Virus record (IMG/VR): IMGVR_UViG_3300045963_000043
Location: 1 to 40,781 of that record
DNA: 40,781 nt
Origin: a virus
Direction: 5' to 3' (one strand)
The translations under genes were made by a program, and so were the position numbers. Positions 1 to 40,781 of the stretch are shown here, in pieces; position 1 is the first letter of the stretch, and the number at the start of each line of letters is the position of its first letter. A model generated the notes under the pieces. The model worked only from the letters and a program-made list of their open reading frames with translations, did not search any database and was not told the origin of the DNA.

Positions 1-138
1 CGGAGAAAAGGAACTACCCCCATGATTTTATTTTCGACAGTTACGAATACGCTAGACTTGGACGTATCGAGCTATACAAAGAAGGGTATAGTAACCTGTA
101 CATTGATGAACTGTCCGACACGGTAAAAGACTTGGCGA
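1..138. repeat. Left copy of terminal overlap
   Basis: Bases 1-138 repeat bases 40645-40781, with one difference: a run of five C at 17-21 here and four C at 40661-40664. The copies are in direct orientation at the two ends of the window. This is what a circular assembly with an untrimmed overlap, or a genome with short direct terminal repeats, looks like. The length (137-138) is also close to common assembler k-mer sizes, so the physical ends cannot be deduced from it. Confidence 0.97.
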
Positions 139-146
139 AACATTGA
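21..146 (+). pseudogene. C-terminal part of junction-spanning ORF (left copy)
   Basis: This is the continuation of the ORF that starts at 40613 at the other end of the window. In frame from CAT at 21 it reads to a TGA at 144-146. The extra C in the 17-21 run breaks the frame in this copy, so the piece upstream of 21 would run straight into a stop. The right-hand copy with four C reads through cleanly. The simplest view is a one-base error at the contig edge, not a real mutation. Across the junction the protein is 58 residues, acidic and aromatic-rich, with no family I recognise. Confidence 0.6.
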
Positions 147-358
147 AAGGAGAAGATAAAATCAACTCCACACACTACACCAGTGGGAGTATAGAATGTA
201 TTGACGCAATCCGCGCGGCTCTTACGACTGAGGAGTTTCGCGGATTCTGTAAAGGCAACGTGCTGAAGTATACTTGGCGCGAACGTCTGAAAGTCGGTGA
301 CGAATCGCTGAAGAAAGCTGAGTGGTATCTTAAGAGGTTGACTGATGATTCAGATTAG
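143..358 (+). CDS. DUF3310-family protein
   Basis: A 71-residue protein matching the short phage family DUF3310 almost end to end. The signature is a histidine-tyrosine-threonine-glycine stretch followed by I-E-C-I-D-A-I (HYTSGSIECIDAI), then FRGFCKGNVLKYTWRE, then the lysine-rich DLKKAEWYL-type helix (here ESLKKAEWYLKRL). The family is widespread in phages and often annotated as nucleotide kinase-like, but its activity is not established. The start is a TTG at 143 overlapping the stop of the upstream ORF (ATTGA). An AAGGAG at 148-153 lies just inside the ORF, so the true start could be a rarer codon near 160. It is near the end of the rightward operon. Confidence 0.8.
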   Translation: MKGEDKINSTHYTSGSIECIDAIRAALTTEEFRGFCKGNVLKYTWRERLKVGDESLKKAEWYLKRLTDDSD

Positions 359-524
359 AATACTCCATGTGTATGCGCATCTGATGTTCCGCGCACTTAT
401 CAAAGGTGTAACTACAGAGTTTGAGCGTCTAGGCTTAAATGTAGATGTGCTCTACAGTAATAAGGTGATGTGGGATATCTTGTGTGTGCATCTTTGTTTC
501 TACGAACTTGATTTAATTGGATAA
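345..524 (+). CDS. Small hypothetical protein, last gene of rightward arm
   Basis: A 59-residue ORF starting at ATG 345, inside the last codons of the DUF3310 gene, and ending at TAA 522-524 just before a hairpin terminator. The tight overlap and the terminator right behind it argue that it is translated. The protein begins MIQIRILHVYAHLMFRALIK and is rich in hydrophobic and aromatic residues, with two cysteines near the end (DILCVHLCFYELDLIG). I do not recognise a family. It could be a small membrane-associated or host-directed peptide, but nothing proves that. Confidence 0.55.
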   Translation: MIQIRILHVYAHLMFRALIKGVTTEFERLGLNVDVLYSNKVMWDILCVHLCFYELDLIG

Positions 525-525
525 A

Positions 526-560
526 ATAAAGGCGCAATCAATTAAGACTGCGCCTTTTGT
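526..560. terminator. Bidirectional intrinsic terminator
   Basis: The stem is AAAGGCGCA (528-536) against TGCGCCTTT (549-557), with a 12-nt loop and a T run on the plus side (555-558). The A-rich left flank (ATAAAATAAA) gives a T-rich tail when read on the minus strand, so it can stop transcription from both arms. It lies two bases after the last plus-strand gene. Confidence 0.85.
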
Positions 561-689
561 ATGTCTATTTGTAGTGTGAAATTTAAACGAAGAATAGCTG
601 AAAACTATATGTATGATATTTACCTGAAGTCTCTAGGATGGTCTACAAGACACGATAGGGTTAGACCTTACGAATATACAGCCAACTAG
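561..689 (+). CDS. Possible 42-residue ORF behind the terminator (doubtful)
   Basis: ATG 561 opens a 42-codon frame ending at TAG 687-689. The peptide is basic and aromatic (it includes RRIAENYMYDIYLKSLGW). There is no Shine-Dalgarno sequence and it starts immediately after a terminator, so it would need its own promoter or read-through. Its 3' end also falls into the first hairpin of the convergent segment. I list it because the segment is otherwise empty; chance is the more likely explanation. Confidence 0.18.
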   Translation: MSICSVKFKRRIAENYMYDIYLKSLGWSTRHDRVRPYEYTAN

Positions 690-776
690 CTAAGACAGCC
701 TGACAGCCGTCCTAGCTAGCGCTGATCGAGTTTATAGCTTACTGATCGATACGGTTAAAGATAACTCCGATCGACC
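686..776. other. Structured convergent segment with three GATCGA words
   Basis: The gene-free stretch between the two converging arms holds a hairpin with an 11-bp stem, CTAGCTAAGAC (686-696) with GTCCTAGCTAG (709-719), containing one G-T pair. It is followed by three GATCGA words at 724-729, 744-749 and 769-774. The last two form a second dyad (CGATACGG at 746-753 with CCGATCG at 767-773, one bulged base). There is no long T run, so these are not plain terminators. The segment could be a small RNA, a protein-binding array or part of the physical genome end. Confidence 0.5.
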
Positions 777-807
777 TTTTCGCTTTATTTTCGTATTCAG
801 TTAACTT

Positions 808-1326
808 TCATGTTTTACGAGTAAGTTGCGACACCTCTGACTTTAATAAGTCGACTTGTCGCGACAACTCTAACATAATGCCATAACTCTCATGACTTTG
901 TAAGGTAAGGTTTTCCATAACATCAGACACTTTTTTCATAACTTCAGTCTTCTGAGACACCACTTCACGAAGAAGTGCTATCTCTTGTACTAGAATGTTC
1001 ATCAACTGAAAAGATTCAGATGCTGTTGAAGACTGACCTGCTGCCATTGTCGAGTTCATTAGAGTCATTGCATTCAGCATCGACTCTAAAGCGGTATAGA
1101 GAGTAGCGTAAGCGCCATCGTCTTTACGTCTCTCAGACTCTACATTTTTTATTTTCTCTGCTGCAAATGCGTTCAACAGTCTTGGTAAACCGAGTGCACC
1201 AATACCACCAATTAGCAGAGATATCAGCACCTCAAATGTGACACCTGTAGATTTAGGTGTGCTGTTGACGTAAATCGTCTCTGACTGTGGTTGGGGTGTT
1301 GGTGATTGCGCGATATAATACTTCAC
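808..1326 (-). CDS. Single-TM coiled-coil protein, lysis or virion candidate
   Basis: A 172-residue protein at the distal end of the leftward virion operon. Residues about 31-54 form one clear hydrophobic segment rich in glycine, leucine and isoleucine (VLISLLIGGIGALGLP is the core). It is preceded by a polar N-terminus and followed by a long, regular heptad-like helix to the C-terminus. The start is GTG at 1326, with AAGGA about ten bases upstream, overlapping the stop of the previous gene by four bases (GTGA). In T7-like phages lysis genes often sit near the virion genes, and one membrane segment plus a coiled coil would fit a holin-like or spanin-like role. The sequence does not prove this. 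Confidence 0.6.
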   Translation of the reverse strand: MKYYIAQSPTPQPQSETIYVNSTPKSTGVTFEVLISLLIGGIGALGLPRLLNAFAAEKIKNVESERRKDDGAYATLYTALESMLNAMTLMNSTMAAGQSSTASESFQLMNILVQEIALLREVVSQKTEVMKKVSDVMENLTLQSHESYGIMLELSRQVDLLKSEVSQLTRKT

Positions 1327-1553
1327 TTTGTTTTCCTTGCACGATTTACGGAGGCAGGTTCAAACCCGCTAATAAGACCGCCCTTATGCGATGCGTCGAG
1401 ACCATCACCATTTCCATAAGTACCCTTCTTCCGATTGTATGCATTAAGCTCGGCTCGGTATTTTTTCTTGGCTTTGGTCTTCTGATACTTCTTATCATAG
1501 GTATAGTCCCTGCCTGTGGATTTGTTATGGACTCGTTTCTTTTCCTTTGCCAT
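1323..1553 (-). CDS. Small basic protein resembling degenerate HNH-type phage proteins
   Basis: A 76-residue, very basic protein. The first half is lysine, arginine and tyrosine rich. The second half carries GNGDGLDASHKGGLISGFEPASVNRARKTK, split here as GNGDGLDASHKGG then a linker and NRARKTK. This layout resembles small phage proteins in which a D-x-x-H-K-x-G core precedes an S-x-N-R-S-R-K tail, often labelled HNH-like. The zinc or catalytic residues of a true HNH nuclease are not complete, so a structural or DNA-binding role is as likely. The start at 1553 overlaps the upstream gene by 29 bases, and GGAG lies upstream. Confidence 0.6.
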   Translation of the reverse strand: MAKEKKRVHNKSTGRDYTYDKKYQKTKAKKKYRAELNAYNRKKGTYGNGDGLDASHKGGLISGFEPASVNRARKTK

Positions 1554-4500
1554 AGCGCGGTATACTCCACTCCTGTCTAAATTTTAAAAGCTGCTGCGCC
1601 TGATTTGAGATAGCAGCGTCTATAGGAGACACCCCCTTCTGCTGGAGTTGGTTGAGGTACATCTCCTTTTTCTTAATCTCTGCATCAGTCAGTGTGCCTC
1701 GTTCTCGCAACCATAGGTAGATGCGGTCTTCGTCAATTTGCAGTTGAGTGCGCGTGACGAGAAGCTTCTCCATTGCTTGCACCCTCTCTTGGTACGACTT
1801 AGTATTTTTTATACTCCCACTGCGCTGGTCTGACAGCAGAGATTCTTTCTCGCGGTCTAGTTGTTTTGTCACCAAATCGAGAGAGCGTGACACGTCATTG
1901 TAGGAAATCTTGTTCTGTTTCGCCATGTCAACAACGCGCAAGTTGCCGCCAATTGTACCGAGGATACGATACGCCCAGTTGCTGTCAATCTCTTTGCTTC
2001 GCAACACCCTTCCTGTCGCATCTGGAACTGCACCACCTAAGCCAGCGCGACCTTGCTGGATTATAGTACCATTGTTGTCAGTGATTTGGGGAGTACCACT
2101 TAATGCTTCTATGTCGAGGCGGTCGAGCGCTCCAGCATAAGGTATAGCATTATTGATGACAGAGAACAACTCAGGCGGTACAGAGAAGCCGAGTAATGGC
2201 AGACCTTTACCATCAACGCGCCGAAGTGCATTACCAGTACGGAGGTTGGTATTGCTTGTGAGTTCATAGATAATTTTGGCAGGTGCATAAGTAGACTGCA
2301 TAGCACGAACGAGTGACGGACTACGGAAGTCGCCTTGCATCTTGGCGCGACGGTCTGCAGTTGTTTCGTTAGCGCCAGCAGTTTCGCGCAAGAACTCAAA
2401 TGTGGCGGTAGTAGGGTTGTATGACGAATCGTTCCAGAAAACTAGTTTACCGTCATCTTTACCGCGTCCAATATAATAAGGCATACCCTTAAGGATATCG
2501 GGTGATATACCAGCTTCTGTGATAGAACCATCTTCTTTCAGTGGCTCGGCGGTAAGCTGGCGCAACTTTTCAGAGGCAGCGTACCTCCAAGGGCGGCGCA
2601 CTACATCGCGCAATACACGCGGCAACATACCAGCTTGCCAAGAGAAGTACATGATGGCGTATTTGTCGATACTGTACGTCAACGAGCCAACGTCGCGCAT
2701 ATCAGGGAAGTAGGCGCGCAGATGTGCATTAATCGCTGAAGTGTTGTCAAAGGATTTTACCGACTGCGAGAACATGTAAGTCGCACCTTTGTCGAGAATA
2801 CTCCCTCCATCAATGCGCTTTGCGGTACTGCGGATAGTGGTGTACTTGGCGGTAAAATCTACCATGTTCGCAGTATAGAATACTGGTGCAGATAAGTCAT
2901 TGATTACACCGCTTGACTTTTGCAGAAAGTAATCTACACCACCTAATACACGCTCCATGCTGTTGAGAGCCTTACCGCCTGTTAGTTCTCCTGTCCCAAA
3001 CATATACTGCATAAGATGCCAGACAGAGGCACTACTGTTCGAGAGTATATTACGTGCTGCGTCTTTGGCAACAAAGGCGGACGGACGACCTCGCTCACCG
3101 AAGATTGACGTTGTAGCCGTACCATGATTATCATACGTCCACATAAATAGTTCGCGCTCAGTCAATTCCTTACCGTCTATAGAATAACGCTTGATGGTGT
3201 TATCAATATGGTCTAAACCTTCACCACGCACGACACGCCAAACATCATTGGCAGATGGTGTCCATAGGAGTATGTTTGCGCCAGCCGCATGCATTTGTAA
3301 GTAGTTGCCGCGCACTTGGTTAGCAAGATAGACAGGCGCATTAGCTACGAGATTACCTTGTTTGAGTTTTGCAAACAGGTTATTGAACCAACCAATTGCA
3401 CCTCCCATTTGTCCTAGGAGTGCAGGAGATTTTGTAATGTCGAGAATTGCTGTAACTTGGTCGGCAACAACTGGATGCATGACGACTTTAGCAAGTGATT
3501 CTTGCATATCGGCGGTGATACCAAGACGCGAAGTCCACTCAAGCATCTTATCTTCCATCTTCACAAAGTTGGCAAATTGGCGCTGAGACGCAGGAAGAAG
3601 CTTGTCAGTCTCGTACAATGATTGGGGTATACTCCACCCAAGTCTTACACCATCCTCATCTAATATACGTGTGAGCATCATAGATATGTTGGCTTGGTCA
3701 CCAATAGCGCGCGCGTACTTCTGCATGTTTGCAACAGGGTCAAGGCTGAACATGTCAGCCGCGTTACTGAAAGGTAGGCGGTATTGAGCCATCAAGTAGT
3801 CGTATACATCACGCGTAGACATTGGCAACTTCTGAAAGAAACCAAGGTCAACAAGGGTGTCTATTTGGGAGGGTGTAAGATTCTTTTCAATGAACAGCTT
3901 CATCTGTAGAGGGTCATCGATTAACTTCATCAAGTCATCTTGAGACACCTTCAGAATATCTGTTGCCAGTTCTAAATCTTGCGGTACGAGAAAGTCATAT
4001 TTGCGCGCGATATCAAACTTGAACTTTGCATCTTTACCTACAGGAAGTATATTACCAGACTTGGCTTCAGCGTCCACGATACGTCGGCGCCATATGTTAC
4101 CATCAAGTGAGAAGACGCGCGTCATGTAACCTAGAAATGGTTCGAGAGTATCAATATTAACGCCGAACGCCTTACCCATCTTACGGACGTCGTCTGCAAT
4201 TTTAGAAATGTGTACAGAGCGGTTGACAAATTCATCAATTTGTGTGATAGTGAACCCCGCTTTGAACATACCGCGCTGATACTCATCGTAACGCTGTAGT
4301 TGTACTTTACGCACAACAGAGTTATTAGGGTCGAACCAGTTAAGGAACTCAGGTATCTGACCTTTCTCAATGGTCTCTGTCATTAGAATCTGACGCTGCT
4401 TCGGAGATATCCCCAATGAGTCAGCCGCCTTAGCGAAGTCGCGCCTGAAGTCTATCAGCGTTTTAACAGAGATTATGTCTGAGATAGAATTAACAGCATT

Positions 4501-5478
4501 TTCTGCAAGATAACCAGAGCGCTGTAAACCAAGACGAACATCGGCGGCTACTCTCATACCAGCTATACCGTCTAGGGTATACCCTAATTTAGACACCATC
4601 CAATCCAGCACTCCTCGACCTTTACGTGGGTCTAAGTCTACGGCTTCGCCAAGTTTGACAAAGAACTCGTCACGCGCCGTTTTAACTTCAAACTGGTCTG
4701 CTTGGTTTTTCTTGCGTATGTTTTCGTATCTATTAGACACATCTACGAGCGCATCGTAATTTTGTTTGCTACCATTGTACTGCTTTAAAGCTTGGTCAAG
4801 TTCTTTAGAGAGTGTTTTGTCGGCTTTGGCGACTTCTGCAATGAGCTTCTTTTCTGCGCGGCTGATTCGATTGTTAGCTTTACGTGTTACATCTTGCTGA
4901 ACGTTAAAGGAACGTAATTGACCTTCGCGCGTAGACCACAACTTCTCAATCTCTTTGGTGACACCTTTTGCCTCTGCTTCAAGACCTTTTTCCAACTGAT
5001 TCAGTACACCGTCTAACTGTTTAAGCATAACTGGCTCAGTAGTGTACTTGGCAGCATTAAAAGCTTTCTCATAGGCTTTAATTAATTTAGGGTCAACATC
5101 AGAATTGGCTTTAAAGAAAGCCTCATCGAGCTTCGCTATACCCTCCTCTATCCGCGCTTCTGCTGCAATAGATTCGTCACGCGCTTTGACTTCGGCTTTG
5201 TAGACGTTGTGCTTATCTTTTACTCCTTGAGTGGAGGTGCTGATATCGTTGAGGCGCTTCTGCAAAGAGTTGACTTTATTTTCAGCAGTCTGTACTTTAT
5301 TTTGTGCAGTTTGAAGGCTCTTTGTAACGGCAGCGTCATCTAAATTGTTCACATAATCGAATTGCGCCTTACGTTCTGCAATGACGTTACGCATCCGTGT
5401 GGACACTTCAAGTCGTTCGTCTTTAGTAAGTGGTGCTTTCTCACGACCGACTGGTAACGGACAAGGTTTAATCAACAT
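1525..5478 (-). CDS. Very large internal virion protein
   Basis: A 1317-residue protein, the largest in the genome, at the end of the internal virion gene series. The N-terminal 300 residues are strongly helical and coiled-coil-like (long Lys/Glu/Gln runs). The middle and C-terminus are mixed helical, with a segment LVANAPVYLANQVRGNYLQM and a tryptophan/aromatic patch (FSWQAGMLPRVLRDVVRRPW) typical of very large phage ejection or polyvalent proteins. By position and size it corresponds to T7 gp16, the channel-forming internal core protein, though no lytic transglycosylase motif is visible here; that activity sits in the protein at 8674-11532. The start ATG at 5478 overlaps the upstream gene. 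A role in genome ejection is inferred from position and architecture. Confidence 0.75.
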   Translation of the reverse strand: MLIKPCPLPVGREKAPLTKDERLEVSTRMRNVIAERKAQFDYVNNLDDAAVTKSLQTAQNKVQTAENKVNSLQKRLNDISTSTQGVKDKHNVYKAEVKARDESIAAEARIEEGIAKLDEAFFKANSDVDPKLIKAYEKAFNAAKYTTEPVMLKQLDGVLNQLEKGLEAEAKGVTKEIEKLWSTREGQLRSFNVQQDVTRKANNRISRAEKKLIAEVAKADKTLSKELDQALKQYNGSKQNYDALVDVSNRYENIRKKNQADQFEVKTARDEFFVKLGEAVDLDPRKGRGVLDWMVSKLGYTLDGIAGMRVAADVRLGLQRSGYLAENAVNSISDIISVKTLIDFRRDFAKAADSLGISPKQRQILMTETIEKGQIPEFLNWFDPNNSVVRKVQLQRYDEYQRGMFKAGFTITQIDEFVNRSVHISKIADDVRKMGKAFGVNIDTLEPFLGYMTRVFSLDGNIWRRRIVDAEAKSGNILPVGKDAKFKFDIARKYDFLVPQDLELATDILKVSQDDLMKLIDDPLQMKLFIEKNLTPSQIDTLVDLGFFQKLPMSTRDVYDYLMAQYRLPFSNAADMFSLDPVANMQKYARAIGDQANISMMLTRILDEDGVRLGWSIPQSLYETDKLLPASQRQFANFVKMEDKMLEWTSRLGITADMQESLAKVVMHPVVADQVTAILDITKSPALLGQMGGAIGWFNNLFAKLKQGNLVANAPVYLANQVRGNYLQMHAAGANILLWTPSANDVWRVVRGEGLDHIDNTIKRYSIDGKELTERELFMWTYDNHGTATTSIFGERGRPSAFVAKDAARNILSNSSASVWHLMQYMFGTGELTGGKALNSMERVLGGVDYFLQKSSGVINDLSAPVFYTANMVDFTAKYTTIRSTAKRIDGGSILDKGATYMFSQSVKSFDNTSAINAHLRAYFPDMRDVGSLTYSIDKYAIMYFSWQAGMLPRVLRDVVRRPWRYAASEKLRQLTAEPLKEDGSITEAGISPDILKGMPYYIGRGKDDGKLVFWNDSSYNPTTATFEFLRETAGANETTADRRAKMQGDFRSPSLVRAMQSTYAPAKIIYELTSNTNLRTGNALRRVDGKGLPLLGFSVPPELFSVINNAIPYAGALDRLDIEALSGTPQITDNNGTIIQQGRAGLGGAVPDATGRVLRSKEIDSNWAYRILGTIGGNLRVVDMAKQNKISYNDVSRSLDLVTKQLDREKESLLSDQRSGSIKNTKSYQERVQAMEKLLVTRTQLQIDEDRIYLWLRERGTLTDAEIKKKEMYLNQLQQKGVSPIDAAISNQAQQLLKFRQEWSIPRYGKGKETSP

Positions 5479-5827
5479 AATCTATAAAGTTCTCCACATA
5501 AGATGCAAAAACAGTTAATTTTAAATCGCAGCCAGTCTTAAATGTTTTCAGATACGTCATCCTTTTGCGCATCCAATGAAAAGCATTTTCCTCATTGTTA
5601 AGGAACTCTTCAACTAAATCTGTAAACCAAAGACTTGCGACTTTAGCTAGATGGGTGTGGACTTCACCTTTTAAGAGTATTAGATTTTCTAAGAACTCTC
5701 TTCCATCAGCAGAATTGTGTACTATAACTCCGTCCTCATTCGCCAACGGTTTACACCAACAATCATTAAATGTATGTTCTCTAAAATCACTCTCTGGCAT
5801 TATATGGTATGGAGATTCTTCTAGCAT
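5468..5827 (-). CDS. Small phage protein with DCWC/VHNSADGRE motif
   Basis: A 119-residue protein placed between two giant virion genes and overlapping both by a few bases. Residues about 10-43 carry a motif I have seen in many short phage proteins: a proline followed by D-F-R-E-H, then DCWCKP, then D-G-V-I-V-H-N-S-A-D-G-R-E. The paired cysteines and histidines suggest a metal-binding or structural knuckle. The rest is helical with no recognisable fold. No function has been assigned to the family that I know of. Its place in the virion operon fits a minor virion component or a morphogenesis helper. Confidence 0.65.
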   Translation of the reverse strand: MLEESPYHIMPESDFREHTFNDCWCKPLANEDGVIVHNSADGREFLENLILLKGEVHTHLAKVASLWFTDLVEEFLNNEENAFHWMRKRMTYLKTFKTGCDLKLTVFASYVENFIDYVD

Positions 5828-8670
5828 GGTGTGTCAAATGGTACTTCTGGTGGTAAATGATCATCAATCACGTTAGAACGTGCGATACGCTCAAACCCTA
5901 ACCTTTCTAACGTCTTAGCATCTATCTCTGACATGATACGCGCTTTCTGTTGAGGTGTCGCAACATCCCAAATCTGTTGTAGCATTTTACTACTCCAGTT
6001 ACGTTCAGCAACAGAAGCAGCAGATAGTTCGCGCGACTTAAGTAGTGACTCCAGAGAAGCGTCAGATACTGCACCAGTCACAGAGATTTCGTCTGAAATA
6101 GGGTGCACCTTCATCGAAGAAGACTCGCGCGCTGACAGACCTTGTTCACGTAATGCAGCAACACGTAACGACTCTATTGGTGTCTGTGAGTCGTTGACGA
6201 TGTGATACCCAGATGTAACACCCTCATCAATTGTAGAGGCGCGCACGTGTGAAAGAGTAGGGAGTGTAGGTGGTATGACCTTAGTCTCGACGCGCTCAAA
6301 ACCAAGCTTATTCAATCTGTCAGGCTTTATAATTTTGAGTATTTCTTGTCTCTGCTCATCTGTAGCTTTACGCCATAAACCATCCAACAAACTCTTCGCG
6401 ATATCTCCGCGCTCACCAAGAGTATTCACCCTGTTGAGTGAGTCCGCAACATTTGCGACATCGTCTGCTTTCAGCTTACCAGCACGACCTTTAACAACCT
6501 TCACTAGAGTGGGTATATCAAGTGCGTCAATGCCAAGGTCATCAACAGCGTTGGGTACATCTTTTAGTTTGGTGTTGAAGTCACCTTTCTGTGACCAATT
6601 TCGTACCTCACTTAAAGATTGCACACTCCCGTCTCTTGCATCATTTACAAAGTCTGACAATGACGTAAAAGGCGCTTCTGACACCACCACTGGTTTAGAT
6701 ATTGAAACGGGAGTGCTGGTAAACTCTGTACTTATAACTTTAGAAGGCTCAAGCGCAACAGCAGCAGAACGTTTAGGTACCTCTATTTTTGGCAGTTGTG
6801 ACGTAATAGAATAATCTAGCTTTGGAACTTCTATAGGTTGCGCCACTATCTTTGGCACCACCATAGGGGTATCTCTTACAAGCTCTAACTTATCAGCAAC
6901 TATAGCAGCTATATCATCTACTTTAGCACCTTGCAGTACAGCAATATTTGGTGTTAGGTCACCCGTCTTTGCAAACTCTACAACTTCGCGCAATACAGGA
7001 TTTTGCACCACTGTTAATGAGTGCGCGTCTGGTATCTGCTCAAAAGGTTTCTGTTCGACGACATCACGCATAAAACGCTGCACAACTGTTAGCTCTTTGC
7101 TGTCGTTGAACAGCGCTGTCACATTATTATACATATTAACTTCTGGAGCAGAGACAACTGTACGTGACTCAGGAAGTGCTATATATGGTTGTTTTGCTTC
7201 AGGGAAGACCCTCTCTGTAGGTTTATACACAGCCAACTCATTAGTACGTGCAACTTCGCGCTCGATAACTATTTGTTGAGGAGCTTCAGTGACACCCACT
7301 CTTGGTGGAGTATTAGGAGTAGGAACGCGGTCTGGTTGAGGACGTATAGTAGGAGTATCTCCAACAGTTGTCACTAAACGTGGAGATTGTCTGTATTTCT
7401 CAGTAACTACTGGAATAATCTCGCGTGATATTGAAGACGCAGCAGCCACAGGAACGTCAGGTAGTTTCGGTTTTTGAAACAAACCAAGCGGTCTAAACAA
7501 CGTTGACGCTAGCTTATCATTGTTAAGAGGGTCAGCTATTAAATCTAATCCAAAACCAAGCCCAACCTGCCAAATGTTTTTGTCATCACGTACTACAGCT
7601 AAAGGATTAAAAGAATTTCCAGCTTCGTCAACTTGAGCCATAGAGCTAAACTGCTCACCGAGCACAGCCGCACCAGTGAAGGTACCTCCTCTTGTTGGGC
7701 GCATTGCTTCATAATCTTTTGCTATTTGCTCAAGATTGGGTAGTGGTATAAACGACCCATTAACATTTGTCAGCTTTGTACCAGACGCCACAGCAGCGAC
7801 TAACTGCGTTGCATCTAGTCCTATACCCTTAACAAGATTGGCGGGAAATGACAGTGCAGCAAACAGAGTCTCTAACTCGCTGCGATTTTCACTTCCAGCA
7901 AACGGTAAGAAGGAGGTGTTAAAGTTACGTCGTGCAGAAAGATACCCACCACGTTCAGACATTTTACGTCTAATCTGGTCGGCGCTCAGTCCAGTAAACG
8001 AACCTGACGTGTTACTTGTTACGCCTTGCGTCTGCCCATATTCGTCTGTGTAACCAGTCGAGGGTGTGATAGGAGTGCCAAAAGAAGTAGCTTCGTCACC
8101 TTTTGCGCGGACATCGCGGATGTACGCAATATACTCTTCCTTAGAGATTCCAGCAGCGACAGCAGCACGCGCGTCAGGGTCTGAGAACGGGTTAGCCAAA
8201 CCGTTTGCAAGTACAGGTGGTTCAAACGCTAATCGTTCTTGTGCGTTCTCAGGTTTGTTTCCAGCAAAAGGGTTTGCTTGAGACGATAGTGAAGGGTCTA
8301 TCTGTACTGGTGTGCTAGAGTTAAGTAAATTTTTCTGTACGTCGTTTGGCTTTGGTGTACCAGTTGCAGCCAAAGTCTTTTGTATATCAGAAGCAGACTG
8401 TGCTGACATGCGCGAGATAGTATCACCGTATGAAAGCGCGTCAACTTGTGGAACTTCTGGAATAGGAGAACCAGTGGAGGGTATAGGCTGTACTGGTGCA
8501 GACGGTTGTGGCGCTTGCAGGGGTTGCGGCACAGCTTCAGGAAGTGAAACTGGTTTTACACCACTTAAAGGGTCTGGCGCTGGAGCAGTCTGCATTACAG
8601 GTCTGATGTCTATCTTAAGAGGCGGAACCTCGTTAATCGACTGCTCGATTTCTTTTATGATATTTGACAT
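5821..8670 (-). CDS. Large proline-rich internal virion protein
   Basis: A 949-residue protein between the peptidoglycan-cleaving virion protein and the 1317-residue protein. The first 150 residues are proline/glutamine/serine rich and probably disordered. Residues about 380-640 are a long valine/proline-rich linker. Near the C-terminus a motif of about 35 residues occurs twice (roughly residues 760-800 and 893-930): LWRKATDEQRQEI...LNKLGFERV and IWDVATPQQKARI...LERLGFERI. This suggests a duplicated small helical domain. I find no catalytic motif. An internal core or ejection protein comparable in position to T7 gp15 is the best guess. The upstream gene ends four bases before its start. Confidence 0.65.
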   Translation of the reverse strand: MSNIIKEIEQSINEVPPLKIDIRPVMQTAPAPDPLSGVKPVSLPEAVPQPLQAPQPSAPVQPIPSTGSPIPEVPQVDALSYGDTISRMSAQSASDIQKTLAATGTPKPNDVQKNLLNSSTPVQIDPSLSSQANPFAGNKPENAQERLAFEPPVLANGLANPFSDPDARAAVAAGISKEEYIAYIRDVRAKGDEATSFGTPITPSTGYTDEYGQTQGVTSNTSGSFTGLSADQIRRKMSERGGYLSARRNFNTSFLPFAGSENRSELETLFAALSFPANLVKGIGLDATQLVAAVASGTKLTNVNGSFIPLPNLEQIAKDYEAMRPTRGGTFTGAAVLGEQFSSMAQVDEAGNSFNPLAVVRDDKNIWQVGLGFGLDLIADPLNNDKLASTLFRPLGLFQKPKLPDVPVAAASSISREIIPVVTEKYRQSPRLVTTVGDTPTIRPQPDRVPTPNTPPRVGVTEAPQQIVIEREVARTNELAVYKPTERVFPEAKQPYIALPESRTVVSAPEVNMYNNVTALFNDSKELTVVQRFMRDVVEQKPFEQIPDAHSLTVVQNPVLREVVEFAKTGDLTPNIAVLQGAKVDDIAAIVADKLELVRDTPMVVPKIVAQPIEVPKLDYSITSQLPKIEVPKRSAAVALEPSKVISTEFTSTPVSISKPVVVSEAPFTSLSDFVNDARDGSVQSLSEVRNWSQKGDFNTKLKDVPNAVDDLGIDALDIPTLVKVVKGRAGKLKADDVANVADSLNRVNTLGERGDIAKSLLDGLWRKATDEQRQEILKIIKPDRLNKLGFERVETKVIPPTLPTLSHVRASTIDEGVTSGYHIVNDSQTPIESLRVAALREQGLSARESSSMKVHPISDEISVTGAVSDASLESLLKSRELSAASVAERNWSSKMLQQIWDVATPQQKARIMSEIDAKTLERLGFERIARSNVIDDHLPPEVPFDTPC

Positions 8671-8673
8671 AAT

Positions 8674-11532
8674 TTAAGGTGCTTGATGTGGTAGTAGTCC
8701 TGAACCTGAACGGATAAGTGCCTGACACATTGCGCACGAACCGCGATATTGAGTATGCACTGGCGTAACTTGTGGCTCATAGGAAGTCGCATAAAATCTA
8801 CCAGCGTGTTCACCAAGTCTCTTAACGTATTGAGAAAACTTTATATCTCCATCACTTAGATTACGCACACTCTCAGGGTCGCGCTTGAGTTTCTCTAAAT
8901 TACCTATACCTCCCCATACTGCCATTACTAGGTCTTCGGGTTTGCTTACGAGTCTACCATTGTCAGTATGTTGTCTTAGGTACTTCTCTACATAAACCAT
9001 CTGCTCAGTGCGACTCATTCGCGCAAGCGCTTCTGTCGATGTCCCTAAACCAGCAGCAGTCTCAGGCATGAACTGGATAAGACCTCTAGCACCTCCATAA
9101 TCACCAGTGTTAGTTATACTGGTGCTGAATGTACCTCCAGTCTCAAACGCCATCAAATCAGCCAACCACTGAGTAGGTATTTTTAAACTCTGAGCTACGC
9201 GGTGCAATTCCTGTCTAAATGGTTTATCTTGCGCTATAGTTTGGTATCCGTAATTCTTGTCAGGTGATGAGGAGTACGCATTTTTGTCAGCAGGTAGCGG
9301 CATATTCTTAATAGGGTTGCGCGCAGTATAGGAGGGAGTACCTACCGTACCATCATCACGCACAATCTGGTTATTTTGAATGTAAGCACCACTTAATGGA
9401 ACTGCGTTAGGTGGTATTCCATTAGGAGTGTTAGCGCCACGTCGAGCATTAAGACCGCGGTTTGCGTTATTGAGATTTTTTATACTCCAAGCAATTGGGT
9501 CTTCAGTCTTTTCATACCCTCCATAAAGGTCACTTCTAACTTCAAAGTGTAGGTGCGCACCTGTGCTAGCACCAGTATTTCCTGTCAAACCTATGACTTG
9601 CCCAGGAAGTACCTGTTGACCTTCTTTAACACTCATACTGTTAAGGTGCGCATAACGTAGAATCTTACCGTCAGGAGTGCGTATGTCTATAAAATTCCCG
9701 TACCCATTATCTGACATCGCAGACGCGATTACACCACCTATAGGAGCTATTAAGGGAGTGTTTGCAGCTACAGCAATGTCAATTCCAGCGTGTGGTTTAC
9801 CACCTCTGTCTGGAGTCCTATCAGATGAGAACGTGACATCTGTACCTGATTTAAAAGGTAGTGGGAGCTTAACATCCCCAACCTGCAATTCAGCAAGTTG
9901 GGGCATATTAAAATTTTGATTAGTTCCTCTATTGATAGATGCGTTAGCGGCTTCTCTGTTAGAACGTAAATTTTGTAAAGTTGTAGTATAGGCACTCTCA
10001 AGAACTTGACGTTTTTGAGGGTCACGCATCAACTCTTCTACTTTAGTCCAAGGATTAGATGTATCACGTAAAAGTTGGTCTACTTGCTTAACACGCGCTT
10101 GTGTTGCTTCTAACACAACTTTGTTATACTTCTCAACATCTTGCTGTGCTTTCTGAACTTCCGCAGGTACTCCTCCTTGTAACGCTTTCTGCATGTTTTG
10201 GACTGCTTGTTGAAGGTCAGCGACAACACTTATATTAAGAGATACATTAGGCATTTGAAATGCTTGCTGTATCCAACCAAGCCTTTCCTTTGCATCACCT
10301 TTGCCAATACCAGCGATGACTGTTGCAAGTGAACCAGCTTCTTTAGCAAGCTCTTGTTTCTTGCCTTGGTCTACAAGGTAGCTTTTACCAGCGTTGCTGA
10401 TAGCCTCTAAAGCGGGAACACCCTCAAATTGTTTGTCTAACTGAGCGCGTTCAACGCCAGAAGAGTTTAAGTAACGTGCAGTTAATGCATCAGCCATACC
10501 AGACTGTAGTTGAAATGCTTTGTCAGACTGTAACTCATTACGTCTAACTGCTTGTTGCATTTCTTGATTTTGTTTGAAATCATCTACTTGACGCTGATGA
10601 ACTTTAGCCAAGTCAAGAATAGGCTCGTACGCCGACCGTACAGGAGGAGAAAGAGTAGCAAGCCGCGCCATATTGAGCGAAGCGATTTGTTCAGGAGGCA
10701 TACCCCTCGTCTGTTCAATAAACGCATTTGTGTCATTTATTTCACGGAGGGTGCTCATTAATTTTGCACCAACCTCACTACCTTGTGCAGAAGACTTACC
10801 AAGCACAGTTAGAAACGCGTTAGTTGCGTACAACTTCTCACTGTTGGAGAGTTTGCTATTAACAAGTGAGTCTGTAAACACCTTCGTAATATTGTCTACT
10901 TTTATCTGACGCTCTTTAATGTCTGGTACTAGTTGTAAGTCTGCTAACTGAGTATCTAAGTTAAGCACTTGAGTTTTGACAAAGACTTCAGTTTGTGAGT
11001 CTTTAACTTTATCAGCTTCTTTGCGTAAAGCTGTAACAGATGTTTCAAAGCTCTGTTGCACAGGGGAGTATAAACGAAGTAACTGTGTCTGCAACTGCTG
11101 TGCGTCTACGCTACCAGAGTAACGCTTCGCGAGAGCTTCAACTTGCGATTGATAACCTATACCACCTTGGTCAGTTTTGTTAATGATATCTGGCGCGTTA
11201 GCTGCGAGTTTGTTAGACTCTAAAATGAACTCTTTTTCAGCAGCAGCCGCTTCTGCTTTCTTCTGTGCTTCAGCATAACCTAACCCAACTTTAGCAAGTT
11301 CAGTGATACCACCAATGATACCACCACTGGTTTGCTGTTGTACAACTACTTTACGTCCGACCGCTTCAGCATCTGCATTAGCGGCGGTACTGTTAATTCT
11401 TTGTGATTCGGCAACAGACTGACGAATACTGTTGAAAGAATCATTGGCGATATTAGGCACATCAAGCAACTTTGCATCTTGAATCTGTGTGTTGATAGGC
11501 TGGACTTGAAAATCACTCCCTATATACTTCAT
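8674..11532 (-). CDS. Virion protein with M23 endopeptidase and lytic transglycosylase domains
   Basis: A 952-residue protein. Residues 1-540 are helical and Gln/Ala rich. An M23-type zinc endopeptidase domain follows, with HAGID (His near residue 581, the HxxxD ligand pair) and HLHFE (near residue 660, the HxH ligands). After a linker comes an SLT-type lytic transglycosylase domain with a candidate catalytic glutamate in AFETGGTF near residue 796, followed by GARGLIQFMPETAAGLG, the usual second motif. The enzyme would cut both peptide cross-links and glycan strands to open the cell wall for DNA entry. Its position among internal virion genes points to a particle-borne ejection enzyme, not a free endolysin. 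The start at 11532 overlaps the upstream gene by four bases. Confidence 0.9.
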   Translation of the reverse strand: MKYIGSDFQVQPINTQIQDAKLLDVPNIANDSFNSIRQSVAESQRINSTAANADAEAVGRKVVVQQQTSGGIIGGITELAKVGLGYAEAQKKAEAAAAEKEFILESNKLAANAPDIINKTDQGGIGYQSQVEALAKRYSGSVDAQQLQTQLLRLYSPVQQSFETSVTALRKEADKVKDSQTEVFVKTQVLNLDTQLADLQLVPDIKERQIKVDNITKVFTDSLVNSKLSNSEKLYATNAFLTVLGKSSAQGSEVGAKLMSTLREINDTNAFIEQTRGMPPEQIASLNMARLATLSPPVRSAYEPILDLAKVHQRQVDDFKQNQEMQQAVRRNELQSDKAFQLQSGMADALTARYLNSSGVERAQLDKQFEGVPALEAISNAGKSYLVDQGKKQELAKEAGSLATVIAGIGKGDAKERLGWIQQAFQMPNVSLNISVVADLQQAVQNMQKALQGGVPAEVQKAQQDVEKYNKVVLEATQARVKQVDQLLRDTSNPWTKVEELMRDPQKRQVLESAYTTTLQNLRSNREAANASINRGTNQNFNMPQLAELQVGDVKLPLPFKSGTDVTFSSDRTPDRGGKPHAGIDIAVAANTPLIAPIGGVIASAMSDNGYGNFIDIRTPDGKILRYAHLNSMSVKEGQQVLPGQVIGLTGNTGASTGAHLHFEVRSDLYGGYEKTEDPIAWSIKNLNNANRGLNARRGANTPNGIPPNAVPLSGAYIQNNQIVRDDGTVGTPSYTARNPIKNMPLPADKNAYSSSPDKNYGYQTIAQDKPFRQELHRVAQSLKIPTQWLADLMAFETGGTFSTSITNTGDYGGARGLIQFMPETAAGLGTSTEALARMSRTEQMVYVEKYLRQHTDNGRLVSKPEDLVMAVWGGIGNLEKLKRDPESVRNLSDGDIKFSQYVKRLGEHAGRFYATSYEPQVTPVHTQYRGSCAMCQALIRSGSGLLPHQAP

Positions 11533-12599
11533 CCGAAATACCCTCCGTTTTGTGTATATTTATAACTAGGGTCGTACCGTGAGTCAGAAACTCTAAGTCC
11601 CACAGGCGCTGCGGGTTGAGTTGTAGCAGAAGATTGATTAGCGTTAAGAGTGTTGAAAATACTAGCACCAGCACCGACAATACTGCCAAGACTATCGAAA
11701 ATAGAATAGCTTCTATTACTTCGAGACACATCGGCGTTCTTGGCACTGGTAGCGCTTCTAATGTTTCCTTGTTGTGCATTAGCTAAGTTCTCATTTCCTA
11801 CGAGTTTGCGGTAAGACGATAGTTGGTCTATCTGTGAGTTAATACCCTGCATCTCTTGGGTGGTGCCAAAAAGAGAATCATTAGATGTGAAAGCATTACG
11901 CTGCATTGCATCACTAGCATTTAGTGAATTTTGCTGTGCAGATTGTTGATATGCTGCATTAGTATCACCAGTTTGTTTTGTCAGGTTGCCAAATCCTTCT
12001 AGTAAAGCAGCATACTGTTGCGCATAATCAAGCTGAACTGCTTGGTCACCTTCTGCACTCCTGAGGGTGTCGTATTGTTTAAGCACTTGCGCCGTCTCAT
12101 CGTTACGGTACATATCAGCCATCATTGGGTTTAGTGCCGCCATTATAGCAGCGCGTTGAGTTACTACACTACCAGCCAACTTATCATACGGCACACCCTG
12201 AATATCTATACCCCTAGCTTGTGCGGCTTGAGATAGAGAGTTTTGCTGAGAGTTGGTGCGGTCTACTTCACCTTTTGTTGCTGCCGTGTTGATGGCACTT
12301 TGAGCGCTGCTTATTTGTGTATTCTGAATAGCGCGTTGAGTGTGTGCGTCCATGCGTTGTATCTCAGCAGCAGACAGACTGGCGGCTAGTTGTGCCAATC
12401 GTTGCTGTGAGCCGAGTTCGAAATCCATAAAATTAGACTGTCGCTGTGCTTCCACATCCATCAATCTAATTCTTTCTTCGCGGTTGTTCGCTTCAATCTG
12501 CATTGAATTAGCGGCGTTTTGTGCAGAAGCGGCGTTAGCAGATTGGATAGCACCACCTACGGCGGATACTACCCCAATTATGGGTGCAATCATTCCCAT
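11529..12599 (-). CDS. Internal virion protein, gp14-like
   Basis: A 356-residue protein that begins with a short hydrophobic stretch (MGMIAPIIGVVSAVGGAIQS) followed by a long Ala/Gln/Asn-rich helical region and a flexible Ser/Asn-rich C-terminus ending in tyrosines. This composition and its place between the tail-tube genes and the peptidoglycan-cleaving virion protein match the small internal core proteins of T7-like phages (T7 gp14), which form a pore in the outer membrane during ejection. No enzyme motif is visible. The end overlaps the next gene by four bases, showing tight co-translation. Confidence 0.7.
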   Translation of the reverse strand: MGMIAPIIGVVSAVGGAIQSANAASAQNAANSMQIEANNREERIRLMDVEAQRQSNFMDFELGSQQRLAQLAASLSAAEIQRMDAHTQRAIQNTQISSAQSAINTAATKGEVDRTNSQQNSLSQAAQARGIDIQGVPYDKLAGSVVTQRAAIMAALNPMMADMYRNDETAQVLKQYDTLRSAEGDQAVQLDYAQQYAALLEGFGNLTKQTGDTNAAYQQSAQQNSLNASDAMQRNAFTSNDSLFGTTQEMQGINSQIDQLSSYRKLVGNENLANAQQGNIRSATSAKNADVSRSNRSYSIFDSLGSIVGAGASIFNTLNANQSSATTQPAAPVGLRVSDSRYDPSYKYTQNGGYFG

Positions 12600-12602
12600 A
12601 CT

Positions 12603-13082
12603 TTAAGTACTCCCTGATAAGTATCTCTTACCTTTAAGCTTAGTCTCTATGTCAGCTTGTGTAAGTTTAAACGCGCCGTCGCTGTTGTTCCAAACGCTGA
12701 ACTGATAAGCGTATCCAATACCTTGCAGGAGTTCTTTGAACACCCAATACCCATCCTCGTCATCTTCAATGTGGTCAAATAGGCGTTCAGACGATAGTGA
12801 ATTGCCACTGTGTTGTAAATATAAGGTGACGTTAGCATCCATCTCTGACACAAACTTACCAACCAAATTGGCGTAATCTTGTGTCAATAGATTTACATCT
12901 GATGCAACATACCTTGTTCTGTCAGGTCTGTCTATAACAATGTAAACATGCTTAACACCCTTAATCCGTTGAAGGTATCCAACTTTCTGGTCTGCGTCTT
13001 CTGTACTGAGCGGAGATATATACCAACTAGGGTACGCATAACCAAATACAGAAATTGTGTTTGCGGAAGTAATTAGCGTCAT
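12603..13082 (-). CDS. Hypothetical virion-operon protein
   Basis: A 159-residue acidic protein located directly after the tail nozzle gene (four-base overlap) and before the gp14-like gene. It has alternating beta-like stretches (VKHVYIVIDRPDRTRYVAS, VTLYLQHSG) and a C-terminal helix, with no signal peptide and no family I recognise. The position suggests a minor tail or core component or an assembly factor. Nothing in the sequence decides between these. Confidence 0.6.
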   Translation of the reverse strand: MTLITSANTISVFGYAYPSWYISPLSTEDADQKVGYLQRIKGVKHVYIVIDRPDRTRYVASDVNLLTQDYANLVGKFVSEMDANVTLYLQHSGNSLSSERLFDHIEDDEDGYWVFKELLQGIGYAYQFSVWNNSDGAFKLTQADIETKLKGKRYLSGST

Positions 13083-16000
13083 GGTACAGCCACCACAATT
13101 ATGGTTGGTTTTAAAGGTACGGAATTAGCGTTGTACACAGTAGTTAGATGTGCTTCATTTTGCGCATTGAAGTTGATGGTTACTGTAACCACACCTTTAT
13201 ATAACCCGTTTGGTTGTAGTATACCTAGAGTAGTCCTGTCTGCTGGATTGCCATTAGTCAAGCTGTAAGTGAAGGGTATAACACCATCATTTATGAACCT
13301 AACAAATGCTCTATTAAATTCAATAGGGCTACTTGTACTCCACAGTTCTATATTTAAAGACCAAGACGTAAATGGTTTTCCTGTTGTGTCCGCTACAACT
13401 CGCAGTTCACTTATACGGAGTGTGGTGTCGTTGACTCTAGAGAAGCTGTTGAAGAATGTAAACCCGTCATTTTTAGAAATAGGTTCTACGTCAACAGGTA
13501 ACGTACCCAGAGAAACAAGGTCGGCGTAGCTAGTGTAATCTGCACCAGTAATACTGAACGTAGTTAAATCTGCGTAATTAACTTGCAGCAGAGCATAACA
13601 TACAGTAAACTTTTCTGTACACACGTTAGCAGGTTCAATTACACCAAGAGAGGTGTCGCTCAATGACATCTTAACGTTATCTTCGTAACCTACAACACCA
13701 TAAAAAGACTCATCTAGTACTGGACTGAAATACAGAGTGCCATTTACTGGCGAAACTACTTGGATAAATCCGTCATCTAGTTTAAACCAGTCTGTATTAT
13801 ACCTTAATGGTACAAGATTTAAACGTACAAGTAAGTCTTCTACAGTAGAATCGTTGATGAAGTAGACTGGACTCTTATATTTTGATACTCCCAAATATGA
13901 GGGTATATTCTTTAAACAAGGTTCAACAAGTACAGCAGAACCGCCAACGAATACTTTGGCGAAGTCTACAAATTTACTAAACTCTGTTTTGATAATTTGA
14001 AAGTCGCACAATGCCTTACAGCAGAAGACAGCAGCGTTAGCAGATGTTGTCATTGCTGTAATGTTCCAGCCAATAGACGCACCCCACTCACTCCACACTT
14101 TCGAGTCTGTGTAATACACAAATAGTCTGCCATCATATAAGAACAACTTCTTATTAAAGTTATCATATAACATAAGAGCAGCGCTAGTAAACTTCTTAAC
14201 TTCTGGTCTAATAGCTACAGATACCTCACTTGCTCTATACTCATTTTGGAGTATGATTGACATATCATATACCCCTCCATTAGATAGAAACATGAGAGTG
14301 CTTTCTGTTGCAACCACGCAATCTTTACTTAAACACCCTACATTGGCAGACAATAACAAAGAGTTGACATTGGCATTAAACTGACCGTTAGAGTCTAGTA
14401 TAGTCCTATAAGTTGCTGTGTTAGTAAACACAAATAAATATTGCTGCCATTGTTGGACAGCAGTCGTGTTGTCTGACCTATCTAGTGGTATACGCACCTT
14501 GAACGGGTCTAGCAACTGATTAGATAAATCATCTGTGATTTGAAAATATCTGTAAGGACTCCCTTTAATCAGCTTATCATAAACAGCGCTCACAACAAAA
14601 GGTGAACCGACACCGCATAGACACAATCTGTTCTGATACAGTGCGCCAAATACTGGAAATTCACCGTTTAGGTAGTCAGCGTAATCTCCTATACCGTAAG
14701 CGGGAACGTAACTTCCATTGTCAAAGTTGAATTTATTAGGCAGTGCCGCAGTTCCGCACCACTTCGTCTCTGTGTTTACGAGAGTCACCAATACATCTTT
14801 ATCAACACCAATCGGAGTTTTAGCAGAGAAGCTTACGAATTTCTGCATACCTGCGGTTAAGTCAGGTGTAGAAGACTCTGCTGAGTGGGTATAATACGCT
14901 AAAGCAGCAACTGAAGCTGTACCGAGAGTATTGCGCGTAGCCTCCACATCGTCTACAAGTACTTGCAAATTAACAGGTAGTACTCCAGTATCTCTATTAA
15001 AGCGCAATTGACGCAATCGTATAAGAGACACTGAATCGTACGCGACTCTTTCTACAGTGGTCGTTAAACCATCTGCAATCGCAGAATGAGTACCACCATC
15101 AACGTAGATAAAAAGATCGCCTAATGCTCCTGAGTAGTTTGGCACGATAGACGTCAGCGCAATGTCATAGAAAACTTGTATTGCGCTGGTAGTTAACACC
15201 TTGACGTAATATACAGTAGTACTGTTTACTGTCGCTGGTAAAGTACCATTATTTGTTTTAAACCTAATAGGGTCTCCGTCAAAAAGATTATGTTGAGATA
15301 TTGTTATATTCGTAGCGGTTATAGCTGCAACGTTAAAATACAACTCGACTCTGTTTACAAACACCACCTTCTTTCGCAAGTTTAAATCAAAGTACACTTC
15401 AAATGAGTTAACTGTCAGTGACTTGGCATAATAAGTGTTATTCTCACTCAAAGGTATTGGAAGAGTATCAGTAGAGGTGAACCTTATAGGCTGACCAGTA
15501 GCAAACCCATGTGCAGTTATAGCTAAAAATATACCCTTATAGTCGATTGCAACATCTGTAAATGCTTTTGTGTTACGTGCACTTAGAGTTATAATTGTAG
15601 TTAATGCAGCATCAGAATACAACTCAATTACATCGTCTGTTATACGCTTTACATAATAGTAGTTACCACTCACTGTTCCAATTGGTACTGCACCTTCTGT
15701 ATTCCTGAAAGATATAATGTCAAAACTTTTTAGCTTGTGCTTAAGTATTTTTATCTGGTTACCAGTGACGTCTCTATCAGTGAAAGTTCGCTCATTTACA
15801 TTCGTTATTTCACCAAATGTGATGTAGAACTTTGACGGACTTGTGAAAGCGGTTGTTGATGGTACATAATTAGAGCCATCAGAAAAAGAATACTCCAGAG
15901 AAATCTTTGGCTGGTTGTCACTTTTGTATGTGTACAGTTCATTAAACTTCTCTGAATAGTACGCGAATATACCATATCTTGTGTTACTCGGTATCTCATC

Positions 16001-16705
16001 CGCAGTGATGGATGTTGGCAATTGTATATGCCTATCTTCGTCAGATGCACCAAAGCGTGATACTCTCTGGTAGAATGAATCACCGTACCAAATTAGACTT
16101 TCCGCCCACCACTGCCAATTAAAAGTTATTAGGTATACTTTGGAATTTTCATTAAACGTCACACTTGTAAGCGTGACAGTGTCAACAGAAAAAGATTTTG
16201 ACACAGCAGTTTTTACACCATCGATGTAACACACCGCATCAACGTAAGAGTTCACCCACTCTTTTCCTACTTTCAGTATGAGAGATGTGACTGTAGTGGG
16301 TACACTAATCTCATACTCCAATATCCTCAGTTGAATAGGTGCGTGGCGCTTTGTCAAAAACAGGACAGTGTTATCTTCTAAAGCTACAGCGTGAGGTAAT
16401 AGAAACAAGTCTCTGAATACAGAAGTCTTGTTCCAAATCAATGTAGATTCGTCACCAACCAAATCTAATACGCGCAACTCAAAACCAGACTTGCAAGCAA
16501 AGAACTGTTTACCAAGCTGCGTAATGAAGGAGTCTAATGACACTGGATAAGCAGAAGCAGTGTCTTTAAATACTGTTACTGTACCTTTGCGCTTTTGTAC
16601 TGCGCCGCTTATGTCAAAGTCCACATTCAAAAGAGACGGTGAATCATCTACTGGTAATACAGTAGAACCACTCAGTAAGTTTAACCCACCAAACTTGTTT
16701 TTCAT
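13079..16705 (-). CDS. Tail tubular protein B / tail nozzle, extended (gp12-like)
   Basis: A 1208-residue protein directly downstream of the gp11-like gene. The N-terminus (FGGLNLLSGSTVLPVDDSPSLLNVDFDISGAVQKRKGT) is the typical opening of T7 gp12-like nozzle proteins, including the D-x-D-x-S-G-A-V-x-K-R-x-G pattern. The middle contains NQLLDPFKVRIPLDRSDNT and WQQYLFVFTNTATYRT, common in this family. It is clearly longer than T7 gp12 (about 800 residues). The extra length includes at least three tandem beta modules between residues about 320 and 530, each with the pattern D-x-I-x-F...LP...T-x-Y-Y-V/A-K...F/I-x-V-Y-x-D. These may be surface-exposed domains for host contact. Confidence 0.88.
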   Translation of the reverse strand: MKNKFGGLNLLSGSTVLPVDDSPSLLNVDFDISGAVQKRKGTVTVFKDTASAYPVSLDSFITQLGKQFFACKSGFELRVLDLVGDESTLIWNKTSVFRDLFLLPHAVALEDNTVLFLTKRHAPIQLRILEYEISVPTTVTSLILKVGKEWVNSYVDAVCYIDGVKTAVSKSFSVDTVTLTSVTFNENSKVYLITFNWQWWAESLIWYGDSFYQRVSRFGASDEDRHIQLPTSITADEIPSNTRYGIFAYYSEKFNELYTYKSDNQPKISLEYSFSDGSNYVPSTTAFTSPSKFYITFGEITNVNERTFTDRDVTGNQIKILKHKLKSFDIISFRNTEGAVPIGTVSGNYYYVKRITDDVIELYSDAALTTIITLSARNTKAFTDVAIDYKGIFLAITAHGFATGQPIRFTSTDTLPIPLSENNTYYAKSLTVNSFEVYFDLNLRKKVVFVNRVELYFNVAAITATNITISQHNLFDGDPIRFKTNNGTLPATVNSTTVYYVKVLTTSAIQVFYDIALTSIVPNYSGALGDLFIYVDGGTHSAIADGLTTTVERVAYDSVSLIRLRQLRFNRDTGVLPVNLQVLVDDVEATRNTLGTASVAALAYYTHSAESSTPDLTAGMQKFVSFSAKTPIGVDKDVLVTLVNTETKWCGTAALPNKFNFDNGSYVPAYGIGDYADYLNGEFPVFGALYQNRLCLCGVGSPFVVSAVYDKLIKGSPYRYFQITDDLSNQLLDPFKVRIPLDRSDNTTAVQQWQQYLFVFTNTATYRTILDSNGQFNANVNSLLLSANVGCLSKDCVVATESTLMFLSNGGVYDMSIILQNEYRASEVSVAIRPEVKKFTSAALMLYDNFNKKLFLYDGRLFVYYTDSKVWSEWGASIGWNITAMTTSANAAVFCCKALCDFQIIKTEFSKFVDFAKVFVGGSAVLVEPCLKNIPSYLGVSKYKSPVYFINDSTVEDLLVRLNLVPLRYNTDWFKLDDGFIQVVSPVNGTLYFSPVLDESFYGVVGYEDNVKMSLSDTSLGVIEPANVCTEKFTVCYALLQVNYADLTTFSITGADYTSYADLVSLGTLPVDVEPISKNDGFTFFNSFSRVNDTTLRISELRVVADTTGKPFTSWSLNIELWSTSSPIEFNRAFVRFINDGVIPFTYSLTNGNPADRTTLGILQPNGLYKGVVTVTINFNAQNEAHLTTVYNANSVPLKPTIIVVAVP

Positions 16706-17334
16706 CTACCACCTCTGAACATATTTGGACGTTGTCTGTTAATACGTTGGTCTTTTGCAACTGCTCTAGCTAGTCGAACTGCGTAATCGCGCATAAATGC
16801 TTGATACCCTTCCAAGCTATCTAACATCTGCAGGCACAGCTTTGCCGACATTAGCTGCTCCATAAGACTTACGAAGTCTTCCGTGAGTGGTATGGTTGCA
16901 ACACTGCTATAAGTCGGCAAGACCAAGTAAGATATGTAAACAATCTTTATGAGTGCCTTATCTGGTGTGCTTGGAAGTGCGTAGAAATCTATGTGCGTGT
17001 TATCTTTTAGGAAGTATAAATTAACTGTACCTTCAATTGTCGAATCATATGATAGAATTTCATCTTCATACACAGCGACAAGTTTGCGTTGACTTAAAAA
17101 CACGTGTTCTACAGAACGATATTGTGGAACAAGCGCTCTGTTGCCGACCCACGAAGTCGGCGGAGATACAGTACGCAAAAAGCTCCACCCACATTCGTGA
17201 GTGAAGCTGTGGAAACAGTCTTTGAAGATTTTGTAAGCTCTTTGTTGTGAAGCAGTTGTAGCTGCTGCAGTCATGAACGGACGTTCTCCGATAGACAAAA
17301 GAGAATTGTTAATAAACTCTAGTTGAGTAGTCAC
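16702..17334 (-). CDS. Tail tubular protein A (gp11-like adaptor)
   Basis: A 210-residue protein with the usual gp11 features: an N-terminal helix with LEFINNSLLSIGERP, a central Trp-containing beta segment (ECGWSFLRT), and a C-terminal helical bundle ending in a basic tail (NRQRPNMFRGGR). In T7-like phages gp11 forms the ring that joins the portal to the nozzle. It lies between the KTSC gene and the nozzle gene, with four-base overlaps on both sides. No anomaly seen. Confidence 0.85.
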   Translation of the reverse strand: MTTQLEFINNSLLSIGERPFMTAAATTASQQRAYKIFKDCFHSFTHECGWSFLRTVSPPTSWVGNRALVPQYRSVEHVFLSQRKLVAVYEDEILSYDSTIEGTVNLYFLKDNTHIDFYALPSTPDKALIKIVYISYLVLPTYSSVATIPLTEDFVSLMEQLMSAKLCLQMLDSLEGYQAFMRDYAVRLARAVAKDQRINRQRPNMFRGGR

Positions 17335-17540
17335 AGCTTCTTACCTTCGTAATTTGCTTTTATCTTGTTAGCAAAGTACCCTCCAATAGACTGCGCTTTT
17401 CTCAGTGAACGTGCTACAGAAGGTGGTACATTTGAGTAACTGTAAGCCGCACCAGTTTTAAACTCGACCTCTAAAGTTTTAGAAGCCGAGTCATAACCGA
17501 CGGCTGCGATGTTACTTGATTTAACAGGCAGTCTTTTCAT
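17331..17540 (-). CDS. KTSC-domain protein
   Basis: A 69-residue protein when started at the ATG at 17540, which overlaps the capsid gene stop as TAATG. A longer start at 17567 lies inside the capsid gene and is less likely. It has the KTSC domain pattern: K-S-S-N-I-A-A-V-G-Y-D, then L-E-V-E-F-x-x-G-x-x-Y-x-Y-x-x-V-P, then a helix with G-x-Y-F. KTSC domains are small beta-rich domains found in phage and bacterial proteins and sometimes fused to lysyl-tRNA synthetase. Their role is unknown. Next to the capsid gene it may be a minor head protein or an assembly helper. Confidence 0.8.
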   Translation of the reverse strand: MKRLPVKSSNIAAVGYDSASKTLEVEFKTGAAYSYSNVPPSVARSLRKAQSIGGYFANKIKANYEGKKL

Positions 17541-18565
17541 TAGATTGCAGTGTGAACCAGAATACAATGGTCAGGTCTGTAAACGCGACAACCGTAAACG
17601 TGAGTGTTAACAATTGCGTCACCTTGCAACAGGTTTTCACGGCTCATCTCAGACTTAGGCATTTTCTGCATACCGAGACGTGCCCAACCTTTCTGCACCA
17701 ACATGCACGTTACAAACGGTTGTGCAACTTCATTACCTGTTTTGCCGCGTGGTAGACCACCAGAAACAAGACCTACGGGAGTATCTTGAGTTGGGAGGTA
17801 TGGAGAACCAACAACACCAGGAGTTGGCTGTCCAACAGCACCGTAACCGTTTATGTAACCGTTTAATGTATTAGCTCCAATTTGGGTGGTGCTTAAAACT
17901 GGAATACCGTAAAGGCTTCCAATAATACCATTGCTAACAGGAGAACCGTTAACAAAGTCAGAACTAACAAACTTGGATATGCCAAGTAAATCAGTGTATT
18001 GACCTTCAGAAACAATCCAGTAACGACCCATTTTTGGCGCTTTTGCTTCATTAAGTAGTTGCAAACCAGTTAAGATAGCAGCATCGTTGAGTGCAGCAGG
18101 GTCACCAGCAATAGTACCTGTGCTAGATACTACAATCTGCTGTGTCGTAGGAATAGATGCGCGAAGTGAAAGAAGTGCGTTATCTACATCGTTTGCGAGA
18201 GCGTATCCTGCTTCTTCAATGTAAGGGACGCGAAGAGAGTAGGCACTTTGTAAGTCAAGAATATCTTCAACCAAGAAAGAAGCTTCCTTGAATTTGTCGA
18301 CCTTGAGCTCCCAAATCTCATCTTGGAACGCTTGTAGACGTACGGCAGTTTCAGCCAGTTTGTCATAAATACCCATTCTACGAATAAGAGGGTATTTGAG
18401 GGTGTCTCCCTTTTTACCAATAAAACTTGTGAACTCAACTGCTTGCTTTAGAATTAGATTTGCATCTAGTTCTCTTTTCATTTCCGATTGCCACATCTTT
18501 GGGATGAAGTTCGGATTAGCAGCAACGTTCATGCTGCTGCCGTTATAAGGAGGTGGTAAAGCCAT
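17540..18565 (-). CDS. Major capsid protein
   Basis: A 341-residue protein directly after the scaffold gene. It shows the features of HK97-fold capsid proteins of podoviruses: an N-terminal arm (NPNFIPKMWQSEMKREL), a segment for E-loop or hexamer contacts (GDTLKYPLIRR), a helix with the FLVEDILDLQSAYSL pattern and an alanine-rich spine helix (EEAGYALANDVDNALLSL). A beta-rich C-terminus follows, containing WIVSEGQYTDLL and YGIPVLSTTQIG. No strong Shine-Dalgarno sequence is seen before the ATG at 18565. The scaffold gene stops only a few bases upstream, so translational coupling is likely. Confidence 0.88.
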   Translation of the reverse strand: MALPPPYNGSSMNVAANPNFIPKMWQSEMKRELDANLILKQAVEFTSFIGKKGDTLKYPLIRRMGIYDKLAETAVRLQAFQDEIWELKVDKFKEASFLVEDILDLQSAYSLRVPYIEEAGYALANDVDNALLSLRASIPTTQQIVVSSTGTIAGDPAALNDAAILTGLQLLNEAKAPKMGRYWIVSEGQYTDLLGISKFVSSDFVNGSPVSNGIIGSLYGIPVLSTTQIGANTLNGYINGYGAVGQPTPGVVGSPYLPTQDTPVGLVSGGLPRGKTGNEVAQPFVTCMLVQKGWARLGMQKMPKSEMSRENLLQGDAIVNTHVYGCRVYRPDHCILVHTAI

Positions 18566-18568
18566 AGG

Positions 18569-19363
18569 TTAATACTCGACTAAATTCTTTTGGTACGCTT
18601 CGGTAATTTTTTCTGCATTTTTGGCGTACTCATCCTTGCTCATGGCATCAATCTGTGCTTGAGTAAAGACATACCTACGACCTGCTGGATTCTTACCAGA
18701 CTTCGATGTCTGTGTCTTAGTAGATGGTGATTTGGCTTCTATACTCCGCCAAATAAGGTCTGCACCTTCAGGAGTATCATAAAGTTTCTGCTTCTCCTTA
18801 GACATCCTATCAAAGTAGGGTTTAATCTGCTCCAGACGTTTTAGAGACTCGTCTCTCGACACTCCCCAAAGTTTGTCAACTTGAGAACGTACAGCTTCAA
18901 TCTGTGTTGCTTGTTGCGAAGCTTTTATAAAGGCGATGCCATTTTTCAAACCCTCTGCACCAACTTCTTTTACAAGAGATTTAATCTCGTATAGAGTCTC
19001 GCCAAAGTCTTTGATGGGCATACCAGTAGCTTTTTCAAAGTATTTTGCAAACTTCTCATCAAGCACCACCTCTTCGTCTGGTAGTTCAAGGTCTGGCTCT
19101 TCTTCTGGTAACTCTTCCTCAAGGGAGGGTAAATCAAGCAAGTCGTCGTCTTTATTCTCTACTGGTTCTGTATCACCATCGTCGTCGCCGTCGCTCTCAA
19201 CAGTTGGTTCAGGTACGGAGTACCCATCTTCATCTTCGTCAATAAAAACTTCCACACCCTCATTATTGAGGAACGTTGATGCCCGTTCCGACACTCGCGT
19301 CAGCGAGGGTTGCGCTGGCGACGTTTGGGCTAGTTGGGTCGATGCTGGTTGCTGGTCTGCCAT
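18569..19363 (-). CDS. Capsid assembly scaffold
   Basis: A 264-residue protein with a strongly acidic, probably disordered first third (runs of Asp/Glu from about residue 38 to 100) and a helical, coiled-coil-like remainder rich in Lys and Glu. This is the typical make-up of podovirus scaffolds, which fill the procapsid and leave before DNA packaging. The position between portal and capsid genes fits. The start at 19363 has AAAGGA seven bases upstream, so the unusual 101-base overlap with the end of the portal gene looks genuine. Confidence 0.85.
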   Translation of the reverse strand: MADQQPASTQLAQTSPAQPSLTRVSERASTFLNNEGVEVFIDEDEDGYSVPEPTVESDGDDDGDTEPVENKDDDLLDLPSLEEELPEEEPDLELPDEEVVLDEKFAKYFEKATGMPIKDFGETLYEIKSLVKEVGAEGLKNGIAFIKASQQATQIEAVRSQVDKLWGVSRDESLKRLEQIKPYFDRMSKEKQKLYDTPEGADLIWRSIEAKSPSTKTQTSKSGKNPAGRRYVFTQAQIDAMSKDEYAKNAEKITEAYQKNLVEY

Positions 19364-21125
19364 ATGTATCCTTTAACATGTTTAAAAGTTGATTGCCGCC
19401 GTCGGCTTGAATTTGCTGATTAACAGCATTTGCACCACTTTGACCACCAACTTGTGTCAGTGGGTCTTCGGCTGGACTTTCCTCTTTAACCAGAAACTCT
19501 TCTGGGTCATCGAACGGAAGGTTACGCATCACCCGTCTTAGCACAGCACCTTTGTCAATCATTTTCGCCATCTCTGGGTCTTGATTAACAGCCGCCAAGA
19601 AGTCATAAATGTCTTGCAACTTCTTGCGATTTTCAATGATGTGGTCGCTACCTTTTGCCTCTATACGCAAATCTTGCATATCAGATGGTGTAACCTCAGC
19701 GTAGTTATACTGTCCAGCAGTATCACCTGCATAACGTACAATACTTTTAGTGCTTTTGTACTGCTTATAGATTTTGATGATTTTATCAAGTGCACGTGTA
19801 AGTCCACGCTTTTCTAGACGGCGGTGTACGCCACTTAATCGGTTGCCGCCAGCCTCCCGAATAGCTGCAATCTCTGCCGCCGTCACACGTTCACCATTGC
19901 GCGACGCTCCTGCACCAACAAGTGGACCAGTTCCACTATTTTTGTCTATCGCCGCTTCAACATAATTTGCTTCTTGGTAAGAGATACCAATGTTAAATTG
20001 CGCAGGAGGCATAGGACGTACATCATCATGTTCGTTTACGCGCAACACTTTCCCAGGTTCTGCATAAACTTCTTCAACATCTAGGGAGGTGCCTTCTTTT
20101 AGAGTCCACATCGGATTGACAGTCAATTCTACACCATCAAGGCGCTGATTCTCAAGGATGTTGAGTACATGTATTAACCCTAAAGAAGATTGCAGTGCAC
20201 CAATACCATACACAGTGTCAAGCACAGGTATGTAAGAGCAAAACACCATAGGTACGCCGCATTCGTACTTATTCTCTTCCACGCGAAGTAGGACATTATC
20301 TGCAAACGTGATAACAACATTCTTATACTCCTCATCATCTATGCAGATTTTACCCCAGTATTCATATACTTCACAGACATCATCATTATCTTTGTTTGGG
20401 TGTAGACCTTGAAATTGCTGTACGCGGTCAAATTCTTTTATACCGCGTATGCCTCTTATCTGGTCTACAACCAACTCGTCACATAAATCGTAACACCCTT
20501 CTGCAATCTCATCTTTGAGTTCGGCGCGAGACATATACACCCTCCTAACAAAGTCTGTCTTCATCGGGTCACGCGCACTGCCACGCACCCAACAGTCAAA
20601 CATATTCAGAAGCTGTAAATCAACACTGTCTGTGTCATCATCCCAAGGAAAGAATAGACAACTGTTGCCAGTGATGATAAATTGTCGCACGAACTCATCC
20701 ATGACAATCTCAAAATCAATGTCTTTAAGTTCGTCACGGATAAATTTACGCAAGACGCGCGTCGCATCAATATCTGACGGGCGGCGCGGTGATGCTTCAA
20801 ACCAGTTGTCATTAGGAAAAAGTGCACCGAGAAGATACGCGTGAATTGTCTCAACGACTTCAAATGCTTTGCCGCGGTCGATGTGATGCCGCCACTCTGT
20901 ACCAACATTACCAACTGTATCTACTTGTTTTGCGCGCAACTCAGACTGCGCCTTTGACGACGCAATGTATTGCGCATATGTCTCTATCCAAGTTTCTTCG
21001 ATATCTTTACGACAACTCTGCATTTCCGCCAGAGTGTAAGTGACATATTCAAGTATCTTTGTCTTTATATCAGACTCTTCTACAGAGAGCCCCCGTATCG
21101 ACGATTTATTTTCAGATGACGACAT
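19263..21125 (-). CDS. Portal (head-tail connector) protein
   Basis: A 620-residue protein with the order typical of T7-like portals: a helical N-terminus with a Trp-rich helix (EETWIETYAQYIA), a middle with LFPNDNWFEASPR and GNSCLFFPW, then a SGTGPLVGAGASRNGERVTAAEIAAIREAGGNRLSG stem region (split here as PLVGAGASRNGERVTAAEI). The C-terminus is proline and alanine rich. The portal is the twelve-fold ring through which DNA is packed and ejected. The gene overlaps the terminase gene by 46 bases at its start and the scaffold gene by 101 bases at its end. Confidence 0.9.
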   Translation of the reverse strand: MSSSENKSSIRGLSVEESDIKTKILEYVTYTLAEMQSCRKDIEETWIETYAQYIASSKAQSELRAKQVDTVGNVGTEWRHHIDRGKAFEVVETIHAYLLGALFPNDNWFEASPRRPSDIDATRVLRKFIRDELKDIDFEIVMDEFVRQFIITGNSCLFFPWDDDTDSVDLQLLNMFDCWVRGSARDPMKTDFVRRVYMSRAELKDEIAEGCYDLCDELVVDQIRGIRGIKEFDRVQQFQGLHPNKDNDDVCEVYEYWGKICIDDEEYKNVVITFADNVLLRVEENKYECGVPMVFCSYIPVLDTVYGIGALQSSLGLIHVLNILENQRLDGVELTVNPMWTLKEGTSLDVEEVYAEPGKVLRVNEHDDVRPMPPAQFNIGISYQEANYVEAAIDKNSGTGPLVGAGASRNGERVTAAEIAAIREAGGNRLSGVHRRLEKRGLTRALDKIIKIYKQYKSTKSIVRYAGDTAGQYNYAEVTPSDMQDLRIEAKGSDHIIENRKKLQDIYDFLAAVNQDPEMAKMIDKGAVLRRVMRNLPFDDPEEFLVKEESPAEDPLTQVGGQSGANAVNQQIQADGGNQLLNMLKDTYGRPATSIDPTSPNVASATLADASVGTGINVPQ

Positions 21126-22672
21126 CGGTCTTTATCTCCTTTTGTTCTCTGTCTGGTAGGTGTGGATAAGTGCACAATTGCAGATATGACGTCTAAACAA
21201 TCATCCTGTTTACCTTCAGGGTGTTGGCGTATCTCTTTTGTTAGAGGAGTATTATTTATAATCCATGCAAACGTAAAGAATTTGTTTAGCTTGATGACAG
21301 GCTGTAACGCATTTGTAATACGTGTCTTTTTGTCACCTGTCTCATGTACAGCTTTTACAACGATGTTTCTATTATACGTTGAGCGTTCACGAGAAATTGC
21401 GTGTGGTAGTAATTCACCTACACCCCTAATAAGGACGTTACACATAACAATACCGAAACGTTCACACTGCTCATAGATTAGTGCAACAGTCTCAGAAGTA
21501 AGTATTCGTTTTGCAAACAAATAAACGATGTATAAATTCATCAAATCATCTTGTCCGCCTACGGCTAAAGCTGTGTTATCTACACGTCCAGCCTTTTTGC
21601 CAGATGAAGGGTCGACCGTCATAAACAGGCGAATCCTTTTTTGCACCCCTCCTGTGTTTATGGTAGCATAACCGTCTCCACCAAAATGGACACCAGCAGG
21701 TGCAAGCATATTGAGCAAACCTTCATCAAGAACAACTTCATCGTCTGAGATGTGTCGCAACAAGTACTGTGCAAAGAATTTCTTGCGCGACATGCGCCCC
21801 ATAAGAGACTCGATGTAAGCGTCATTGAACTTCTCAGGATAAGTGTACCCATCCTCGTTGTCTACACCATTAGCGTATATGTTCGCCTCAAACGTACAGA
21901 ACTTCAATGTCGCCGCATTTTGCTCAATGAAACTGTAGTAATCCCAAGGATAGTACGGAGTGCCAATAACATACATTGAGTTGCCGAGCCACTCACCAAA
22001 AGAAGGTGTGATTTGGTCAAAGATTGGCGGGTCAAGTACACTGAACGCGTCCATTGCCCAATCTTTAATCTTATCCGCCTTGTCTTCGTTGTCACTGTTC
22101 TGGAAATCTACCGCATCGTCATTGATAATTAAGTCGTAATGTTCACCAGTGTTGGTGCTCAAAACAGAACCTGCAACAAGCGTAGGTTCTTTTAATTTCT
22201 TTGAGCGAATGACTTGTATAGCTTCGCGCGACCAAATGATTTTCTTATCTTCTGCTTCAGTATCACTGTCACCACTCATTGCACGACGGCGACGCGAGTG
22301 CGCATCCAGAGAGGGTATCATATTTCCCGCGATATGTTCGCGAACATTCCACACCTTCTCTTGTAGTTCTGCATTTTCAAAGTACTGCCGCACTTCGCGC
22401 ACAAATGAGCGCGACAAGTCTTTTGTATTAGTGGAGTATAAGATGCGAATATTTGGATTACGGTAGATACGCCAAAGTATGTAAAGGATAAGTAGCGTAG
22501 ACTTTAAATGTCCGCGCGACACCTTCATAAACTTTGATGCGTAGAAATAATCATCAAGTTGCGGTGAACAAAATTCATCCATCATTTCAAAATGGATTCT
22601 AGAAAAGTTGCGTGACCCACCGCGATAATCAAGAGCGTCACACAACTCCCACGGGTCATGTAAAATGCTCAT
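21080..22672 (-). CDS. terL: Terminase large subunit
   Basis: A 530-residue packaging motor. The ATPase part has a Walker A-type SRGHLKST at residues 52-59, a nucleotide-sensing segment RILYSTNTKDLSRSFVREV, and a Walker B-like DLIINDDAVDF. The nuclease part begins with FMTVDPSSGKKAGRVDNTA (the first metal-binding aspartate) and ends with EGKQDDCLDVISAIVHLS, the usual last acidic motif. It cuts concatemers and drives DNA into the procapsid together with the portal. Here it lies upstream of the portal gene, unlike T7, where it is the last virion gene. I could not identify a small terminase subunit. Confidence 0.92.
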   Translation of the reverse strand: MSILHDPWELCDALDYRGGSRNFSRIHFEMMDEFCSPQLDDYFYASKFMKVSRGHLKSTLLILYILWRIYRNPNIRILYSTNTKDLSRSFVREVRQYFENAELQEKVWNVREHIAGNMIPSLDAHSRRRRAMSGDSDTEAEDKKIIWSREAIQVIRSKKLKEPTLVAGSVLSTNTGEHYDLIINDDAVDFQNSDNEDKADKIKDWAMDAFSVLDPPIFDQITPSFGEWLGNSMYVIGTPYYPWDYYSFIEQNAATLKFCTFEANIYANGVDNEDGYTYPEKFNDAYIESLMGRMSRKKFFAQYLLRHISDDEVVLDEGLLNMLAPAGVHFGGDGYATINTGGVQKRIRLFMTVDPSSGKKAGRVDNTALAVGGQDDLMNLYIVYLFAKRILTSETVALIYEQCERFGIVMCNVLIRGVGELLPHAISRERSTYNRNIVVKAVHETGDKKTRITNALQPVIKLNKFFTFAWIINNTPLTKEIRQHPEGKQDDCLDVISAIVHLSTPTRQRTKGDKDRCRHLKINRRYGGSL

Positions 22673-23088
22673 TAAATTAATGACAGTGCGAGTATGATAA
22701 TAGCATCAGTATCTAGTTTAAGTTGAGTCTTGATTGCTGTTACGAGACGGTTGTCTTCTTTGATGACTGTAGCATACTCCCATTCAATTTTAGCGGCTTC
22801 GCCTAAGCTGCTAACTGCGGCTGCTACAGTGTCTAGTTTACCTAACTGTAACAAAGCCAGTCGTAATCTACGAGCATCAACTTCTCTAGGTTGCGGAGGT
22901 GTTGGAATCGGATCTGGTATAACTACAATGTCGTGTTTCCAATAAGTGTTTCTTAGGACAGACAGAGTAGGCTCTGTAACGCCGCTAAAATCAGGCGCAT
23001 TATTAACCCAAGGTATAGGCGTGATGCAAGGTTTGAGAGGATCGCCTGATGGTGTTTCGATGTAGATTGTAGTTGAGTTGCGATTCAT
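22672..23088 (-). CDS. Tail-fibre-associated small protein
   Basis: A 138-residue protein. Its second half has a pattern seen in many phage fibre-associated proteins: a proline-rich hinge (PDPIPTPPQP), then R-R-L-R-L-A-L-L-Q-L-G-K-L-D-T-V-x-A-A-V, then K-I-E-W-E-Y-A and a C-terminal hydrophobic helix. Such proteins usually follow a fibre gene and are thought to bind or cap it. Here it lies directly downstream of the fibre-like gene at 23090-23680 and overlaps the terminase start by one base. The exact role is not known. Confidence 0.65.
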   Translation of the reverse strand: MNRNSTTIYIETPSGDPLKPCITPIPWVNNAPDFSGVTEPTLSVLRNTYWKHDIVVIPDPIPTPPQPREVDARRLRLALLQLGKLDTVAAAVSSLGEAAKIEWEYATVIKEDNRLVTAIKTQLKLDTDAIIILALSLI

Positions 23089-23089
23089 T

Positions 23090-23680
23090 TTATTTCACCG
23101 CTAGACGATATTGAACTTGCAATCCTTCATATACAGGATTTGGTGTGCCAGCAATCACTAAACTTTGAAGATAATAACTTTGAATAGTAGGAGTAGCGCT
23201 ATTAGCTACCGTGCCAGATGTAGTTATTAAATAATTCCAAGCAAAAGCAATCGCGAAATAAGTACTAGCCGTATAAGTGGCAGTGTTGGTAATGTTCGAT
23301 ATTAATACTGTATTTGTTCCATTATTGTCGAACTTATTTAAATTAATACCTCTATAATTACTGCCATTATTAGCACTGCCTGTTTTACCTGTCCATAATA
23401 TCTTTTCAGCAAAAATATTATATTCAGGGCTGTCAATACCGAAATTGACGTTAATACTGCCTGAGCTATTAATCAATTGAGCGAAAGGACTTATCATCAG
23501 TGCTGACAGCCAATAAGTACCGTTCCACTGCCATTGAGTTTGTGTACTCGGATTTACCCACAAATCGCCAATCACCAACGCAGAGCCATCTACGCGGGTT
23601 GTAGGTTTTGTGGAAGTGTAGAAATTTGCGACACCATTAATTACAAAACCATTCTGTAGAGGAGAGTTAAGGTCTATCAT
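23090..23680 (-). CDS. Fibre-like protein, candidate receptor binder
   Basis: A 196-residue Ser/Thr/Asn-rich beta protein. Residues about 25-58 contain the motif GDLWVNPSTQTQWQWNGTYW, which is common in phage tail fibres, including those of cyanophages. The rest is built of short beta strands and aromatic residues and ends in a Tyr/Val-rich segment. It is much shorter than usual T7-like fibres (over 500 residues) and no large fibre exists elsewhere, so host recognition may be shared with the extended nozzle. The four-base overlap with the upstream gene shows it is part of the same transcript. Confidence 0.6.
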   Translation of the reverse strand: MIDLNSPLQNGFVINGVANFYTSTKPTTRVDGSALVIGDLWVNPSTQTQWQWNGTYWLSALMISPFAQLINSSGSINVNFGIDSPEYNIFAEKILWTGKTGSANNGSNYRGINLNKFDNNGTNTVLISNITNTATYTASTYFAIAFAWNYLITTSGTVANSATPTIQSYYLQSLVIAGTPNPVYEGLQVQYRLAVK

Positions 23681-24084
23681 GACACCAACCTAATAGTAGA
23701 ATCTACAGTAACAGTCGTACCACCAGCTTCTGACACCATCGTAAGTCTAATACTGTCTAGTGCTACTTCCACATTAAAAGCGTTAGAGCCATTAGCAGTA
23801 AATGTCGAATCTGTACTGGTTGGACTGAGGTTAAACCAGTTGGTACCATCCAATGTACCTTCAGCGCGTAATGTTACACTTGTGTTAATTGCAGCAATAT
23901 TAAACTGGATAGTAGCACGACTATACCCAATCATTGGTACAGCCGCCGTTGAACTTGGAGCTATCAATTGAGCATTTACAGTTTTTATAGTCGCATTAAT
24001 CGGACGAACAAGCTGTGCGTTTTGCGGATTTACTTTGTCAGCCGTTACGTTGTCGTACATCGTCTGTGCAGGTACTACACCCAT
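23677..24084 (-). CDS. Beta-rich head decoration or fibre protein
   Basis: A 135-residue protein that looks like one beta-sandwich: RATIQFNIAAINTSVTLRAE, then the G-T-L-D-G-T-N-W-F-N-L turn, then strands up to a TVTVDSTIRLV end. Such D-G-T-N-W folds are common in capsid decoration and carbohydrate-contact proteins of phages. It lacks a signal peptide. It lies just upstream of the fibre-like gene. I cannot tell decoration from tail use by sequence alone. Confidence 0.6.
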   Translation of the reverse strand: MGVVPAQTMYDNVTADKVNPQNAQLVRPINATIKTVNAQLIAPSSTAAVPMIGYSRATIQFNIAAINTSVTLRAEGTLDGTNWFNLSPTSTDSTFTANGSNAFNVEVALDSIRLTMVSEAGGTTVTVDSTIRLVS

Positions 24085-24142
24085 TCTATACTCCTAATTT
24101 AATAATTAAAGCGGTGACAGTTAAACCGCCACCGCCGTGTGA

Positions 24143-24619
24143 TTACATACCGATTAAGTCACGAATTTCGACAATCCAGCGAATACGCTTAGAAGCCGTT
24201 CCAGTTACGGTAACAGTCAACGATTTGGAAGTGTTGTTGTACGCAAGTGCAAGACCTGTAGAACCAACAAAATATTGAATGTATGGATTGGCATCAGTTG
24301 CCGCCGCATCCCACTCAAGCGTGGTACCACTAGCAGCGACAGTGCCAGCAAGGTTAGTTACCGATACTGCAAAACGTCCAGAGCATAATACTGTAGTGTC
24401 TGTGTCGTTAAACGCAGCAAACAGACCTTCTCCAAGAAAAAGTCCGCTAGCTGGTAGGATTAAACGACCGCCAGTTGCAGGGTTATCTTTTGAACGCAAG
24501 TAGATTTCAGTCGCGGTTGCATCGAGTGTTACACCCTCCCAAACCAACTTAACGTCTTGTACACCGTTACGCCACGATTCTCCAATCTGTGAACCTGTTG
24601 AATCGGATATTTTAGACAT
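24143..24619 (-). CDS. Beta-rich structural protein
   Basis: A 158-residue protein, mostly short strands with many Thr, Ser, Ala and Gly. It begins with SKISDSTGSQIGESWRNGVQ and ends in an amphipathic segment RIRWIVEIRDLIGM. The composition fits a virion surface protein. No family recognised. It sits between the Gln-rich coiled-coil gene (overlap of eight bases) and the beta-sandwich gene. An abundant minor capsid or decoration protein is plausible from its placement, but not shown. Confidence 0.55.
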   Translation of the reverse strand: MSKISDSTGSQIGESWRNGVQDVKLVWEGVTLDATATEIYLRSKDNPATGGRLILPASGLFLGEGLFAAFNDTDTTVLCSGRFAVSVTNLAGTVAASGTTLEWDAAATDANPYIQYFVGSTGLALAYNNTSKSLTVTVTGTASKRIRWIVEIRDLIGM

Positions 24620-25034
24620 ACATACTCCGTGCCCGTGTAAGTGAACTAATTAAATTTGACCTGTCCGCAGATGACGTAGCACTAACCTTCTTCTGCTTTT
24701 CGGTAGCAGTGTTGGCAGCGTTTGCCGTAAGAGCCGACTGCTCTTGTTGCATACTCCCAAATAGTGATGCATCATTCTGCGCCGCCAAATCAGTCGACCT
24801 TTTTAAGAGAGTGTCGCGCCGACTTGCGTTGTCCGCTATCTGCACTTCTCTCTGCTGCGCTTCCAGTTGCCGCGTCTGCGCCGCCTGTTGCAATGCCAAT
24901 TGTCTCTCCTGTAGAGCCATCTGCTGTTGCTGACTCTCCTGCTGAAGTTGAGTCGTCACGTTGAATTGCGACTGTCTCTGGTCGAGTTCCGCCTGACTCG
25001 GACCACTCACTACTGGTGCTGGTGCGCCTCCCAT
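24612..25034 (-). CDS. Gln-rich coiled-coil protein
   Basis: A 140-residue protein with a long glutamine-rich helix (QQQQMALQERQLALQQ is the core), then a polar helix ending in SSLTRARSMYV. It resembles small coiled-coil phage virion or assembly proteins found near the fibre genes. The ATG at 25034 has a purine-rich GAAGAG upstream. About 245 bases of it are also covered, in another frame, by the ORF at 24790-25221. Confidence 0.6.
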   Translation of the reverse strand: MGGAPAPVVSGPSQAELDQRQSQFNVTTQLQQESQQQQMALQERQLALQQAAQTRQLEAQQREVQIADNASRRDTLLKRSTDLAAQNDASLFGSMQQEQSALTANAANTATEKQKKVSATSSADRSNLISSLTRARSMYV

Positions 25035-25221
25035 TCTCTTCTATACCCTCTTCACTAAATATGTTCTTCGTCCGTCCGTAAACGTGCCCTTGTCGCGCCT
25101 TGCGCATATACATTTCCTTGTCTTCAGGAATGTAGTCTGGCTCATTAGCCAGCATCGCCTCTTCACGCGTCATCTGCTTTACGACAATACTCTTATAAAG
25201 CTTCTGTGCGTCATCACTCAT
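24790..25221 (-). CDS. First gene of the leftward arm, long overlap with the next
   Basis: A 143-residue ORF starting at ATG 25221. Its first 60 residues look like a real protein: helical and charged, with KQMTREEAMLANEPDYIPED and YMRKARQGHVYGR. The remaining 80 residues are a Ser/Gly/Ala/Thr low-complexity tail encoded in the same bases as the next gene but in another frame, which is what a shadow of a glutamine-rich gene would look like. AGGAGG lies eight to ten bases before the ATG, a strong binding site, and this gene is closest to the leftward promoter region. No family recognised. Confidence 0.55.
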   Translation of the reverse strand: MSDDAQKLYKSIVVKQMTREEAMLANEPDYIPEDKEMYMRKARQGHVYGRTKNIFSEEGIEENGRRTSTSSEWSESGGTRPETVAIQRDDSTSAGESATADGSTGETIGIATGGADAATGSAAERSADSGQRKSARHSLKKVD

Positions 25222-25292
25222 GTGATACCTCCTGTGGATGTACAGTGCTGTCGTAGTTTACGCTGTCGCGCGCACGCCACTCTATAATATAA

Positions 25293-25298
25293 ATTATA
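25293..25298 (-). promoter_or_regulatory. Possible leftward -10 box
   Basis: TATAAT on the minus strand, about 70 bases before the first leftward gene. No recognisable -35 sequence lies at the usual distance, so it would need an activator or be fortuitous in AT-rich DNA. Confidence 0.25.
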
Positions 25299-25600
25299 CT
25301 AAGTCTTAAGTATATGTGAGGGAGTATATAAGGAGTAAGAGTAAAGATAGATGCGCAGAAGTTGATGTTATTATTGGTGGTGTAGGATTTTATCACATAA
25401 ATTTTTAGGTTACTTAATACACATACACATACACACAAATACCCCCTATGACCTTTAGACATCACCACACTGGCGCCTCACTCAGACAATCTTCAGCTAT
25501 GCGGCGCTACCATGGAGGGAGTGTGAAAGATAGACGGGTGACAGTCTGTAATGCAGTCAGAGCCAGTAAGGGTGTATGTATTGAATTGGATAATTTACCC

Positions 25601-25690
25601 ACATATACGCACACACATACACACACCCAACACATGCACACACCACACACGCGCTACTTCACCACATCAACAACACACAAAGCTACACAC
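25601..25690. repeat. A/C-rich low-complexity tract
   Basis: About ninety bases made almost only of A and C on the plus strand, dominated by CACA words and CACACA runs, with a smaller similar patch near 25417-25440. The opposite strand is correspondingly G/T rich. Such asymmetric tracts are found at some origins and recombination-prone sites. The sequence does not show which applies. Confidence 0.7.
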
Positions 25691-25730
25691 CTTACTAGGA
25701 GCGCGATAGAGACTTTCTTTTGCAAAACGC

Positions 25731-25759
25731 TTGACATTTCCTTGCACATCGGTTAGATT
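25731..25759 (+). promoter_or_regulatory. Strong sigma70-type early promoter
   Basis: A perfect TTGACA (25731-25736), a 17-bp spacer and TAGATT (25754-25759). It lies about 90 bases upstream of the first rightward gene, so the transcript would carry a leader containing the two repeats at 25804-25848. Confidence 0.75.
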
Positions 25760-25803
25760 AAAGGAGTCGAGAGAACGACGAAGACGGACTGAGGGAAAGA
25801 GGT

Positions 25804-25819
25804 GTAGCACTACAGCTAT
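25804..25819 (+). repeat. Leader repeat A, copy 1
   Basis: GTAGCACTACAGCTAT, identical to bases 26691-26706 upstream of the first ParB-like gene. Both copies lie in 5' leaders of early genes, about 30-40 bases before the start codon, suggesting a shared transcript-level or operator function. Confidence 0.7.
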
Positions 25820-25824
25820 ACTTC

Positions 25825-25848
25825 ACACAACCAATTACAGGTTATAAA
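25825..25848 (+). repeat. Leader repeat B, copy 1
   Basis: A 24-base sequence with core CAACCAATTACAGGTTAT that ends two bases before the start codon at 25851. An identical copy stands at 26176-26199 before the start at 26201, and a shorter copy at about 27705-27726. The AGG in its middle is the only Shine-Dalgarno-like element before these starts. Confidence 0.8.
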
Positions 25849-25850
25849 AC

Positions 25851-26045
25851 ATGACACATGATGACGTATTCAGCTATTCACTTGATGCAAAACAATTTCA
25901 TTTACACTACAAACGAGTTCGCTACTCCTTCTATACTCAAGAAGAGTTAGACGTATTCAGGACAGGCTTGTTTGCTGCTATCCAATCAGGTGATGCTTGC
26001 GCCTACCTCTTAGGGATTGCTATTAGTGGAGTGTTAAACAAGTGA
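25851..26045 (+). CDS. First early protein
   Basis: A 64-residue protein and the first gene behind the strong early promoter. It is aromatic and mixed charged (HLHYKRVRYSFYTQEELDVF), with a C-terminal hydrophobic helix (CAYLLGIAISGVLNK). No family recognised. First-transcribed small proteins in lytic phages usually redirect host functions, so a host-takeover role is a reasonable but unproven guess. It overlaps the next small ORF by four bases. Confidence 0.65.
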   Translation: MTHDDVFSYSLDAKQFHLHYKRVRYSFYTQEELDVFRTGLFAAIQSGDACAYLLGIAISGVLNK

Positions 26046-26146
26046 CTTACCGCAACTGGTTAACAACCTCACACTACAGACAAGCCCTTCTTCGCTGTCG
26101 CACTGTAACTGAATTAGACTTTGCTTTTCTTTGTTGGAAGTCTTGA
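26042..26146 (+). CDS. Tiny coupled ORF
   Basis: A 34-residue ORF starting at GTG 26042 within the previous stop (GTGA) and ending at TGA 26144-26146, inside the -35 box of the next promoter. The peptide is helical and basic with the pattern YRQALLRCRTVTELDFAFL. The coupled start and sensible composition support it; the short length keeps it uncertain. No family recognised. Confidence 0.4.
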   Translation: MTYRNWLTTSHYRQALLRCRTVTELDFAFLCWKS

Positions 26147-26173
26147 CAACCGCCCGATAATCTGCTTTACTAT
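26143..26173 (+). promoter_or_regulatory. Second early promoter
   Basis: TTGACA at 26143-26148 and TACTAT at 26168-26173, a 19-bp spacer that is longer than ideal. It stands just before the second copy of leader repeat B, as the first promoter does before copy 1. The repeated arrangement strengthens the call. Confidence 0.55.
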
Positions 26174-26175
26174 AA

Positions 26176-26199
26176 ACACAACCAATTACAGGTTATAAA
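26176..26199 (+). repeat. Leader repeat B, copy 2
   Basis: The same 24 bases as 25825-25848, ending one base before the ATG at 26201. Confidence 0.8.
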
Positions 26200-26200
26200 C

Positions 26201-26446
26201 ATGTCACACTCTATCAACTACTACATCCAATTGCCTGATAACGTGTCTGAATACATTGATGATAAGTCTATCGATGAGTTATTAGATAGTTCTAAAGAAC
26301 TTCTGTATGCTCATACCGTTCTCACGTACCCTAACCTACACTCAGACTCACACGTTACAATTGCTACTGATTTACTTGCACAGTATGGCATCACGCTAGA
26401 AAAGTGCATCACTCTAGCTCACGGCTTATTATCTAAGGTGTTGTAA
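26201..26446 (+). CDS. Early hypothetical protein
   Basis: An 81-residue acidic, helical protein (INYYIQLPDNVSEYIDDKSI, then two helices ending in KCITLAHGLLSKVL). It is introduced by its own promoter and leader repeat B. No signal peptide and no family recognised. The next gene begins two bases after its stop codon. Confidence 0.65.
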   Translation: MSHSINYYIQLPDNVSEYIDDKSIDELLDSSKELLYAHTVLTYPNLHSDSHVTIATDLLAQYGITLEKCITLAHGLLSKVL

Positions 26447-26448
26447 TT

Positions 26449-26649
26449 ATGGCTTACTATCTACTGCTAGCATATTATATGCAATGCTTCCGCTCGTACC
26501 ACCATCTCAACAAGACTGACAGCTACACTCGCACTGACAACATGCAAGAATTTAATGAAGTCGTGATGCAACTGCTAGAATCATCGTCTATGACTGAATA
26601 CTTTGGAGGGTATAAGACAATTGAAAACATATGGGATTTAACTAGCTAG
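26449..26649 (+). CDS. Early hypothetical protein
   Basis: A 66-residue protein with an aromatic N-terminus (MAYYLLLAYYMQCFRSYHHL) followed by a polar helix with a Ser-Ser-Ser turn and an end in ENIWDLTS. The first 14 residues are hydrophobic but too short for a sure membrane helix. It follows the preceding gene by two bases, so the two are co-translated. No family recognised. Confidence 0.6.
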   Translation: MAYYLLLAYYMQCFRSYHHLNKTDSYTRTDNMQEFNEVVMQLLESSSMTEYFGGYKTIENIWDLTS

Positions 26650-26660
26650 TATACTCCTCA

Positions 26661-26684
26661 CTACCGCGAACTATCACGCGGTAG
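26661..26684 (+). promoter_or_regulatory. Perfect hairpin before the first ParB-like gene
   Basis: CTACCGCG (26661-26668) and CGCGGTAG (26677-26684) form an eight-base stem with an eight-base loop. No T run follows, so it is more likely an operator or an RNA stabiliser or processing site than a terminator. It starts twelve bases after the preceding stop and lies just before leader repeat A copy 2. Confidence 0.55.
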
Positions 26685-26690
26685 TCAAGA

Positions 26691-26706
26691 GTAGCACTAC
26701 AGCTAT
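26691..26706 (+). repeat. Leader repeat A, copy 2
   Basis: GTAGCACTACAGCTAT, identical to 25804-25819. It follows the hairpin and lies 37 bases before the ATG of the first ParB-like gene. Confidence 0.7.
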
Positions 26707-26743
26707 CTCTTCATTGTGCCATTACTGCACGGGAAATATTATA

Positions 26744-27649
26744 ATGTCTGATACTAACAACGAATCAGTTATATCATTGTCTGAAACATTCGCAGGTCTT
26801 AAGCCTGAGATGGTATCACAGTTAGAAGAAGAGTGCGCTCTCATGAGTCAAGACTTTTCCAGTTATCAAGTTGACTTTAGTTCTGACTTGATGACTCTAG
26901 ACCAACTCATCCAAGCTATGGCTAACGTCGCTGATTTAGGTATGCAAGCTGATGTTAACGACAAAAAGGTACAAGCTATCCTGTTTGATGTTCATACTGG
27001 ATTTCTAACCACTGGTATATTTCAACAACCTGTCTACGTTGCATTGTTTGAAGGAATTTATTATGCAGTCAGTGGTCGTCATCGTATTAATGCAATGGCT
27101 AACCTCAAACAGTTTGGCTTGTCAGGTGATACCCTCATCAATGTAATCTTGTTTAAGCCTGACACAATGGGAGTGGCAATGTCACTGGTTTTGACTTCTA
27201 ATGGCTCTCGCTCTGTCAGCAAGGGTGAACACCAAGGCTTTAAGCTTGCCAAGTATGGTGTATTGCCTGATGCTAACGACTGCTTAAGAGCGGGGCGCGA
27301 CGGCACATTAAGCCAGTCTGATGCGTTTCTTAACGCTGCGTGGTTCAGCTACTCATCGCAAGACATTGGAGACAGAACGATTTCCACTGTGCAGAGCATT
27401 GCTAAAAGCTTTTATGCAGCGCTTAAAAAGATGCACTACTCCTTCCCTGAAATCTGCTCCTACCTTGATGACATGCTGTTTGCAATTGAAGACGCTGCTA
27501 GACTGACTGGTAGTACTAATGTAGCACGTTCTCAGGGTACAATTGCTGAAAATATCGTGACAGCGCTCGGTATTGAATTTCAAGAAGCACCTGCTAAAAA
27601 ACAGGCGAAAAAGAATGTTAACGCCACATTCTTCAAACGTTCACTTTAG
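26744..27649 (+). CDS. ParB-like protein 1
   Basis: A 301-residue protein; the ATG at 26744 is preferred to a GTG 30 bases earlier because the protein starts cleanly there. Residues about 80-120 have the layout of the ParB/Srx nuclease-type domain: a TGIFQQPVYVAL strand, then YAVSGRHRINAMA, matching ParB box II (G-x-R-R/H-x-x-A). Further on, NGSRSVSKGEHQGFKLAKYG (residues 153-172) resembles the following helix region. The C-terminus is basic and ends in NATFFKRSL. A paralog with the same order and the same FFKR ending lies at 27940-28998. ParB-like domains can bind DNA, hydrolyse CTP or cut nucleic acid; none of these is proven here. Confidence 0.65.
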   Translation: MSDTNNESVISLSETFAGLKPEMVSQLEEECALMSQDFSSYQVDFSSDLMTLDQLIQAMANVADLGMQADVNDKKVQAILFDVHTGFLTTGIFQQPVYVALFEGIYYAVSGRHRINAMANLKQFGLSGDTLINVILFKPDTMGVAMSLVLTSNGSRSVSKGEHQGFKLAKYGVLPDANDCLRAGRDGTLSQSDAFLNAAWFSYSSQDIGDRTISTVQSIAKSFYAALKKMHYSFPEICSYLDDMLFAIEDAARLTGSTNVARSQGTIAENIVTALGIEFQEAPAKKQAKKNVNATFFKRSL

Positions 27650-27704
27650 CTTCCTCTATCTCTGGTAATCCCTAGAGGGTATAGCCTACCAAACAGGCTA
27701 CCAA

Positions 27705-27726
27705 CAAACCAATTACAGGTAATAAA
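27705..27726 (+). repeat. Leader repeat B, orphan copy 3
   Basis: A variant of leader repeat B (AACCAATTACAGGTAATAAA) with one changed base in the core end and no ATG at the matching place. It is followed within twelve bases by an intrinsic terminator. It may be the remains of a deleted early gene or an attenuator. Confidence 0.65.
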
Positions 27727-27737
27727 ATCAATCGACG

Positions 27738-27769
27738 AAGCTGTAGCAATCGCGCTCCAGCTTTTTTTT
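27738..27769 (+). terminator. Intrinsic terminator after ParB-like 1
   Basis: AAGCTG (738-743) pairs with CAGCTT (758-763). An inner AGC/GCT pair set lengthens the stem, and eight T follow (27762-27769). It separates the two ParB-like genes into different transcripts. Confidence 0.85.
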
Positions 27770-27791
27770 GTCTGTACTTATACCACTACGG

Positions 27792-27819
27792 TCGCGCGTG
27801 TCGCGCGTTCCTTTATAAT
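27792..27819 (+). promoter_or_regulatory. Tandem TCGCGCG words before a TATAAT box
   Basis: TCGCGCG occurs at 27792-27798 and 27801-27807, with TATAAT at 27814-27819. There is no TTGACA-like -35, so this may be an operator or an activated promoter. A similar TCGCGCG then TATAAT arrangement is seen at about 25266-25288. Confidence 0.35.
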
Positions 27820-27873
27820 GTGAACTATCATCAAATTGATGTGAAGTACTTCCAAATTAAATTGTGCGCGATG

Positions 27874-27902
27874 TTGACACAAGTGCCACTTGGTGGTATA
27901 TT
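27874..27902 (+). promoter_or_regulatory. Strong promoter of ParB-like gene 2
   Basis: TTGACA (27874-27879), a 17-bp spacer and TATATT (27897-27902). Transcription would start near 27909, which rules out the GTG at 27820 and supports the ATG at 27940 as the gene start. Confidence 0.75.
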
Positions 27903-27939
27903 GGTTGCAGTGGAAAAAGTTACACACCACCAAACAGAT

Positions 27940-28998
27940 ATGGAACCCGAAGTTTACGCAGAAGAAACGTACGTGCAGTCATTGTTCACAGACGAACAGA
28001 ACTACGCTGAGTTACAGAACGGTTTAAGCAACAAAGCGAAACAATTGGTACAAAGCTATTCAGAATCTGAAGATGCTACACTATTTCGCGACAGTGTGAT
28101 TGAAGACGATGAAAATCACATGTTCTTGTACAACCGTCTACAGTCAGCTATCAGCCGTGAGTTCCGATTTGTATCTGTACGTGAATTGTATGAAGCAGTG
28201 GATAATTCGGATGCGTATGGTACGCAAGCTGAGTTCAACCCAACCAGCATCAGCAACATCTTGGCTGATGTACACATTGGAATTTTTGCCGTACAGCAAC
28301 TTCTAACACCTCCTCATTTAACTGAAAGGTTGAATATCAACACCAACCAACCTGAGTACGTTGGAGTCGGTTTACGTCATCGTGTCATCACGTTGACACT
28401 GCTTGCACATGTAAGTGGTATCGATGTGTATGCCGACGAGTGGCTCGACCAAAATGTTGAGTGTCTTGTATCGTCCAGTATTAATGCTGTAGGTGTGGAA
28501 GATACTGAACTGTCAGGCGCACTCGTTCTCGCTGATAACGCTTCGCGTAAGGCGTTTCAAGGTGAAAAGGCTTCATTCAAACTTAACGCCCTTGGTGTTG
28601 CATACGATGAACCTTCGCTTGTTAATGCAGCGTTTAGCGGACGTATTGCTGCATCAGAGGCATTTGGTACGGTACTCACCTTGTATTCCGATGAACTTGG
28701 ACGCAAGAGCACAACTCTCTTGTCTGTTGGTAAATCATTCTACGGACGTGCCAAGAAGTATCTGTCTTCCAAGCCAGCCTTCACAGGAGCAGTTCATTGG
28801 ATTGCAGATAACTTTGGGACTCTTGAAAGCAAGTTCATTGACTCCAATGACTCTGCTAACATTGCGCGTCAAGCCAGCAAGTTCTCGACTTTTGTGTTTG
28901 ACTCTTGGAAGATTGATAACAAGATTCAAGAACCTTTAAAGGCAACTCAAAAGAAAGCCAAGAAAGGCACGACTCCTTTCTTCAAGCGCGCTGCTTAA
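27940..28998 (+). CDS. ParB-like protein 2
   Basis: A 352-residue paralog of the preceding ParB-like protein. Shared blocks include a G-I-F strand, YVGVGLRHRVITLTLLA (R-H-R near residues 146-148), NASRKAFQGEKASFKLNALG (residues 200-219, matching residues 153-172 of the paralog), a SVGKSFYGRAKKYL helix (SIAKSFYAALKKM in the paralog) and the basic C-terminus ending in TPFFKRAA. The ATG at 27940 is chosen because a consensus promoter sits just upstream at 27874-27902. A longer GTG start at 27820 would lie before that promoter. A strong terminator follows. A DNA-binding or takeover role is inferred; sequence divergence between the copies is large. Confidence 0.65.
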   Translation: MEPEVYAEETYVQSLFTDEQNYAELQNGLSNKAKQLVQSYSESEDATLFRDSVIEDDENHMFLYNRLQSAISREFRFVSVRELYEAVDNSDAYGTQAEFNPTSISNILADVHIGIFAVQQLLTPPHLTERLNINTNQPEYVGVGLRHRVITLTLLAHVSGIDVYADEWLDQNVECLVSSSINAVGVEDTELSGALVLADNASRKAFQGEKASFKLNALGVAYDEPSLVNAAFSGRIAASEAFGTVLTLYSDELGRKSTTLLSVGKSFYGRAKKYLSSKPAFTGAVHWIADNFGTLESKFIDSNDSANIARQASKFSTFVFDSWKIDNKIQEPLKATQKKAKKGTTPFFKRAA

Positions 28999-29005
28999 CA
29001 CTTGC

Positions 29006-29031
29006 GGGTAGCTTAACGGCTACCCTTTTTA
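29006..29031 (+). terminator. Intrinsic terminator after ParB-like 2
   Basis: GGGTAGC (29006-29012) and GCTACCC (29019-29025) form a perfect stem with a six-base loop TTAACG, followed by TTTTT. A textbook terminator that closes the early block. Confidence 0.92.
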
Positions 29032-29054
29032 TTTATCTGAAATACACCACCGCT

Positions 29055-29237
29055 ATGGATAACGCTTCAGTAGTAAAAATCACCGCCGATAAAGTGGCGC
29101 TTCATGTTGCAGCTATTGCACCCTACCTAACTAATTTAGAGTTATTGATGGTGCAAGATTTACTTGGAACCATATTAAAATTTCCTATTGTAGAAACTAA
29201 TGATACAAAGGAAGAAGAAGACACCGTCACAGGTTGA
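29055..29237 (+). CDS. Small hypothetical protein
   Basis: A 60-residue protein with two amphipathic helices and an acidic tail (NDTKEEEDTVTG). No SD sequence is evident before ATG 29055. It overlaps the next ORF by 38 bases. No family recognised. The first gene after the terminator at 29006-29031, so it needs a promoter of its own or read-through. Confidence 0.45.
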   Translation: MDNASVVKITADKVALHVAAIAPYLTNLELLMVQDLLGTILKFPIVETNDTKEEEDTVTG

Positions 29238-29865
29238 TACACCTGAATCTCTACTTCGCGAACATCTGTTACGTGGTAGAGATGGGTACAATGATTTAGA
29301 GTGGTTCATGCCCTTTGTGATTCTTGGCGGTAAACTTCATGAAACAGAGCGACAAGCTCTGTGGACTGATGTCAACGGCTTCATACGCAAAGTCGAGCGC
29401 AACCACTTTAGACAAACTCATCAAAAAAATAAGGAGTATACGGAACAACGTGTGCTCCTTTTTTATGAATTATGCAGATGGCGTTGGCAGTACTCTATGA
29501 AGTGGTGCTGTAAAACGTTCATCTGCGGTTTTCCGAACTTTGAATGTCTCCTAATGCTCCGCCGTTGGGGTGTAGGAGGTACGCGCGTCGAAGAATACGG
29601 TAGCTGGCAAGTATGTGCTATCGTAACATACCTATCCTTGTGGAGAGAAAAGAAAAGCTATGAGCAATGGTACATCTGCAAACATGAACGCCCACCTACT
29701 GCGGCGAACCTCAAAATGTGGGAATGGCGTTCCGCGTGGGTGGAGCACCTTATTGGAGAGTTCCTCATCACCCAATTTATTGAGGGTGTGCGGGATGAAC
29801 TTGAGTACGAAGAGTACAAGCATCATGAAGATGTTCATGTTCTTGACGGGGAAGACGAGTTATAG
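29200..29865 (+). CDS. Hypothetical protein rich in Trp and Cys
   Basis: A 221-residue protein with an unusually high number of tryptophans and several cysteines (for example CRWRWQYSMKWCCKTFICGF). The N-terminal 20 residues are basic and the C-terminal tail is acidic. The start ATG 29200 lies within the previous ORF; a later start is possible because the conserved-looking part begins near LLREHLLRGRDGYNDLEWF. It overlaps the next gene by about 40 bases. No family recognised. Confidence 0.55.
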   Translation: MIQRKKKTPSQVDTPESLLREHLLRGRDGYNDLEWFMPFVILGGKLHETERQALWTDVNGFIRKVERNHFRQTHQKNKEYTEQRVLLFYELCRWRWQYSMKWCCKTFICGFPNFECLLMLRRWGVGGTRVEEYGSWQVCAIVTYLSLWREKKSYEQWYICKHERPPTAANLKMWEWRSAWVEHLIGEFLITQFIEGVRDELEYEEYKHHEDVHVLDGEDEL

Positions 29866-30220
29866 CACACATGCTGTGATACTCCTCCCTACTGGCATTT
29901 TAATGCACTATACGTGGTATGGTGTGATATTCACGAAAGCCGATTACTTAATCGAACCAGTGTGGGTACGTGACATTGAACTATCATCATATGAGATGGC
30001 GATGGTGTGCGAACGCGCTACGACACTTATGGGAGTACTCCCCAGAGGGTACGGACATTGGTGGATGAAGGCAATTTTTTGGTTGTTTAACCGTAATCAG
30101 TACCTTTGCACCAACTTCATCTGCGACGTGCTTGGATATCGCGTCAAAGTTGGACTAACGCCTGATGAACTTTACACATGGCTATCAAATGTTAGAAATG
30201 TTTCTCCCACTTCCTATTGA
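29825..30220 (+). CDS. Possible NlpC/P60-like (permuted papain) protein
   Basis: A 131-residue protein from ATG 29825; longer starts only add residues read from the opposite frame of the previous gene. The order of motifs is that of the permuted papain-fold (YiiX/YaeF-like) family: TSYSTHAVILLPTGILMHYT with a candidate catalytic histidine in S-T-H-A, a strand YLIEPVWVRDIE, a helix AMVCERATTLMGVLPRGYGH, then NQYLCTNFICDVLGY with a candidate nucleophilic cysteine, and a last LTPDELYTWL motif. Such proteins cleave amide or ester bonds in peptidoglycan or lipids. Alternative: an unrelated fold with similar spacing. Confidence 0.45.
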   Translation: MKMFMFLTGKTSYSTHAVILLPTGILMHYTWYGVIFTKADYLIEPVWVRDIELSSYEMAMVCERATTLMGVLPRGYGHWWMKAIFWLFNRNQYLCTNFICDVLGYRVKVGLTPDELYTWLSNVRNVSPTSY

Positions 30221-30509
30221 ACAAGAGAGAATCGTCAAACGCAGACGCGGCAAAAGTGTCGTTAATGCGATGCTTGCTATCAATTACAGTGGCAAATTTG
30301 TCTCTGTTAAAGATTACCAGTATAAATTCGTTGCGAGGAAGGTTGGTGAGCAACAAGTAGGTGTTAATTTATTTTATCTTGTTGACTCATCAACTATAGT
30401 AGGGTATCGTAATTCTGTCGGATACTATTTAAGACAAGGAGCAAAGAAACGAAATGGTTCCAAAGAGCAAACGCGCAAAGCGGCGCAACCGAAAAGGCGC
30501 AAACGCTGA
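30189..30509 (+). CDS. Small very basic hypothetical protein
   Basis: A 106-residue ORF starting at ATG 30189 inside the end of the previous gene. The second half is strongly basic (GAKKRNGSKEQTRKAAQPKR is the core of the tail). It overlaps the next ORF by 56 bases, in which both frames encode basic residues. Nucleic-acid binding would fit the charge. No family recognised. One of the two overlapping ORFs could be fortuitous. Confidence 0.45.
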   Translation: MLEMFLPLPIEQERIVKRRRGKSVVNAMLAINYSGKFVSVKDYQYKFVARKVGEQQVGVNLFYLVDSSTIVGYRNSVGYYLRQGAKKRNGSKEQTRKAAQPKRRKR

Positions 30510-30669
30510 ATACTATAAATGGTGCAGGATGTCAGAGAAGAATCTAGAAGCTACTGAAATTTACAGGTATCACTTCTCAGGCACAATATCACACCTTTCA
30601 ACAGGGAAGTACAGTAGAGCTTATCTATCAGGAGGTGTCATAAAGCATCTGGAGGTAGAGCTTGGCTAA
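30454..30669 (+). CDS. Small basic protein upstream of the primase
   Basis: A 71-residue protein with a basic N-terminus (MVPKSKRAKRRNRKG) followed by an aromatic/polar region (AEYYKWCRMSEKNLEATEIY). AAGGAG at 30436-30441 lies twelve bases before the ATG, better support than for the ORF it overlaps. Its end overlaps the TTG start of the primase-helicase by eight bases, indicating coupling to the replication block. No family recognised. Confidence 0.6.
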   Translation: MVPKSKRAKRRNRKGANAEYYKWCRMSEKNLEATEIYRYHFSGTISHLSTGKYSRAYLSGGVIKHLEVELG

Positions 30670-32284
30670 CGCTGTACTATCCAAAACCGCTTGTCCAGAG
30701 TGTCGAAAGTCGGGCGGCGACTCAAGCGGTGACAATCTAGTCAATTACGCCGATGGTGGCTCACACTGTTTTGCGTGTGGGTACACCATCCGAAGTGCTT
30801 ACGCTAAAAGTGGTAGCAACAAACAGAAAGGTATTATACCTCAACCAAGTATGCCTTTAAACTTGTGCGAAATCACAGGTTTTAAAGGCGGGTTAATCAC
30901 CAGCCAAACACTTACAAAATATGAAGTGTTTCAATTAGAAGAAGACGGCAACCCTACTTATGTTGCTGTCTATCCTTATTATGACCTCGAAGGTAATTTA
31001 CGCGGTGTAAAGTACCGTGACTTTGCCGCCGAAGCGCGAGACGGTAAGCACCATAAATGGTTTCACGGTGAACCCTTCAGTTTCTTTGGTCTGCGTAACC
31101 GCAACAGTCTTTCTGATACCCTTATCATTTGTGAAGGAGAGTCAGATCCAATGGCAGCTTCACAAGTATTCATCCACGAAACCTGTGTTGGTGTAAGCGG
31201 TTGTGATAACATTGAAAAAGCGCTTCGCAATGCCGCGTCATGGGTGCGCTCATTCAAGCGCATTTATGTTTGTATGGATAATGATAGCGCAGGTAGGCTT
31301 GCACTTGCAAAAGCGTTGGAGCTACTACCGAAGTGGCGTACGTTCGCAATGGTACTCCCTCCCAAGAGGAAAGATGTGTGCGAGTGTACCGTACAAGAAT
31401 TGAAGCAGTCGTTTGCTTCTGCTACTTCCATCAGTGGTACTGATATCATTACAGGCACGTCGCTTGTGGCGGACTTCTTTAAATGGAAAACATCAATGGG
31501 TAATTCAGTAGGAGTGTCTACTGGTTACGACGGACTTGACCGTATGTTAGGTGGAGGTGGTATCCAACGCGGTGAGTTTATGCTACTTGTCGCCCACACT
31601 GGTCGTGGCAAATCCACCTTAGGGTGTAATATTGCGTACAACATGATATCCAGTGGTAACAAGTGTTTATGGATTGGGACAGAAATGCTACCAAATCAAA
31701 TGCTCATTAAGTTTATTGAGCGTCATACTGGCTATCCTTACAGAGATGAGTATGGACAGGTATCTATCGCGGCAACGCGGGAGAAACAGGCGCTTGATTA
31801 CATAAGCGCCAACATGACGTTCTACAACAACTTAATTGGTGATGCTGATAAGGTCATCGAAGCATGTTCTCAAGCTATCATGACTAACGGTATTGAGGTT
31901 ATATTCATTGATGTCTTGCAGGACATCGACGATAACTTCGCAGGTAAGTTTGATGTTGCAGGTCAGATATGCCAAAAGTTGGTACAACTTTCTCAAGGTA
32001 ACCCTGATGAGCGACAGCCGCCTGTTGCCATCATTGCTATTCAACACACTCGAAGCGAAAGCACAAAAGAAAGCGCTAACGTCTCTCTAGGTGAGATACG
32101 TGGCGGTGGTCAAGTGCGACAGAAAGCTACATGCATCATTGCGATGAATGGTGACGTTCAAGATAATGTTAGATACCTGCAAGTGTTGAAAAAGTCTAGG
32201 ATGCGAGATACTCTACAGTTGACCGCAACACTGTCGTATGATACAATTACTAAAGCGTACACGGAGATTACTTCAAATGACTAG
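30662..32284 (+). CDS. Primase-helicase (T7 gp4-like)
   Basis: A 540-residue two-part replication enzyme. The N-terminal zinc ribbon has C11, C14, C36 and C39 (ACPECRKSGG and SHCFACGY). A short Toprim-type primase core follows, with LIICEGESDPMAA (acidic motif) and YVCMDNDSAGR (D-x-D motif). The C-terminal helicase has Walker A HTGRGKST and Walker B EVIFIDVLQD, as in DnaB/T7 gp4 proteins, and ends with a GEIRGGGQVRQKA segment. It would unwind DNA and prime lagging-strand synthesis with the polymerase encoded downstream. The start is TTG 30662 with GGAG seven to ten bases upstream, overlapping the previous gene. Confidence 0.92.
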   Translation: MANAVLSKTACPECRKSGGDSSGDNLVNYADGGSHCFACGYTIRSAYAKSGSNKQKGIIPQPSMPLNLCEITGFKGGLITSQTLTKYEVFQLEEDGNPTYVAVYPYYDLEGNLRGVKYRDFAAEARDGKHHKWFHGEPFSFFGLRNRNSLSDTLIICEGESDPMAASQVFIHETCVGVSGCDNIEKALRNAASWVRSFKRIYVCMDNDSAGRLALAKALELLPKWRTFAMVLPPKRKDVCECTVQELKQSFASATSISGTDIITGTSLVADFFKWKTSMGNSVGVSTGYDGLDRMLGGGGIQRGEFMLLVAHTGRGKSTLGCNIAYNMISSGNKCLWIGTEMLPNQMLIKFIERHTGYPYRDEYGQVSIAATREKQALDYISANMTFYNNLIGDADKVIEACSQAIMTNGIEVIFIDVLQDIDDNFAGKFDVAGQICQKLVQLSQGNPDERQPPVAIIAIQHTRSESTKESANVSLGEIRGGGQVRQKATCIIAMNGDVQDNVRYLQVLKKSRMRDTLQLTATLSYDTITKAYTEITSND

Positions 32285-32483
32285 AGATTTTACAAAAGAG
32301 CAACGTAAACAGATTCATCTTGTTATGAATGTTGATACCACACTACAAGACGAAGATGCTGTACTTTTAAAGTGTCTAGAAATTGTAGCTTGTATGTGCG
32401 ACCCTGATGTTCTAGACAGTTCTACAATGTTCTACATTGACACAAAAAAAGACGGGAGTATACTTTTGGAGATGGATGTATGA
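32277..32483 (+). CDS. Small hypothetical protein in replication block
   Basis: A 68-residue protein from ATG 32277, which overlaps the primase stop and has ACGGAG about ten bases upstream. A start 39 bases earlier lies inside the primase gene and is unlikely. The protein is acidic with cysteines in the middle (LKCLEIVACMCDPDV) and a final beta hairpin. No family recognised. It overlaps the endonuclease gene by four bases. Confidence 0.55.
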   Translation: MTRDFTKEQRKQIHLVMNVDTTLQDEDAVLLKCLEIVACMCDPDVLDSSTMFYIDTKKDGSILLEMDV

Positions 32484-32977
32484 CGCGCAGTAGATTTGAG
32501 GAGTGTTTCATGGATAAGCACCCTCTTCCGTACGAAGAGTTGTCTCTCCCGTACATCCGCAATTACGTTCCCGACTTTCATACAGACAGGTATGTGTTGG
32601 AGTTGAAGGGTATTCTTGAACGTGACGACGCAATGAAAATCAGCAGCGCTTACAGTTTCCTTACAACTGATAAGGTGTATATTATTGCTGGCGGTAAGTT
32701 TACATACGAAGAAGAGTTGCGCGAAGTCACTTCAAAATTCAACCCTACTGTGTTTAAGTATCCTGATTTAGGGTATGCAATTGCGCCACAGATGAGTCGT
32801 CAAGAGTTGTCTGCTTTTCGCCTAATGCGTGGCAGACCTGCCTTAAGTGGTAAATTCCCTTACACTGGACGACAGATTGTTGCGTGGGCTGACCAAATGG
32901 GTATACCTTCACTTCCGATGAGTTACGATGACCACAAGAGTTGGGAGGAGTACCACAATTATGCACCATATAAGTAA
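32480..32977 (+). CDS. Endonuclease I (T7 gp3-like, PD-(D/E)XK)
   Basis: A 165-residue protein with the core of T7 endonuclease I: an early R-F-E-E (candidate first acidic residue), then YVPDFHTDRYVLELKGILER, which matches the T7 catalytic PDF...E-x-K-G order (D32, E41, K43), followed by a D-D helix (RDDAMKISSAY). T7 gp3 resolves branched DNA and Holliday junctions and helps degrade host DNA. The C-terminal 90 residues differ from T7. The gene lies just before the DNA polymerase, as in many T7-like phages. Confidence 0.8.
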   Translation: MTRSRFEECFMDKHPLPYEELSLPYIRNYVPDFHTDRYVLELKGILERDDAMKISSAYSFLTTDKVYIIAGGKFTYEEELREVTSKFNPTVFKYPDLGYAIAPQMSRQELSAFRLMRGRPALSGKFPYTGRQIVAWADQMGIPSLPMSYDDHKSWEEYHNYAPYK

Positions 32978-34871
32978 TCTTATTTTCTGTGATATTGAAA
33001 CAGAAGGTCTTGACTCTACCTTTGACAAGTCGTGCAAGATTACTCGGATTGGTATTGCTGTTGATGACGAACCTGCTGAGTCGTATGATTACACTAACTG
33101 GAGTGATTGTGATTACATCACTCAGTTTTTATGTGAAGCGATTGCTAATGGTGACACCTTCGTGTTCCACAACGCTGCATTTGACGTGACAACGTTACGT
33201 CTGAATGACTTCGACATTGTGAACTATCACGATACCATGTGCATGTCATACGTGATTAATCCTGCTCCTATGCAGAATCACTCACTTGGCAACCTTGCAC
33301 AAATGGCTGGTGGTGAAAAGACCCACTTCGACTTCAGCACCACCAAAAGTGAAGATGACGAAGATTACGATGAGTGGGCGCTCGACCTCTCAGAGTACAA
33401 CGTCAACGACGTTGAGATAACGCGCAAAGTGTTTGACTATCTATCCGCAGAGATGGATAAAGACGAAACATTGTGGGAGTACTATTTTGATGTAGAACTT
33501 CCTTACATTGAACGCATCATCGAGATGCTATCCAATGGGGTGTTGATGGATTTACCTACACTCAAACGTATGCTAACCGCACTAACTATTGACCAGACTG
33601 AGATGGTTAAAGAGTTAGAAGTTGCAGGTGGCTTTATTGAAGGAAAGGAAGTAATTTATTCTCGTAAAGTACTGTTCTCGACTAAACCGTTACTATTTGT
33701 GGGGTACAACCGACGCGGTGATACCACTACTTACGACCATTGCGACCTTGCACCGTTTAACCCAAATAGTGGCTCACAGATTGAGAAGGTGCTACTTAAA
33801 GATGGATTCACTGACTTTCCTGTGTACACAAAAGCTGGTGCGCCTTCCTTTGGACGTGACGCGCTTGAGCAAATACCGCACCCTATGGCACGTAAAATTA
33901 TTGCGCTGAAGGATTTGCAAGCAGTTCTTAAATTCGTACCACCACTAATGGAGGTTAACACAGATGGACGACTTCGTACTAGTTTCAAACAGTTTAACAC
34001 CGTCACTGGTCGCTTATCTTCTGCCTCACCAAATCTACAGAATATGCCAGCTCAAAAGAAAGCTGGAGATGTTTACTCTTACCGCGCTGATGACGCTTAC
34101 AATATTCGTAAGTGCTTCATTGCACAGGAAGGGTACCAGTTAGTTGTTGGAGACCTTAACCGCATTGAATTGGTGGTGCTTGCTTTCTACCTTGAGTGGG
34201 TGTTGGAGTTTTCTACGATGGCGGACGCTGTTCGCGCTGGTGAAGATTTGCACCAATCTAATGCAAACCTTTGGGGTTGTGAGCGTCGTGTCGCCAAGAC
34301 TGTTATCTTCTGTCTGGTGTATGGTGGTGGTGCAAATAAGATTGCGCACATCACTGGCATTAGCGTCAAAGAGGCTAAACAAGTTATTGCACGTATCTAT
34401 GCGACCACTCCTATTGAAGAGCTAAAATCGGAGCTTATCGCTCATGTGCGTAAAAATCGCGGTTATTTTAAAGATGTACTTAATCGTCGCTTGCATGTAC
34501 CTGCTATCGTCTTTGACAAGAAAGGGCAAGAGTATGCGCGCGCTGAACGTCAGTGCTTTAACTACCTCATTCAAGGTGGTGCTGCAAGTATCTTCAAGGT
34601 GTTACAAAACAACGCTGCTGAGAGGTATTACGACGAGATGTACAAGATTGTAGACACAATTTATAATCTAGAACCTGCTCGACAATTACTGCAAGTGCAT
34701 GATGAGGTGGTGTACGAAGTTCGTGATGAATTTGCAGAAGATGCGTGTAAAGTGTTGACTTCACTGTATACAAATGATACAATATTATCACGAAACGGAA
34801 AAGCAGTTCCTATAACTTGTGAGTTCCAATTCGCTACTAACTGGTATGATGCAAAGGAGAAAAAGGCGTGA
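32961..34871 (+). CDS. DNA polymerase, family A, with 3'-5' exonuclease
   Basis: A 636-residue polymerase started at ATG 32961 because GGAGGAG stands ten bases upstream; a start at 32928 would add residues outside the fold. Exonuclease motifs are FCDIETEGLD (Exo I), FHNAAFDVTTL (Exo II) and YNVNDVEITRKVF (Exo III). Polymerase motif A is VVGDLNRIELVVLAFY, motif B is RRVAKTVIFCLVYGGG and motif C is LLQVHDEVVYEV. The arginine that usually follows Glu-Leu in motif A (as in IELR) is a valine here. It replicates the genome with the primase-helicase. The endonuclease gene overlaps its start and the ligase gene overlaps its end. Confidence 0.93.
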   Translation: MHHISNLIFCDIETEGLDSTFDKSCKITRIGIAVDDEPAESYDYTNWSDCDYITQFLCEAIANGDTFVFHNAAFDVTTLRLNDFDIVNYHDTMCMSYVINPAPMQNHSLGNLAQMAGGEKTHFDFSTTKSEDDEDYDEWALDLSEYNVNDVEITRKVFDYLSAEMDKDETLWEYYFDVELPYIERIIEMLSNGVLMDLPTLKRMLTALTIDQTEMVKELEVAGGFIEGKEVIYSRKVLFSTKPLLFVGYNRRGDTTTYDHCDLAPFNPNSGSQIEKVLLKDGFTDFPVYTKAGAPSFGRDALEQIPHPMARKIIALKDLQAVLKFVPPLMEVNTDGRLRTSFKQFNTVTGRLSSASPNLQNMPAQKKAGDVYSYRADDAYNIRKCFIAQEGYQLVVGDLNRIELVVLAFYLEWVLEFSTMADAVRAGEDLHQSNANLWGCERRVAKTVIFCLVYGGGANKIAHITGISVKEAKQVIARIYATTPIEELKSELIAHVRKNRGYFKDVLNRRLHVPAIVFDKKGQEYARAERQCFNYLIQGGAASIFKVLQNNAAERYYDEMYKIVDTIYNLEPARQLLQVHDEVVYEVRDEFAEDACKVLTSLYTNDTILSRNGKAVPITCEFQFATNWYDAKEKKA

Positions 34872-35671
34872 AACGCGCAATGCTGGCAGACCACACCTTA
34901 GATGGTGGTAACGAAGCTTCTTTAGCTTTGTTAAAGTTTCCTAAAGTTGTACTACCTAAGTACGATGGTGTGCGCATACATATAGACAATGGTAGAGTTA
35001 AGTCACGTACTGGTAAACTTATACCCAATAGGTTTTTGCAGCGTGAACTTTCTATACTCCCTCATGGTCTCGAAGGTGAGATTGTAGTTGGCGGCAATTT
35101 CGCTGACACCACTTCTGCGGTACGTTCACACGACAAAGAAGGTTTTGACTATACTCTATATCTGTTTGACGACAGTTCAAAAGATTACGGCTTCGGTGCG
35201 CGTTATTTGAGCTTGTATAATACGTTATCTGATTTACTGTCACCAAAACTTCTTTTGGCAGATTCTACAATCTGCTGCGATTTAGAAGAGCTATTACAGC
35301 TTGAAGATTTTTACACCTCCAAAGGCATGGAGGGTATAATCATCCGTGACCCTGATATGCTTTACAAAGAAGGACGCGCTACCTTCAAAGAACAGTCGTA
35401 CCTGTCAATGAAGCGTCACATTACCGCCGAAGCACGCGTAATTGGATACAGATGCAAACAAGAAGATAGTCGTCCTGTTGACACACTTGGCGCATTTGAC
35501 TTAATAACCCATGATGGTATAGAATTTGGGTGTGGTAGTGGGTTGACTGATGACCTACGCTCACAACTGTGGGCGGACAAAGACAACTTGATAGGTAAGA
35601 CTGTTGAGTACAAGTACCAGAAGTCAGAACAGACTGCTCCGCGATTTCCTGTATTTTTGAGGTTTAGATAA
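34868..35671 (+). CDS. ATP-dependent DNA ligase
   Basis: A 267-residue ligase. Motif I is LPKYDGVR with K31 as the residue that takes up AMP. Motif III-like is LYLFDD, the acidic box GLEGEIV fits motif IIIa, and motif IV is GMEGIIIRDP. The final part has SYLSMKR (motif V-like) and an OB-type end (TVEYKYQK). It seals nicks in Okazaki fragments and repair products. It is shorter than T7 ligase (about 360 residues). The start is GTG 34868 with AAGGAG eight bases upstream, overlapping the polymerase stop by four bases. Confidence 0.88.
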   Translation: MKRAMLADHTLDGGNEASLALLKFPKVVLPKYDGVRIHIDNGRVKSRTGKLIPNRFLQRELSILPHGLEGEIVVGGNFADTTSAVRSHDKEGFDYTLYLFDDSSKDYGFGARYLSLYNTLSDLLSPKLLLADSTICCDLEELLQLEDFYTSKGMEGIIIRDPDMLYKEGRATFKEQSYLSMKRHITAEARVIGYRCKQEDSRPVDTLGAFDLITHDGIEFGCGSGLTDDLRSQLWADKDNLIGKTVEYKYQKSEQTAPRFPVFLRFR

Positions 35672-35871
35672 TGAAATTACTCGTATCCACACCAGATGGT
35701 GTCACGTATCTACTAAGCGTTGGCAGGTTCTACACTGTTTCTGATAGGTATCTTGTTTACAGAGATGTAACTGACGATTTTGTTTTAGTTGTAGACTTAC
35801 TGAACAAGTCAGTACGTTTTTTAGATTACACAGTGATGTCTGTTTATAAAAATTGTACAGTAGTTGTGTAA
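35671..35871 (+). CDS. Small beta-rich hypothetical protein
   Basis: A 66-residue protein made mostly of short beta strands (GVTYLLSVGRFYTVSDRYLV, FVLVVDLLNKSVRFLDY). The ATG at 35671 shares its first base with the ligase stop (TAATG), so it is translated together with the ligase. No family recognised; it is shorter than an OB fold but similar in rhythm. Confidence 0.5.
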   Translation: MKLLVSTPDGVTYLLSVGRFYTVSDRYLVYRDVTDDFVLVVDLLNKSVRFLDYTVMSVYKNCTVVV

Positions 35872-35943
35872 ACAATGTTGGTGACGAGCAACACCCTCGT
35901 TAGTTAGCTGCTAAAAAGTATCCATTACAACTATTTAATTGTC

Positions 35944-36681
35944 ATGACAGAACAACAACCAACAAACCATCTAGTGATTGACGCTGTTACGTTTGAAAAT
36001 AATTACAAAATTGACGTCACCAATTTTGTGAAGATGTACCCTAAAGGTAATTTGGAATACATACCTTGGTCAGCGGGGTTGATGCTAATGAAGCAGTACC
36101 ATTTTACATTCATCTTCGAGATTGAGATGTTTGACGGTAAGCCTGTTCTATACTTACCAGATGGTACAGCATTTGTCAGCGTTATTATCGTTGATACTGC
36201 AACTGGTGCGCGTTCTACACCTTCTCACTATCCTGTGATGAAGGGCTTCAACCACGGTGCAGAGGTTGACCCCGACTGTCGCGCGATTAACGACTGCATC
36301 CAGCGCGCCAAAGTCAAAGCGCTTGCAGAAGTCACAGGTATCGGTCTTAAGCTTTGGTTGCGTCTTGAAGAAGACGAAATCAACGGAGACACCCCTGTTG
36401 TATCAGCACGTGAAACTAAAGCACCACCAGCACGACGCGCTGCTACTACTGCACGTCGTCAACCTGCTATAGTTGAAGAAGATGACGAAGAGCCTGAGGA
36501 TGGTAATGATGAGGAGTATGCCGAAGGTGACGACGAAGTTTTTGAAACTGAGTCGCGTCAGCCGCTAGCTCGTCGCACATCTCCAGCGCGTCAACCTGCT
36601 GCCGCACAATCTCGCCGCCCAGCCGCACAGTCTCGCGGTGCTCGTCCTGCTACAAGCAGAGGAGCTAACCCTTTTGGCTAA
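35944..36681 (+). CDS. Single-strand annealing protein (Sak3/DUF1071-type)
   Basis: A 245-residue protein. Residues about 15-145 match the DUF1071 (Sak3) layout: NLEYIPWSAGLMLMKQYHF, a strand FVSVIIVDTATGARSTPSHY, P-V-M-K-G-F-N-H, then a RAINDCIQRAKVKALAEVTG helix with I-G-L-K-L-W. These proteins are Rad52-like and anneal complementary single strands during phage recombination. The remainder is odd: an acidic block (residues about 180-205) then an Arg/Pro/Ala/Gln-rich tail with RQPA and RRPAAQSRG repeats. T7's SSB-like gp2.5 also ends in an acid tail, so a merged SSB/annealing role is possible. No SD sequence precedes ATG 35944. Confidence 0.75.
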   Translation: MTEQQPTNHLVIDAVTFENNYKIDVTNFVKMYPKGNLEYIPWSAGLMLMKQYHFTFIFEIEMFDGKPVLYLPDGTAFVSVIIVDTATGARSTPSHYPVMKGFNHGAEVDPDCRAINDCIQRAKVKALAEVTGIGLKLWLRLEEDEINGDTPVVSARETKAPPARRAATTARRQPAIVEEDDEEPEDGNDEEYAEGDDEVFETESRQPLARRTSPARQPAAAQSRRPAAQSRGARPATSRGANPFG

Positions 36682-36970
36682 ACGACAAGCAGACAAACCG
36701 CCTTGTGGGTGGATTTCCTTATGGGAAGGTGATGAAGCACCGCGCCCTGCCTTGAAGGGTGTTCTTAAAGTCAGTGTCGAAGACATACAAACTATGCTTG
36801 CACAAGCGTATGACCAAGGTGTTGACGATTACGGTCAGATGTCCCTTGACATTGCGCTATGGGAAGAAGAAGATGGTGGTGACAAATACCCCATCTACAA
36901 AGGTAAACTTACTGTGAGGCAAGAACGTGAAGACAAAAAACCTAAGCGTAGCACTCGCTCTCGTCGTTAG
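36674..36970 (+). CDS. Hypothetical protein following the annealing protein
   Basis: A 98-residue protein from TTG 36674, whose codon overlaps the upstream stop. GAGGAG is about ten bases upstream; a GTG at 36638 lies deep in the upstream gene and is less likely. It has CGWISLWEGDEAPRPALKG, then a VSVEDIQTMLAQAY helix, then a SLDIALWEEE segment and a basic tail (DKKPKRSTRSRR). No family recognised. Position next to the annealing protein and nuclease suggests a DNA-metabolism partner. Confidence 0.6.
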   Translation: MAKRQADKPPCGWISLWEGDEAPRPALKGVLKVSVEDIQTMLAQAYDQGVDDYGQMSLDIALWEEEDGGDKYPIYKGKLTVRQEREDKKPKRSTRSRR

Positions 36971-37055
36971 TTTATTGATGGGTATGAGCCAAGACCCGCG
37001 TACTTGTGCTGACCCACGCTCACAATATCCATCAAACCCACCTTGTAATAAATAA
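36927..37055 (+). CDS. Hidden 42-residue ORF with signal-peptide-like start
   Basis: GTG 36927 opens a 42-codon frame ending at TAA 37053-37055, whose last base is the first base of the next gene's ATG (TAATG). AGG lies about eight bases before the GTG. The peptide starts MKTKNLSVALALVVSLLMG, a charged start followed by a hydrophobic core of about 14 residues, then a short polar stretch with two cysteines and prolines (DPRTCADPRSQYPSNPPC). This looks like an exported small protein or membrane peptide. It overlaps the upstream gene by 44 bases, and without it the 84-base gap to the nuclease gene would be empty. Family unknown. Confidence 0.5.
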   Translation: MKTKNLSVALALVVSLLMGMSQDPRTCADPRSQYPSNPPCNK

Positions 37056-37867
37056 TGCACTTTAAGAGACTTACCGAATACTGGAATGACGAGAGTGGTG
37101 TATACCCTACTGATGCTACCACTGTTGCTAAAGTAGTTGCGTTCTTTGCCAAGTCACTATCATCAGCCGTGTCTGATGTACTGTTCCGAAACAAAGACAA
37201 CCACTATCTTCGCGTTTCACAAATGGGTAAGCCTCTTATTGTACTCTGTTTAAACAAGATTGGGTACGAAGACCAAGACGAACCCAACTTCAAGATGCGC
37301 TGGATATTCCTTTTAGGTCACGTATTTGAGGCATACCTCATGTGTGTGATACACCTCCTAGGGTACGATATACACTCCGCGCAGGATGAGATTGACTTTG
37401 GCGGCGTACTTGGTCACATCGATTTCATGGTTGATGAAGTCGTTGTTGAAGTAAAAACGATGTCAGATAGGTACTTTACTGATTTTTGCCGCAAGCAGAA
37501 TGATGACCGTGGCTATCTGACACAACTGCACTGTTACTGTGCGGCAAAGAAAACGAAACGCGGTGTTTTTCTTGTCATCAATAAATCAACCAACGAACTG
37601 CGCGAGATACCACTCATATGGGATGACCGTTACATTACCCGCGCTCGTTCTGTTATTCAACATTACGATGCATGTACTGACATAGATTACATCATTGACA
37701 ATTTAAACGCTCCAGAGGGTGTTCCCGAAAAGAGAGGTCACACCCTAACTGGTAAATTTCTTGTACCTCCAAACATGAGATATTCTAAATTCAAAGATGC
37801 TTTCTATGAGTGTAACGGTCAATATCTCGTGACATATAAACCTAATTGGTATAGGAGTTTTGAATGA
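37055..37867 (+). CDS. RecB-like PD-(D/E)XK nuclease
   Basis: A 270-residue nuclease of the Cas4/RecB exonuclease superfamily. Visible motifs are GHVFEAYL (His89, Glu92), GHIDFMVDEVVVEVKTMS (D123, E132, K134, the catalytic D...E-x-K) and TQLHCYC (Q157 to Y161, the QxxxY motif). An exonuclease of this type next to a single-strand annealing protein is the usual phage recombination pair: the nuclease produces single strands that the partner anneals. Starts as TAATG with the previous small ORF and overlaps the AAA+ gene by four bases. Confidence 0.85.
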   Translation: MHFKRLTEYWNDESGVYPTDATTVAKVVAFFAKSLSSAVSDVLFRNKDNHYLRVSQMGKPLIVLCLNKIGYEDQDEPNFKMRWIFLLGHVFEAYLMCVIHLLGYDIHSAQDEIDFGGVLGHIDFMVDEVVVEVKTMSDRYFTDFCRKQNDDRGYLTQLHCYCAAKKTKRGVFLVINKSTNELREIPLIWDDRYITRARSVIQHYDACTDIDYIIDNLNAPEGVPEKRGHTLTGKFLVPPNMRYSKFKDAFYECNGQYLVTYKPNWYRSFE

Positions 37868-39432
37868 AGACAACAAAGAAGAGAGGTTGGATGGACGACG
37901 ATGAATATTTACAACGACTAGCTGACAGACTTAAAGCCAATGTATACAGACAAGAAAAACTCGCCGCTTTACAACGACTAGCTGACAGATTTATACCAGT
38001 TATCGATACCCCTCCTATGGCAACAACTAAAATTGAGGTGATTACTAGTGATGATTCTGGTAAAATAGTCTCCGACGCATACCGCGCTGCTGCTTTTGAA
38101 CAGTTTAATGTTGAAACTAACTTCGGTACTAAAATCACCACATCTCAGACAGATTACAGAACTAGAAAAAACGGTGTTACTTACCACTTCCGCAAAGACC
38201 CTATCAATGGAGATTGGTATCTATTTGTGGATGGTATAAAGTATACACGGAACAGAACGTTGAACCTTCCACACTTTGAAGACGCTCTAACTATTGCAGT
38301 TGCTGCCGTACATTCAAACGTTTCTGTCGTACATTCAAACTTTGTGAAACAGTACAGCATAGATGTGCACGTTGGTGACATTACGTTTCAATTTATAATG
38401 CCTACGAAATTCAATGAAGTATCATGTTTTGTGCTCATCAACTGCGACGTAATACCACTTCCTGAAATAGAGTTGACGCAGAAGGATTACGGTGATATCC
38501 TTTATATAGAGCTAAAAAATAAGCTCAAGATTTTTTGGGAATCTTGCGGTTTGACTTTCTACGCACCTCCTAACCAACCTATCCAAATCCTCAACCCTGT
38601 CGTGATTAAAACAACCAAAGACTATAACATGTCTAACTACAGATTACGCAACGCAGACAAACTCCTTATCGAAGTTCTCGATAGTGGTAACACTAATGTT
38701 GCACTCCTCCTTGGAAAACCGGGAACTGGCAAGACTTTCTTCACAGACTGTTACTCTAAGTGGGTTGGTGCTGAGTACATGTACGCACTTTGTCACGACG
38801 GCACTAACGCTGAAGACCTTTTCTACAGCGTCAATGTCGGTAAAGCGGTATTGCGCGAAGGTAAAGTCAGCGAAGAAATCTACCAAGCTGGACTACTTTT
38901 ACGTGCTGTTCGCGCATCGCAGAAACACAAAGTCGTGTTATGTGTCGACGAGATTGACAAAGCCAGCAAGCGAACTGAGAATCTATTCTTAGACTTTGCT
39001 GAAACCTATCGCGTCCCTTTCCTTGAAACTCAAGAAGTTGGTGTAAAAGAAAACATCACGCTTTTCTTTACGAGCAATGGTTATCGCCCACACAGCGAAG
39101 CGTTTTTGCGTCGTTGCTACCGCCACCACTTCGACTTCCTTCCACGCGACGTTGAGATTTCTCTCATTGGTGGTACTTATGCTGAGAAGATTGTAGACGC
39201 GCTTGCAGCTATTCGCAAAGATGGTGCATCTTCTCCGTCTATCAAGGAGGGTATGCTGTTTGCTCATAACCTTCAGTTTGCCAATACAAAGGCGGATGTC
39301 GAACTTCTGTTCTTTGCACACCTATGCAAAGAAGAAGAAGATTTTGAAGTGTTAAGGAAGGGTAACTTTGCCGACAAGTTTGTTAAACCTAGGTATCAAA
39401 AAATTGATGGTTACATCAAGGAGCCGTTCTAA
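37864..39432 (+). CDS. MoxR-like AAA+ ATPase
   Basis: A 522-residue protein. Residues about 1-240 are an unrecognised N-terminal region that contains a 20-residue tandem repeat (LQRLADR twice, encoded by an exact 22-bp repeat at 37908 and 37968). The C-terminal half is an AAA+ module of the MoxR/CobS type: Walker A LLGKPGTGKT, Walker B VVLCVDEIDK, a sensor FFTSNGYRP and RRCYRHHFDF. MoxR ATPases usually act with a VWA-domain protein to insert metals, remodel proteins or drive defence systems. A candidate VWA partner is encoded directly after it (one-base overlap). Cyanophages are known to carry CobS-like genes, but full identity is not shown. Confidence 0.85.
   Translation: MKTTKKRGWMDDDEYLQRLADRLKANVYRQEKLAALQRLADRFIPVIDTPPMATTKIEVITSDDSGKIVSDAYRAAAFEQFNVETNFGTKITTSQTDYRTRKNGVTYHFRKDPINGDWYLFVDGIKYTRNRTLNLPHFEDALTIAVAAVHSNVSVVHSNFVKQYSIDVHVGDITFQFIMPTKFNEVSCFVLINCDVIPLPEIELTQKDYGDILYIELKNKLKIFWESCGLTFYAPPNQPIQILNPVVIKTTKDYNMSNYRLRNADKLLIEVLDSGNTNVALLLGKPGTGKTFFTDCYSKWVGAEYMYALCHDGTNAEDLFYSVNVGKAVLREGKVSEEIYQAGLLLRAVRASQKHKVVLCVDEIDKASKRTENLFLDFAETYRVPFLETQEVGVKENITLFFTSNGYRPHSEAFLRRCYRHHFDFLPRDVEISLIGGTYAEKIVDALAAIRKDGASSPSIKEGMLFAHNLQFANTKADVELLFFAHLCKEEEDFEVLRKGNFADKFVKPRYQKIDGYIKEPF
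37908..37989 (+). repeat. In-frame 60-bp tandem duplication in the AAA+ gene
   Basis: ACAACGACTAGCTGACAGA and its flanking TTT occur at 37908-37929 and again at 37968-37989, exactly 60 bases (20 codons) apart. The first part of each unit reads LQRLADR. The identical DNA shows recent duplication or repeat-driven expansion. Confidence 0.85.
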
Positions 39433-40619
39433 TGAAATACTTTTACTCGAAACTAGATTTGTTTGGCAGCAGTTGGGTGGAGTGTAGCCAGCCAGATTGG
39501 TGGTTTTGTAAGCACGACGGCATACCTACGCGCCAACTTGCTGATGACGAAGAGCTACTAGAAGCTATAGAAGAAGAATTGTCTGATACCCCACTAAAGG
39601 ATGCGCTTCTAGATAAACTGCGCGACTCTGCTCCAGCAATTGTCAGCATACTTGCTGACGAACTCATTGAAGAAGAAGACTTACAAGTAACTCCAGAGGA
39701 GGTGCAGTATTACGTTGACGAAGAACTTATCAACCCTGACTATGACGAGCTTGAGTTTGAAGACGGAGAAGCTGTTACTTCTGATGGTGTTCTAGGCTCA
39801 CCTGTTGCTAACTCTTCTACAAACATTAACAAGTGGTTTCCTAATGCTGCCATTACAACTACTGTTAGTGGAAAAGCTAGCACCGATGACGTAAAGAAAA
39901 TCACGCAAGCAATATACACCCTCATGGAGGGAGGTATGCAGTATGAAAGTGATGAGTTAGATGGTGGCAAATTCATCAAACGTTTAGAAACTTCGCGTAA
40001 TGTAACCACGCAAGTTAACAAGAGTACGCGCGCAAATCCTTCTATACTATTCTTGCCTGACTTTTCACCGTCTTGTAGCAGCTACGCACAACTTTACAAC
40101 ACCCTCCTAAGTGGTGTTAGTACTATTCGCGACGACTTCAACGTCATTAGCGCACCGCACTATAACGGACTACCTAATTGGTTTGTCATTAATGGTAAGA
40201 AGTCTACCAAACAAATGGTAATGTTTGAGAATGACTACATAAGAGAAGACAGCGATGGTGATTTTTGTAGTAACACACGTGCTGATAACAACTCTGTCGC
40301 GCAAGATTTCTACTTTAAGCAAATTGCTAAAGTTGTGTTAGATAACAACGTCACAACTGTAGTCATTGCCGCCGACATGGATGGTACTTGGTTGTTCAAG
40401 CTATTACTGCTTTATGAACAAGTCGAGCGCGTCATTTGGGTTGATGGTTCATACTGGGATTCAGAAGGTGAAATCACTGACAAAACGGCAGAGTTGTGCT
40501 ATCGTCTGTTCACGAAAAACGCCGAGCGCCAAATCGCCAAAAGTAAGCTGTCTTACTGGAGTGGCGTGAAGACTGTAAAAGAATTTGTACGTGTATTTGA
40601 AAGGAGCAACTCATGGTAA
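39432..40619 (+). CDS. Probable VWA-domain partner of the AAA+ ATPase
   Basis: A 395-residue protein. The first 120 residues are very acidic, with many Glu/Asp pairs. Residues 205-216 read ILFLPDFSPSCS; D210-x-S212-x-S214 is the MIDAS-type DxSxS metal motif of von Willebrand factor A domains after a hydrophobic strand. A later strand VVIAADMDGTW (D315/D317) fits the distal acidic position. The fold is divergent. Acidic N-terminal halves and C-terminal VWA domains are typical of CobT-like partners of MoxR/CobS ATPases. It overlaps the AAA+ gene by one base and the following ORF by seven bases. Confidence 0.6.
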   Translation: MKYFYSKLDLFGSSWVECSQPDWWFCKHDGIPTRQLADDEELLEAIEEELSDTPLKDALLDKLRDSAPAIVSILADELIEEEDLQVTPEEVQYYVDEELINPDYDELEFEDGEAVTSDGVLGSPVANSSTNINKWFPNAAITTTVSGKASTDDVKKITQAIYTLMEGGMQYESDELDGGKFIKRLETSRNVTTQVNKSTRANPSILFLPDFSPSCSSYAQLYNTLLSGVSTIRDDFNVISAPHYNGLPNWFVINGKKSTKQMVMFENDYIREDSDGDFCSNTRADNNSVAQDFYFKQIAKVVLDNNVTTVVIAADMDGTWLFKLLLLYEQVERVIWVDGSYWDSEGEITDKTAELCYRLFTKNAERQIAKSKLSYWSGVKTVKEFVRVFERSNSW

Positions 40620-40781
40620 TGCAACATTGGAAGATTTTCAATTTCGGAGAAAAGGAACTACCCCATGATTTTATTTTCGACAGTTACGAATACGCTAGAC
40701 TTGGACGTATCGAGCTATACAAAGAAGGGTATAGTAACCTGTACATTGATGAACTGTCCGACACGGTAAAAGACTTGGCGA
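40613..40781 (+). CDS. ORF spanning the genome junction (N-terminal part)
   Basis: Starts at ATG 40613 in the last codons of the VWA gene, with AAGGAG (40601-40606) seven bases upstream. It runs off the right end and continues at base 139 of the window to TGA 144-146, giving 58 residues (VMQHWKIFNFGEKELPHDF at the start, ending in SDTVKDLAKH). The DUF3310 start overlaps its stop. It contains many Tyr, Asp and Glu and no known motif. Reading it requires the four-C version of the repeat. Confidence 0.6.
   Translation, partial: MVMQHWKIFNFGEKELPHDFIFDSYEYARLGRIELYKEGYSNLYIDELSDTVKDLA
40645..40781. repeat. Right copy of terminal overlap
   Basis: Same as bases 1-138 with one C less in the run at 40661-40664. 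In this copy the ORF from 40613 stays open, so this copy is probably the correct one. Confidence 0.97.

Follow-up and report, generated by a model that had tools for sequence, protein, structure and literature searches.

A MoxR-type AAA+ ATPase gene paired with the gene for a probable, divergent VWA adaptor among the replication genes of a podovirus-like phage

In the present work, we analyzed a 40,781-nucleotide stretch of viral DNA (IMG/VR record IMGVR_UViG_3300045963_000043, positions 1 to 40,781; referred to here as the window) and found that two adjacent genes near its 3′ end form one unit. These genes very probably encode a single machine, in which an AAA+ ATPase of the MoxR type, akin to NorQ and CoxD, is combined with a VWA adaptor akin to CoxE. 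The elements of this machine that the analysis shows are the ATPase motifs, a relationship of the adaptor to VWA proteins (traced through intermediates), and the strict pairing of the two genes. Taken as a whole, a MoxR-type remodeler that works with a CoxE-like adaptor and is encoded among the replication genes is the explanation that we favor on balance.

The two reading frames lie exactly where the first-pass annotation had placed them, at positions 37864 to 39432 (522 amino acids) and 39432 to 40619 (395 amino acids), and they meet in a TAATG junction at which the stop codon of the ATPase gene overlaps the start of the adaptor gene by one base. Searches of IMG/VR contigs with the ATPase found five close relatives (56 to 76% identity), and an alignment-based search then reached distant relatives in larger contigs and later L039 and L041; the adaptor, searched against viral contigs, recovered its own close relatives. 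Consistent with the MoxR/VWA-type pairing proposed at first pass, the partner gene lies directly downstream in all 18 distinct ATPase-found contigs that continue for 1 kb or more past the ATPase gene (L001 to L005, L013 to L021, L023, L024, L039, and L041), which come to 15 distinct pairs when identical and nearly identical sequences are collapsed and the window is counted. The contigs L022 and L040 are uninformative in this regard, since they end inside the next ORF or after the ATPase. Frequent occurrence of the ATPase without its partner had been named as an outcome that would speak against the pairing; no such case was seen in the ATPase family. Purifying selection acts on both genes, with NG86 dN/dS values of 0.09 to 0.23. 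Outside the pair, the other neighbors change, and because no further gene is common to the four clades over the stretches compared, the pair looks like a self-contained cassette. A set of about 50,000 named phage records contained no tblastn match to the pair proteins of the window, L015, L025, or L041. The L025 pair was dropped as a family member, as its partner (PHROG 33218) does not align, and L042 carries an AAA gene beside an ORF with a canonical VWA motif, but its ATPase match is only weak.

The ATPase gene (37864 to 39432; this and all features below are on the plus strand) has a strong match to Pfam AAA_5 (E value, 4.5e-16; 59.5 bits against a curated cutoff of 22). Its AAA+ core, as delimited by the Pfam match and alignment, spans positions 38629 to 39363 and is preceded by an N-terminal extension of about 250 amino acids (37864 to 38613), which is restricted to the ATPases of the window clade and is variable in sequence; the distant relatives begin at the AAA core (alignment A4). 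The clear Walker motifs noted at first pass are intact. Walker A reads GKPGTGKT (residues 284 to 291; 38713 to 38736), with G-PGTGKT invariant over 13 relatives and GAPGCGKT in the distant relative L041, while in Walker B, VVLCVDE (residues 357 to 363; 38932 to 38952), the VV and DE are invariant. Also intact in conserved alignment columns are the putative sensor-1 motif TSN (39070 to 39078; T403 and N405 invariant) and the invariant pair RR (residues 416 and 417; 39109 to 39114), a candidate arginine finger, both roles being assigned by analogy with the AAA+ fold. A profile built from 13 ATPase sequences matched NorQ over the entire core (E value, 2.4e-6; profile positions 186 to 378 on chain positions 25 to 213), and one built from six sequences gave an E value of 0.22. 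Many Clp/Hsp104 and p97 chains score close to NorQ against the ATPase profile, and the MoxR assignment therefore rests jointly on the NorQ coverage, the AAA_5 match, and the VWA partner. The bacterial homologues found for the ATPase were remote AAA proteins only.

The adaptor (39432 to 40619) was identified as the partner of the ATPase by adjacency in the family contigs and as a probable VWA-domain protein by a profile link to VWA_CoxE. Its N terminus is acidic, as had been remarked at first pass, with 31 D+E against 3 K+R over residues 38 to 120 (39543 to 39791). This segment is followed by a VWA-like C-terminal domain with preceding helices (residues 146 to 395; 39867 to 40616), as delimited by an AlphaFold2 model and viral structural matches. 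Within the domain, the segment LFLPDFSPS falls on a predicted strand and ends in the DxSxS motif that had drawn attention to the protein; this motif, DFSPS (40059 to 40073), corresponds to MIDAS motif 1, and all 14 aligned sequences retain D210, S212, S214, and C215. An NG after strand 2 (40164 to 40169) is invariant in the alignment, and a DMD (40374 to 40382; GDxDG in relatives), in which D315 is invariant and D317 nearly so, aligns with the SDG of CoxE and is probably MIDAS motif 3. For MIDAS motif 2, neither the 14-sequence alignment nor the CoxE profile alignment contains a conserved threonine in the adaptor family. Segments common to the partners of the window clade and the distant clade are LPDxSPSC, NG, GDxD, and R-x-(I/V)W.

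The VWA nature of the adaptor had been inferred at first pass, and it is now backed by a profile link to VWA_CoxE through intermediates. The window adaptor gave no significant match in Pfam (including the curated VWA model), PHROG, PADLOC, or PDB sequences. Compared by hhalign, window-clade and distant-clade partners are clearly related (E value, 3e-13), and the family profile picks up the partners in L039 and L041 (E values, 5e-36 and 2e-11), each located beside its own ATPase. These two proteins carry DVSGSC and DLSGSC, respectively, that is, the canonical DxSGS motif of VWA domains, after a long acidic and Ser/Gly-rich N terminus, and the L039 partner has a weak Pfam VWA_CoxE match on its DVSGSC segment (E value, 0.013, below the cutoff). 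Set against eight bacterial VWA proteins of the CoxE type, the adaptor family profile reached scores of 49 to 54 at probabilities of 89 to 93% (49.1 at 89%); the highest score among 100 column shuffles was 19.5, and a P-loop control profile scored 13. Most of this signal comes from the intermediates L039 and L041 (score, 52); the window and distant clades together scored 31.9 (shuffles, 17.4), and the window clade alone scored 22.3, below its shuffled maximum of 22.95. Because the window clade by itself fails to beat the shuffles, the link between the adaptor and VWA proteins is a chain of homology through intermediates.

Structural prediction pointed in the same direction. A model of the full-length adaptor with six close relatives was unusable (pLDDT, 47), and the C-terminal domain was modeled instead with 14 divergent sequences (pLDDT, 77.7; pTM, 0.78). 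In the resulting core, strands alternate with helices, and the first strand terminates in the DxSxS motif; a fold without a Rossmann-like VWA core, the other outcome named in advance as contrary, did not turn up in the model, whose alternating alpha/beta arrangement is consistent with VWA. Foldseek comparison with viral models showed enrichment of VWFA/CobT-like proteins among the best matches, each of them weak (E values of about 1e-3 to 1e-1), including the VWA protein of phage P74-26 and a CobT-like protein of a Gordonia phage. Against the PDB, nothing was significant, and alpha/beta hydrolases ranked above VWA domains. These models and matches support a VWA fold without proving it. One could argue from the missing motif 2 threonine, and from the insignificant and mixed PDB matches, that the domain adopts a different fold of the Rossmann-like class, such as that of a DxD metal-binding domain, its DxSxS being coincidental. 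We regard this as improbable in light of the canonical DxSGS in the intermediates, the profile match to CoxE, the enrichment of VWA proteins among viral structural matches, and the location of the gene next to that of a MoxR-type ATPase. Most likely, then, the C-terminal domain is a divergent VWA domain, linked to its kin via intermediates.

How might such a pair work? In NorQ-NorD, the ATPase is a hexamer, the VWA domain is docked on the ring with a finger in the pore, the MIDAS motif is needed for an active client, and ATP hydrolysis remodels the adaptor linker (PMC13036017, PMC9976466). By analogy, the phage ATPase may form a hexameric ring on which the VWA domain would sit in direct contact, the adaptor may bind its client protein through a metal held by the DxSxS and DxD residues, and the energy of ATP hydrolysis would then serve to pull or twist the client through the adaptor and so remodel it. 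Judged by sequence, the pair appears to have the parts for a mechanism of this kind, apart from the nonconserved motif 2 threonine.

The genomic setting bears on what the client might be. As described at first pass, the pair follows recombination genes, namely, those for a Sak-type single-strand annealing protein (35944 to 36681; Pfam SSAP_Sak E value, 2e-10) and a Cas4-like exonuclease (37055 to 37867; PHROG 1990 E value, 1e-23), the latter lying immediately upstream, in the same order in L001 to L005, and overlapping the start of the ATPase gene by 4 bases. It also precedes a DUF3310 gene, as had been claimed; this gene is split by the record ends (match at 164 to 334; E value, 4e-19), and in L001 the corresponding ORF is directly downstream of the partner. 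The pair is part of a replication/recombination operon on the plus strand, and the structural cluster is on the minus strand. The label "T7-like" proved loose: a podovirus would account for the head-tail genes and the family A DNA polymerase, but a search for a T7-type RNA polymerase gave no match, with the control genomes silent too, and none of the unassigned plus-strand ORFs has the length needed to encode one. To our knowledge, a MoxR/VWA pair is not in the standard T7 gene set, and the remark to that effect in the first-pass annotation seems fair. Yet pairs of this kind are already on record for viruses, namely, p618/p892 of Acidianus two-tailed virus (ATV) (PMC4124505) and, among tailed viruses, those of the group 2.2 jumbo phages (PMC7824862), CobST (PMC8651126), and Hardycor1 (PMC7911831).

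Since the pair is located in the replication operon, overlapping the exonuclease gene and outside the structural cluster, and since it occurs in unrelated phages without its neighbors, we favor as client a complex of host proteins, or one of general DNA metabolism, that would be remodeled early in infection. We offer this identification tentatively, and the early expression that it implies is suggested by gene order alone. Across the clades, no conserved neighbor names the client. The same machine might instead chaperone virion or tail proteins made by the phage itself, a role that was concluded for ATV, where virion proteins are bound by p618, whose ATPase activity p892 increases (PMC4124505), and that was proposed for the group 2.2 jumbo phages (PMC7824862); the ATV protein ORF892 is also weakly present in the viral Foldseek list. 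However, the genes are situated away from the minus-strand structural cluster and keep no conserved neighbor across clades, and we consider a virion client a serious but somewhat unlikely alternative.

The location of an isolated two-gene cassette on the replication side of unrelated phages could also befit a counterdefense or host takeover factor that dismantles a host complex, and bacterial conflict systems do use MoxR-VWA modules (PMC7159879). Against this, PADLOC returned no match for either window protein, and the pair is found in all relatives of the phage group that were recovered rather than in a patchy subset, which makes such a role rather improbable. Less probable still, and by a good deal, is a chelatase motor of the CobS/CobT type with which the phage would raise the supply of cobalamin or another metallocofactor, in line with the metal chelation role suggested at first pass. 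CobST pairs are reported to occur widely among tailed viruses (PMC8651126), the structural matches include a CobT-like protein from a Gordonia phage, and the ATPase weakly matches the CobS-like PHROG 249 (porphyrin biosynthesis; E value, 6e-5). Other AAA PHROGs outscore PHROG 249, however, and cobalamin chelation is disfavored because CobN and the ribonucleotide reductase large subunit, both detected in controls, are absent from the record, although CobN could be host encoded.

A more far-reaching proposal, which we think unlikely but worth stating alongside the preferred remodeler of a host or DNA metabolism complex, is that the pair belongs to a virus-only MoxR/VWA lineage in which the adaptor has lost MIDAS motif 2 and changed its client site (DxSPSC, the NG loop, and DxD) and in which the clade-specific N-terminal domain of the ATPase recruits a phage DNA replication or recombination client. 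The term "virus-only" refers to one scan, of finite collections, in which no bacterial homologue of the adaptor was found. If true, the targets of this MoxR motor would be complexes of DNA metabolism, in place of metalloenzymes or virions.

Comparison with known pairs places the system within a familiar kind. It shares with NorQ/NorD and CoxD/CoxE the two-gene layout and an AAA_5/MoxR core that matches that of NorQ throughout, and the adaptor family aligns by profile with CoxE-type proteins over a stretch that takes in the DxSxS, SDG, and R-x-IWL segments. Unlike NorD and CoxE, the window adaptor falls below every library threshold, has DxSPSC in place of DxSGSM, and has no conserved motif 2 threonine, and unlike NorQ and CoxD, the ATPase bears the 250-amino-acid N-terminal extension and is not encoded in a metalloenzyme operon. 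As in gp24/gp25 of phage N4 and in the MoxR/vWA genes of jumbo phages (PMC7824862; a likeness in arrangement), a phage AAA+ ATPase adjoins a VWA-like protein. N4 gp25, however, is a DUF2201 protein, metallopeptidase-like and VWA-like, and the window adaptor is without DUF2201 domains; no kinship with gp24/gp25 was detected, there being no profile match. Thermus phage P74-26 likewise encodes an adjacent AAA ATPase and VWA protein (gp49/gp48), and the latter is among the structural matches, but it has a canonical DESGSM, its genome also encodes a ribonucleoside-triphosphate reductase, and again no profile match was found. The CobS/CobT pairs of tailed viruses (PMC8651126) share the AAA+ and VWA combination but differ in that the window ATPase is only weakly CobS-like by PHROG and the record has neither CobN nor the reductase. 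ATV p618/p892 is, like the pair described here, a viral MoxR/VWA set, in that case a chaperone (PMC4124505), but it belongs to an archaeal virus, and the structural similarity of p892 to the adaptor is weak (rank 37). Because it cannot be aligned with the N4 and P74-26 pairs, the pair described here appears to be a new, previously unrecognized branch of the known MoxR/VWA kind. A profile of the adaptor family would let annotators recognize a protein that current libraries miss, and a compact pair that is conserved both among related phages of about 40 kb and in unrelated larger viruses, without other conserved neighbors, offers a minimal system in which to find the client of such a machine.

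About 138 bases are common to both ends of the record (1-138 and 40645-40781); a single base differs, within a run of C residues, and the remainder is identical. Because its ends overlap in this way, the record is probably a complete genome, either circular or terminally redundant. The DUF3310 gene is interrupted by the record ends.

On the minus strand, where the structural genes lie, the 952-aa protein encoded at 8674-11532 carries a metallo-endopeptidase (endolysin-like) domain at residues ca. 575 to 690 and is probably a virion lysin. On the same strand, a tail protein that elsewhere constitutes one PHROG family (21185) is spanned in the window by two ORFs (12603-16705). These ORFs, at 13079-16705 and 12603-13082, overlap by 4 bases, which we read as either gene splitting or a frameshift. 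The plus-strand cluster includes, close to its beginning, two ORFs (26714-27649, 311 aa, and 27820-28998, 392 aa; both plus strand) that had no PHROG matches and no Pfam matches over the cutoff.

With regard to other VWA proteins, the VWA_CoxE-like proteins of two bacterial genomes (L061 and L062) have GDASMSPYE in the motif 1 position, a further case of an altered MIDAS. In a viral contig (L042:7992-10306), a remote AAA ATPase ORF is followed by an ORF with the canonical DGSGSM, and the two apparently form a separate MoxR/VWA-type pair in their own right.
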